Source: Nitrospiraceae bacterium
GTDB taxonomy: Bacteria; Nitrospirota; Thermodesulfovibrionia; UBA6902
DNA: 50,782 bases
Reading direction: 5' to 3'
Assembly: GCA_003599505.1 (NCBI GenBank)
Contig: QZKO01000027.1
Location: forward strand, 1-50,782
The first letter of the stretch is position 1. Each line of letters starts with the position of its first letter. The translations under genes and the position numbers were made by a program. This document shows positions 1 to 50,782 of this stretch, piece after piece. Under the pieces are notes generated by a model. The model saw only the letters and a list, made by a program, of their open reading frames with translations, had not been told where the DNA came from and did no database searches.

Positions 1-410
1 GGGCCGCAGACAAGATAATAAAAGCGCTCGGGAAGGTAAGAGGAAAAACCGTTTGCCTGCTCGGCCTCTCATTTAAACCGAACACAAATGATCTGAGAGA
101 AGCGCCGTCTCTGTTTATAATCAACAGACTCCTGAAGGGGGGAGCCAAAATAAGGGCCTATGATCCGGTGGCAATAGAAGATGCCAGAAAGGTCATGCCT
201 AAAATCACCTACTGTAAGGACGCCTATGAAGCCGCAAAAGGCGCGGAAGCTATTGTGATCGTTACGGAATGGAACCAGTTCAGGAACCTGGACCTCGGCA
301 GGATAAAAAAGCTTGCAAAGGGAGAATTCTTCTTCGACCTCCGGAACATATATGAACCGGACCGGCTGAGGAAACTGGGCTTCAGGTATTATTCAGTCGG
401 CAGACCTTAA
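1..410 (+). CDS. ugd: UDP-glucose 6-dehydrogenase, C-terminal part (5' end outside window)
   Basis: This is the C-terminal NAD/UDP-binding domain of a UDP-glucose/GDP-mannose dehydrogenase. The family oxidises UDP-glucose to UDP-glucuronate in the cytoplasm for surface polysaccharides. The frame is open from base 3 and ends at a TAA at 408-410, leaving about 135 residues. The family signature GLSFKPNTNDLREAPS is near the left edge, with the conserved Lys and Arg, and is followed by a Rossmann-like strand and the Asp-Pro of the substrate loop (AYDPVA). A GTG at 168 lies inside the domain and is not the start. The N-terminal domain and catalytic Cys lie outside the window. Assignment to UDP-glucose rather than a related sugar is by family resemblance only. 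Confidence 0.88.
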   Translation, partial: AADKIIKALGKVRGKTVCLLGLSFKPNTNDLREAPSLFIINRLLKGGAKIRAYDPVAIEDARKVMPKITYCKDAYEAAKGAEAIVIVTEWNQFRNLDLGRIKKLAKGEFFFDLRNIYEPDRLRKLGFRYYSVGRP

Positions 411-413
411 TTA

Positions 414-460
414 AAGGGTTCCAGGGGTCAAGGGGGCTTCACTCGGACCCTTGAACCCTT
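414..460. repeat. Inverted octamer-type repeat / hairpin after ugd
   Basis: AAGGGTTC..GGGTC on the left is mirrored by GACCC..GAACCCTT on the right (about 13 pairs with one interruption), a few bases after the ugd stop. The right arm has period 8 (GACCCTTG, AACCCTTC). Similar octamers occur at 44790-44830. It could stop transcription, but there is no clear T-run. The spacer 411-710 as a whole holds only this hairpin, the larger palindrome at 524-619, and a short imperfect palindrome at about 682-700. I see no gene in it. Confidence 0.5.
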
Positions 461-523
461 CAGACTTCAGTGCGACATATGAGTGCCGCAATAAATGCCC
501 ATCTATCTTAAGAGATCAAAAAA

Positions 524-619
524 GAGGATGCTGACTTTCTTAGGGGACATGGATGAAGTTTAAAAGGTTGGGCTCTTAGCTTAGGCGGGATAACCTTTTA
601 AAACAATGTCAGCATCCTC
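524..619. repeat. Nested long palindrome (96 bp), possible small mobile repeat or structured RNA
   Basis: A 12-bp perfect inverted repeat (GAGGATGCTGAC at 524-535, its complement at 608-619) encloses a second one of 11 bp (TTTAAAAGGTT at 559-569, complement at 592-602). The outer arms are flanked by A6 on the left and, after three bases, CTCTTTTTT on the right, so a transcript in either direction would end in a stem followed by U residues. No open frame of useful length crosses it. The symmetry fits a MITE-like element, a bidirectional terminator, or a structured RNA. The sequence alone does not decide between these. Confidence 0.55.
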
Positions 620-710
620 CGACTCTTTTTTATCGCAAAAAATCATTCTTGTCTACTTAATAATAATAATTCCGGTATTAGCAGGGTTTATTTAAACCTG
701 ACCCCCAGGG

Positions 711-1373
711 CTATATCTGCTCCGGCAGCATATGCCGGATGATCTTCCCGTCAACCATGTAGATAACCGTTTCCGCGATATTTGTAGCGTGATCGGCGAT
801 CCTTTCCAGATACTTGGAGATATAACTGATTTTGACCGCCCTTGAGACCGTTGTAGGGTCCTGGGTCATGATAAACATCAGCTCCTTCAATACGGTTTCG
901 TTCAGCTCGTCTATTTCATCATCCCGCATAATCACGTCTTTTGAAAGCTGCTTGTCTTCATTGATAAAGGCGTCTATGGTGTCGCGCACCATGCCCTGCG
1001 CGATCCTGCTCATCCGGGGTATATCGATATAGGGTTTCAGAAGAGGCTCTTCATTTAATTCAAGCGCCCGCTCCGCTATATTGACGGCGTTGTCGGCAAT
1101 CCTTTCAAGGTCGGTTGTTATCTTCATGGCGGTTGTTATAAACCTCAGGTCTTTCCCCATCGGCTGTTTGAGGGCGAGAAGGCGGATACACTCCTCGTCC
1201 ACCTGCACGTCGAGTGTATTGATTTTGCGGTCTTCTTCAACCACCCGCCGGGCCAGGTCGGAATCCCTTTCAACGAGGGAGCGCACCGAGTCTTTTATCG
1301 CGGCCTCTACGGTCATCGCCATTTTCAGGATCGTCTCCTTCAGGTGCTCCAGCTCTGCGCTTCTTACCGGCAT
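711..1373 (-). CDS. phoU: PhoU, phosphate signalling regulator
   Basis: This 220-residue protein is of normal PhoU length: two three-helix PhoU repeats with metal-binding E/DxxxD motifs (for example DLERIADNAVNIAE and YLERIADHATNIAE). In the cytoplasm PhoU links the Pst transporter to the PhoR kinase and represses the Pho response when phosphate is plentiful. Its ATG overlaps the pstB stop by one base (TAATG), so the two are translationally coupled. It is the last gene of the pstCAB-phoU unit. No clear intrinsic terminator follows; the spacer has only a T-less palindrome at about 682-700. Confidence 0.96.
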   Translation of the reverse strand: MPVRSAELEHLKETILKMAMTVEAAIKDSVRSLVERDSDLARRVVEEDRKINTLDVQVDEECIRLLALKQPMGKDLRFITTAMKITTDLERIADNAVNIAERALELNEEPLLKPYIDIPRMSRIAQGMVRDTIDAFINEDKQLSKDVIMRDDEIDELNETVLKELMFIMTQDPTTVSRAVKISYISKYLERIADHATNIAETVIYMVDGKIIRHMLPEQI

Positions 1374-2152
1374 TATCCGAACCTCCCCGTTATATAATCT
1401 TCAGTAAGCTTACTGGAAGGGGCAGTGAATATCTTTTCCGTCCTGTCGTATTCAACGATCTCGCCGATATACATGAAGGCTGTGTAATCGGATATCCTCG
1501 CCGCCTGCTGCATGTTATGCGTGACTATTATTATCGTCACTTCGTTTTTTAATTCTATAATAAGCTCCTCAATTTTTGAAGTCGCTATCGGGTCCAGGGC
1601 GGACGTGGGCTCGTCAAAAAGGAGTATGCGGGGATCGGTTGCGAGCGCCCTCGCTATGCACAGCCTCTGCTGCTGGCCGCCGGAAAGGTCGAATGCCAGA
1701 TTGTGGAGCCTGTCTTTCACTTCATCCCAGAGCGCGGCGCCGCGCAGGGATTTTTCCACCCTCTCGTCAATTACCTGCTTCTTTTTTGTGCCTCTTACCC
1801 GGAGGCCGTATGCGACGTTTTCGTAAATTGTCTTTGGAAACGGGTTGGGTTTCTGAAAGACCATGCTTATCTGCATCCTCACTTCAATCGGGTCGATCTC
1901 AGGAGAGATAATATTAACGTTGTCAGGATAGAGAATAATCTCGCCTTTATATCTGTTATGGGGATACAGGTCATGCATGCGGTTGAAGCACCTGAGGAAT
2001 GTCGTCTTCCCGCAGCCCGAAGGGCCTATCAGCGCCGTCACCTTTCTCCGCTCAATCGGCAGATTGATATCTTTCAGCGCGTGGACCTGCCCGTAGAGAA
2101 AATTCAGATCCTTTGCTTCAGCTTTAAGTTCTGTTAAGATAGTTGTGTTCAT
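1373..2152 (-). CDS. pstB: PstB, phosphate ABC transporter ATPase
   Basis: This is the ATP-binding subunit of the high-affinity phosphate importer. All ABC motifs are visible: Walker [10 protein letters not shown], the Q-loop region [10 protein letters not shown], the signature LSGGQQQR, Walker [13 protein letters not shown] and the switch His in [10 protein letters not shown]. The length of 259 residues is typical. It lies 12 bp downstream of pstA and overlaps phoU by one base. It should act as a dimer on the inner face of the membrane with PstA and PstC. Confidence 0.97.
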
Positions 2153-2164
2153 CTTTGTCTTTTA

Positions 2165-3079
2165 TCACCATTTTATCTTCTTCCTGAATTTATATCTAAT
2201 ATAAATCGCGATGCCGTTCATAAGCAATGTCATCCCCATAAGGACTATCCCTGCCGCTGCTGCGTTTAATTGAAATCCCTTCTGCGGCCTTGACACCCAG
2301 TTGAACATCTGTATGGGCATAACGGTAAACGGATCAAGTAACCATTTAAACGAAATAAACGGAAAGTCAGATGATATCGGCGGCTCAGGCAGAAATGCGA
2401 TAAAGGTAAGCGCCCCGACTGTAATAATCGGCGCTGTTTCGCCTATGGCCCGTGAAAGTCCTATAATTATCCCGGTAAGTATCCCGCCTGTTGAATACGG
2501 GATTATGTGCCATTTAACCGTCTGCCATTTTGTAGCGCCGACCGCGTACGATGCCTCCCTTATTGAATTGGGGATGGCCCTTATCGCCTCCCTCGTGGCC
2601 ATAATGACCATGGGAAGGATAAGAAGCGCGAGGGTAAGCCCGCCGGTGAGGACGCTTTCCCCGAATCTGAAAAAATAAACAAATAACCCTAACGCGAGAA
2701 GCCCATACACGATGGAAGGGACCCCGGCAAGATTTGCTATGTTGATCTCTATTAAATCCGTCAGCCAGTTCTTACGCGCATACTCCTCGAGGTAGACGCC
2801 CGCGGCAACCCCGAGGGGGATGGCGGCACAGGCGGTCACGAGCAGCACAAGGCAACTTCCGACCCACGCGGAGAGAATGCCCGCCTCTTCAGGAAATCTC
2901 GAAGGGAATGAAGCAAAAAATTTATAACTCAGGCGCGGAAACCCGTCCGTGAACAAATCAGCCATCAAAGCAAACAGCAGGACCAGCCCGACAAATGTTG
3001 AAAGCAGACCCACGATCCGGAATATCCCGTTCCAGCGCCTGATTGCCTTTATCCGTTTCCTGATGTCTGTGTTCTGCAT
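2165..3079 (-). CDS. pstA: PstA, phosphate ABC transporter permease
   Basis: This 304-residue inner-membrane permease has about six hydrophobic segments. The EAA loop that contacts PstB is visible around REASYAVGATKWQTVKWHIIP, with GLSRAIGETAPI in the next segment. It forms the membrane channel with PstC. Its ATG overlaps the pstC stop by one base and it ends 12 bp before pstB, so the operon is tightly coupled. Confidence 0.95.
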   Translation of the reverse strand: MQNTDIRKRIKAIRRWNGIFRIVGLLSTFVGLVLLFALMADLFTDGFPRLSYKFFASFPSRFPEEAGILSAWVGSCLVLLVTACAAIPLGVAAGVYLEEYARKNWLTDLIEINIANLAGVPSIVYGLLALGLFVYFFRFGESVLTGGLTLALLILPMVIMATREAIRAIPNSIREASYAVGATKWQTVKWHIIPYSTGGILTGIIIGLSRAIGETAPIITVGALTFIAFLPEPPISSDFPFISFKWLLDPFTVMPIQMFNWVSRPQKGFQLNAAAAGIVLMGMTLLMNGIAIYIRYKFRKKIKW

Positions 3080-3975
3080 TAATACACTTCCCTTATCCTC
3101 TTTCTCAACCAGAATCCTAATAAATTAAAACCGAGCGTCATCAGAAAGAGCGTCATCCCGGCAGCGAATATTGTTTTATATTCAACAGTGCCGTGAGGCA
3201 CGTCTCCGAGGCTTACCTGTACAATGTATGCCGTAAGGGTCTGGACCGCTTCAAGCGGGTTGATTGTCAGATTCGGCATCCCGCCCGCCGCAATCGAGAC
3301 AACCATGGTCTCGCCGATTGCGCGCGATATGCCGATGATGAACGCAGCGGCAATTCCGGAAAATGCCGAAGGGATGACAACCTTGAAGGCTGTCTGGAGC
3401 TTTGTCGCGCCCATAGCATAGGAGCCTTCCCTGATATGCATCGGCACCGCTATCATGGCATCCTCGCTTACCGAACTGACATACGGTATTATCATGATCC
3501 CCATGATAATACCCGGACTCAGCGCATTGAACCCCGATAAATCGGGGAGGAATTTCTGAAGTATCGGCGTGAGGAATGAAAGCGCGAAATATCCGTAAAC
3601 GACTGTCGGCACCGCCGCCAACAGTTCGAGGACAGGCTTTATTATTTCTCTTAATTTATGCGGGGCATATTCGCTCAAATAGACCGCAACCAGCATGCCA
3701 AGCGGCAGGGCGACTATAAGCGCTATTAATGTGGTAAGCAGCGTTCCCGCAACAAGAGGGAGGATGCCGAACCTCGGTTCAGCGAAGAGCGGAGTCCATT
3801 GTGTTCCGGTCAAAAAATCTTTTAAAGGCACTGCCTTGAAAAACCCATAGGATTCATATGCAAGAATAATTACAATACTTATCGTTATGAATACCGAAAA
3901 AAGAGCAGCCATCAGCAGTCCGCCCTCGATAAAAGTCTCTTTAAGATATCTTTTGCTGAATATATTCTTTTTCAC
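3079..3975 (-). CDS. pstC: PstC, phosphate ABC transporter permease
   Basis: This 298-residue permease partners PstA. It has an N-terminal membrane helix at about residues 18-38, several further helices, the EAA loop REGSYAMGATKLQTAFKVVIP and the family motif GISRAIGETMVV. The start is a GTG at 3975 (KKNIFSKRYL follows) with only a weak ribosome-binding site. It has its own Pho box 39 bp upstream, and an intrinsic terminator separates it from pstS. It can therefore be transcribed independently of pstS. Confidence 0.94.
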   Translation of the reverse strand: MKKNIFSKRYLKETFIEGGLLMAALFSVFITISIVIILAYESYGFFKAVPLKDFLTGTQWTPLFAEPRFGILPLVAGTLLTTLIALIVALPLGMLVAVYLSEYAPHKLREIIKPVLELLAAVPTVVYGYFALSFLTPILQKFLPDLSGFNALSPGIIMGIMIIPYVSSVSEDAMIAVPMHIREGSYAMGATKLQTAFKVVIPSAFSGIAAAFIIGISRAIGETMVVSIAAGGMPNLTINPLEAVQTLTAYIVQVSLGDVPHGTVEYKTIFAAGMTLFLMTLGFNLLGFWLRKRIREVY

Positions 3976-4013
3976 AAGGTTGTTTTAACGGTTGGCCTAT
4001 TTTCGCAGCTTAT

Positions 4014-4042
4014 TGTTACAGGAATATTACAGTAATGTTACA
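4014..4042 (-). promoter_or_regulatory. Pho box upstream of pstC
   Basis: Three 7-mers recur with an 11-bp period: TGTTACA (4014), TATTACA (4025), TGTTACA (4036). On the transcribed strand this reads CTGTAAT-N4-CTGTAAC, the layout of the PhoB site (7-bp repeats with 4-bp spacers). It lies 39 bp upstream of the pstC start. Matching sites precede pstS and the small-gene operon. Confidence 0.8.
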
Positions 4043-4065
4043 TCCAGATTACAAATTGTTGAAGC

Positions 4066-4104
4066 AAAAAAAAGAAGAGGGCGATTGCCGACCCTCTTCT
4101 TTTT
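4066..4104 (-). terminator. Intrinsic terminator between pstS and pstC
   Basis: The stem GAAGAGGG/CCCTCTTC (4074-4081 with 4092-4099) has a short loop and A8/T5 flanks, so on the minus strand the hairpin is followed by a run of T. It begins 8 bases after the pstS stop. It should end most pstS transcripts, allowing more binding protein than permease. Confidence 0.85.
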
Positions 4105-4111
4105 ACATTGG

Positions 4112-5104
4112 TTACATCTTAGGTTTTTCTTTGAAAAGGTCATCTATGGTTGCGCCAACCCTGGCATCACCGCCAAACACGCTGCCTGTCTCTTTTTTAG
4201 AGAATCTCTCAAGGTCTTTCTTGTAAATGGCGTCCGGGAGAGAAATATATTTTACCTGCTTCACAAGCTTGGAGGCGCTTCTGAGATAAAACTCTATAAA
4301 CTCTTTTATCTCAGGCTTTTCAGCGGACTTCCGGCTGACATAGATAAAAATAGGTCTTGAAAGAGGCTGGTAAGAGCCGTCCTTGACCGTCTTCTCTGAA
4401 GGGGCGACAGGGCCTTTGCCGTCGTCGATCGCAACGAGTTTAAGCTTGTCGGTGTTTTCTTCGTAGTATGCCAGGCCGAAAAAGCCGAGGGAGTACATAT
4501 CACCCCCGATGCCCTGGACGAGCACGTTATCATCTTCGCTGGCAGTAAAATCTCCCCTGCTGGACTTTGATTTGCCCGTAATTGCTTCAGTGAAATAATC
4601 AAAGGTCCCCGAATCGGTCCCGGCGCCGAAGAGGTTGATTTTTTTGTCGGGCCAGTTGGGTCTGATCTGGCTCCATTTTGTAATTTTCCCCTGTGCCGCA
4701 GGCTCCCAGAGTATCTTAAGCTCAGCAACAGTCATTGAAGCCGCCCAGGTGTTTTTCGGATTGACCATGACAGCAAGACCGTCATAAGCGACCGGAAGCT
4801 CAATATATTCAACACCGTTCTGTTTGCACACTTCAATCTCCTTGGCGAGAATAGGCCTTGAAGCGTCTGAAATGTCGGTCTCGCCCCTGCAGAACTTTTT
4901 AAACCCCCCGCCCGTGCCGGAGATGCCGACTGTTACGTTAACTGCTCCTTTTTTGGCCTTTTGAAATTCTTCCGCAACGGCTTCGGTTACCGGATATACC
5001 GTACTTGAACCGTCAATCTTTACAATCTTGACCTCTGCCCTTGTGACATTGGCCGAGGCCATAATTATGAGGGCAATAATGCCCAAGACAAGTTTTTTAA
5101 TCAT
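4112..5104 (-). CDS. pstS: PstS, periplasmic phosphate-binding protein
   Basis: This 330-residue protein has a cleavable signal peptide (residues 1-23, ending ANVTRAE). The phosphate-binding fold shows the typical loops: DGSSTVYPV near the mature N-terminus, [12 protein letters not shown], and [12 protein letters not shown]. It captures phosphate in the periplasm and delivers it to PstCA. It is transcribed alone between its own Pho box at 5253-5281 and the terminator at 4066-4104. Confidence 0.96.
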
Positions 5105-5129
5105 TTCTGATCCTCCATTTTATTTTTTT

Positions 5130-5163
5130 CTTAACTCTTAACTCTTAACTCTTGACTCTTATT
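5130..5163. repeat. Heptamer tandem repeat in the pstS leader
   Basis: About four and a half copies of CTTAACT with small changes (the last reads CTTGACT) lie 25-60 bp upstream of the pstS start, inside its untranslated leader. Slippage could change leader length. No function is visible. Confidence 0.6.
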
Positions 5164-5252
5164 TCTGTTTTTCACTCCCTCCTTTCATCATCAAAGATTT
5201 TTTCGATAAGGTGAAATATGCTTTAATCATTAAATTAATTTTAGCAGCAACT

Positions 5253-5281
5253 TGTTACAGGGATATTACACATATGTTAAT
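5253..5281 (-). promoter_or_regulatory. Pho box upstream of pstS
   Basis: TGTTACA (5253), TATTACA (5264) and TGTTAAT (5275) follow the same 11-bp period as the pstC site. On the minus strand it reads GTGTAAT-N4-CTGTAAC. It is about 150 bp upstream of the pstS ATG, leaving a long leader that contains the heptamer repeat. It also borders the 3' end of the Cys-rich gene at 5289. Confidence 0.8.
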
Positions 5282-5288
5282 TTTATGT

Positions 5289-5516
5289 TTAAGAGCAGTT
5301 CAGAACGATCTTTTCACTGGTTATGCTTTTCAGATAGAACGGGCATTTCCTGTGATTTTTTGTTTTGCAATATTCACTGAACTGAAATACGCCTGGCTTG
5401 TTAATTACAACAAAGACATTGCATGTCCGTCCTGCGCCAAGATAGGGACACCTGGAGATCTCCAATATTAAATTTCTTATTTTTTTGCTCTGCAATGCGT
5501 CATCATACATTTTCAT
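5289..5516 (-). CDS. Small Cys-rich protein, 75 residues, unknown function
   Basis: I do not recognise a named family. The protein has five Cys (23, 32, 50, 58, 74). The first four form a C-x8-C-x17-C-x7-C pattern in RCPYLGAGRTC and YCKTKNHRKCPFY, as in metal-binding knuckles. No signal peptide is seen. Its ATG overlaps the stop of the preceding TusA-like gene (ATGA), and GAGG lies just upstream of the start, so it looks translated. It is the last of three small genes downstream of a Pho box, so expression under phosphate limitation is likely. Confidence 0.65.
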   Translation of the reverse strand: MKMYDDALQSKKIRNLILEISRCPYLGAGRTCNVFVVINKPGVFQFSEYCKTKNHRKCPFYLKSITSEKIVLNCS

Positions 5517-5785
5517 GCAGCCGCCTCTATTTTCTTTTGATGATCTGCGGTTAAATTATCCGGTGGTTCACGGATTATCTGAATTATGTAATATCCACTC
5601 GTTTCCTTTACAGTTGTTTTGCACTCTAAAAGTATTTCAGCGAAACCTTTTATCGCCATGCACTTTTCATATTCATGAGAATCAACGAAAACCAGCACCT
5701 CTTCATTTTGTGTCCTCATACTCACAGCCTCGCTGACTTGCATAAATGCATCAAAGTAGGGAATATCTCTCATGTCAAGAATCAT
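5513..5785 (-). CDS. TusA/SirA-like small protein lacking the catalytic Cys
   Basis: This 90-residue protein starts at ATG 5785, which has a good GGGAGG site; an upstream ATG at 5815 overlaps the previous gene. The pattern matches TusA-type sulfur carriers: LDMRDIPYFDAF at the N-terminus where TusA has LDxRGLxCPxP, a central strand EEVLVFVDSHEYEKCMAIKGFA, and a C-terminal GYYIIQIIRE. The CPxP active-site Cys is replaced (IPYFDAF), so sulfur transfer as in TusA is unlikely. It sits between two Cys-rich genes with overlapping or short junctions. The fold assignment is inferred from pattern only. Confidence 0.65.
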   Translation of the reverse strand: MILDMRDIPYFDAFMQVSEAVSMRTQNEEVLVFVDSHEYEKCMAIKGFAEILLECKTTVKETSGYYIIQIIREPPDNLTADHQKKIEAAA

Positions 5786-5798
5786 TGTTTTCCTCCCT

Positions 5799-5966
5799 TC
5801 ATGCCACCAGATCAAGTGATTTATTGCATTTCATTAATGCCTCGAGCAGGAATAATCTGCATGTCTCAAAGCTGTTGCTGTAACAGCAGCTTTTGTCAGC
5901 GCACTCTACATGCTCGGGCTCAATCCCGGCAATCTCACAAATTCCAAATTTAAATTCAGGACACAT
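5799..5966 (-). CDS. Small Cys-rich protein, 55 residues, unknown function
   Basis: A 55-residue frame starts at ATG 5966, preceded by a strong AGGAGG site, and ends with TGA at 5799-5801, 13 bp before the next start. Seven Cys are seen at 2, 10, 22, 27, 28, 36 and 47, including a CC pair (ADKSCCYSNSFETC). Such spacing suggests metal or Fe-S binding or a redox role, but I cannot name the family. It is the first gene after the Pho box at 6046-6074. Confidence 0.65.
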   Translation of the reverse strand: MCPEFKFGICEIAGIEPEHVECADKSCCYSNSFETCRLFLLEALMKCNKSLDLVA

Positions 5967-6045
5967 ACAACCTCCTTTTTTACTTTTCTGTTTTCTGCTG
6001 AAGATAATTGTGGCATAATTGTTGATGTTTAGATTAGCAAAGCTT

Positions 6046-6074
6046 TATTGCAGGAATATTAACGGCGTGTTACA
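6046..6074 (-). promoter_or_regulatory. Pho box upstream of the small-gene operon
   Basis: TATTGCA (6046), TATTAAC (6057) and TGTTACA (6068) show the 11-bp period of the other Pho boxes but are less perfect. The site lies 80 bp upstream of the 55-residue Cys-rich gene and 87 bp past the pit stop, so it should serve the three small genes. Confidence 0.65.
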
Positions 6075-6160
6075 TTTTGAAGAAATTAACATAGGGATCC
6101 ATCACATTCAAAATATTATTGAACCATGGCTTTTCGGGCCTGGAGAATGGGGCAAGCCTG

Positions 6161-7153
6161 TTATAAAACCAGCAGGATGGCCTTGCAGATGGCCCATGAA
6201 AGGAAGATGCACGCCGGCAGTGTGAGTATCCACGCCATTATGATATTCCCGCCTATCCCCCATCTTACTGCGGAAAGTCTCTTTGATGCGCCTACGCCCA
6301 TTATCGTGGATGAGATAATGTGTGTTGTTGAAAGAGGAAGTCCTATCCTCGATGCGATTTCAATTATCGTTGCCGCTGAAGCCTCTGCCGCAAATCCATG
6401 AATGGGTTTCAGATGCACAAGGCGCATGCCGAGGGTTTTTATGATCCTCCACCCTCCAACGGCTGTTCCTGAAGCCATTGTCACCGCGCATAAAATGATG
6501 ACCCACAGCGGCACATTAAAATCCGGAAGATTATAAAAACTGACGAGCGCCAGCGTTATAATCCCCATGGTCTTTTGCGCATCATTGCTGCCGTGACTGA
6601 ACGCCATATATGCCGCCGACACAATCTGCATCCTGTTGAAAATGCCGGTGACGGTCGAAGGCGCGGAGTTTTTAAATATCTTTATAAGCAGCATCATCAG
6701 AAGGAAACCGAGAGCCAGTCCGAACAGAGGTGAAACAACCAGTCCTGTAAGCACCTTATAAACACCCTTTTGAATAATGACCCCCGGGCCTGCGGAGGCG
6801 ATTGTGGCGCCGACAAGGCTTGAAAGGATTGCATGGCTTGAAGATGTAGGAAGCCCGTAATACCAGGTTATCAGGTCCCAGATAATAGCCGACAGGAGAG
6901 CGGAAATTACGGTCACCTGTGTGACTGACGCGGCCTCCACAAGACCGGAGCCTACGGTCTTTGCGACAGCCGTTCCGGACAGGGCCCCGACCAGGTTGAG
7001 CCCCGCCGCCATTATTACCGCTGTACGGGGAGACAGTACGCGGGTTGATACCGATGTAGCAACGGCGTTTGCAGTATCATGAAAACCATTTATGAAGTCG
7101 AAAACAGTCGCAAGGATTATTACGCAAACAAGTAGAAAGAAGGTATCATGCAT
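6161..7153 (-). CDS. pit: PiT-family inorganic phosphate transporter
   Basis: This 330-residue low-affinity phosphate transporter in the inner membrane uses ion-coupled uptake of phosphate or metal-phosphate. The duplicated PiT signature is present: GFHDTANA near residue 24 and GSNDAQKTMG in the second half. About nine to ten hydrophobic segments are visible. The ATG at 7153 overlaps the end of the DUF47 gene by 8 bp. A PiT plus DUF47 pair is a common arrangement in which DUF47 modulates PiT. Here it follows phoB-phoR directly. Confidence 0.94.
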   Translation of the reverse strand: MHDTFFLLVCVIILATVFDFINGFHDTANAVATSVSTRVLSPRTAVIMAAGLNLVGALSGTAVAKTVGSGLVEAASVTQVTVISALLSAIIWDLITWYYGLPTSSSHAILSSLVGATIASAGPGVIIQKGVYKVLTGLVVSPLFGLALGFLLMMLLIKIFKNSAPSTVTGIFNRMQIVSAAYMAFSHGSNDAQKTMGIITLALVSFYNLPDFNVPLWVIILCAVTMASGTAVGGWRIIKTLGMRLVHLKPIHGFAAEASAATIIEIASRIGLPLSTTHIISSTIMGVGASKRLSAVRWGIGGNIIMAWILTLPACIFLSWAICKAILLVL

Positions 7154-7775
7154 GTTTAAGGACTATAGTTTCCAGAACGTTTGCAACATCTTTGCATTTG
7201 TCCGATGCGTCTTCAAGATGTTCATAAATTTCTTTCCATTTAATAATGGTAATGGGGTCGTCTTTAAAGTCGTCAAACAGCTTGGCCAGGGCGTCCCTGA
7301 AATCCCGGTCCATCCTGTTTTCAAGCCTGTTGATTTCTATGCAATGTTCCTGCATGTGGGAATAATTCTTTTCCTTGAGCTTGTGTATTGCCTTGTGTAT
7401 TACTTCCGCTGTCATGAGGAGATTTTTTGCCATGGCTGTCGCCTCTGCAGTTGATTCATTCAGTTTAAAAACCGACATCCTGTCTGTAGCGCCCCATATA
7501 AGGTCCAGGACATCATCCAGCCTTGATGCAAGGGCGTGTAAGTCCTCCCTGTCTATCGGCGTGATAAAGGTCTTGTTGAGTTTCTTCATGATATCGTGTG
7601 TCAGGATGTCGCCTTCCTGTTCAACCTCATAGATCTCCTTTGTCTTTCGCTCGAGATCGGTGAAATTTTCCATAAGCGCAACAAGGAGGGCAGCGGCCTT
7701 TGTAAGGTTTACGGCGGCAGTATCGAATATCTCGAAGAAATCTATTTCTTTTGGGAAGAATCTCATGCGCCTCAT
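7146..7775 (-). CDS. DUF47 / PhoU-like protein paired with PiT
   Basis: This 209-residue helical protein starts RRMRFFPKEIDFFEIFD and has PhoU-like repeats with acidic metal-ligand motifs (YEVEQEGDILTHDI, HLEDASDKCKDVANV). DUF47 proteins accompany PiT transporters and are thought to regulate them. It overlaps pit by 8 bp and starts 42 bp after the phoR stop, so it is probably part of a phoB-phoR-DUF47-pit transcript. A short palindrome (CATACAT/ATGTATG, 7773-7799) overlaps its start. Confidence 0.9.
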   Translation of the reverse strand: MRRMRFFPKEIDFFEIFDTAAVNLTKAAALLVALMENFTDLERKTKEIYEVEQEGDILTHDIMKKLNKTFITPIDREDLHALASRLDDVLDLIWGATDRMSVFKLNESTAEATAMAKNLLMTAEVIHKAIHKLKEKNYSHMQEHCIEINRLENRMDRDFRDALAKLFDDFKDDPITIIKWKEIYEHLEDASDKCKDVANVLETIVLKHA

Positions 7776-7817
7776 ACATTATAAGAAACGTATGTATGAT
7801 GTCAAATAAAGCAAGGT

Positions 7818-9560
7818 TTACTGCAGGATATAAACCCTTACTTCCGTCCCCCTGCCTTCTTCACTCAGTATCTTCATCTCCCAGCCGTGCGCCTTTACGA
7901 GATGTTTTACAATCGCGAGCCCGAGCCCTGTGCCGCCGAGTTCCCGTGAGCGTGAGGGGTCCACCCTGAAAAACCTCTCCCCGAGTCTCGGCAGGTATTT
8001 CCCCGGTATTCCGGATCCGGTGTCTTTTACATAGACATACTGCATACCTTCATCACGTGACACTCCTATGGTTATGCTGCCGCTCTCCGTGAACTTTATC
8101 GCGTTGTCAAGGAGATTGAGCAGGATCTGTTCCAGCTTGTCCCTGTCGGCCCTGATTGTCATATTGTCCGGCTCAAGTGATTTCCTGAGAGCAATATTTT
8201 TTCCTGCGGCCTGCACAACGAGGGCGTTCATCGCACTGTCAACAACATCTGATATATCAACATCGGTTTTATCGATCCTGATTACTCCAAGCTCAATCTT
8301 TGATATGGTCAGCAGATCTTCAACAATCCTGTTCAGGCGCTCGCTCTGGTTCTTTATGGTATTCAGGAATTTCAGCGCATTGTCTTTGTCGAAAATCGCG
8401 CCGTCAAGCAGGGTTTCGGCAAATCCTTTTATCGCCGTCACGGGAGTTTTTATTTCATGAGAGACGTTTGCCATAAAGTCCTTTCTCATCTGCTCAAGTT
8501 TCTTCATCTGTGTGATGTCATGAAAAACCGCCACGAAACCTGATAGTTTCCTCTCTTTATAAAACAGGGGGGAAACTTTTGCGGTCAGGTATTTTTCTTC
8601 GGGATAATCAAATGCAAGTTCGGAGAAACCGGGGGAAAGACTCTGTCTGACTTCGTCGATGAGGGTAATAAAGTCCGGATTCCGCACTACCTGAATTAAC
8701 GGCCGGCCCATTAAATCGCTGCCGCCGAAAAGTTCTGTTGCCGCCCTGTTAGCCTGTTCAATGACACCGTTTGTATTAATAAGCAGGAGGGCGTCAGGGA
8801 TGTTCTTTAATATTACATCGAGACGGTTTTTCTCTTCTTCCCGTTTATCCAGATTTATTTTCAGTTCTTCAGCCATATCATCCAGGTTCTGCGCAAGCTC
8901 GCTGAATTCCCCGGCATGTTTGAGAAAGAGCCTGCTGCCGAGGCTGCCTTTTGCCAGCGACCGTGAAAAATCGATTACCTGAAGGACGAAGCCCCTTATC
9001 CGTTCCGTATGCCAGATCAGCAGTATTCCGGCTGACAAAAAGAAAATAATGACAACGGTATTTATTTTCAGCCTCAGGACATTAATACTTTTATCTACTT
9101 CTCCGAGCGGCACAGCCAGCCTGATGAAGCCCTGAAGCGTGTCATCCTTCATGATCTTTTGCGCAAGATAAAAGAGATCATACCGCACTGAATCGCTGTG
9201 CCTTATTGTCCAGCCTGTACCCGCAATGATTGATTCCTGTATTTCCGGCCGGTCCATATGATTTTCCATGGAAGCGGAAAGCCTGTCGGAATCACCCAAA
9301 ACCCTGCCCCCGGAATCTATGACCGTCACCCGCGCTCCGGTTTTTTCTTTTATCCTCTTGCAATAATTATCAAGGTCTGCCGCCGGGTCGAAAATGATAT
9401 TTTCCGCCATAAGGCCGGCTTGTATTGAGAGGTTGTCCTTCAGCCCGTCGATGTAATGGTTACGGACTATGCGGGTAATGTAGAAATCGATGAAGAAAAT
9501 GGAAAGCAGCAGAACTAACGCATACAATATAAATAATCGCCTGAATATCCTTCGTTTCAT
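7818..9560 (-). CDS. phoR: PhoR, phosphate-regulon sensor histidine kinase
   Basis: This 580-residue membrane kinase has TM1 at about residues 8-28, a periplasmic or extracytoplasmic region of roughly 135 residues, TM2 at about 166-186, HAMP, a PAS domain at about 245-350, a HisKA domain with the phospho-His in NVSHEIKTP, and a HATPase with N, G1 (DTGSGIPGKYL) and G2 (GGTGLGLAIVKHL) boxes. It phosphorylates PhoB when phosphate is low, under control of PhoU and Pst. It lies 17 bp downstream of phoB. The periplasmic loop is larger than in E. coli PhoR and resembles the Bacillus/Gram-positive layout. Confidence 0.94.
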   Translation of the reverse strand: MKRRIFRRLFILYALVLLLSIFFIDFYITRIVRNHYIDGLKDNLSIQAGLMAENIIFDPAADLDNYCKRIKEKTGARVTVIDSGGRVLGDSDRLSASMENHMDRPEIQESIIAGTGWTIRHSDSVRYDLFYLAQKIMKDDTLQGFIRLAVPLGEVDKSINVLRLKINTVVIIFFLSAGILLIWHTERIRGFVLQVIDFSRSLAKGSLGSRLFLKHAGEFSELAQNLDDMAEELKINLDKREEEKNRLDVILKNIPDALLLINTNGVIEQANRAATELFGGSDLMGRPLIQVVRNPDFITLIDEVRQSLSPGFSELAFDYPEEKYLTAKVSPLFYKERKLSGFVAVFHDITQMKKLEQMRKDFMANVSHEIKTPVTAIKGFAETLLDGAIFDKDNALKFLNTIKNQSERLNRIVEDLLTISKIELGVIRIDKTDVDISDVVDSAMNALVVQAAGKNIALRKSLEPDNMTIRADRDKLEQILLNLLDNAIKFTESGSITIGVSRDEGMQYVYVKDTGSGIPGKYLPRLGERFFRVDPSRSRELGGTGLGLAIVKHLVKAHGWEMKILSEEGRGTEVRVYILQ

Positions 9561-9577
9561 AGTTTCAAAGCCATAAC

Positions 9578-10276
9578 TTATTCAACGTCCACATCAACGT
9601 AATACCCGACACCCCTTTTTGTTTTGATATACACAGGATTCGCGGGGTCCTCCTCTATCTGCGTCCTGAGGCGTCTTATATGTACATCCACCGTCCTCGG
9701 TTCAACAAACGCCTCATCTTTCCAGACAGCGTCAAGGAGCATGTCCCTGCTGAATATCTTTCCTTTCCTCTGCGCGAGATAATTAAGAAGCCTGAATTCA
9801 GTGGCGCTCAGTTTTATAAGCCTGCCCTGTCTTGTAACCCGGTATGTTTCAGCATCGATTTCCAGATCGCCGATTTTTATTGCCTTTTCCGCTGCCGGTT
9901 TTTCGCGTGTGCGCCTGAGGACGGCTTTTACCCGCGCAATGAGCTCTCTCGGGCTGAAAGGTTTAGTAATGTAATCGTCCGCGCCCATTTCCAGTCCCAA
10001 AACTTTGTCGAGCTCTTCACTCTTCGCGGTCAGCATGATGACAGGAATGGAAGAAGTGTTTTCAGATGACTTTAAAATCCTGCACAGCTCCATACCCTGT
10101 ATTCCCGGCAGCATAAGGTCGAGAACGATCAGATCATAATGGTTTTTCCGGACCATGCGAAGGGCGTTTTCCCCGTCTGTCGACGTTTCCGTGTCAAACC
10201 CTTCTTTTCTCAGATTATACGAAACAAGCTCCAGGATGTCTTTTTCGTCATCGACGACCAAAACTTTTGCATTCAT
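9578..10276 (-). CDS. phoB: PhoB, phosphate response regulator
   Basis: This 232-residue OmpR/PhoB-type regulator has a receiver domain (acidic pair DDEKD, phospho-acceptor Asp in LIVLDLMLPG, conserved Thr in VIMLTAKSEE, Lys in ITKPFSPREL) and a C-terminal winged helix ending in RTVDVHIRRLRTQIE and YIKTKRGVGYYVD. It binds Pho boxes, several of which are visible in this cluster, and a box-like sequence lies just upstream of its own ATG, implying autoregulation. Confidence 0.95.
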   Translation of the reverse strand: MNAKVLVVDDEKDILELVSYNLRKEGFDTETSTDGENALRMVRKNHYDLIVLDLMLPGIQGMELCRILKSSENTSSIPVIMLTAKSEELDKVLGLEMGADDYITKPFSPRELIARVKAVLRRTREKPAAEKAIKIGDLEIDAETYRVTRQGRLIKLSATEFRLLNYLAQRKGKIFSRDMLLDAVWKDEAFVEPRTVDVHIRRLRTQIEEDPANPVYIKTKRGVGYYVDVDVE

Positions 10277-10300
10277 TAATTAAAAGTGTACCACAAGCAA

Positions 10301-10329
10301 TGTTAAAAAATTGTTACATATATTATCTC
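10301..10329 (-). promoter_or_regulatory. Pho box-like site upstream of phoB
   Basis: TGTTAAA (10301) and TGTTACA (10312) are 11 bp apart, followed by a weaker third unit TTATCTC (10323). The site ends about 25 bp from the phoB ATG. It matches the spacing of the three stronger sites in the cluster and suggests autoregulation of phoBR. Confidence 0.55.
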
Positions 10330-10343
10330 AAACCCGAATCTTA

Positions 10344-10372
10344 TTGACATTACAGGCATAAAGTTATACCAT
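10344..10372 (+). promoter_or_regulatory. Sigma70-type promoter for the small lipoprotein gene
   Basis: A perfect -35 TTGACA at 10344-10349 is followed after 17 bp by TACCAT at 10367-10372 as a fair -10. Transcription would start near 10379, leaving a leader of about 60 bases before the ATG at 10442. Confidence 0.5.
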
Positions 10373-10441
10373 GTTCATAACAAAAATTCGGCAAGATAAC
10401 ATATATTATGCAAATCCAATAAGAAAGGGGGTGTCAAAGCT

Positions 10442-10654
10442 ATGAGAAAATTATGGGTTCTCATCCTTTCCCTGGCATTGGCTTTTTCACTGAGCCTTGC
10501 AACAGGCTGCAAGAAAAAAGAAATGACAGAGGTCAAGGAAACAACCGAGGAAGCCGCCACAGAAATGAAGCAGGAAGGCGGAGAGCAGAAGATGGAGGAA
10601 AGCGCGCAACCCGCAGCTCCCGAGGAGAAAAAAGCAGCAGGAGGTTACCAGTAA
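10442..10654 (+). CDS. Small lipoprotein, 70 residues
   Basis: The N-terminus is a lipoprotein signal (RKLWVLILSLALAFSLSLA) ending in the lipobox LATGC, so Cys23 would be lipidated. The mature 48 residues are almost all charged (KKKEMTEVKETTEE and so on), with no fold I recognise. A GGGGG ribosome-binding site, a good promoter and a strong terminator make it a genuine monocistronic gene, probably well expressed. Confidence 0.75.
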   Translation: MRKLWVLILSLALAFSLSLATGCKKKEMTEVKETTEEAATEMKQEGGEQKMEESAQPAAPEEKKAAGGYQ

Positions 10655-10724
10655 ACGCTTCCCTTGCTGAAACAGATTTCTCCGGCTTTTAAATGAGCCG
10701 ATAACAGGTGTATTATTTGTAAAT

Positions 10725-10757
10725 AAAAAGGGTCTGGAAAATTCCAGACCTTTTTTT
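10725..10757 (+). terminator. Intrinsic terminator after the small lipoprotein gene
   Basis: A perfect 9-bp stem GGTCTGGAA/TTCCAGACC (10731-10739 with 10742-10750) is followed by T7. It lies about 70 bp after the lipoprotein stop. Confidence 0.9.
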
Positions 10758-10846
10758 ATTTATTGCGGCCGGTGAGCCATAACCCACACTATCATGCACA
10801 AGTCATTTGATGTTGTCCCCCTCTTTCTTATAATGCCCTTAAAATT

Positions 10847-11722
10847 CTATCTGGATTGCCGGAAATGCTGCAACTCCTCCCTCAACGGCAACGGACTGTA
10901 ACCCAGCGCATAAGCCTTCGAGCTTTCAAGCGTGACGTCCGGCGCCCTCGGCGCCGCCATCCTCATGTCATTCTGCAGGCATGGTATTAACCCGGCATCC
11001 CGATGCCCTGTGATTTCAGCTAACAACCTGCCGAAATCATACCTTGAAATGCGTTCAATCCCGCCCAGATGGATTATCCCTTTGACCCTCTGCAGCGCGA
11101 CAAAAAGCCCCTTGCCCGCGGTTTGGGCGCTTACAGGATTTCTGAATTCGTCCGTAAACAACCGCAGCTCCCTCCCTTCTCTCATTGCCTTTATCATGGG
11201 CTGAATAAAACTTGAAGCCGACGGGGACTGCATGCCGAACATCAATGGCATGCGGCAGACCGCGGCGTCAGGGTATTCTTTCAATATTCCTTCTTCCGCT
11301 AACACCTTCTGTTCTCCGTAAATATTTATTGGAGAAACAGGGTCTTCTTCATGGTAAGGGGCTTTCAATCCATTGAAAACGAGATCGGTTGATGTAAAGA
11401 CACAGGGGATCATAAAATCCGCGCATAAACCGGATATCCGAAGGGAGGCGTCCACATTTATTTTATGTGATTCTTCTTTATGTTTCTGGCAGTAATTGGG
11501 ATCGGATATGGCCGCAGTATGGATAACTGCATCGGGACGGAGCTCACGAAACAGTTTTCCGAGATCTCCGAAATCAGTCAAATCAATCCTGATTATGTTG
11601 ACGCCGTCGATTTCCGCAGTATGGGAAAAGACCGTACCGTATATGTCCCACTCATTTTTTGACAGATTACATATATTCCAGCCCAGGAACCCGCTGGCGC
11701 CTGTCACAAGTAGTTTTTTCAT
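10847..11722 (-). CDS. SDR-family NAD(P)-dependent sugar reductase, RmlD-like
   Basis: This 291-residue extended short-chain dehydrogenase has the dinucleotide motif TGASGFLG at residues 7-14, a substrate/cofactor-site Ser-Thr-Asp region (FTSTDLVFNG) and the catalytic Tyr-Lys pair in IYGEQKVLAE. The closest style is RmlD (dTDP-4-dehydrorhamnose reductase) or related sugar-nucleotide reductases. No rml genes are adjacent, so the substrate is open. It is a single gene, convergent with the lipoprotein gene. Confidence 0.8.
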   Translation of the reverse strand: MKKLLVTGASGFLGWNICNLSKNEWDIYGTVFSHTAEIDGVNIIRIDLTDFGDLGKLFRELRPDAVIHTAAISDPNYCQKHKEESHKINVDASLRISGLCADFMIPCVFTSTDLVFNGLKAPYHEEDPVSPINIYGEQKVLAEEGILKEYPDAAVCRMPLMFGMQSPSASSFIQPMIKAMREGRELRLFTDEFRNPVSAQTAGKGLFVALQRVKGIIHLGGIERISRYDFGRLLAEITGHRDAGLIPCLQNDMRMAAPRAPDVTLESSKAYALGYSPLPLREELQHFRQSR

Positions 11723-11843
11723 AGCGTGAAAATTAGTATTTCAAGTGATATATTTTACCCCTTCTTCTCCGCAATCGCAATTTCATCTTTAGCGATATTA
11801 ATGCAGGCGTTTAAACCGGACATTTCTATTTTGCGTTGACATT

Positions 11844-11900
11844 CGCTAAGAATCTTCCTGCTGTTTCCCAGGGGTTGGATTAAAATTAAGCGGTGGATTT
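11844..11900. repeat. 57-bp direct repeat, copy 1
   Basis: The sequence starting CGCTAAGAATC and ending GCGGTGGATTT recurs almost unchanged at 12745-12801 (four or five mismatches by eye). It includes the identical stretch CTGTTTCCCAGGGGTTGG. The pair flanks the toxin-antitoxin genes. Its ends (CGCTAAG, TTAAGCG) are imperfectly complementary. Confidence 0.85.
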
Positions 11901-11929
11901 CAGAAGGCAGTTCGTGACTGCGAGCTATA

Positions 11930-11958
11930 TTGCAAAACATTTTAATTAGTGCTATATT
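11930..11958 (+). promoter_or_regulatory. Promoter of the toxin-antitoxin operon
   Basis: TTGCAA at 11930-11935 and TATATT at 11953-11958 are separated by 17 bp, about 34 bp upstream of the antitoxin ATG. Confidence 0.5.
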
Positions 11959-11974
11959 TAGTATGAAATTAAGC

Positions 11975-11991
11975 ATCACAGGAGGTGTGAT
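11975..11991 (+). promoter_or_regulatory. Palindrome enclosing the antitoxin ribosome-binding site
   Basis: ATCACA (11975-11980) and TGTGAT (11986-11991) are perfect inverted repeats around GGAGG, directly before the ATG at 11992. This may be the operator bound by the antitoxin (Phd-type proteins repress their own operon) or a hairpin that hides the ribosome-binding site. Confidence 0.5.
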
Positions 11992-12279
11992 ATGTCACAG
12001 ATAAGTCCCTCGGAGGATATCCGCTCCGTAACCGACCTGAAACGCAATACCCGCGATATTCTCGACCATCTTCATGCCACCGGCCGGCCTGTCATACTAA
12101 CGGTCAACGGCAAGGCGGACTCGGTGCTGCTGGACGTGCATGTTTATGAAAAACATCTGCAGGCGGGGAATCTTGCAAAACTGCTCGCCCCGGCGGAACT
12201 CGATATAGAAAGCGGGCGCACCCGTTCCGCCCGGAACTTTATCAAAGAGTTTAAGCGTGTCAAAAAAATTCAGCGTTGA
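11992..12279 (+). CDS. Phd/YefM-type antitoxin
   Basis: This 95-residue protein has the Phd/YefM N-terminal DNA-binding fold (SVTDLKRNTRDILDHLHATG, then RPVILTVNGKADSVLLDVHVYEKHL). The C-terminal tail should wrap and neutralise the toxin. It overlaps the toxin start by 23 bp. Phd-type antitoxins also repress their own promoter, consistent with the palindrome just upstream. Confidence 0.88.
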   Translation: MSQISPSEDIRSVTDLKRNTRDILDHLHATGRPVILTVNGKADSVLLDVHVYEKHLQAGNLAKLLAPAELDIESGRTRSARNFIKEFKRVKKIQR

Positions 12280-12586
12280 CATAACTGCAACCGCTGAGGC
12301 GGACGTCGCAGAGATATGGGAGTATATTGCGCAGGACAAACCGGAAACGGCAACCGCCTTTGTCCTGCGCCTGGAAGAGCAGATCGGCACACTCGAAAAC
12401 TTTCCTGAGCGCTGCCGGCCTGTTCCGGAAAACGAGCTGCTCGGCACATCCTATCGCCATTTGCTTTATGGTAATTACCGGACCATCTTCAGGATTGCAG
12501 GGAACAGGGTAATCATCCTGCGGGTGCTGCATGGAACGCGGTTGCTGGATATCGGACTGCTGGAGGGGCTGGAGAAGGGAAGATGA
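12257..12586 (+). CDS. RelE/ParE-superfamily toxin
   Basis: This 109-residue protein starts at GTG 12257 inside the antitoxin gene. It shows the RelE/ParE layout: two N-terminal helices (AEADVAEIWEYIAQ, TATAFVLRLEEQIGTL), a conserved FPERCRPV turn, and strands HLLYGNYRTIFRI and VIILRVLHGTR. ParE toxins poison gyrase and RelE toxins cut mRNA. The sequence looks nearer to ParE, but this is not certain. Confidence 0.87.
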   Translation: MSKKFSVDITATAEADVAEIWEYIAQDKPETATAFVLRLEEQIGTLENFPERCRPVPENELLGTSYRHLLYGNYRTIFRIAGNRVIILRVLHGTRLLDIGLLEGLEKGR

Positions 12587-12744
12587 TGGTCCAGAGCGAC
12601 AGTTTCGTATGTCAACGCCTATCGTGACATGTGGGATGATGAAAGAAGTTAGCTGAGCAGTACGCGTGGATTATATGTGTTCAAAAAAGCTGAAAGCTGA
12701 CCGCTGATTGATGAAGGCTGCCTTTTTGCCTTTCCGCACTTTCC

Positions 12745-12801
12745 CGCTAAGAATTTTCTTGCTGTTTCCCAGGGGTTGGATTAAAATTAAGCGGTGAATT
12801 T
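12745..12801. repeat. 57-bp direct repeat, copy 2
   Basis: This is the second copy of the repeat at 11844-11900, in the same orientation, ending 33 bp before hsdR. The rest of the 12587-12834 spacer contains a short 7-bp periodic stretch (AGCTGAA, AGCTGAC, GCTGATT at about 12690-12712) and no gene I can see. Confidence 0.85.
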
Positions 12802-12834
12802 TATAGGGACTAATTCAAGAAGGGCTACTCTTAT

Positions 12835-15294
12835 ATGAATAAGAAAGACCTCACAGAACGCGACATCTGCACAAAGTTCATCACTCCCAATATCGAGAAG
12901 GCTGGATGGGATGTGCAGTCGCAGATTCGGGAAGAGGTTTATTTCACCAAAGGCCGCATTATTGTCCGCGGGAAACTTGTTACCCGTGGTAAGGCAAAGC
13001 GCGCTGATTACATTCTTTACTATAAACCCAATATACCCATTGCGCTGATCGAGGCAAAAGATAATAATCACTCTGTTGGCGATGGCATCCAACAGGGGCT
13101 TGAATATGCGGCTACACTCGACATTCCCTTTGTATTTTCATCAAACGGTGACGGCTTTCTGTTCCATGACCGTACTGGATTAAACAGTCCGCTGGAAACA
13201 GAGTTAAAAATGGAGTCTTTCCCATCTCCAGGCGATCTGTGGCAGAGATACCTCAAATGGAAAGGCCTCACTCCTGATGAAGAGGGGATTGTCCTTCAGC
13301 ACTACTTTGAGGACAGCAGCGGCAAAGAGCCACGCTACTACCAGCGTATTGCCATCAATAGGGCCATTGAAGCAATCTCAAAAGGACAGGACCGTATTCT
13401 CCTCGTTATGGCAACCGGCACCGGAAAGACTTACACTGCATTCCAGATAATATGGCGGTTGTGGAAGGCCAAACGAAAAAAACGCATCCTTTATCTCTCA
13501 GACCGTAATGTCCTCATTGACCAGACTATGGTCAACGACTTCCGTCCGTTTGGCAGCGTGATGGCGAAGCTCTCTACCTCTTCAAAGACAATAGAACGCA
13601 CTGATGTTACAGAGGTCGCACTCGCGACAGCAGTCGACAGGAAACATCGGCGTATCGATACATCCTATGAGGTTTATCTTGCGCTTTATCAAGCCATCAC
13701 AGGCCCGGAAGACCGTCAAAAACTCTTTCGTGAACTCTCTCCTGACTTTTTTGATCTTATCGTGGTCGATGAGTGTCATCGCGGCAGTGCGGCAGAGGAT
13801 TCTGCCTGGCGGGAGATTCTGGAATACTTCTCTTCGGCTACGCAGATCGGTATGACAGCCACGCCGAAGGAAACGGAATACGTCTCCAACATTCATTACT
13901 TTGGGAATCCTGTGTACAGCTATTCTCTGAAACAGGGCATATATGACGGTTTCCTTGCGCCTTACAAAGTAATAAAGGTGCATCTTGATGTTGATATAGA
14001 CGGTTACCGTCCTGCGTCCGGTGAGCAGGACAAATACGGATATGAGATCGAGGACCGAATTTATAACCAGAAGGACTTTGACCGGCAGTTGGTGATAGAC
14101 GAAAGGACAAAGCGCGTTGCCCGCAAGGTGACAGAGTTTCTTAAAGAGAGCGGAGACCGTTTCCAGAAGACCATAATCTTCTGCGTTGATACCGAACACG
14201 CCAGCCGCATGCGTCAGGCATTGATTAATGAAAATGAAGACCTGGTGCGGCAGAACGAGCGTTATGTTATGCGCATCACCGGAGATGATGCCGATGGCGT
14301 AGCCCAGGTCGGCAACTTCATTGATCCTGAATCCAAATATCCGGTTATCGTCACAACTTCACGTCTTCTTTCTACCGGGGTTGATGCCCAGACCTGCCGC
14401 GTTATTGTTCTTGATCGCGAGGTCGGCTCGATGATCGAGTTCAAGCAGATCGTGGGGAGAGGCACGCGTGTTCATGAGGATGCGAAGAAATACTATTTCA
14501 CCCTTATCGACTTCAGGAAGGCTACTAATCATTTTGCTGATAAGGATTTCGATGGTGAGCCGGTCCAGATCTATGCGCCGGACGAAGATGATCCGATTAG
14601 TCCGCCGGATGATGTGCCGCCGCCTGTTGATGAGGATGACCCTATCCCTACTGAACCTGGCGATGATGAAAATGTAATCGTTTATCCGGCCCAGGTTAAT
14701 ATCGGAATTGGCAGTATCGGGGATGCTCCACCGAAATATTACATTCACGGGAATCCAGTGAGAATATTGGCCGAGCGCATCGAGTATCTTGATCAAAACG
14801 GCAAGCTTGTCACCGAGACCCTGCGTGACTACTCAAAGAAGACGCTCCGCAAACACTACGCAAGCCTTGATGATTTTCTCAGGCGCTGGAAAGAGACAGA
14901 GCGCAAGCAGGCGATCATCGAAGAATTGGAGAATGAAGGTGTTTTTTTTGATGCCCTTGCTGAGGAAGTGAACAAAGACCTCGACCCCTTTGACCTGATC
15001 TGCCACGTTGCCTTTGACCAGCCGCCGCTTACCCGGCGCGAACGCGTGCAGAACATCCGCAAGCGTGATGTCTTTACAAAATACGGCGAACAGGCCCGGC
15101 TTGTGCTCGAAGCCCTGCTACAGAAATATCAGGATGAAGGTGTCACGGGACTCGACGATCCGCACATTCTTAAAGTCGCTCCTTTTGATGCAATGGGCAC
15201 CCCGATCGAACTATTAAAACAATTCGGCGGACGTGACGGCTTTGAAAAGGCTGTCCACGAAATCCAATCCGCCCTTTATCAAGAGGTCGCTTAA
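12835..15294 (+). CDS. hsdR: Type I restriction enzyme, R subunit (HsdR)
   Basis: This 819-residue translocase-nuclease cuts unmodified DNA in complex with HsdM and HsdS. The N-terminal PD-(D/E)xK nuclease shows Asp in ADYILYY and EAK in IALIEAKDNN. The helicase core follows: Walker A MATGTGKTYTA, Walker B VVDECHRG, motif III MTATP, and motif VI region IVGRGTRVHED. The C-terminal part is the EcoEI-type HsdR C-domain. An acidic proline-rich linker at about residues 580-615 separates motor and C-domain. The length is normal for the EcoEI type. It is first in the operon, 3 bp before hsdM. Confidence 0.95.
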   Translation: MNKKDLTERDICTKFITPNIEKAGWDVQSQIREEVYFTKGRIIVRGKLVTRGKAKRADYILYYKPNIPIALIEAKDNNHSVGDGIQQGLEYAATLDIPFVFSSNGDGFLFHDRTGLNSPLETELKMESFPSPGDLWQRYLKWKGLTPDEEGIVLQHYFEDSSGKEPRYYQRIAINRAIEAISKGQDRILLVMATGTGKTYTAFQIIWRLWKAKRKKRILYLSDRNVLIDQTMVNDFRPFGSVMAKLSTSSKTIERTDVTEVALATAVDRKHRRIDTSYEVYLALYQAITGPEDRQKLFRELSPDFFDLIVVDECHRGSAAEDSAWREILEYFSSATQIGMTATPKETEYVSNIHYFGNPVYSYSLKQGIYDGFLAPYKVIKVHLDVDIDGYRPASGEQDKYGYEIEDRIYNQKDFDRQLVIDERTKRVARKVTEFLKESGDRFQKTIIFCVDTEHASRMRQALINENEDLVRQNERYVMRITGDDADGVAQVGNFIDPESKYPVIVTTSRLLSTGVDAQTCRVIVLDREVGSMIEFKQIVGRGTRVHEDAKKYYFTLIDFRKATNHFADKDFDGEPVQIYAPDEDDPISPPDDVPPPVDEDDPIPTEPGDDENVIVYPAQVNIGIGSIGDAPPKYYIHGNPVRILAERIEYLDQNGKLVTETLRDYSKKTLRKHYASLDDFLRRWKETERKQAIIEELENEGVFFDALAEEVNKDLDPFDLICHVAFDQPPLTRRERVQNIRKRDVFTKYGEQARLVLEALLQKYQDEGVTGLDDPHILKVAPFDAMGTPIELLKQFGGRDGFEKAVHEIQSALYQEVA

Positions 15295-15297
15295 ACT

Positions 15298-16737
15298 ATG
15301 TCGGTACGAAACATTGTTAAATCCATTCAGGATATCATGCGCCAGGACGTTGGTGTCGATGGCGACGCCCAGCGCATATCCCAGCTTTGCTGGATGTTCT
15401 TCCTCAAGATTATCGATGATCAGGATCAGGAAATGGAGTTGATGCAGGATGGGTACCGCTCTCCTATTCCCAAGAAATTCCGCTGGCGAACATGGGCTGC
15501 TGATCCTGAGGGTATCACAGGAGAGGAGCTTTTCACTTTTATTAATGATGAGCTTTTCCCGGCGCTGAAAGAACTCCCTGTCTCCGGCAAGGACGGCAGG
15601 CGTCGTGTAGTTCGGGATGTGTTTGAGGATGCGTACAACTATATGAAGTCGGGTCAGCTCATGCGGCAGGTGATCAACAAGATCACCGCAGTGGATTTCA
15701 ACAATCTCAAGGAGCGCCAGCACTTCGGGGATATCTATGAACAGATATTGAATGACCTTCAGAGCGCAGGCAATGCAGGAGAGTACTACACTCCGCGTGC
15801 GGTTACATCGTTCATGGTAGACCGTATCGACCCGAAACCGGGCGAGATTTTATTCGATCCTGCCTGCGGAACAGGCGGCTTTCTCACTTGTTCAATTCGC
15901 CACATGCGCGAGCGCTACGTGAAGAAACCAAAAGACGAACAGAAAATGCAGCAGGGTCTTCGGGCGACAGAGAAAAAGCAACTCCCGCATATGCTATGTG
16001 TCACGAACATGCTGCTTCACGGTATCGAAGACCCTTCCTTTGTCCGTCATGACAATACGCTCGCACGCCCATACATTAGCTATACTCAGTCTGACCGCGT
16101 GGATATAGTACTGACCAACCCTCCGTTTGGTGGGCGTGAGGAAGACGGCATTGAGACCAACTTCCCCAAACACTTTCAGACACGAGAGACAGCAGACCTG
16201 TTTCTTGCCCTTATCATGCGTCTGCTAAAATCCGATGGCCGCGCTGCTGTGGTATTGCCGGATGGCACATTATTTGGTGAAGGCGTTAAGACCCGGCTGA
16301 AGGAGCATTTGCTTGAGGACTGCAATCTCCACACTATTGTCCGTCTGCCGAACAGTGTCTTCAAACCTTACGCATCTATCGGCACTAATCTCCTTTTCTT
16401 TGAGAAAGGCACACCTACGAAGGAAATCTGGTATTACGAACACCGTGTGCCGGAGGGACAGAAGGCATACTCAATGACAAGGCCGATCCGCTTTGAGCAT
16501 ATGAAACCATGCATTGATTGGTGGGAAAAGCGGGAGGAGAATGAAGTTGCATGGAAGGTCACGATAGACGAGATCAAGGCGCGTAATTACAACCTCGATT
16601 TCAAGAATCCGCATGTTGTCGATGAAGATCATGGCGATCCGGCAGAGCTGCTGGCCAAACTTGAGCAGAGCGAGGCTGAGACCGCCAGGCTTCGTGATAA
16701 GCTGAAGGCTATTCTGAAGGAGGCGCTGCTGAGATGA
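15298..16737 (+). CDS. hsdM: Type I DNA methyltransferase, M subunit (HsdM)
   Basis: This 479-residue N6-adenine methyltransferase has the HsdM N-terminal helical domain, then EYYTPRAVTSFMV, the SAM motif FDPACGTGGFL and the catalytic motif NPPFGG. It modifies the sequence chosen by HsdS and thereby protects host DNA. It begins 3 bp after hsdR, and its stop overlaps the start of the next gene by 4 bp. Confidence 0.95.
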   Translation: MSVRNIVKSIQDIMRQDVGVDGDAQRISQLCWMFFLKIIDDQDQEMELMQDGYRSPIPKKFRWRTWAADPEGITGEELFTFINDELFPALKELPVSGKDGRRRVVRDVFEDAYNYMKSGQLMRQVINKITAVDFNNLKERQHFGDIYEQILNDLQSAGNAGEYYTPRAVTSFMVDRIDPKPGEILFDPACGTGGFLTCSIRHMRERYVKKPKDEQKMQQGLRATEKKQLPHMLCVTNMLLHGIEDPSFVRHDNTLARPYISYTQSDRVDIVLTNPPFGGREEDGIETNFPKHFQTRETADLFLALIMRLLKSDGRAAVVLPDGTLFGEGVKTRLKEHLLEDCNLHTIVRLPNSVFKPYASIGTNLLFFEKGTPTKEIWYYEHRVPEGQKAYSMTRPIRFEHMKPCIDWWEKREENEVAWKVTIDEIKARNYNLDFKNPHVVDEDHGDPAELLAKLEQSEAETARLRDKLKAILKEALLR

Positions 16738-17852
16738 AGAGAGGCAAAAATGCCATGACCTTTGAACACCTTGTCGCGTCTATCAGGCAAGTTCATGATG
16801 AACTGGCAGCACAAGCCGGCAGGGCAGTTAACATCAGTTTGACGTTAAGAAACTGGATGATAGGTTTCTACATTGCTGAATTTGAGCTGCGTGGTACGGA
16901 CAGGGCCGGATATGGAGACAAGCTTTTGTCTGAATTGGCTAACGAGCTCAGGCAACATAAAGTCAGCAACTGCAACCGGCGGCAGCTTTATGATTACCTT
17001 AAGTTTTACCGGACATATCCGCAAATTGTGCAGACAGTGTCGGCACAATTCCAAAACCTGCTGTCACAGGGAGTTGTAAAGGCTGCTGAAAAAGTGCCGA
17101 CAGCGTCGGCACAATTGATACGACATCCGGAAAACTTGTTCAACCGCCTGTCTTATAGCATGTTCAAACTGCTTGTGGATGTGGACAACGATACTAAACG
17201 CACCTTCTACGAAATTGAGTGCATCCGCGGCAACTGGTCGGTGCGCGAACTCAAGCGGCAGATCAACAGCCTGTACTATGAACGCTCAGGGTTGTCCAAA
17301 GACAAGAAAAAGCTCTCCGAACTTGCACGGTCCGGCGCTGAAACAACCGAGCCGAAGCTGAATATCCGCGATCCCTATATTTTTGAATTCCTCGGTCTGA
17401 AATCCAAAGAGGTTATGAGTGAATCAGCGCTGGAAGATCAACTGCTGGACAAACTTCAGGAGTTCCTTCTGGAGCTTGGGCACGGTTTCTGTTTTGAGGC
17501 CCGGCAAAAGCGTATTCTTATTGGCAAAACTCACAACTTTGTCGACCTGGTGTTCTACCACCGCATTCTCAAATGTCATGTGCTGGTGGAACTAAAGCAG
17601 GCAGAATTCAGCCATGAAAATATTGGCCAGCTCAACACGTATGTAAGCTGGTATAAGAAGAACATAATGAGCACCGGTGACAATCCTCCAGTTGGCATAC
17701 TCCTCTGTACCAGCAAGGACCACGCGCTTGTAGAATACGCCCTCGCCGGAATGGATAACGGCCTTTTCGTGTCCAGGTATCAGCTTGAACTCCCGAAGAA
17801 AGAAGAGATGCAGCGGTTTATTGAGAAACAGATGAAAGAGGCAGGGGAATAA
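16734..17852 (+). CDS. YhcG/DUF1016 family PD-(D/E)xK nuclease-like protein
   Basis: This 372-residue protein has an N-terminal DUF1016 domain (SLTLRNWMIGFYIAEFE, LYDYLKFYRTYPQ) and a C-terminal PDDEXK nuclease domain (NFVDLVFYHRIL, then LVELKQAEFSHENIGQLN). Such genes are often lodged inside type I R-M operons, where their role is unclear; a nuclease accessory or anti-phage function is commonly supposed. The start overlaps the hsdM stop (ATGA). An alternative ATG at 16752 would remove six residues. Confidence 0.85.
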   Translation: MKRGKNAMTFEHLVASIRQVHDELAAQAGRAVNISLTLRNWMIGFYIAEFELRGTDRAGYGDKLLSELANELRQHKVSNCNRRQLYDYLKFYRTYPQIVQTVSAQFQNLLSQGVVKAAEKVPTASAQLIRHPENLFNRLSYSMFKLLVDVDNDTKRTFYEIECIRGNWSVRELKRQINSLYYERSGLSKDKKKLSELARSGAETTEPKLNIRDPYIFEFLGLKSKEVMSESALEDQLLDKLQEFLLELGHGFCFEARQKRILIGKTHNFVDLVFYHRILKCHVLVELKQAEFSHENIGQLNTYVSWYKKNIMSTGDNPPVGILLCTSKDHALVEYALAGMDNGLFVSRYQLELPKKEEMQRFIEKQMKEAGE

Positions 17853-17861
17853 CGACAACCT

Positions 17862-18623
17862 ATGAACCCTGAACGGTTATTGCAGAACTTTGACCGCCTG
17901 ATCAATACGCCTGATGCTGTGCCGCGCCTGAGGAGGTTTATTCTCGATCTGGCTGTGCGGGGGAAGCTCGTGGAGCAGAATCCGGAGGATGAACCGGCGG
18001 CAACAGTGGAGTCCTTAGATGTCTCGTTTCATCTTCCATCATCATGGTGTTGGAAAAGCGTCCGTGATCTCGGTATAACTCAAACTGGCTCAACGCCACC
18101 AACCGGAGAGCAGCATCATTACAACGGACATATCCCCTTCATTAAGCCAGCAGCCATAAGCGAGGGCGTTATCAATTATGGGGGACAAGGTCTCACGGAA
18201 TCTGGTGTTAGAGAAAGTAGAGTCGTTCAAGCTGGAGCTATCTTGATGGTCTGTATCGGGGGATCGATTGGAAAGGCAGCGCTTGTGAATCAGACAGTGT
18301 GCTTCAACCAGCAAATAAACAGTGTGTCCACAAATGAAGGAATAGATGCTCACTATGTTCTTATTGCCATGCAATCGCCATATTTTAAAGCTCGCGTTGT
18401 GGACACTGCTGCTCAGGGGACACTTCCAATCATAAGTAAAGGCAAGTGGGAACGCCTGTTAATTCCTCTCCCACCCCTCGCCGAACAACAGAGAATTGTG
18501 GCTAAGGTGGATGAATTGATGAAGCTGTGCAGCGAGTTGGAGGCTCATCTTACCACGAATATGACAGTCAGCCGGAAACTTCTTGAGGCAACACTGCAAG
18601 AAGCTATTGGTGCTAATTTCTGA
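17862..18623 (+). CDS. hsdS: Type I specificity subunit, half-length (HsdS)
   Basis: At 253 residues this HsdS has one target-recognition domain instead of two. The N-terminus (MNPERLLQNFDRL, VPRLRRFILDLAVRGKLVEQ) is the standard opening. The TRD begins LPSSWCWKSV, and the C-terminus (PLPPLAEQQRIVAKVDELM, then a coiled coil) is the conserved spacer that usually sits between TRD1 and TRD2. The linker after NPEDEPAAT is also shorter than usual. It may work as a homodimer that reads a palindromic bipartite site, or it may be a remnant of a full-length subunit. Confidence 0.88.
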   Translation: MNPERLLQNFDRLINTPDAVPRLRRFILDLAVRGKLVEQNPEDEPAATVESLDVSFHLPSSWCWKSVRDLGITQTGSTPPTGEQHHYNGHIPFIKPAAISEGVINYGGQGLTESGVRESRVVQAGAILMVCIGGSIGKAALVNQTVCFNQQINSVSTNEGIDAHYVLIAMQSPYFKARVVDTAAQGTLPIISKGKWERLLIPLPPLAEQQRIVAKVDELMKLCSELEAHLTTNMTVSRKLLEATLQEAIGANF

Positions 18624-18642
18624 ATGGAGGCCAATAAACCAT

Positions 18643-20490
18643 ATGACAACTTTTGATTCAACTAAAACAGCACTAAGTAAACTGTTGGAGCAAATCATGG
18701 AGGGTAAAATCCAGCTTCCTGATTTTCAGAGAGGATGGGTTTGGGATGATTCCCATATTCAATCATTATTGGTGAGTATCGCACGCTCTTTTCCTATAGG
18801 TAGCGTTATGCTGCTTGAGACTGGAGGCACAACCCGCTTTCAAATACGCTTGGTTGAGGGTGTTTCCCCTGACTTAAAAACAAATGAAATGGTCGAGAAG
18901 TTAATTCTCGATGGACAGCAGAGGCTTACTTCCCTGACGCAGGTACTAAAGATAAACTCTGCTGTAAAAACCAAAGACGATAAAAATCGTGAGGTTCAGA
19001 GATTCTATTATATCGACATTGAGAAGGCTCTTACAGGAAACAGCGGAGTCGATGATGCAATCGTTGCCGTCGATGAGAAAAAAACGTTACGTAAAAACTT
19101 TGGTAGAGACATTGTTCTTGATCTCAGTACCCCTGAAAAGGAATTTGCGTCCTTCTATTTCCCGTGTAATCAGATATTAAATTCCGATAAATGGGAAGAG
19201 GGTCTGATGGCTTATGATACGGCAAAGTTCGCTCGTTATATGGAGTTTAGGAAGTTCATTCTTAACGCTTTTCGGGAATATCAGGTACCTCTTATTGAGC
19301 TGAAGAAGGAAACGAGCAAAGAGGCGGTATGTCTTGTTTTTGAAAAGGTGAACACTGGCGGAGTGCCTTTGTCAGTGTTTGAACTTGCCACGGCAACCTA
19401 TGCAGCCGATGGCTTTAATCTTCGGGATGATTGGTATGGTAATACACTTACGAGTGTGGACGGTAGACACAAGACGTTCGTAAGTAAACCATTACTTCGT
19501 GATATTGAGCCAACAGAGTTTCTTCAAGGTCTTTCACTCTTGCACACATTCGAGCGACGTAATGACGATGTACTCGCAGGTCGAACCGGCAAAGATGTCA
19601 CAGCAGTTAGTGCCAAGCGTGAACACGTATTAGCCCTCCCGCTTTATGCTTACAAAAAGTGGGCTGACAAGCTGACAAATGGCTTTCTTGAAGTAGATCG
19701 CTTCTTGAGGATGGAAGGTCTCTACCATCCAAAATTCTTACCCTATCGCAGTCAGATAATTCCATTGGCAACTGTTATGGTTCATCTTGCTGAGAGGTGG
19801 CTTGAGCCGGTAATTCGTCAAAAGATTGCTCGCTGGTATTGGTGCGGCGTCCTTGGTGAACTGTATGGAGGTGCCGTTGAAACCCGTATAGCACTGGATT
19901 TGCAGAACCTCATTGATTGGATTGATAATTCTACAGCAGATGAGCCGGTGACGGTAATTGCGGCAGGATTTCAACCTTCGAGACTTGAAACCTTGCGTAC
20001 GCGAACAAGCGCTGCATATCGAGGTATTTATGTTCTCCTGCAACGACATGGGTCAAAAGATTTCTTTTGGAAAGCACGAATGATAGACCTTGATCGAGAT
20101 GAATATAAAATTGATATTCACCATATTTTCCCCAAAGACTGGTGCCAAACTCAGGGGATAGCCCCAAAAGTATTTGATTCAATTATCAACAAAACACCTA
20201 TCTCATACAAAGCAAATCGTATGATCGGTGGTAAGGCGCCTTCTAAGTACTTACAGCAAATTCAGGAACATTCACAAGTACAAATCTCCACAGCTGAGCA
20301 AGACGATATTTTGGCGTCTCACATTATTGATCCTAGGTTGCTTCGTGCAGATGATTTTACAAGCTTTTTTGAAAAAAGGAAGAAAGACCTGCTTGGAATT
20401 ATTTCTTCTGCAATGGGCAAACAGATTCTTACAGCTGAGAGCGAACCTCCTGCACAAGATGCTGACGAAGAAGAAGAAGACGAGGATTAG
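18643..20490 (+). CDS. DUF262/DUF1524 protein, GmrSD-like restriction factor
   Basis: This 615-residue protein starts at ATG 18643 with GGAGG upstream; an earlier frame start at 18583 lies inside hsdS. The N-terminal DUF262 domain has IQLPDFQRGWVWDD and the nucleotide-handling signature LILDGQQRLTSL. The C-terminal DUF1524/HNH-like nuclease has DIHHIFPKDWC followed by NKTPISYKANRMIGG. This domain pair is that of GmrSD and related enzymes, which in known cases cut modified phage DNA. The tail is acidic (DADEEEEDED). It is the last gene of the R-M operon. Confidence 0.82.
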   Translation: MTTFDSTKTALSKLLEQIMEGKIQLPDFQRGWVWDDSHIQSLLVSIARSFPIGSVMLLETGGTTRFQIRLVEGVSPDLKTNEMVEKLILDGQQRLTSLTQVLKINSAVKTKDDKNREVQRFYYIDIEKALTGNSGVDDAIVAVDEKKTLRKNFGRDIVLDLSTPEKEFASFYFPCNQILNSDKWEEGLMAYDTAKFARYMEFRKFILNAFREYQVPLIELKKETSKEAVCLVFEKVNTGGVPLSVFELATATYAADGFNLRDDWYGNTLTSVDGRHKTFVSKPLLRDIEPTEFLQGLSLLHTFERRNDDVLAGRTGKDVTAVSAKREHVLALPLYAYKKWADKLTNGFLEVDRFLRMEGLYHPKFLPYRSQIIPLATVMVHLAERWLEPVIRQKIARWYWCGVLGELYGGAVETRIALDLQNLIDWIDNSTADEPVTVIAAGFQPSRLETLRTRTSAAYRGIYVLLQRHGSKDFFWKARMIDLDRDEYKIDIHHIFPKDWCQTQGIAPKVFDSIINKTPISYKANRMIGGKAPSKYLQQIQEHSQVQISTAEQDDILASHIIDPRLLRADDFTSFFEKRKKDLLGIISSAMGKQILTAESEPPAQDADEEEEDED

Positions 20491-20560
20491 CTTAATAAAA
20501 TCGATGCGACACCACGTCGAAACGGGGTCTATGTGTAGGGATTGATTTTTCATTTGTTAC

Positions 20561-20577
20561 TGTCATATTATCTGACA
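20561..20577 (+). promoter_or_regulatory. Candidate operator upstream of the XRE-ImmA gene
   Basis: TGTCA-N7-TGACA is a perfect short palindrome 28 bp before the ATG at 20606, in an AT-rich promoter-like stretch. It is a plausible site for the XRE protein encoded next to it. Confidence 0.4.
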
Positions 20578-20605
20578 ATGGCAATCTTATATAAGTAGTG
20601 AGGTC

Positions 20606-21892
20606 ATGAAAACCGTTAAATATGAAATAAAACTCAAAGGGCTTGCGACGCCCGATGGAACTATTTCTGTAAAGGCGCTCCTCGACCTTATGGGCAGTCT
20701 TACCGACTGCGCTGAACGCGGTGAAGAGATATTCGCGGAGATGCCGCAGGCATTCACTGATATGGAGCTTTTTGGCGAAGTCCTGCAAAAGCCGGATAGA
20801 AAAGACTGGCTGCAGAAGGTTTGGGCTCAGTGGCCCGCAGTACCGCCGGGCGAAACGCTTCTTGAAACAATAGCGGCGAAAGGGATGTCTCAGGCGGAGC
20901 TTGCTGAGCGCACCGGCAGACCCAAAAAGACAATCAATGAAATCATCAAAGGGAAGGCCGCTATCACTCCTGAAACTGCATTGCAATTTGAACGTGTTTT
21001 GGGCATGCCCGCAGGTTTTTGGAATAATCTGGAGCGCAATTATCAGGAGACGCTGGCAAGGATTAATGAACAAAAGAATTTGCATCGGCAGATTAGCTGG
21101 CTGAAGAAGATTCCTTTGAATGCACTCATCAATAGGGGATGGGTCAGGAAGCATGCTGATAGTGTTCAGCAGCTTCAGGAAGTTTTGAATTTCTTCGGCG
21201 TTGCATCTCCTGAACAATGGGAATTCAGATGGCGTGGGGCCCAGGTTTCATATCGGAAATCTCCTGTATTTCAGGGTGACCCTTATGCTGTTGCCGCGTG
21301 GCTTAGAATGGGCGAGTTGGCCGCCCGGGATATTAGCTGTAAGCCTTTTGACGCCTCAACGTTCAAGAATGCTCTTTCGGGCATCCGTCAGCTTACGGTT
21401 AAACCGCCTGAGCTTTTTCAAGGGGAAGTCGTTCGGTTAAGTGCTGAGGCAGGTGTTGCCGTTGCCTTCGTGCCAGAGATCCCCCAAATAGGGGCTTCCG
21501 GTGCAACATGGTGGATGACTCCAGCTAAAGCCGTTATTCAACTGAGCCTCCGTTACAAAACCGATGACCAGCTATGGTTCAGTTTCTTCCACGAGGCAGG
21601 ACATATCCTTCTGCATGGCAAAAAAGAGGTTTTTATTGAGGGGGATGGCAAGAGTTCAAAAGAAGATGAGGCCGATCAGTTTGCCTCTGATTTTCTGATT
21701 CCCCCGAAACAGTACAGGCTGTTCATCCAAGTTGGAAAGTGCAGCAAAGCTGCTATTCAGACATTCGCTTCTGAACTTGGCATTGCTCCCGGCATTGTTG
21801 TGGGAAGGCTTCAGCATGATGCCAAACTCCACCATAGCCACTGTAATTACCTGAAGCGGCGTCTTGCATGGGCTCCCACGGTATCGATCTAA
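20606..21892 (+). CDS. XRE-type regulator fused to ImmA/IrrE metallopeptidase
   Basis: Three parts are visible in 428 residues. Residues 1-75 form an N-terminal domain I do not recognise (VKYEIKLKGLATPDGTIS). Residues 80-150 are a HigA-like helix-turn-helix (GMSQAELAERTGRPKKTINEIIKGKAAITPE). The C-terminal ImmA/IrrE zinc peptidase has HEAGH at about residues 332-336 and the third-ligand region DEADQFASDFLIPP. Such proteins control mobile or defence genes by cleaving a repressor, or act as antitoxins. It lies at the end of the island, with its own likely promoter. Confidence 0.82.
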   Translation: MKTVKYEIKLKGLATPDGTISVKALLDLMGSLTDCAERGEEIFAEMPQAFTDMELFGEVLQKPDRKDWLQKVWAQWPAVPPGETLLETIAAKGMSQAELAERTGRPKKTINEIIKGKAAITPETALQFERVLGMPAGFWNNLERNYQETLARINEQKNLHRQISWLKKIPLNALINRGWVRKHADSVQQLQEVLNFFGVASPEQWEFRWRGAQVSYRKSPVFQGDPYAVAAWLRMGELAARDISCKPFDASTFKNALSGIRQLTVKPPELFQGEVVRLSAEAGVAVAFVPEIPQIGASGATWWMTPAKAVIQLSLRYKTDDQLWFSFFHEAGHILLHGKKEVFIEGDGKSSKEDEADQFASDFLIPPKQYRLFIQVGKCSKAAIQTFASELGIAPGIVVGRLQHDAKLHHSHCNYLKRRLAWAPTVSI

Positions 21893-22003
21893 CAGGCGTT
21901 AATACCAGAGCTTAAAAGAGATGGACATGTTGCAACACGCCCCTGCATCCATGAAAAATGTTACAATAATTTCCATCATAACCAATCTCGCAAAAGGATT
22001 ACA

Positions 22004-22672
22004 ATGCTCAAGGCAATACCTTTAGATGAAATAAAATACATCCTCCTCGACATGGACGGCACATTGCTGGACCTGTATTTTGACGATTATTTCTGGGGGC
22101 ATCTTGTGCCTGAAAAATACGCTGAGAAACACAACATGACCTTCGGCGCCGCAAAAGAGTATTTATACGGGACTTACAAATCCCACGAAAAGACCCTGAA
22201 CTGGTGCGATATCGATTTCTGGTCAAAGGAGCTCCATCTCGATATCCCGGCACTAAAAGAGCAGATAAGGCACCTTATAGAAGTCCATCCACACGTGATA
22301 GATTTTTTAAAGATGATGAGGAGACACAGGAAAAAGATATTCCTTCTGACTAACGCCCATTTCAAGACGGTGAAGATTAAATTCAACAAGACGCAGATAG
22401 GAAAATACTTTGACGACGTGCTCTGCTCTTTCGATGTCGGTCATCCCAAAGAGTTCCCGGAGTTCTGGCACAAAGCGGAAAAGAAGCTGAAATTCGACAA
22501 AGAGCATTCCCTCTTCATAGACGACACCGAAGACGTACTGAAAACAGCGAGGGACTTCGGCATCAGGTATCTGCTTTTCAAGGCCCGCGCAAGCTCGAAG
22601 GCGGAGCCTAAAAAAACCGGAGAGTTCCGGACCATCCATGATTTCAGGGAGTTGATGGACCGTGATATATGA
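22004..22672 (+). CDS. HAD-superfamily phosphatase, YrfG-like
   Basis: This 222-residue hydrolase has the nucleophile motif LLDMDGTLLD (Asp16, Asp18), motif II in FLLTNA, a Lys in GHPKEFPEFW, and motif IV acidic pair SLFIDDTEDVL. The sequence resembles GMP/IMP 5'-nucleotidase YrfG. It starts at ATG 22004 with AAGGA upstream, and its 3' end overlaps the convergent gene by 29 bp. Confidence 0.82.
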   Translation: MLKAIPLDEIKYILLDMDGTLLDLYFDDYFWGHLVPEKYAEKHNMTFGAAKEYLYGTYKSHEKTLNWCDIDFWSKELHLDIPALKEQIRHLIEVHPHVIDFLKMMRRHRKKIFLLTNAHFKTVKIKFNKTQIGKYFDDVLCSFDVGHPKEFPEFWHKAEKKLKFDKEHSLFIDDTEDVLKTARDFGIRYLLFKARASSKAEPKKTGEFRTIHDFRELMDRDI

Positions 22673-23315
22673 TGTTTTCCGAGCCTTCCACCAGAGACCA
22701 GTAAATTGAGCGGGCGTCTTCTTCGTTAACCGTCAAGTAGATGGAAGTAAACGGCCTGCCCCTGAATGAATTCCACAGGGTGAGGATTGGACGGGACAAA
22801 TACCAGCCTGAATAATCAGCGGCGCGGTACACTCCGGAAACAAACCCCGCCTTCTCCGGCCTCACGGATATATGAACGCCGTTGCCGAATTCCATGCGGT
22901 AGCTTGTCGGCATGTCCTGGAGCTCCAGCGCCTCAATATCGAACGCGCCCGGCGCCGGGGTTGTCGCGGTATTGTTCTCTTCTTCCTTGTTCTTGTCCGG
23001 ATCGATCTTTACCCTTTCAGGTTCAAACAACGCGCTCTTTCTGATCATGAGCAGCGGTTTTGAGTCAACAGCGTCACCCCAGAATGAGACGTCTTCGATC
23101 TTCATTTGTCTCAGCGCGATCCCGCGCGATTTCAGTAAAACCACTCTGTCTTTCAGGTTGAAGACAAAATATATAATGGGTTTCTTTGCCAGGACCAGCT
23201 CCGACTGAAGGAGAAAGTCCTCAGCGCCCGCTCTTTTTGCGCTCACGGACGCCGCATCTGAGCACAGAGTGAGGGGAAAAATAAGAATGGCAAGAAGGCA
23301 GAGGAGGGTTTTCAT
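22644..23315 (-). CDS. Exported protein of unknown function in the L,D-transpeptidase operon
   Basis: This 223-residue protein has an N-terminal signal peptide (TLLCLLAILIFPLTLCSDAASV). The mature part has no domain I can name; it looks beta-rich, with a low-complexity acidic linker (DPDKNKEEENNTATT). It follows the L,D-transpeptidase at 23317 by 1 bp, so a periplasmic role linked to cell-wall remodelling is likely from context only. Confidence 0.7.
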   Translation of the reverse strand: MKTLLCLLAILIFPLTLCSDAASVSAKRAGAEDFLLQSELVLAKKPIIYFVFNLKDRVVLLKSRGIALRQMKIEDVSFWGDAVDSKPLLMIRKSALFEPERVKIDPDKNKEEENNTATTPAPGAFDIEALELQDMPTSYRMEFGNGVHISVRPEKAGFVSGVYRAADYSGWYLSRPILTLWNSFRGRPFTSIYLTVNEEDARSIYWSLVEGSENIIYHGPSTP

Positions 23316-23316
23316 T

Positions 23317-23949
23317 CTAAAAGATCAGGACCTTTGTGCCGACGGGAATATTGCTGTAAAGCTCTTTCAGGTCTTTATCTCCGACCCTGACGCATCCATG
23401 TGTCACGTTACGGCCCAGGAGCCTTGTATACAGGGTCCCGTGTATCATGTACCCGTCGCCGAGGTCGAGTGCATAGTCTCCGAGCACCCCTTCTTCGAGC
23501 CTGTCCCTGAAGTTTTTAGGGACTGTTTCCCCTTCCTCTATAAAGGCCCAGTCAGGCTTGGTCCATACGGGATTTGTTTTCTTTAATTGGACGGAACGCT
23601 CGCCGCGAGGCGTATCAAAAATCCATTGCCTGTTGCCTGCCGGGTCTTTCAGGATACTGCCGCTGCCTGTTGAGACGACGATCTCTTTCAGGGTGTTATT
23701 TCCGTTTCTGACATAAATCCTGTTTTTTGCCGTGTCTATTACAAGATAGGTCCCTTTGGGCGCAAGGTTGGCGATCTTTCTTTTCATGGCATCGCTTTTT
23801 TTGCGAAGCTCCGGCGCTGATTTTGCGTCAGCCGTTTTCCGTGAATCCGTCAGGGCATTGCCGTGTCTCGAGAGATAAAAACCGCAGGCCTCAAGCGCCA
23901 AAAAAACAATAAAAATTATAAGCAGTGTAACAAGTATTTTCTTCTTCAT
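23317..23949 (-). CDS. L,D-transpeptidase, membrane-anchored
   Basis: This 210-residue YkuD-domain enzyme has one N-terminal membrane helix (residues 4-22). The catalytic signature is complete: the His in MIHGTLY and the Cys in HGCVRVGDKDL. These enzymes make 3-3 crosslinks in peptidoglycan or attach proteins to it, and act in the periplasm. It lies 2 bp from a second L,D-transpeptidase gene upstream. Confidence 0.9.
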   Translation of the reverse strand: MKKKILVTLLIIFIVFLALEACGFYLSRHGNALTDSRKTADAKSAPELRKKSDAMKRKIANLAPKGTYLVIDTAKNRIYVRNGNNTLKEIVVSTGSGSILKDPAGNRQWIFDTPRGERSVQLKKTNPVWTKPDWAFIEEGETVPKNFRDRLEEGVLGDYALDLGDGYMIHGTLYTRLLGRNVTHGCVRVGDKDLKELYSNIPVGTKVLIF

Positions 23950-23951
23950 TT

Positions 23952-25058
23952 CTATAAGTCCTTAATCGAGGAAGAGATTATATTATTATCATCAATCGCC
24001 CCGACGATTGTAACCGGGGTCCCCACGTCAACCATATGATAGAGTTCATCGATATGCCTGTTTTCCATAGCAATGCATCCGTATGTCATTCCTTCTTTCC
24101 CGCCGCCGTGTATTTCGATAAGGCCGCCTATGCCGGCGCGCGCGGGAACAAGCCCTTTCCTTTTAGCGGCCGCAAATTGTCTTAAATCTTCTTCATTCGG
24201 GTAGTTTATAAGCAAGGCCTTGAAATAGCGGCTCCCCGGCAGTTTTTTGGTAATGTAGTATTTCCCTTCAGGGGTTGCAAGGTCGCCCGCGTGTAGCTTG
24301 TCATGAAAACCATTTTTCCCTAATCCTATGGAATAAGTTTTATAAGAGACGCCGTTTTTATAAACAACAAGCTTTCTGTCAATCTTGCTGACAAAAATTG
24401 AGCAAATACCCTTCTCCTTTGAGGCCTCAATGGTCTCGTTTACCCACTTCCGCCATTTTGCTATCTGTCCCTTATCGGCGTATCTGCTGAGCACCGGAGA
24501 GATTACCTCCTGGGCCGACGCTATATATACCGGAATAATCCTGAGTTTTTTCTCGGCCTCAGGATATTTCCCTTTCTCCGTCAGGCGCTGGGCCTCATCC
24601 AGAAGGAGCTCCGCGCTCATTAATTGTCTTCTTGAGAGCCTTCCTTCATTAATAAGAGAGGTCAGTCTTTTAAGTGTCTCCAGCCTGTTCTGAAAATATG
24701 TAAGCCGGCCTGCAATAGCAGTTAACTTTATCTGTTTCTGTTCTTCGATACTGCTGAGGAGGTTGTTGCCGTCAGCAAGGATATCACTGAATTCTTTCCG
24801 GACGGCTTCATAATCCCTGAACCAGGCAAACCGGCCCTGTTCTTTTATAAGCAGGTCTTTCCCGCTTCTGAGAGCTGACTTATAAGCCCTGTACTCATGG
24901 GGCGCATAAATTTCAGCGCCGGCCCTCCAGAGATCGTGCTCCTGCGTTTCCGCGATCGTAACCTCTGAAGGTACCGGCGCTGTGTTGCATCCGTAGAGTA
25001 TGCTCAGGCACACAAAAACGAAAGAGCTTATTATGCCGTGAACAAACCGTAAATGCAT
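23952..25058 (-). CDS. L,D-transpeptidase lipoprotein with helical N-terminal region
   Basis: This 368-residue protein has a lipoprotein signal with Cys24 (SILYGC). The helical region at about residues 40-215 looks able to form a bundle, and the C-terminal YkuD domain has EIHGGG and the catalytic Cys in YGCIAMEN. The Cys motif reads YGCIAM instead of the usual HGC(I/V)RM, a known variation. It is in an operon with a DUF4398-like lipoprotein (5 bp upstream) and another L,D-transpeptidase. Confidence 0.88.
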   Translation of the reverse strand: MHLRFVHGIISSFVFVCLSILYGCNTAPVPSEVTIAETQEHDLWRAGAEIYAPHEYRAYKSALRSGKDLLIKEQGRFAWFRDYEAVRKEFSDILADGNNLLSSIEEQKQIKLTAIAGRLTYFQNRLETLKRLTSLINEGRLSRRQLMSAELLLDEAQRLTEKGKYPEAEKKLRIIPVYIASAQEVISPVLSRYADKGQIAKWRKWVNETIEASKEKGICSIFVSKIDRKLVVYKNGVSYKTYSIGLGKNGFHDKLHAGDLATPEGKYYITKKLPGSRYFKALLINYPNEEDLRQFAAAKRKGLVPARAGIGGLIEIHGGGKEGMTYGCIAMENRHIDELYHMVDVGTPVTIVGAIDDNNIISSSIKDL

Positions 25059-25063
25059 TTTCC

Positions 25064-25651
25064 TTATTTTTTCTTTTCCATAGCCATGGTGATCTGGTTG
25101 GAAACTTCCGCTGCCTTGTCCTTTATTCCGTTTGCCTTGTCAAGGGCAGCCATGTAGTCTTCTCCGTCGATCAGGCTCTGTACTTCGGCAAGAGACGCTT
25201 CAAGTCCCGCGATATCGGCGCGCATGGCCTCGATGTCGGCCTTGGTGCCTTTTCCTTTCGGGGCCTTGCCTAACATCGCCTTTGCGTCGCTGACAGCGGT
25301 TGTTGCAGCTTCCAGAGAGGCCACAGCGTCATTTTTTGCCTTTTCTTTCCTTGCCGGGATCTCCGCTTTCAGGGCGTCTGAATCTGCTTTTACTTTTGCA
25401 AGCATCTCTTTTGCCTTGTCATAGTTCTTGAAGAATTTGCCGTCCTGGACCTTGACTTCATCCGTTGCGGCAGTCAACTGGTCGTTGAGGGATTTTACTT
25501 CTTCAGCAGCGTACTTGTCGCCGCCCTCCGCGATTACGGCATCGATTGCAGCCTTTGTGTCATTCATCTCCTGCGTGGGCTGCTTTGCGCAAGATACCAG
25601 AACTACTAACATGGTCAGAGCTACTGTTAAAGAAAGTAACAGTTTTTTCAT
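25064..25651 (-). CDS. DUF4398-like helical lipoprotein
   Basis: This 195-residue protein starts at ATG 25651 (AGGAGG site; an ATG at 25672 is upstream of that site). It has a lipoprotein signal with lipobox LVSC (Cys21). The mature protein is Ala/Lys/Glu-rich and almost wholly helical, like DUF4398 envelope proteins. It is first in the four-gene envelope operon. It probably acts as an outer-membrane lipoprotein that contacts peptidoglycan, an inference from context. Confidence 0.78.
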   Translation of the reverse strand: MKKLLLSLTVALTMLVVLVSCAKQPTQEMNDTKAAIDAVIAEGGDKYAAEEVKSLNDQLTAATDEVKVQDGKFFKNYDKAKEMLAKVKADSDALKAEIPARKEKAKNDAVASLEAATTAVSDAKAMLGKAPKGKGTKADIEAMRADIAGLEASLAEVQSLIDGEDYMAALDKANGIKDKAAEVSNQITMAMEKKK

Positions 25652-25689
25652 GTTATGTTCCTCCTTTCTCATAGGTTATAATTAATACC

Positions 25690-25863
25690 AATGGTATCAG
25701 AGGAAACTATAACGCAATTTGGATGCCACATAGAATCTATTCTAAAACAAGGCGTTCTAAATCCGCAATCCTCCCTATTTGAGGAATCTATTCTTATTTG
25801 GGGAAGGTTGAGGATTGTATTTGTCTGACTTGGGCGAGCAGTTGAAGTGTAAAAAAATCAGCA
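25690..25863 (+). other. Structured leader region upstream of rlmI, possible small RNA or attenuator
   Basis: This 285-bp divergent spacer (25652-25936) has no open frame but contains a stem CAATCCTC/GAGGATTG (about 25768-25775 with 25830-25837) and then a strong terminator. A transcript from about 25690 would end at 25906, just before rlmI. It is either a small RNA gene or a regulated leader. Confidence 0.35.
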
Positions 25864-25906
25864 GGGGTTGCCCTGATAAAAGTATTCGGGCAACCCCTTT
25901 TTTTTT
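25864..25906 (+). terminator. Strong intrinsic terminator 31 bp before rlmI
   Basis: A perfect 10-bp stem GGGGTTGCCC/GGGCAACCCC (25864-25873 with 25888-25897) is followed by T9. No annotated gene ends upstream on this strand. A T-run on the other side also allows function in the reverse direction. Confidence 0.9.
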
Positions 25907-25936
25907 GAAGGCCCCATGGAGTAAATTACATCAGTC

Positions 25937-27112
25937 ATGATTGCCCTGAAAGTCAGCAAGCACAAGACCGGCCCTGTCATAAACCGCCATCCCTGGGTCT
26001 TCTCAGGGGCGCTGGAAGACATCCCCGACAATCTGAAACCTGGAGCTCCGGTGAAACTGGTTACCTCAAGCGGCAACTACCTGGCAGGCGGTTATTTTAA
26101 TTCCTATTCTCAGATAGCGGTGCGAGTATGGGGTTATGATGAGCATGAAGAAGTTGACAGAGATTTTTTCGTAAGACGCGTAATGAGGGCTTATGAGATC
26201 AGGAAAAGATATGTTGAAAGCCCTGAGACCGATTCCTATCGTTTGATTAACGGTGAAAGTGATTTCCTGCCGGGGTTCATTGCCGATAAGTACGGCAGTC
26301 ACCTGGTAATACAATGCCATACCCGCGGCATTGAATTCTGGAGAGACGCTGTCGTCAATGCATTGATTGAGGTAATGAAGCCTGCCGGAATATACGAGAA
26401 ATCGGAGACCCCCTCAAGGAAGATCGAAGGGATGGAATACCGGTCGGGGCTGCTGTACGGGACTGTTCCGGATTTGGTAACGATAAGGGAAAACGGTTTT
26501 AATTTTCTGGTAGACATCAAACAGGGGCAGAAGACCGGATTCTACCTGGACCAGCGCGATAAGCGCCATGCCCTTTTGAAATACTCCAGGGACAAGGCCG
26601 TCCTTAACTGTTTTTCTTATACGGGCGGTTTTTCGGTCTACGCGCTGAAAGGAGGAGCGCAGAGGGTCATAAGCGTCGACGCCTCGTCTCCCGCGCTTGA
26701 GCTTGCAAAGGAAAACATTAAACTGAATAAACTTGATATCGGGAAATGTGAATTTGTCTCTGAAGATGTAAAAAAATATCTGAAAAATGTCCCGGCTGCT
26801 GACTTTAATCTGATTATTCTTGACCCGCCCGCCTTTATCAAAGACAGGAGGAAGAAGAAGGAAGGGCTGATCGGTTACAGGACCATTAATGAAATGGCCC
26901 TTAAGATCTTACCGGAAGACGGGACACTTCTGACCTGTTCCTGTTCAGCCCATCTGTCGCTGCAGGATTTCCGATACCTCCTGACGGAAGCGGGAGGGCG
27001 GATGAGGAAGTCCCTGCGGATACTGGAAACTTACACTCACGGGACAGACCACGCCGTGTCGGCGCCTTTCCTGGAAGGCGAATACCTGAAGTGTTTTTTT
27101 CTCAGTCTTTAA
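25937..27112 (+). CDS. rlmI: 23S rRNA m5C methyltransferase family (RlmI-like)
   Basis: This 391-residue enzyme has an N-terminal PUA-like domain (RHPWVFSGALE, GNYLAGGYFN), a central domain with ENGFNFLVDIKQGQKTGFYLDQR, and a Rossmann methyltransferase core (LNCFSYTGGFSVYA motif I, LDPPAF motif IV, CSCSAHLS with the catalytic-loop Cys). This is the architecture of RlmI, which methylates C1962 of 23S rRNA. Specificity is inferred from family. It starts at ATG 25937 right after the terminator. Confidence 0.88.
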   Translation: MIALKVSKHKTGPVINRHPWVFSGALEDIPDNLKPGAPVKLVTSSGNYLAGGYFNSYSQIAVRVWGYDEHEEVDRDFFVRRVMRAYEIRKRYVESPETDSYRLINGESDFLPGFIADKYGSHLVIQCHTRGIEFWRDAVVNALIEVMKPAGIYEKSETPSRKIEGMEYRSGLLYGTVPDLVTIRENGFNFLVDIKQGQKTGFYLDQRDKRHALLKYSRDKAVLNCFSYTGGFSVYALKGGAQRVISVDASSPALELAKENIKLNKLDIGKCEFVSEDVKKYLKNVPAADFNLIILDPPAFIKDRRKKKEGLIGYRTINEMALKILPEDGTLLTCSCSAHLSLQDFRYLLTEAGGRMRKSLRILETYTHGTDHAVSAPFLEGEYLKCFFLSL

Positions 27113-27123
27113 CTGAAGTTAAA

Positions 27124-27150
27124 CATGGGCCGCCTCGACGCGGCTCATGT
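27124..27150. terminator. Hairpin between convergent rlmI and MCP genes
   Basis: CATGGGCCGC and GCGGCTCATG form a stem with one mismatch and a 6-base loop, overlapping the 3' end of the MCP gene. T-runs are weak, so this is only a possible terminator. Confidence 0.4.
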
Positions 27151-28350
27151 CTTCGGCCTTGCATTACCCGGGCGGAGCGCTGTTTTGTCCTGCACTTTGA
27201 ACCCGGCTATGCTTGACTTCAGTTTAGAGGCGAATTGCGCTATATCGTGACTCGCCCTGGCTATCCGGCCCGCGCCGGAGGAAGTCCCTTTTATTATTTC
27301 AGCCACATCCTCTATGTCCCCGCTTATCTGCTCCGCAGCAGCAGACTGTTCCTCGGTTGTAGCGGCCATCTGCCTTATTATGAGTGATAACTCTTCTACC
27401 TGGGCGACTATATCTTTAAGCGCTGCGCCGGCATCTTTTGTAAGCCTTACCCCGTCTTCCACCGCCACGAGCTCATCCTCTATGCTTGATAAAGACTTCA
27501 CTGTGTCCTGTTGTATTATTCCGATCGTTTCCCCTATTTCTTTTGTCGCGGTTGTTGTCTTCTCTGCAAGCTTCCTCACCTCGTCCGCCACAACAGCAAA
27601 GCCCCTTCCCTGCTCCCCCGCCCTTGCAGCCTCAATAGCGGCATTAAGGGCAAGCAGATTTGTCTGGTTCGCTATATCGTCTATTACCTTGATAATATTG
27701 CCGACATCCTGGGAACGGCTGCCGAGGATGGCAACTACCTGGCTTGTCTCCCTGGTCGTATCGGCAATGCTGTTGATGCTGGTTATGGCCTTCTCAACTA
27801 TTCCGCTGCCTCTCGCTGCTGCTTCATTGGCCTTTTTTGCCGCTTCCGCGGCCCCTGAGACATTCCTTGCGATATCAGCGATGGCAGAGCTCATCTCATG
27901 GGATGATGAAGCCACCTGTGATGTCCTGCTGCCCTGTTCTTTTGAGCCGTCGGCAATAAGCGAGGCGGAGCCTGACATCTCTTCCGAGCTTGAGGCAAGA
28001 CTGCCGGCAGCCGACTTAACGTCATGAATGACGATGTTGATTTTATGGACAGCCTTATTTAATTCACGGGCGAGATCGCCGAGCTCGTCATTCCCTGATT
28101 CATTAATCCGTACGCTGAAGTCCCCCTTGCTTAGTCTCCCTGCCGCGTCAAGAATTTCCCTTAGGGGGCCGGTAATGGACCGGACCAGACAGAAACCTGT
28201 GACAGAAACCGCGACAGCCGCTGACAGCATGATTACGGAAACGCTGCTGTTTAACCGGAACGTCCATACGCCTAAAGCTGCCATCAGGACTGCCGGGACC
28301 ATAAGACCTAATGTGATTTTAGCGGTTATTTTTAAATGATTACAGCGCAT
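27145..28350 (-). CDS. Methyl-accepting chemotaxis protein without a periplasmic domain
   Basis: This 401-residue protein has two membrane helices (about residues 12-29 and 37-56) joined by only a few residues, then HAMP ([16 protein letters not shown]) and a cytoplasmic signalling coiled coil with the hairpin tip [19 protein letters not shown]. Methylation-type Glu/Gln sites lie on both arms. With no sensor domain, it must read a membrane or partner signal. Its upstream region shares a palindrome with the PstS-like gene next door. Confidence 0.93.
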
Positions 28351-28427
28351 AAAAAGCTCTCCGAATTTCTATTGAAAATTGCACTAATAATTATAACGGA
28401 GAACCGCTTATATAAATAGGAAGACGA

Positions 28428-28459
28428 CTGATTATTCTGTAAGATTTTGTCCTACAGAG
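28428..28459 (-). promoter_or_regulatory. Conserved palindromic operator upstream of the MCP gene (copy A)
   Basis: TGTAAG-N7-CCTACA at 28438-28456 is embedded in a longer block (CTGATT...ACAGA) that closely matches 29379-29410. It is about 80 bp upstream of the MCP start. The layout resembles sites of NarL/LuxR-type response regulators. Confidence 0.55.
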
Positions 28460-28470
28460 AAAATGAGGAG

Positions 28471-28508
28471 AAAAAAAACCCGCTGCTTCAGTTATGGGCA
28501 GCGGGGTT
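28471..28508 (-). terminator. Intrinsic terminator after the PstS-like gene
   Basis: AACCCCGCTGC and GCAGCGGGTT form a strong stem on the minus strand followed by T8, 15 bp after the stop of the PstS-like gene. Confidence 0.88.
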
Positions 28509-28522
28509 GAGAAAACCTATGT

Positions 28523-29308
28523 TTATTCTTTTATATACCCCTTTCCTTCTCCTTTAAAGAAGTCCAGGACCTTCATTACATCGGGGGACGGAGCGCCTTT
28601 TGTTATAAGCATAAGAGGCCTTGAAATCTCACGCGTCTCAACGACCTTCACTTTTTCCTTATTCCCCGGAAGGGTTATAAACCCCTGGCTTACGGCGCCT
28701 ATGCCCTCAGGGAAAAAATTCACCATGTCGACTTCCTTCCTTGTTGTCTCGACCACTATCGCCGTGGCTGCATAAGGCTCTCCGTCCATGATCGTTTTCT
28801 GGAAAACCTTTTTTGTTGCCGAGCCGAGATGGGACGTTACCACTATCACCGGCATATCGGCTCCACCCACTTCTTTCCAGTTGGTAATCTTTCCGGTGTG
28901 GAGACCTTTCAACTGCTCCTTTGAGAGTCTTGTGACCGGATTTGAAGGATGGACGATTACCTTTATTACATCAGACGTAATCGTATTGCCCTGGATATCC
29001 GGCGGGGCGTCCAGCCCGGTCGCGGCCTTCATGCTTGCGACCGCGTCGGCAAGCTCCTCGGACGCCATGGAGGCGTGGCATTTCCCTTTAACCAGGTCCT
29101 CAAGCCCGTTTCCGGTGCCGTTTCCGATAAGGGCCAGGTTTATCCCGGTTGCCTGCTCCAGCGCGTCCTTGCCCGGCTCCATAATCCTTTTCTGGACAGT
29201 GGTTGAACCGTGAAGCCTGACTTCATCCGCCTGCGCGTCAATCGATAACGCAGTCAAAAGCATTATCGACGTCAGGGAAAACAATAAAATTCTCAAAACC
29301 TTTTTCAT
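28523..29308 (-). CDS. PstS-like orphan substrate-binding protein
   Basis: This 261-residue protein has a signal peptide ending ALSIDAQADE and a phosphate-type binding fold (VRLHGSTTVQKRIMEP, LIGNGTGNGLEDLV, VVTSHLGSATKKVF). The Ser/Thr-rich anion loops are those of PstS-like proteins, but it differs from the PstS at 4112, and no permease genes are near. Shared upstream sites and proximity to an MCP suggest it may present an anion to signalling proteins rather than to a transporter. The ligand is unknown. Confidence 0.82.
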   Translation of the reverse strand: MKKVLRILLFSLTSIMLLTALSIDAQADEVRLHGSTTVQKRIMEPGKDALEQATGINLALIGNGTGNGLEDLVKGKCHASMASEELADAVASMKAATGLDAPPDIQGNTITSDVIKVIVHPSNPVTRLSKEQLKGLHTGKITNWKEVGGADMPVIVVTSHLGSATKKVFQKTIMDGEPYAATAIVVETTRKEVDMVNFFPEGIGAVSQGFITLPGNKEKVKVVETREISRPLMLITKGAPSPDVMKVLDFFKGEGKGYIKE

Positions 29309-29378
29309 ATTACCCTCCTGTTCGAGAAATATACATTTAATTGCGGCTAATCGGGGGATAAACTACATAGGTTTTAAT

Positions 29379-29410
29379 CTGATTCTTTTGTAGGTGATTG
29401 TCCTACAAAT
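29379..29410 (-). promoter_or_regulatory. Conserved palindromic operator upstream of the PstS-like gene (copy B)
   Basis: TGTAGG-N7-CCTACA at 29389-29407, extended to TTTGTAGG/CCTACAAA, lies about 80 bp before the gene start. It is near-identical in layout to copy A at 28428-28459 (about 24 of 31 positions by eye). Confidence 0.6.
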
Positions 29411-29423
29411 TTAGAACAGAGTT

Positions 29424-29482
29424 AAAAAAAGGCAAATGGCGAAAGGCCAAAGGGAGCCCTTTGCCATTAGCCCTTTGCCAAT
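29424..29482 (-). terminator. Terminator of the five-gene signalling operon
   Basis: On the minus strand an imperfect stem (GGCAAAGGGCTAATGGC with GCCTTTCGCCATTTGCC) is followed by T7. It starts 36 bp after the response-regulator stop. Confidence 0.75.
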
Positions 29483-29518
29483 TTTGAACAATGGCTTCGA
29501 GTTACAGGAGGGTTATAG

Positions 29519-30148
29519 CTACACCAGATTGTTCTTTATGGCATAATGCGTTAATTCCGCGTTATTGCTCATTCCAATCTTCCTGAGAATGCGGGTGCGA
29601 TAGGTGCTTATGGTTTTTACGCTTAACGACAGTTCCCCGGATATCTGCGTAGGCGTTTTACCGGAGGCGATCATGCATAAGATTTCGTATTCGCGGTTGG
29701 AAAGAGTTTCATGGGGGAGTTTTTCAAGGTCGAGCTCTATCGCGGAGGCCAGCTTCTCGGCAAGTGAAGCAGTGACATATTTACCGCCGCGGGACACTTT
29801 CCTTATGGCCTTGATCAGCTCCTCCGGCGCGCTCTCCTTTGTCAGGTACGCGGAAGCGCCCGTCTTTATGGCCCTTACGGCGTACTGCTCTTCCGAATAC
29901 ACACTTAAAATAATAACGGGTATTCCCGGGATTTCCTGCTTCAACTGTTTCAGGATATCGAGGCCGCTCCTGCCCGGCATGGCTATATCCATCAGGATAA
30001 CGTCATAGGTTTTTTTATATGCCTTCTCCAGCGCCTCCTGCCCGTTACAGGCCTCATCAACCGCGAACTCACCTGAAGCTTCAGCTAAAATCTGCCTCAA
30101 CCCTTTACGCACTATTACATGGTCATCTGCTATAAGCACTTTCAGCAA
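29519..30148 (-). CDS. NarL/FixJ-family response regulator
   Basis: This 209-residue regulator has a receiver domain (acidic pair IADDH, phospho-acceptor Asp in VILMDIAMPG, Ser in VIILSVYSEE, Lys in YLTKESAPEE) and a C-terminal LuxR helix-turn-helix (LSNREYEILCMIASG, SVKTISTYRTRIL). It is last in the operon and overlaps its likely cognate HisKA_3 kinase gene by 7 bp. The palindromes at 28438 and 29389 are candidate targets. Confidence 0.93.
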   Translation of the reverse strand: MLKVLIADDHVIVRKGLRQILAEASGEFAVDEACNGQEALEKAYKKTYDVILMDIAMPGRSGLDILKQLKQEIPGIPVIILSVYSEEQYAVRAIKTGASAYLTKESAPEELIKAIRKVSRGGKYVTASLAEKLASAIELDLEKLPHETLSNREYEILCMIASGKTPTQISGELSLSVKTISTYRTRILRKIGMSNNAELTHYAIKNNLV

Positions 30149-32277
30149 GCCTGCCTCCTTTCCGGATTTACCGGTACCTTAACCTTTATGGTCGTCCCCT
30201 TATTCTCCGCCCCTCTGATCTTCACCCTGCCGGCCCAGGGGAGGACCCTTTCCCGCATACTGATCAACCCGAAAGAATAAGGGCTTGAAATCTGCTCCTG
30301 TGAAATGCCCTTCCCGTTGTCCCGGATTGCAAGCTCTATATTGGAAGGATCAGCTTTTAAGCTTACCCTGATCCGCGTCGCGCCGGCATGGCGGAGCACA
30401 TTTGTTATCGCCTGCTGAAAAATCCTGAAGATATTTGTCGCAAGCTCTTTGTCAAGGATAAGGTCCTCGGGTATTATTCTCACCTCGCATTTAATTCCGG
30501 TCCTTTTTTGAAATTCCCCGGCCTGCCATTCAATGGCTGCCGCAAGACCGAGGTCGTCGAGCAGTCCGGGTCTTAATTCAGATGATATTCTTTGCACTGT
30601 TTTGACGGTCGCGGCAATAAGTTTAAACATCGATTCCGCTTTTTTAGAAAGCGCTCCCTGTCCCTTTTGCAACCTCTTCTTCAACCATGACAACTCCATT
30701 TTTAAAGCAGTCAGCGATTGACCCAGTTCATCATGAATATCACGGGCAATCCTGCTCCTTTCTTTTTCTCTTACTGATTCCAGATAGGCGGTCAGGTCCT
30801 GCAACTGCTTATGCGATTCCCTCAAGTTATCTTCAACCCGTTTCCTGTTTTTAATTTCATGCCGTAAGCTCATATTGGTTTTTGCCAATTCGTCGGTGCG
30901 GTTTTTTACAAGCTGCTCAAGGTGATCTCTGTATATCTTCAGCTCTTCCTCAGCCTGCCTGCGTTCAGTAATGTCTTCCCCGGAGCTCAAGGTCCCGCTT
31001 ATCTCCCCTGCTTCATTTCTTAACAAGTAATTATGCCATGAAATTAATCTTTCCCTGCCTTTAAGCGTTACAACAGGGTTCTCAAAATATTCTACCGGAC
31101 TGAGTTCTCCGGCTGTTAATTTTGCAAAAACAGCTTTCATCTCACTCCTCATCCTTCGCGGTATAAAAGCTTTGAACCAGTTCCTGCCGATAATATCCTC
31201 CTGAGCGCCTTCGAGGATCTCGCATCCCTTTTTATTCACAAGGGTGACCTTTTGCCCGGCGTCAATCGCTACTATCATGACACCGGCAATATCAAGGTAA
31301 TGCCGGGACCTGTCCCTTTCCTCCTTTAATATCTTCTCGGCCCGCTTCTGGCCGGTAATATCCTTCATTATATGCACCGTACTGACAACCTCGTTGTTAT
31401 CATTAAACATAGGTATTGCCGACACCTCAAAATACGATCCGGCATGAGGATTGAAAAATTCAATATTAACAGGTTGCTTAAGCCGTACAGCCTGCGGGCA
31501 CGGGCAGCCGGCCCATGGTTTCTCCGTTTTATGGACCACCTCATGACAGGTTTTGCCCGCAATGTCTTTTTCCTTAATCCTGAAGAAATCAGCGAAGGGC
31601 TTATTAACCCTCAATAATTTATTCTTCCTGTCGTGGATTGAAATCAAATAATCAACAGAGTTGAATGTTTTTTCCCATTCCTCGGCAGCCTGTTTTACTT
31701 TCCCCTCTGCCAGTCTTTTTTCTGTTACGTCGATGATTGAAGTCCTGCACGCATAATTACCCCCGGAGTTTTTAACCAATACGCTGTCCAGCCGGGCTTC
31801 AAACACATGCTCTTCCCCTCTTACGCTTATTTCGCACATCCGGAATTTAATGCTTTTAAAAACCTCCCTGAGATGCAAATACAAAATATCCCGGCTCTCT
31901 TTCTTAATATAATGATAAAACGGTTTATTAATCAGAAGGCTTCTGACGGTCCCAAGCTGTCCGGCTGCGGTAATGTTTGCCTCCAGTATCAGTCCCGTCT
32001 CATCGAGGGTCAGATAGCCGACAGGGGCGAGGTCATAAAGGTCGGAATATTTGTTGCGCGATTCTTCAAGCTCTTTCTGTATCCGGCGGAGCTCCTCATT
32101 CTGCATCTCCAGCTCCGTCTGATGGACATGCAGTTCATGCACGAGTCCCCGCAAGTCCGCATCTGTTGCATGCTTTAACCCCGAATCCCGGGCCTTCAGC
32201 CGCTCCTCAGCCTTCCTGCGGAGATCAACGGTCCCGCGGTTTTTTTTCGCGCTGTTTTTTGTTTTTTTCACTGTCAT
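30142..32277 (-). CDS. Soluble multi-PAS histidine kinase (HisKA_3, NarX/DesK class)
   Basis: This 711-residue protein has no membrane helix. An N-terminal coiled coil (ELHVHQTELEMQNEELRR) is followed by about three PAS domains (roughly 75-190, 195-310, 315-440), a second coiled coil, a HisKA_3 dimerisation domain with the phospho-His in ARDIHDELGQ, and a HATPase (NVLRHAGA, DNGKGISQEQ). PAS2 carries a Cys cluster (GKTCHEVVHK..GCPCP). Its transmitter is close to that of the kinase at 35295. It should phosphorylate the NarL-type regulator whose gene it overlaps. Confidence 0.9.
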   Translation of the reverse strand: MTVKKTKNSAKKNRGTVDLRRKAEERLKARDSGLKHATDADLRGLVHELHVHQTELEMQNEELRRIQKELEESRNKYSDLYDLAPVGYLTLDETGLILEANITAAGQLGTVRSLLINKPFYHYIKKESRDILYLHLREVFKSIKFRMCEISVRGEEHVFEARLDSVLVKNSGGNYACRTSIIDVTEKRLAEGKVKQAAEEWEKTFNSVDYLISIHDRKNKLLRVNKPFADFFRIKEKDIAGKTCHEVVHKTEKPWAGCPCPQAVRLKQPVNIEFFNPHAGSYFEVSAIPMFNDNNEVVSTVHIMKDITGQKRAEKILKEERDRSRHYLDIAGVMIVAIDAGQKVTLVNKKGCEILEGAQEDIIGRNWFKAFIPRRMRSEMKAVFAKLTAGELSPVEYFENPVVTLKGRERLISWHNYLLRNEAGEISGTLSSGEDITERRQAEEELKIYRDHLEQLVKNRTDELAKTNMSLRHEIKNRKRVEDNLRESHKQLQDLTAYLESVREKERSRIARDIHDELGQSLTALKMELSWLKKRLQKGQGALSKKAESMFKLIAATVKTVQRISSELRPGLLDDLGLAAAIEWQAGEFQKRTGIKCEVRIIPEDLILDKELATNIFRIFQQAITNVLRHAGATRIRVSLKADPSNIELAIRDNGKGISQEQISSPYSFGLISMRERVLPWAGRVKIRGAENKGTTIKVKVPVNPERRQAC

Positions 32278-32287
32278 GGGCCGCCCG

Positions 32288-35200
32288 CTACCTTCTCTTT
32301 TTTTTCATTTCGTCCAACCGCTTCCTTAAATCCTTGATGGTCCTTCTGAACTCTTCCTCTGTCAGCTTGCGCTCCGTAATGTCCCTTGCAATATGAACAA
32401 CCTGGACGACGTCCCCTTTTTCATTTCTTATCGGTGATGCGGAAACCTCCACGTATATCTTTTTACCGTCCTTCTTATAGTGTATATGCTCGGCTACTGC
32501 GTGTTTGCCGGTTTCTACAGTCTCCGTAATGGGACACATATGCTCCGGCCCCTCGCAGACCCCCCGGTCCATGCAACGATGTGTAACTTCATGGCATGTC
32601 TTCCCTATTACATCTTTTTTAAGCACATGCAGGCTCTTCAGAAAAGCCTCGTTACAGTCAACTATCAGGAAATTATTTATATCTATGATGGATATTGCGT
32701 CGTTGATACTGTTAAGCACAGTCCGCGAGAATTCATGCGCTTTTGTTGTCGCGATTTCCGCCTTCTTCATTTTTGTAATATCCACAAATGTTATAACCAC
32801 CCCGTCCACGACATTTTCAAGTGTCCTGTACGGGATAATCCTCATAATATACCACTCGCCGTCCCGGGTCTGCACCTCGGTTTCTTTCACCGTCAATGTT
32901 TCCAGCAGGTCTAACGCATCCCTGATAAGATCGCTGTACAGAATATTTGTTGAAAAATGGTGAAGAGGCCTGCCGATATCTGTTTCCTTGAGATTAAACA
33001 GTCTGGTCGCGGACGGGGTAAAACGCCTGATGCAGAGGTTGATGTCCAGGAATATAGTGCCCACATCGGTGCTGGAGAAAAGGTTGCTCAGGTCATTGTT
33101 TGACTGTGTTATCTCTTCAATTTTCTCCTGGAGCTGGGTATTTACCGATAAAAGTTCTTCATTCGTGGACTGCAGCTCCTCCCTGGAAGTCTGAAGCTCT
33201 TCATTTGCGCTCTGAAGTTCCTCGTTGACGCCCCTCATTTCCTCACTTTTCAGTATCAGGTCATTATTGCATTTCTCAAGCTCCTCTGTAACTGCCTCAA
33301 GACTCATTTCCATAAACCTCAGCTTGTCTTCAAGGCCGGAAGGAGAGGACGCCTTCTTTTTCCCCGGAGTGCGTTTACTTGCAATGGAAGACTCCCTCAG
33401 CGTACGGGAGGCCTCTTCAAAATAAACAGTGATGTGCCCCTGAAGAGGTTCAGTCTCCGAAACAGGCTCGACTATGATGTTTATGTCCTCATAGCCTTTG
33501 TTTGCCATTATTCGTACACCCTTGTGTACAATTCTCTTCTGTTCCTTTACGGCTTGATAAATCATTGTCCTTACCTCATGCCGCAGGTCTTTCCTTGCCA
33601 TTTTTAAGATATTAAAGTCAGCCCTCCCGGAAGGCAGCTCAAGGTATTTGCCTATGTCCCCCTTAAAATAAATGATATCCCTTATCTTATTAATAACCAC
33701 ACAGGCCGGGACATACCCCTCGAGCAGTTTCCTTTCAATCAGCCTCTCCATATCGGAACCGGTATTCCCCCTGTCTGTCCTGAGCGTCCCGCTTACTTCC
33801 GGCCCTGAGAGGTTTTTTAAAGCAGCGTCAGAGAGGGCGGATGAATAACCCGGAGCTGCGGCTTTATGTTTGTAAAGGCTCCATTTTTTATCAATGGGAG
33901 AAAAGAGACCCGCAAATTTCCGGGTGGTCTCGGAACTGCCGAGAAAAAGAAGGCCGTCCTCCCCCAGGGCGTAGTGAAAGAGCTGTAATATTTTCTGCTG
34001 AAGCTCGCTGTCCAGATAGATCAGCAGGTTTCTGCAGCTTATAATATCCAGCCTTGAAAAAGACGGGTCCTTTACGAGGCTGTGAACGGCAAATATGATC
34101 ATCTCCCTCAGTTTGGTTTTGACCTTGTAGGCGCTGTCTTTTTTTTCGAAGAACCTTGACAGCCTTTCTGTCGATACGTCGGCAGCAATACTGAAAGGAT
34201 AAGCGCCGGCGCGGGCATATCTTATTGAATCCTCATCAATATCAGTGGCAAATATCTGGATATTGAAATGCCTGCCCGCTTCTGCCATCGCCTCCGCAAA
34301 AACCATAGCGAGAGAATACGCTTCTTCCCCGGTAGAGCAGCCTGCCACCCAGGCCCGGATTGTAGAACCCGGCTCTTTCTTCTTTAAAATATTATTTATT
34401 ATTCTGCCCTTGAGACTATCGAAGGCCTCGGAATCCCTGAAAAAACCGGTCATCCTTATTATCAGGTCCTTAAAGAGGGCGTCAATTTCCAGGGGGTTTT
34501 TCTGAATATAATCGTAGTAGGCTTCTATCTTCGCGATCTGCTGAATTACCATCCGCCGTTCGGTCCTCCGCCTGATGGATTGCTGTTTGTAGCCGGAAAA
34601 GCTGTGTCCTGTCCTTGAGCGGATCAGGACCAGTATTTTTTTCAGATAATTATTAAACTCCTCATCGTCCGCAACAAGTCTTGTTTCCCTGATAGTATGA
34701 AACTGCCTGACGTATTTCAGGAGCGTCCCCGGCATCTTTTTCACAGGCAAAACATAATCTGCAATCCCGGTGCTTATTGCGCTTTCCGGCATTCCGGAGA
34801 ATTTGGCCTGCTTTATGTCCTGGACCATAACTATCCCGCCGGCGTCTTTCACAGCCTTCAGTCCGGACGTGCCGTCTGTTCCGGTGCCGGAGAGGACTAT
34901 GCATATGGCCTTCTCCCCCTGAGACTCGGCGAGGGAACGGAAAAAGAAATTTATCGGCAGCTTTGCCCCGGGGCCCGCCGTGGGTTCCATTAAATACAGC
35001 GTCCCGTTCATGACAGCCACATCCGTGTCAGGCGGACTGAAATAAATACAATCAGGCTCGAGCTTCATGCCGTCTCTGATCTGAACGGATTTCATCTTTG
35101 TGTATTTCTTTATGATGGAGTCAATAACGCTCTTGTGGCCTGCGGGCAGATGCTGTATAACTACAAACGATAACCCGCTGTCACAGGGCATATTAGAAAA

Positions 35201-35293
35201 GAACTCTTCAATAGCCTCAAGTCCGCCTGCAGAAGCGCCTATGCCTGCAATGAAAGAAGGCTTGATATTCCGGTCTTTTGTTTTTCTTGCCAT
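32288..35293 (-). CDS. CheB-CheR-PAS fusion signalling protein
   Basis: This 1001-residue protein combines a CheB methylesterase at about residues 10-195 (catalytic Ser in GASAGG, His in IQHLPAGHKS, Asp in GTGTDGTSGL; no receiver domain), a CheR methyltransferase at about 210-480 (AGCSTGEEAYSLAM), a long heptad coiled coil (VNEELQSANEELQ region, about 650-740) and two PAS domains. PAS2 carries CHEVTHRC and further Cys. The coding region ends in KKKRR with no kinase domain. It lies between two kinases in the operon and probably feeds them or modifies the MCP; that link is inferred. Confidence 0.9.
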   Translation of the reverse strand: MARKTKDRNIKPSFIAGIGASAGGLEAIEEFFSNMPCDSGLSFVVIQHLPAGHKSVIDSIIKKYTKMKSVQIRDGMKLEPDCIYFSPPDTDVAVMNGTLYLMEPTAGPGAKLPINFFFRSLAESQGEKAICIVLSGTGTDGTSGLKAVKDAGGIVMVQDIKQAKFSGMPESAISTGIADYVLPVKKMPGTLLKYVRQFHTIRETRLVADDEEFNNYLKKILVLIRSRTGHSFSGYKQQSIRRRTERRMVIQQIAKIEAYYDYIQKNPLEIDALFKDLIIRMTGFFRDSEAFDSLKGRIINNILKKKEPGSTIRAWVAGCSTGEEAYSLAMVFAEAMAEAGRHFNIQIFATDIDEDSIRYARAGAYPFSIAADVSTERLSRFFEKKDSAYKVKTKLREMIIFAVHSLVKDPSFSRLDIISCRNLLIYLDSELQQKILQLFHYALGEDGLLFLGSSETTRKFAGLFSPIDKKWSLYKHKAAAPGYSSALSDAALKNLSGPEVSGTLRTDRGNTGSDMERLIERKLLEGYVPACVVINKIRDIIYFKGDIGKYLELPSGRADFNILKMARKDLRHEVRTMIYQAVKEQKRIVHKGVRIMANKGYEDINIIVEPVSETEPLQGHITVYFEEASRTLRESSIASKRTPGKKKASSPSGLEDKLRFMEMSLEAVTEELEKCNNDLILKSEEMRGVNEELQSANEELQTSREELQSTNEELLSVNTQLQEKIEEITQSNNDLSNLFSSTDVGTIFLDINLCIRRFTPSATRLFNLKETDIGRPLHHFSTNILYSDLIRDALDLLETLTVKETEVQTRDGEWYIMRIIPYRTLENVVDGVVITFVDITKMKKAEIATTKAHEFSRTVLNSINDAISIIDINNFLIVDCNEAFLKSLHVLKKDVIGKTCHEVTHRCMDRGVCEGPEHMCPITETVETGKHAVAEHIHYKKDGKKIYVEVSASPIRNEKGDVVQVVHIARDITERKLTEEEFRRTIKDLRKRLDEMKKKRR

Positions 35294-35294
35294 T

Positions 35295-38123
35295 CTAACT
35301 GGTCCTTGCGTTTACCTGCACATTAACCTTCACAGTCGTCCCCCTGTTCTCTTCTCCGGTGATCTCCACCCTGCCGTCCCAGGGGAGCACTCTCTCCCGC
35401 ATGCTTATTAACCCGCATGAGTAAGGACTTGAAATCTGCTCCTCTACAATGCCCTTCCCGTTGTCTGTAATTAAAAGTTCCAGGCCGGAAGGGTCGACCT
35501 TTAAATTCACTTCGACCCTCGTTGCGTCCGCATGGCGGATAACATTTGTTATCGCCTCCTGGAAGATCCTGAAGATATTTGTCGCAAGCTCTTTCTCCAG
35601 GATAATGTCTTCAGGTATCATTCTGACCCCGCATTCAATCCCGGTCCTCTCCTGGAATTCCCTGGCCTGCCATTCAATTGCCGCTGAAAGCCCGAGGTCG
35701 TCAAGCATCCTCGGTCTGAGCTCGGAGGAAATCCTCTGTATGGTTTTATTGCCCATCTCGATAAGCTCAATCATCGACTTTATCTTATCAAGAAAAACCT
35801 CCTGGTCCCTGTGCAGCCGGCTGTGCAGCCATGCGAGATCGATCTTTAAAGCGGTCATCAACTGCCCCAGCTCGTCATGGATATCACGCGCGATCCGGCC
35901 CCTTTCTTCCTCACGGACGGATTGCAGATGCCCTGTCAGGTTGCGCAACTGTTTGTAAGATTCTTTCAGTCTTTTTTCAGCGTTCTTGCTCTCAATGGCC
36001 CCGGCCAATGTGTCTGCAGCGGCCTGCAGGAACTCGACTTCCCACTTTTCCTGCCTGTGCATCTCTTCCAGGAAGAGCGTTATTACCCCCATCACTTTAT
36101 ATTTTGACAGGAGAGGGACAATGTAATGTCCGTGGGGGCTTATCCCCTCGTAACAGCCTTCATGCCGTTCATCAAGGGAATTCGCAAACTGTATTCTGCC
36201 GCTTGAAGCGGCCTCTCCGCAGAGACATCTGCCGAAAGGGACCCTCGAACACACCTTTTGCTGGGGCGGGGGCAGATACCTGTTTACGGCAAGCGCCAGC
36301 ACTTCCGGCTCATCCTTAACAAGGAAAATGCCTCCTTTCTTGGGGGTCAGAAACGGGATGGACAGTATTATGTCAAGACCGCGGTTCAATAACTCATTAA
36401 GTGAAATATTCTCCAGGGACAATTGAAGGAGCGAATTAAGGACCTTCTGTGTCATGTAATTCCGTTTAATCTCAGCCTCAGCGAGCTTCTGCTCTGTAAT
36501 ATCATATAAGTATATCCTCACGGTCTTTTTATCCGGGACAAAGTGGCTGTATTCACCGAACGCCATGCCGCCGAACTTCACCTCATGATACGATATCCCC
36601 TTATTGAAGGAGTCCGGGGCCGCTGCGGTTTCATGAATACCCGGGGGCAGGATTTCATGCCCTCTTATGCCCAATTCATTTATAAGGCCGCGCGCCGCCG
36701 GATTCACATAAGTTATACCGAGGTCCATATTACATTCCATTACCGGATAGGGGCTCTTCTGGGGGAAAGACGCAAGGTTCCTGATTTCCTTCAGCATCAT
36801 AACGTTATTTATGGCCAGGGAGACTATGGCCCCAAGAGAGGTTGCCAGGCGCTCATCTTCCTCTGTAAATTCCTCAACGCCTCTTCCTTGTCCTGCGCCG
36901 GCAACGGGCTGGAAGTCCTTGTCGGCGAAATAAAGACCGCCGACAACTTTATTATGCAATGCAACCGGCACGCCGAGAAAGGTCTTCATCTCAGGATGCC
37001 CGTCAGGGAACCCCCGGAAGAAAGGGTGCCCTGATATATTATCAACACGGAGCGGCCTGTTTATTTTTAACGGATACCCGAGGAGACCTTTCCCCTCGGG
37101 CATGCCGTGTTCCCCGATAATATGTCCGCTCTTCTCCGGGCTTATCCCGGAGAATACAAAATATTCATATCCGCCTTTGTCATTCAAAATGCCTATTGCC
37201 GAATACCGGCATCCGATAAGCCTGCAGGCGTCGTCGGCTATCTTCGTGAGAAGCGTTTTCGTGTCGAACTCGGTGAGGATATCCTTTGATATGTCAAAAA
37301 GAGAACCGAGGTTTTCTGTAAGTCTTAAATTCATATCCGACTGGCCTTCTAATTGTCTTTGGGCTGCCTGTAGCTTTCCCCTCATTTCGTAGTTGAAGAT
37401 TTTAAGAATCCCTGCCACGGCCCAGGCTGCGCTTATGGCGCACGCGGCGCGAAATACCTGGACCGGCGCCTTCAATGTTGACAGGAATGAATCCGTGTTA
37501 ATGATGCTGGAAGGAAAGAAACCCCCTTCCGGAACGATCAAGCCGCCCAGGGCCCCGTAAACTAAAAAAGACATCCCTCCAACCACAAAAATTTTCCTTG
37601 CGCTTAAGGGCTGCAGGGTCTCCCGCCTGCTCTTATAATATAAGAGGAACCCGAGACCCGTCAGCAGCCCCCCGGGGAAACCGAGGAGATACCGGGCCCA
37701 GATGTTGCCGGTCTTCCAGAAGTCATGAGACACGGAACCCGCGGTAAAGATAATAATTCCGGTCACAGGCGTTATCCACCATGAAAGCAGCCGGGCAATA
37801 TTTTTTTGATATGGAGGAGAGCCCGGCCGGGTCAAACAAAAAAGTCTTCTGCCGAACTCAAAGAGGAAGATATAAGAAATTACAAGAGCAAACCAGCGGA
37901 CCAGGTCCAGCGCCGGATGACGCCCCTTGATTATCGCCCACATATCCAGAAATTCATTTAACCCGTGAACGAGGCCGAACAGGGCGAGCAGCCAGAAGAT
38001 ATTCGCAAGCCGGAAACCGCTTGCTTCCCTGGGCTGAGTCAGGATGGCAACCCCCATTGCCATAAAGGCAACGCCGTAGATAAAGAATACAATGTCGAGG
38101 TTTTCCTGGAAGAAATTCATCAA
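35295..38123 (-). CDS. Membrane GAF/PAS histidine kinase (HisKA_3 class)
   Basis: This 942-residue protein has about seven N-terminal hydrophobic segments (residues 10-250), a GAF domain (about 280-450), a PAS-like stretch (about 455-550), a second GAF (about 565-715), then HisKA_3 with ARDIHDELGQ and HATPase (NVIRHADA, DNGKGIVEEQ). The last 220 residues are strongly similar to the kinase at 30142, which indicates duplication within the operon. Its stop and the start of the CheB-CheR gene are 1 bp apart. Confidence 0.9.
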   Translation of the reverse strand: MMNFFQENLDIVFFIYGVAFMAMGVAILTQPREASGFRLANIFWLLALFGLVHGLNEFLDMWAIIKGRHPALDLVRWFALVISYIFLFEFGRRLFCLTRPGSPPYQKNIARLLSWWITPVTGIIIFTAGSVSHDFWKTGNIWARYLLGFPGGLLTGLGFLLYYKSRRETLQPLSARKIFVVGGMSFLVYGALGGLIVPEGGFFPSSIINTDSFLSTLKAPVQVFRAACAISAAWAVAGILKIFNYEMRGKLQAAQRQLEGQSDMNLRLTENLGSLFDISKDILTEFDTKTLLTKIADDACRLIGCRYSAIGILNDKGGYEYFVFSGISPEKSGHIIGEHGMPEGKGLLGYPLKINRPLRVDNISGHPFFRGFPDGHPEMKTFLGVPVALHNKVVGGLYFADKDFQPVAGAGQGRGVEEFTEEDERLATSLGAIVSLAINNVMMLKEIRNLASFPQKSPYPVMECNMDLGITYVNPAARGLINELGIRGHEILPPGIHETAAAPDSFNKGISYHEVKFGGMAFGEYSHFVPDKKTVRIYLYDITEQKLAEAEIKRNYMTQKVLNSLLQLSLENISLNELLNRGLDIILSIPFLTPKKGGIFLVKDEPEVLALAVNRYLPPPQQKVCSRVPFGRCLCGEAASSGRIQFANSLDERHEGCYEGISPHGHYIVPLLSKYKVMGVITLFLEEMHRQEKWEVEFLQAAADTLAGAIESKNAEKRLKESYKQLRNLTGHLQSVREEERGRIARDIHDELGQLMTALKIDLAWLHSRLHRDQEVFLDKIKSMIELIEMGNKTIQRISSELRPRMLDDLGLSAAIEWQAREFQERTGIECGVRMIPEDIILEKELATNIFRIFQEAITNVIRHADATRVEVNLKVDPSGLELLITDNGKGIVEEQISSPYSCGLISMRERVLPWDGRVEITGEENRGTTVKVNVQVNARTS

Positions 38124-38136
38124 GCTGACTGCCGTG

Positions 38137-40689
38137 TTACGGCGAAACCTGTTTCAGGTCCGAACCCGGTCTTCCTATATGATAACCCTGGGCATAATCA
38201 AGCTCCAGGAGCTCGGTCGCCCTGAAGATTTCCTCGTCTTCAACGAATTCGGCAATGGTCTTGATACCCACGCCTTTGGCAAATGTTGCTATGCTTTTCA
38301 CAATTGCCGTATCCACCTCTTTGGCCCCGACGAGGCTCCTTATGAATTCGCCTTCTATCTTTACATAATCAATGGGGAAGAATTTTATATACTGGAATGA
38401 AGAAAAGCCGGACCCGAAGTCGTCAATGGCGAATTTAAACCCCTCAAACTTGAGGTCCAGGACGAATTTCTCAAGCAGGTTCAGGTTCCTTACCGTGTCC
38501 CTTTCAGTTATCTCAAAAATTATATTCGTGGGGTTTATGTCATGGTCTTTTACCATGCCGCGCACGGTCGGTATGAATTCCGAAAAGATGAGCGCCTTGG
38601 GAGATATGTTTATGAACAGTTTCCCGTTGTAATTTATCTCCGCGGCCTTCCTGAACGCCTTTTCCATGAGTATATAGTCCATCTTGCTTATTACGCCGAT
38701 ATCAGTCGCCAGATCGACAAACTCCGCCGCCGTCATCAGCTTGCCGTTATGCTCTATCCTCATCAGGGTCTCATACGCCTCGACTTCCCCTGTTTTGATA
38801 TTCACGATCGGCTGGAAATGGGGGGCTACCCTTTTTTCATCTATTGCGTTTGTGATTATTATGCACTTCTCGCTTATGTCCTTGAAGACTTCCGCGACGT
38901 CTTCAAAAGAAGGCATCAGGATTTTGTCCTTTCCGGAAGTCTTGGCCCTGACCACCATGTTGTCGGCAAGGATGAAAAGGTCTCTCGAGGACTTGGTGTG
39001 GTCGGGGAACGTGGCTACCCCCATGGAGACCGTGGCCTTTACCGTGGTCCCGTCGACCGCCCTCAGTGAAAAGTCCCTCAACCCCTCCCTGATCCTCTTG
39101 CCTACATAGAACGCGTGCTCCTGGTCGGCGTCAAGGACAATGCCCGCGAATTCATCGCCGCCGTACCGCGCGACTATGTCTTCCTTCCTGAAAACGCTGC
39201 GTATGACAGAGGCGACCCCCTGAAGGAACTTATCACCGAAGATATGCCCGTATACATCATTGATAAGTTTAAAGTTGTCTATATCGATTACCAGGAGCGA
39301 GAATTTCGCGTTATGTCTTTTGGCCCTCTCAGCTTCGTAATCGAGCATCTCCCAGAATACCCTCTGGTTGAAAAGCCCGGTGAGGGGGTCTCTTGTAGCG
39401 TAATATTCAAGGTCATGGGTGTATTTGTATATCGCCTTGACGGAGCCGACGACATTAAGCAGCGTCGTAAGCACTCCTTCTATGACAAGGGACCTGGTCG
39501 GGTCGGAAGACAGGTCCACATTGACCCCGATCCCCATAATGCCGCCTATCCTCGGGGTGTCGAGGATCAGGGTTTTTGTCTGAAGCTCGAGGGTCCCCTC
39601 TGTCAGCTCGGGGAGGTTGTAGAGCGGAAGCGCGATAGTATGTGTCATATTCATGGAGTTCAGGTCCCTGAAATATATATTCGCCATCAGCTTCTGTCTG
39701 ACTATCTTCTCGAGGGTCTCTCTTGTTTTCTGGCTCGGGGTATTTCTCCAGAATATCTCGACTTCATAAGTTTCATCGTTTATCACAAACAGGGAAAAGA
39801 TGCAATAAGCCTCCATTATCCTGTTGATCTCCACCAGGATATGTTTTATGTGGTCCTTCCAGTCCTTTACAATCTCAGAGGTTATTATGAACCTCTCAAG
39901 CAGCCTTATCTCGAATTCGAGAATGTTCTTGTCTATCGCTATCTCCCTCAACTTCCGGACAGTCATCTTCAGTCCGTCAAAAAGCTCATTAAGGTCCCGG
40001 AAGACGAGGTCCACGTCGTTCATTTCAAGGGTCTTAAGGTCCTTAACGGTGTTTACATTTTCAACCCTTTTTCTCAGGGCGCTTACCGAGCCGGTTATCC
40101 TCCTTGAGATAATAAGCGACACAAGGAAGGCGCCAAGCAGTGGTATGGGAGAGATTAATAACAGGATCAGTCTTACGTCTTTTTTCCCTTTTTTTATGAC
40201 TTCGGTAAAATCGTCAGTGACCTCGATGACCCCAAGCACATCGCCTGCGTCCGCATTCGTGTGACATTTCAGGCACTCTGCCTTCGCGTTCAGGGGATAA
40301 AGATACCTTATCGTATTTTTTGTCTCCAGTGTTTTCTCTCTGCCGTCAAGGAAGATATCCGATATTCCCTTATCCACGGCAGGCTGCCTGATCTTGCCGT
40401 AGAGCCCCTCGACAAGGTCCCCCCTGTAAACTTCGACTGTGTAATTCGTATTTCTGAACAGCTCGTTATTGCTGTCTAAAACCTCATTTATGTCGTTTCT
40501 GCTCCACCCCTTCTTCATAATATGGAACAGGGTATTAAAGGTCGTCCCCGCCACATTTTTGGATATCTCTTTCGCCTCGCTCCTGACATTTCCTTCATGC
40601 CAGTAAGAAATGACATAATACGTAATTGAAAATATCAGGATGGAGCCCAGGATTGTGCCTGCAACTATGAAGTTCTTAAGGTCTTTCAT
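38137..40689 (-). CDS. GGDEF-EAL protein with a periplasmic heme c sensor domain
   Basis: This 850-residue protein is first in the operon. TM1 is at residues 8-28. The periplasmic domain of about 140 residues (Tll0287/DUF3365-like) has a CLKCH heme c site at 139-143. TM2 is at 172-195, then HAMP, a GAF-like region, GGDEF (ARYGGDEFAG, intact active site) and EAL. In EAL the signature is ETL (YETLMR), NISPKAL and DDFGSGFSS are present, and the usual KID is KIE, so phosphodiesterase activity is uncertain. It is likely a redox or ligand sensor that sets c-di-GMP. Confidence 0.92.
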   Translation of the reverse strand: MKDLKNFIVAGTILGSILIFSITYYVISYWHEGNVRSEAKEISKNVAGTTFNTLFHIMKKGWSRNDINEVLDSNNELFRNTNYTVEVYRGDLVEGLYGKIRQPAVDKGISDIFLDGREKTLETKNTIRYLYPLNAKAECLKCHTNADAGDVLGVIEVTDDFTEVIKKGKKDVRLILLLISPIPLLGAFLVSLIISRRITGSVSALRKRVENVNTVKDLKTLEMNDVDLVFRDLNELFDGLKMTVRKLREIAIDKNILEFEIRLLERFIITSEIVKDWKDHIKHILVEINRIMEAYCIFSLFVINDETYEVEIFWRNTPSQKTRETLEKIVRQKLMANIYFRDLNSMNMTHTIALPLYNLPELTEGTLELQTKTLILDTPRIGGIMGIGVNVDLSSDPTRSLVIEGVLTTLLNVVGSVKAIYKYTHDLEYYATRDPLTGLFNQRVFWEMLDYEAERAKRHNAKFSLLVIDIDNFKLINDVYGHIFGDKFLQGVASVIRSVFRKEDIVARYGGDEFAGIVLDADQEHAFYVGKRIREGLRDFSLRAVDGTTVKATVSMGVATFPDHTKSSRDLFILADNMVVRAKTSGKDKILMPSFEDVAEVFKDISEKCIIITNAIDEKRVAPHFQPIVNIKTGEVEAYETLMRIEHNGKLMTAAEFVDLATDIGVISKMDYILMEKAFRKAAEINYNGKLFINISPKALIFSEFIPTVRGMVKDHDINPTNIIFEITERDTVRNLNLLEKFVLDLKFEGFKFAIDDFGSGFSSFQYIKFFPIDYVKIEGEFIRSLVGAKEVDTAIVKSIATFAKGVGIKTIAEFVEDEEIFRATELLELDYAQGYHIGRPGSDLKQVSP

Positions 40690-40790
40690 GAGATATCGTT
40701 ACCTTAACTGCATGCAAGGGTGTTTACCAAAGTCTGCCGGCCAAAAACTTTACAACTATAGCATTTTTTTTAAAAAAAGTTCCACAGATA

Positions 40791-40824
40791 AAAAGGGCTT
40801 TATCCGGATCACCGGATAAAGCCC
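40791..40824 (-). terminator. Intrinsic terminator after the multiheme cytochrome gene
   Basis: A perfect 13-bp stem GGGCTTTATCCGG/CCGGATAAAGCCC (40795-40807 with 40812-40824) with a 4-base loop is followed on the minus strand by TTTT. It ends the cytochrome transcript 28 bp after its second stop, which supports transcription through the in-frame TGA. Confidence 0.9.
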
Positions 40825-40851
40825 TCGAATCAATAGACTTGTCTGAACGGA

Positions 40852-42087
40852 TTAAAACTCTACCTTTTTACTGACCTTTTTCCAGTCTGCCGTATCGCCT
40901 TCCTCATAAATGAATTTGTACGTGGCTTCGACAGTAGCGGATTTCGTATCAGCCTTCAGAGGCACTACGAATGTAAGAGAATCCGTCTTAAGGGGTTCAA
41001 GCCCGAGATTTATATGCGTCATCGCGGTCAGGTCCCAGTCGTTAAAGCCCATCCATCCTTCCTTGTTTGAAGGCAGATGAAGGTCATAGACTTCATAATT
41101 CTTTGTTTCTGAAAATAAAACCTTGCCGTCCTGGTCTTTCACGGTCACTTCCAGTGCCGCTTTGGGGATGAATACTCAGCCGTGCGGCAGGTCGTGAGGA
41201 CTGTTGTTTTTCAGTTGCACATTCATGACTACAGCGGGCATCATTATGTCCTTCAGATGATCAAAATGACGGGTAGGAGTGGCGGTTAATGTAAGGTCGA
41301 TAGCGGTTGCCGCGAACTCCTTTTCATAGATTCCGGGGAACCTGTGGCTTTCGCCGCCTTTACCCTTCATATGGCAATCCTGGCAGGTCTGCTTGCCGCC
41401 GTGCGCTATATAATGTTCCTGGTAAACCGACCACTGCGTCGGACACTCCTTGGAAGACAGACCCGGCGGGCAGCCGTGGTGGCATGCCATGCAGAACTCG
41501 GACTTCTTCATGTTTTCCGACTTTACGGTATTAAAACCGAAATCTTTATGAGGGGGGTTCTTCGCGTCTCCGGGCCCGAAAATCGTGTTCGGTTCCGGCG
41601 GAGCGGGAGGATGGCCTTCTACAAGTCCCCCCGGCGTTTTGACGCCGTGACATGTAATGCAGTTGATATCGAGCTTTGAGAGCTCTTTTAATGCAGCTTC
41701 CTTTTTGGCCGCGTCTTTTTCATCCGCGGCTGTCACCACTAATCCCGCAATCTGCACCGCGAGCTCGTCAGAAGCGTTCAGAGCGGCAGGCGCGTGACAC
41801 ATGAGGCACATATCTCTCAGCATGGTCCTCTTTACCTCGGGGTTTTTATTTTTATCTACCCCTTTCAATATAAAGGTCCTGAAGGTCCTGAGGGAACGCG
41901 GATCGGTTATCGATTTGGCATGCCATGATTTCGACCAGTTTTCGTGAATATCAGTATGGCATCCAATACACTGACTTGAATCTGTCGACGCGACTATCTC
42001 ATCGATCGTGTTGGCCTTTTGGGCGGAAGCCGTCAAAGGCGCCGCTATAAAGACCGCAAACAGAAGCATTACAAACAAATGTTTCAT
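40852..42087 (-). CDS. Five-heme cytochrome c, probable selenoprotein (in-frame TGA), ExtKL-like
   Basis: Read through a TGA at 41176-41178, the frame gives 411 residues. It has a signal peptide (residues 1-22) and five CxxCH heme sites (40-44, 94-98, 143-147, 199-203, 235-239). Residue 304 would be selenocysteine in the context HDLPHG-Sec-VFIPKAALEV, followed by a 107-residue beta domain. Without readthrough, the frame on either side stays open with no frameshift, the second part lacks a ribosome-binding site, and one terminator follows both. Geobacter cytochromes of the ExtKL type are, from memory, reported selenoproteins of similar layout. No ext partner genes are near. Confidence 0.8.
41142..41178 (-). 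promoter_or_regulatory. Candidate bacterial SECIS element
   Basis: Directly after the TGA, the mRNA can form GCGGCAC-UGGAA-GUG(A)CCGU, a seven-pair stem with one bulged A (a terminal G-U included) and an apical loop at +23 to +27 from the UGA. The loop has GG at its second and third positions. Distance and the early-loop G fit the general rules for bacterial SECIS hairpins. Confidence 0.6.
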
Positions 42088-42178
42088 AAAATCCTCCTTT
42101 CATTTTTTGTTTTTTCAAGTTTCAACTTGATATTCAAAACGGATGATTCCGGGGAACTGATTGATACAAAAGTTAACC

Positions 42179-42209
42179 ATTATAATTTAAAGTGGTTATA
42201 AGTTGTCAA
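42179..42209 (-). promoter_or_regulatory. Sigma70-type promoter of the cytochrome gene
   Basis: On the minus strand, TTGACA (42204-42209) and TATAAT (42179-42184) are both perfect but 19 bp apart, slightly long. They lie about 92 bp before the cytochrome ATG at 42087, which has a GGAGG site. Confidence 0.5.
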
Positions 42210-42233
42210 GGGCGAAACAGAAGGGGGTTAAAG

Positions 42234-42319
42234 TGGCGGAGGGGGTAGGATTCGAACCCACGGGACTTTCGTCCTACGGTTTTCAAGACCGTCGCCATCG
42301 ACCACTCGGCCACCCCTCC
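42234..42319 (-). tRNA. tRNA-Ser (anticodon UGA)
   Basis: A complete class II tRNA of 86 bases on the minus strand. The acceptor GGAGGGG pairs with CCCCTCC, and the anticodon loop CTTGAAA holds TGA (reads UCA Ser). It has a long variable arm (AGGACGAAAGTCC region), a T-loop GGTTCGAATCC, discriminator G and an encoded CCA. It lies directly downstream of serS. Confidence 0.96.
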
Positions 42320-42335
42320 AATCCAAAGTTCATGG

Positions 42336-44779
<2,444 letters not shown>

Positions 44780-44789
44780 CTTGCCCCCT

Positions 44790-44830
44790 CGGACCCTCGG
44801 ACCCTTGGACCCTTGCCCCCTCGAACCCTG
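44790..44830. repeat. Octamer tandem repeat between rtcA and the M23 gene
   Basis: Five imperfect copies with period 8 (GACCCTCG, GACCCTTG, GACCCTTG, CCCCCTCG, AACCCTGT) fill the short divergent spacer. The same units occur at 414-460, and one near 49109-49117. Confidence 0.65.
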
Positions 44831-44853
44831 TTTTATTGCTATAATAAGACATC

Positions 44854-45699
44854 TTGCCTGGAAAATTATTATATAGGACCGCTCTCGCTCTTATTATATT
44901 CTTCTCTCTGCCTATCCGGGCTTTTGCCCTCACAGTGGAGCTGCAGCCCGGCGAGGTGCTGCCCGGCGGTATTTTCCTTCTTAAGGCACAGGCAGAGACT
45001 GCCGCCTCTCTTCAGGCCGAATTCGCGGGCAGAAAAATAGACCTCCATAAGGACCGGGAAGATCATTTCATGGCATTAGTGCCTGTTGAAATTGATTTGC
45101 CTCCTGAAAAGCATCCTGTTACCATTATATCAGGGGACGAGAAGAGAGTTGCGTACGTTACTGTAAGACCGCACAGGTTTTTAACTAAAAAAATAACCCT
45201 TCCCGAAGAGAAGGTGATACCGGGCCCGGAGAGCCTGAAGCGCGCTGAAAGAGAAGCGGCCCTTCTCGGGAGCATAATCGCCCCGCAAAGCGCGCCGGCA
45301 TGGGAAGGGACCTCCATTCCGCCCACGGATACGGAGATTTCCGAGGTATTCGGGGTCAGGAGGATTATGAATGGAAAAAAGACCGGCATTCACAGGGGGA
45401 CCGATTTCAGGGGGCGGACCGGAACGCCGGTGAAGGCGATTAACTCAGGCTCGGTCGTATTGGCTGAAGACTTCTTTTTCGGCGGGAACACATTGATCAT
45501 CGACCACGGCGCCGGACTTTATTCAATATACATGCATCTCTCGGACTTTAACGCGTCAAGGGGCGACAGGGTATCAAAGGGACAGGTGATAGGGTTTGTC
45601 GGCAGCACAGGCCGCGCGACAGGGCCGCATTTGCATTTAGGCATCAAACTCCTTGGAGTAAGCGTAAATCCCGAGGCTTTGTTTGAGCTGGAGTTATAG
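44854..45699 (+). CDS. M23-family metallopeptidase (LytM-like)
   Basis: This 281-residue exported protein starts at TTG 44854 and has a signal peptide (about residues 6-24, ending RAFA). An N-terminal beta region is followed by a LytM domain with zinc ligands in IHRGTDFRG and MHL, and in GPHLHLGI. It probably cuts or binds peptidoglycan crosslinks in the periplasm. The next gene starts 5 bp later, so an operon is likely. The unusual TTG start is chosen because it opens the signal peptide. Confidence 0.88.
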   Translation: MPGKLLYRTALALIIFFSLPIRAFALTVELQPGEVLPGGIFLLKAQAETAASLQAEFAGRKIDLHKDREDHFMALVPVEIDLPPEKHPVTIISGDEKRVAYVTVRPHRFLTKKITLPEEKVIPGPESLKRAEREAALLGSIIAPQSAPAWEGTSIPPTDTEISEVFGVRRIMNGKKTGIHRGTDFRGRTGTPVKAINSGSVVLAEDFFFGGNTLIIDHGAGLYSIYMHLSDFNASRGDRVSKGQVIGFVGSTGRATGPHLHLGIKLLGVSVNPEALFELEL

Positions 45700-45703
45700 T
45701 TAT

Positions 45704-46360
45704 ATGAACAGGAATGGATTATTATTTAAATTCCTCTATCTGACCGTCTTCGCGGTCGCGATGGCTTTTTCCGAAGCGTCCGTTGTCGTTTACCTGCGCG
45801 CGATATTCCGCCCTGAAGGCTTTCAGTTCCCCATGCAGGCAATGACGGATTTTAAAATTACAGTAGAGGTCTTCCGTGAGGCCGCGACGATATTTATGCT
45901 GCTGTCCGTTGCCTTTCTCGCGGGCAAAGGCCGCTGGGAGCGGTCCGCGTATTTCATGTTTTCATTCAGCGTGTGGGATATCTTCTATTATGTGTGGCTT
46001 AAAGTCCTGCTCGACTGGCCCGCCTCAATATTCGACTGGGACATTTTATTTCTCATCCCGCATCCCTGGATAGCCCCGGTAATCGCTCCGGTCTCGGTCT
46101 CTATACTGATGATGACCTCCGGCGTCCTGATCGCGTGGCTGCTTCACAAGGGATACGGCTTCAAACCGGAATTCCTCTCTTATATCTTTGCGGCGTCCGG
46201 AACGGCATTGCTGCTGTATTCATTTATGCATGACACCGGGGCGGCGCTGCGTCGGCAGATGCCGGAGCCGTACCGGTATGAGCTCCTGATTGCCGGGGAC
46301 GCTTTGCTTGTGGCCGCGTTTCTGGCGCCGTATCTGAAAATCGTGAGACAGAAAGGCTGA
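45704..46360 (+). CDS. Conserved six-helix inner-membrane protein, unknown function
   Basis: This 218-residue protein (ATG 45704, GGAG upstream) has about six hydrophobic helices. Recognisable stretches are AFSEASVVVYLRAIF, GRWERSAYFMFSFSVWDIFYYVW and the WDILFLIPHPW loop. I know no function for this family. It lies between M23 and M48 peptidase genes in one direction with gaps of 4 and 9 bp, so a role in the envelope is plausible. Confidence 0.75.
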   Translation: MNRNGLLFKFLYLTVFAVAMAFSEASVVVYLRAIFRPEGFQFPMQAMTDFKITVEVFREAATIFMLLSVAFLAGKGRWERSAYFMFSFSVWDIFYYVWLKVLLDWPASIFDWDILFLIPHPWIAPVIAPVSVSILMMTSGVLIAWLLHKGYGFKPEFLSYIFAASGTALLLYSFMHDTGAALRRQMPEPYRYELLIAGDALLVAAFLAPYLKIVRQKG

Positions 46361-46369
46361 CGCGGCTTA

Positions 46370-47608
46370 ATGAACACTTATCTTGTCGCGGTACTTGCCG
46401 CTTACCTCCTTGTAGCCGCCTTTGACTACTGGCTCGATTATCTGAATCTTTCTCATCTGAAAAGGTTCGGCTCTGTGGTCCCGCCGGAGTTTGAAGGCCG
46501 CATAGACCAGGGCCTCCTGGGCAGGACGCGGGACTATCATATTGAACACGCAAGGTTTGATTTTGTCCATTCCATTTTCAATAACATCATCCACCTGCTT
46601 TTCATATTGGCGCTGCTTGATATTTACAATTCATGGACTGTCTCGCTCGGGCTGCCTTTTATCGTCACAGGACTGCTCTTCTTCCTGTTACTGACTTTTG
46701 CCGAAACCGTCATCTCAATCCCCTTCAGCCTCTACAGCACGTTCAAAATAGAGAACAAATACGGGTTCAACACCATGACGTTCAAACTATGGCTGACCGA
46801 CGCGGTTAAATCCCTCCTGATTTCGACTGTCCTGATGAGCCTGGTTATTGTCACCGGGCTTTTTATTGTTCAGAAAAGCCCTGATTTCTGGTGGTTGTGG
46901 ATATGGTGCTTCTTCCTCGTCTTCGGCGTCTTCATGATGTACATTTCCCCCTATGTGATAGAGCCGCTCTTTCACAAATTTACGCCTGTTGAGAATGAAG
47001 AGCTTGAAAGCGGCATACGACGCCTGATAGAGAAAACCGGCATAAAAGTAAGCAGGGTCTTTAAGGTGGACGCGTCAAAAAGGACCACTCACACGAATGC
47101 CTACTTTACCGGCATCGGGAAGGTGAAAAGGATAGTGCTTTACGACACGCTTATTGAAAAAATGGAGCGCGATGAAATCCTCGCGGTCCTCGCCCATGAA
47201 ACCGGCCACTGGAAGAAAAAGCACCTGCTTAAAACCATAATCGTTTCCGAGGCCGTCGCCTTAATCGCCATTTATACGGCCTACCGGCTGCTTCAGGGTG
47301 ATCTCCTTGCAAATATGTTTTATATTGAGAACAGCTCCTTTTTTGCCAAAGTTATAATAACCGGATTTATCGGCTCCATCGTGTCCTTCCCTCTCAGCCC
47401 GGCATTCAATTATTTCTCAAGGCGGCATGAAGACGAGGCCGACAGGTTTTCCCATGAATTGACGGGCAATAAGGAAAGCATGATAAGCGCCCTGGTAAAG
47501 CTTTCAAAAGACAACCTGTCAAACCTGCATCCTCATCCTTTTTATGCGTTTTTCCACTATTCCCACCCTCCGGCGCTGGAAAGGATCAGGAAAATAAAGG
47601 GATTATGA
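46370..47608 (+). CDS. M48-family membrane metallopeptidase (Ste24/CAAX protease 1-like)
   Basis: This 412-residue membrane protease has HETGH at residues 276-280 (zinc ligands and catalytic Glu) and the third ligand region RRHEDEADRFSHEL. Several membrane helices surround the catalytic domain, and the N-terminal half matches Ste24-type proteins. The bacterial role is probably quality control of membrane proteins. It starts 9 bp after the six-helix protein. Confidence 0.92.
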   Translation: MNTYLVAVLAAYLLVAAFDYWLDYLNLSHLKRFGSVVPPEFEGRIDQGLLGRTRDYHIEHARFDFVHSIFNNIIHLLFILALLDIYNSWTVSLGLPFIVTGLLFFLLLTFAETVISIPFSLYSTFKIENKYGFNTMTFKLWLTDAVKSLLISTVLMSLVIVTGLFIVQKSPDFWWLWIWCFFLVFGVFMMYISPYVIEPLFHKFTPVENEELESGIRRLIEKTGIKVSRVFKVDASKRTTHTNAYFTGIGKVKRIVLYDTLIEKMERDEILAVLAHETGHWKKKHLLKTIIVSEAVALIAIYTAYRLLQGDLLANMFYIENSSFFAKVIITGFIGSIVSFPLSPAFNYFSRRHEDEADRFSHELTGNKESMISALVKLSKDNLSNLHPHPFYAFFHYSHPPALERIRKIKGL

Positions 47609-47677
47609 CCCGTATCTAATGTATTCCGGAAAGAATGCCGATAAGATTCAATAAAAACCGGGCCGACAGGACATTGG

Positions 47678-48820
47678 ATGAAATACGAAGACAGTACAGA
47701 TATGCGGGATTCATTAACCCTTAGAACCGAATTGAATTACAGCAAGCCTCTTCATCTGTTTCTCGTTACGATCGTATCGATATTCCTGCTGGTAGTTATT
47801 GTCATGTTTGTTTTTCCCATCCTGGCCCCTTCGCTGAATTTAAGGGAGGCGCTCCTTAACGCGTCTTTCCTGACACTGGTGATATTCCCCATACTTTATA
47901 TTTTCCTGCTGAGGCCGCTGCAAAAGCAGCTTATCGAGATGAAGGAGGCGAAGAAAGCCGTCCTTGAGATCAAGCACGACTGGGAAGACACGTTCAACAG
48001 CATCAGTGATATGGTCACAATCCACGATGAGAATTTCAATATAATAAGGGCCAACAAGGCGGCCCAAAAGCTGCTCAAGCTGCCTAATCTTGACAGTGTT
48101 ATCGGTCTGAAATGCTACACGTACTACCACGGTTCCGCAAATCCATTGAGCGGATGCCCGAGCTGCAATTCCTTTAAGACGGGCGAGCCCTGCACCTTTG
48201 AAATCTTTGAGCCTCATCTGAACATGTTTCTTGAAATAAGGGCCATTCCGCGTCTTGACAGGAACAACCTTGTGAAAGGACTTATACACATTGTCAGGGA
48301 CATTACTGCAAGGAAACAGATGGAAGAAAAGTTGAAAAACCTGTCTCTTACCGATGAACTCACAGGACTGTACAACAGAAGGGGGTTCTTCGCCCTGATA
48401 GAGCACCATTTAAAACTCGCCAGAAGGCATAACAAAAGGCTTCTGCTCCTTTACGCGGACCTGGATAACCTGAAAGTTATTAATGATACATTCGGCCATC
48501 AGGAAGGCGACCGGATACTGAAAGAGGCCTCGGCCCTCCTGAAAGCCACATATCGCGAGTCCGACATTGTCGCGCGCATCGGCGGTGATGAATTCGTTGT
48601 CTTCCCTGTGGGCAGCAGCGAAGACAACGTCGAGGCCATCAAGTTGCGCCTGCAGAAAAATATCGATAATTTTAACGAGGCCCTGGGACGCGGTTACAGC
48701 ATGTCGATTAGCATCGGCATATCATGCTATGATCCGTCATCCCCTCATTCAGTCGATGAAATGCTGGCTGAAGCGGACCGGTTGATGTATACCTGCAAGA
48801 AAGACAGAAAGGGGATTTAG
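47678..48820 (+). CDS. Membrane PAS-GGDEF diguanylate cyclase
   Basis: This 380-residue protein has two membrane helices (about 26-49 and 61-80), a PAS domain at about 95-210 and a C-terminal GGDEF domain with intact RIGGDEFVVF and SLTDELTGLYNRRG. It should make c-di-GMP. The PAS has the Cys pattern GLKCYTYYHG..GCPSC shared with two other proteins in the window. Its stop overlaps the convergent DUF167 gene by 4 bp. Confidence 0.92.
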   Translation: MKYEDSTDMRDSLTLRTELNYSKPLHLFLVTIVSIFLLVVIVMFVFPILAPSLNLREALLNASFLTLVIFPILYIFLLRPLQKQLIEMKEAKKAVLEIKHDWEDTFNSISDMVTIHDENFNIIRANKAAQKLLKLPNLDSVIGLKCYTYYHGSANPLSGCPSCNSFKTGEPCTFEIFEPHLNMFLEIRAIPRLDRNNLVKGLIHIVRDITARKQMEEKLKNLSLTDELTGLYNRRGFFALIEHHLKLARRHNKRLLLLYADLDNLKVINDTFGHQEGDRILKEASALLKATYRESDIVARIGGDEFVVFPVGSSEDNVEAIKLRLQKNIDNFNEALGRGYSMSISIGISCYDPSSPHSVDEMLAEADRLMYTCKKDRKGI

Positions 48821-49110
48821 GGCGTTGTTTTTTTCAGGCGGTCTTCGACGTCTTGAACGTTATGAAGTCTTACGACCTTGTTTTTTGAGCCCTGTCCGGA
48901 GATTATCTCCACGTCTTTTTTGGGAATGCCGAACTCTTTTGAGAGCACCTCGATGAGCTCTTTGTTGGCCCGGCCTTCGACAGGGGGGGAGGTCAGCCTG
49001 ACTTTCAGGGCGTCGCCGTAAGGGCCGGCAATCCCTGAGCGGGATGAGCGCGGCTCCACCTTGATCTTCAAAGTCACCGCATTTTTTCCGCCTGGATCCG
49101 GTTTATTCAC
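48817..49110 (-). CDS. DUF167/YggU-family protein
   Basis: This 97-residue protein is a typical DUF167 member: TLKIKVEPRSSRSGIAG at the start, then LKVRLTSPPVEGRANKELIE and VEIISGQGSKNKVVRL. The function of the family is not established. It starts 22 bp after hisG and ends against the GGDEF gene. Confidence 0.9.
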   Translation of the reverse strand: MNKPDPGGKNAVTLKIKVEPRSSRSGIAGPYGDALKVRLTSPPVEGRANKELIEVLSKEFGIPKKDVEIISGQGSKNKVVRLHNVQDVEDRLKKTTP

Positions 49111-49132
49111 AATGCCCCTTGGACCCTTTTAC

Positions 49133-49592
49133 TTACGGTATTACCTTATTCAACGGATACTCAATAATCCCGGACGCCCCGACAGATTTAAGCCTGGGGA
49201 TTATATCACGCACAATCCTTTCATCAATGACTACCTCAAGCGCGTACCAGCCTTTGTCGGAAAGCTGGGATATCGTGGGGGAATGCATCGCGGAAAGAAG
49301 GGTCATCACCCTCTTCATTGATTTATCGGGCACGTTCATTTTCAACCCGACTTTTTCCTCAGCGGCAAGGGCGCCTTTGAGAAGAAGCACTATATTCTCC
49401 ATCTTCTGCCTCTTCCATTTGTCCTTCCACGCTTTTTTATTCGCAATAAACCTTGTGCTTGATACAAGGATGGTCTCGATTATCCTTAAATTATTCGCCT
49501 TCAGAGATGAACCTGTTTCGGTCAGCTCTACAATCGCGTCGGCAAGGTATGGAGGTTTTACCTCTGTCGCCCCCCATGAAAAATCCACCTCG
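49133..49592 (-). CDS. hisG: ATP phosphoribosyltransferase, C-terminal fragment
   Basis: About 150 residues match the end of long-form His[34 protein letters not shown], and the C-terminal regulatory HisG_C domain ([37 protein letters not shown]). HisG starts histidine synthesis. The N-terminal 140 residues or so, including the first half of the catalytic domain, are missing. Upstream the same frame continues into a different protein, so this half-gene is broken or artificially joined. Confidence 0.85.
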
Positions 49593-49879
49593 GCCTGAAT
49601 CGTTTCGGAAGCACGGCTCAGAAGCGCGGTATAGGTTTCCAGTGTCTTCTTTTCATCCAACAAAAGGCTGTCGTGTTGAATCACCCCGCAGTCCAGTTCA
49701 ACCGGACGGAACTCGAGCCCCGGTCCATAATAACAATCATACAACCATTGGGGAGCGGAAGTGCAGAAGATCGTTCGAGCGAAAGGAGCCAGGTGGCGTC
49801 CCACCTCAATGGCCCGGGTGGAGTGCCCGAAGCCATGCCCGCTGACGTAATAGAGAATCACCGGTTTGTCGATTGCCAA
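49572..49879 (-). CDS. Glycosyltransferase-like protein, N-terminal fragment
   Basis: About 100 residues from a TTG start at 49879 (GGGAG upstream; 39 bp after lepB) read [20 protein letters not shown] and [15 protein letters not shown], the N-terminal domain of MurG/MGT-like glycosyltransferases and of L-arabinokinase-type proteins. It ends without a stop at [11 protein letters not shown], where the frame turns into HisG. The rest of the gene (about 250 residues or more) is absent. Confidence 0.7.
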
Positions 49880-49917
49880 GGAGGACTCCCGTCGAGTTGG
49901 CGATTCGAAAGACAAGG

Positions 49918-50553
49918 TTATTCCAGCCACCCGAACCGGCGGGGCGGCCAGAATCGGAACACCGCCTTGCCTTTGAGGTTTTTCAGTGGAATGCCCCCCC
50001 AATACCGGCTGTCCATGCTGTTGGCGCTATTGTCGCCGAACCCGTAGACCATTCCCTCGGGAATCGTCTCGCTGGCATAAAACTTGGGCCGTTGGGAGAC
50101 GACGTCAAAGACCCGATTGGTGTAATAGTTCTCGACGATTACGGGATGGGCCGCCAACCGGCCATTGATGTAGAGTTTGCCGTTTTCGATTGCGACGGTA
50201 TCCCCGGGGCCTCCCACGACCCGCTTGATATAGATCGGTTTGCGTGGATCGTAGATGTTGGGAGGCGTCTTGAAGACGATGATGTCTCCGACCTCGGGAG
50301 GATGAAAGAGATAGGCCAGTTTGTTGACGAAGAGCCGGTCGCCGACTTGAAGGGCGGGCACCATTGACTCGCTGGGGATCATGAAGGTCCCTAACAGGCA
50401 GGACTTGATCAGCGCCGCGAAGAAGAAGGCGACCAGAAGCGATTCGATGAATTCGTAGAGTTTATAATGCCGGGTTGAATGATAGAGCACCTGAATGCCC
50501 CAGGGGCGCTTTTCCAACACCAGGGAGACACGATGGTACAATTTTCTGAGCAT
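49918..50553 (-). CDS. lepB: Signal peptidase I
   Basis: This 211-residue membrane protease removes signal peptides. It has an N-terminal amphipathic part and one clear membrane helix (about residues 34-54), the catalytic Ser in [11 protein letters not shown] and the catalytic Lys in [11 protein letters not shown], with the C-terminal box [14 protein letters not shown]. Length is typical. It lies between hemW and the glycosyltransferase fragment on the right-hand side of the suspected join. Confidence 0.95.
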
Positions 50554-50637
50554 GATTTCTTCTTTCGTCCCGCAGTCCAGTAGCGAAATTTTTAACGGGG
50601 CCGATACACCCTCCCGGTGCGGAGAGCAAGCCCCGAA

Positions 50638-50782
50638 TCAGACGATTAAATCCTCGAAAACGCTGTCCGACAAAAGTTTTCCTTTCGGGGTCAGCCGAAG
50701 ACACTGGCGGGTGCGCTCCAGCAGTCCCGATTCGATATGCCGCTTCAATGCCTGGAACATCGAGGGGGACAAACGCACCCCG
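50638..50782 (-). CDS. hemW: HemW-like radical SAM protein, C-terminal end (5' end outside window)
   Basis: The last 47 residues of a frame ending at TGA 50638-50640 read SPSMFQALKRHIESGLLE and LRLTPKGKLLSDSVFEDLIV, typical of the HemW/HemN C-terminal winged helix. HemW is a heme chaperone related to coproporphyrinogen oxidase. The catalytic radical-SAM part lies beyond the window. lepB follows 84 bp downstream. Confidence 0.82.
   Translation of the reverse strand, partial: GVRLSPSMFQALKRHIESGLLERTRQCLRLTPKGKLLSDSVFEDLIV

Follow-up and report, generated by a model that had tools for sequence, protein, structure and literature searches.

An ExtKL-type five-heme cytochrome selenoprotein gene in the Thermodesulfovibrionales branch of Nitrospirota

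Results

The window analysed here is a stretch of 50,782 nucleotides from the draft genome of a Nitrospiraceae bacterium (GCA_003599505.1, contig QZKO01000027.1), in which a cytochrome gene on the minus strand lies between a tRNA-Ser gene and a run of signalling genes (Table 1). The frame opens with an ATG at 42087, runs for 303 codons to a TGA (41178-41176), which is its single in-frame stop, and continues unshifted for another 107 codons to a TAA (40854-40852). An export-type signal opens the product, which carries five CXXCH motifs, starting at C40, C94, C143, C199 and C235, all of which lie upstream of the TGA. The part ahead of the UGA is preceded by a strong ribosome-binding site, and no Shine-Dalgarno sequence was seen at the two in-frame GTG codons that are the sole starts within the first 30 codons past the TGA. 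One strong terminator, with a 15-pair stem (40826-40793, minus strand), was found, placed after the post-UGA part only. In all of these points (the lengths of the two unshifted parts, the five hemes, the second part without its own ribosome-binding site and the terminator behind that part only) the original prediction, which had proposed a selenocysteine at the TGA, was borne out.

Table 1. Features of the cytochrome locus, in positions of the window
Feature	Positions	Strand	Basis
ExtKL-type five-heme cytochrome selenoprotein gene, 411 residues, Sec304	40852..42087, including stop TAA	minus	translation with TGA = U; NF040886 match
Upstream part, ending ahead of the UGA, with a signal peptide-like N-terminus, the five heme-binding CXXCH sites and the strands that begin the C-terminal beta domain	41179..42087	minus	translation; AlphaFold model
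TGA codon 304, almost certainly read as selenocysteine	41176..41178	minus	codons of the homologous column; Sec325 of PDB 9wt8 MccSep
Part after the UGA, of 107 codons and TAA, with the strands that complete the C-terminal beta domain	40852..41175	minus	purifying selection; AlphaFold strands
bSECIS stem-loop GCGGCACUGGAAGUGACCGU, 8 pairs, one bulged A, loop GGA	41141..41160	minus	folding, conservation, published constraints
Intrinsic terminator after the post-UGA part	40793..40826	minus	z = -6.1
Ribosome-binding site region, AAAGGAGGATTTT ahead of ATG	42088..42104	minus	

An open frame past the TGA is not decisive on its own, since 4 of the 35 genes in the window have at least 107 open codons beyond their true stop and TGA is the normal stop in 12 of the 35. 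The latter count also led us to reject UGA as a general sense codon. The case for selenocysteine is made by comparison with relatives, and not by the open frame or by a lone hairpin.

The 411-residue read-through product matched the NCBIfam model NF040886, 'multiheme c-type cytochrome (seleno)protein ExtKL', with 302.7 bits over model positions 13-422 of 423, a full-length match that spans the UGA and exceeds the equivalog cut-off of 250 bits. Sec (or Cys) stands in the HxxPxG-[U/C] motif expected of ExtKL, and the five CXXCH sites were invariant in an alignment of 24 members. The best sequence match in the PDB was MccSep, a 'multiheme cytochrome c selenoprotein' of solved structure (9wt8/9wt9 and related entries, E ~1e-37), in which Sec325 of 9wt8 aligns with residue 304. 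MccSep is homologous over residues 18-338, with Sec at the aligned column, although the alignment covers only part of its 450-residue chain. The literature searched contained no paper on MccSep and none on selenoproteins of Thermodesulfovibrionales.

The family was found above the cut-off in 47 of the 61 genomes surveyed, mostly with one TGA. In a tree of the 24 members the window protein fell, with full support, in a clade of 15 from Thermodesulfovibrionales, apart from the Geobacter-like IPDG-U forms; most of the motifs in this clade read P[HNY]G-U-[VIMG][FY], and the clade also includes Cys forms. The nearest named relatives are Nitrospirota metagenome-assembled genomes (MAGs), several of them from groundwater or the deep subsurface according to their titles. 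Five genomes (G003, G006, G008, G018 and G032) carry a TGA form together with a stop-free form, which has Cys where it was read. One ExtKL-type copy (L036, G008:C9) is split over two overlapping matches and has an extra TAA; it is apparently a decaying paralog.

Apart from the window itself, 44 homologous loci have TGA at the column of residue 304, among which a few genomes may be counted twice through their presence in two collections; three loci have TGC or TGT (Cys) there. The comparison with ExtKL-type cytochromes that had been suggested as a check thus gave only U or C throughout the family, and a conserved residue other than these, which had been named as grounds for dismissing the idea, was seen only outside it, in two far relatives (~24% identity) with Ser at this column. 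Judging from its substitution pattern (dN/dS ~0.05-0.15), the post-TGA part is under purifying selection: dN/dS was 0.05-0.12 between the window and the five close relatives with estimable dS, dS being near saturation for more distant relatives. With the column U or C family-wide and aligned with the Sec of MccSep, the comparison of sequences indicates that UGA 304 is almost certainly read as selenocysteine.

The hairpin stem begins 15 nt past the UGA and has eight pairs and one bulge, with 23 nt between the UGA and the GGA loop; a hairpin with an early GG in its loop had been predicted correctly, and its stated seven pairs and 22-base distance are corrected here. Published limits for bacterial SECIS elements (bSECIS; PMC13188914) are a loop of 3-9 nt with a G within its first two positions, a stem of 4-16 pairs, 16-37 nt from UGA to loop and an MFE of -7.5 or below; the element lies within them, as had been claimed, with its loop of 3 nt and with -8.3 kcal/mol for the isolated hairpin. 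A hairpin in one sequence alone is weak evidence for a SECIS: some bSECIS-like hairpin can be formed at 19% of the codon positions of neighbouring genes, and only at 0.7% is it one with at least eight pairs and a GG loop. Folding energy was rejected as stand-alone evidence, with a z of -0.03 against shuffles of the single sequence. Among relatives, every one of the 37 distinct UGA forms retained a stem-loop with GG in the loop (mean -8.8 kcal/mol), and in the three Cys forms it was lost, with basal pairs broken and -3.2 kcal/mol. Within the hairpin, the codons for Leu (CTG), Val (GTG) and Thr (ACC) are invariant among the 21 PHG-type UGA forms, in which all four codons are used for the Pro directly ahead of the hairpin; at the hairpin itself, protein constraint overlaps RNA constraint.

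A search for selA, selB, selC and selD, another check proposed with the original prediction, gave a divided answer in the window's own assembly, a 95% complete draft of 2.64 Mb in 87 contigs. An intact selB is present (365 bits, 638 residues), as is an intact selD (G000:C11:24303-25217, L016) whose sole in-frame TGA falls at GG-U-AAK, the usual Sec/Cys position. This selD adds a second selenoprotein gene to the genome. Neither of two models matched a selA in the assembly, and no tRNA-Sec reached the cut-off with RF01852. A relaxed-pattern search was positive in both congener controls and found none in this genome; another DNA pattern for tRNA-Sec had zero matches and was uninformative. Absence of selB and selC had been held to count against a selenoprotein; in the draft this applies to selC, with selB present, and all nine congeners have both selA, which was found in 56 of the 61 surveyed genomes, and a tRNA-Sec over the cut-off. 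Two genomes of the same family as that of the window (G011 and G024) are also without selA.

Contigs that happen to end where the two genes usually lie do not explain the gap in the assembly, as other sequence is found at those places. In six relatives inspected selA lies ahead of selB, in one of them with a gene-sized gap between the two; here proS is directly upstream of selB (G000:C18, L013:10364-13992) and ends 20 bases before it. Two congeners have tRNA-Sec behind a gene (~89% identical DNA) that is here followed by a tRNA-Arg(CCT), with no tRNA-Sec at that place (G000:C44, L151:9580-10988). As the usual places of both genes are filled by other sequence, selA and tRNA-Sec are either in the unassembled part of the genome or lost. 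In a Nitrospirae lineage, tRNA-Sec has been reported to overlap selB (PMC8124441); such an overlap was looked for and not seen here. The contig with selB also carries a DUF3800-V RNA match (L013:2396-2491; 43.5 bits, cut-off 37.4). Separately, six relatives with selA (G010, G013, G020, G022, G023 and G033) showed no clear canonical tRNA-Sec, having none over the cut-off or only borderline matches of ~48 bits, among them G010, rated 100% complete, and the single-contig genomes G022, G023 and G033; a divergent tRNA-Sec is possible in these.

As for its surroundings, the cytochrome gene stands alone. Its neighbours are serS, an RNA cyclase gene and the signalling genes, and no extHIJKLMNOPQS-like cluster is found at the window locus, in line with the earlier remark that the context differs from that of Geobacter; the ext cluster is a Geobacter trait that lies outside the NF040886 family model. 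No conserved operon partner emerged, as several of the window neighbours are common to one relative only (L067) and other flanks differ. One relative has a sulphur transport gene of the YeeE/YedE type behind the cytochrome (L071:6500-7912), which was not seen beside the others examined.

Discussion

The window gene is a real selenoprotein gene and a further member, in a distinct branch, of the ExtKL family, which was already catalogued among prokaryotic selenoproteins in a 2026 review (PMC13188914). It shares its five hemes, its single Sec within the C-terminal third and its full-length model match with Geobacter sulfurreducens ExtKL (GSU2937-2936), which was reported as a putative selenoprotein with five hemes (PMC5877670). 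It differs in its motif, PHG-U-VFIP as against IPDG-U-PS in Geobacter, in its score against NF040886, ~302 bits as against >500 for the best IPDG-U relatives, and in the lack of adjoining extHIJ/MNOPQS genes. We consider it very probable that it encodes a Thermodesulfovibrionales member of the ExtKL/MccSep type, an exported five-heme cytochrome in which UGA 304 is read as Sec through the downstream SECIS and SelB.

A lone in-frame stop is typical of a sequencing error or of a point-mutated pseudogene codon, and such an origin of the TGA would have a negligible probability here, as the SECIS is conserved and the TGA recurs at the identical column in 44 loci of independent assemblies from several phyla, which rules it out. 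More consideration is due to a recent loss of selA and selC, after which the UGA would now be a plain stop and the only product a 303-residue five-heme protein without a complete beta domain. Such a loss would account for a 95% complete assembly from which both genes are absent and for selB and selC loci that are rearranged relative to the congeners. Nonetheless it seems very unlikely, since the low post-UGA dN/dS comes from comparisons in which the window sequence itself is one partner, and since the SECIS, the 638-residue selB and the TGA-bearing selD are all intact, which argues for present use; furthermore, MAGs often miss genes, and selA is likewise missing from the two genomes of the same family.

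It could also be supposed that the genome has kept selB, the SECIS-bearing UGA genes and selD, has lost selA and the canonical tRNA-Sec, and decodes UGA by another route, which may, for example, be a UCA-anticodon tRNA charged with cysteine and delivered by SelB; we regard a scenario of this kind as improbable to much the same degree as a plain loss. In its specific form, the UGA would be read as Cys or another amino acid by a UCA-anticodon tRNA, such as a selC*-type tRNA-Cys, with SelB reusing the SECIS. The presence of selB without selA and the replacement of Sec by Cys in three homologs would suit this, as would reports of selC* tRNA-Cys, some with a UCA anticodon, from several phyla including Nitrospirae (PMC7609411). 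No UCA-anticodon tRNA was found in the window's own genome, however, whether with RF01852, by pattern search or with ARAGORN on the loci inspected, and selD, which serves selenium use, has been retained, so that this version appears more doubtful still. Selenocysteine thus remains the preferred reading, and the clean conservation of the UGA genes favours a selA and tRNA-Sec in the unassembled part of the genome over their loss. We infer that both genes exist in that ~5%, which is far more likely than loss; the missing selA and selC are the single remaining point that merits a specialist's attention.

In the AlphaFold model (pLDDT 84, pTM 0.81) the heme part is mostly helical, and the C-terminal beta domain is begun by strands at 263-294 and completed by strands at 309-410. 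As residue 304 has strands on either side, termination at the UGA would yield only half of this domain. Structurally, the closest match was the pentaheme cytochrome c552 of Thermochromatium tepidum (PDB 5ze8; TM ~0.6 over hemes and beta domain), whose layout of hemes and beta domain resembles the model, but which has only 19% identity and Ala where the window protein has Sec. The heme part also gave a weak profile match to domains II/IV of MtrC/MtrF (PF22113; 32.6 bits, cut-off 30), which are not full-length relatives; to our knowledge no Sec is known in the MtrC/MtrF family.

Taken together, these features suggest that UGA 304 would be read under the direction of the stem-loop just downstream, with Sec delivered by SelB, and that the cytochrome would be exported to the periplasm. 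The Sec would then lie on a loop between strands of the beta domain, where the five-heme chain might feed electrons to a reactive, redox-active selenol. Periplasmic electron transfer of this kind is the likely mechanism, and its role is probably the reduction of an oxyanion or other small oxidant. A chalcogen oxyanion is a possible substrate by analogy with Geobacter, as the porin ExtI of the G. sulfurreducens ext cluster was linked to selenite and tellurite reduction (PMC5877670); the selenate/tellurite role is an extrapolation from that cluster.

An ExtKL-type selenoprotein in this genome is well supported yet largely expected. Standard gene calling ends the gene at the UGA, so that only a shortened cytochrome would be annotated. 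Read through, the gene extends a family of selenoprotein cytochromes, described for the most part in Geobacter, by a distinct and well-supported branch in Nitrospirota, and the natural Sec and Cys forms, sometimes in one genome, offer a comparison for the role of selenium beside a five-heme wire.
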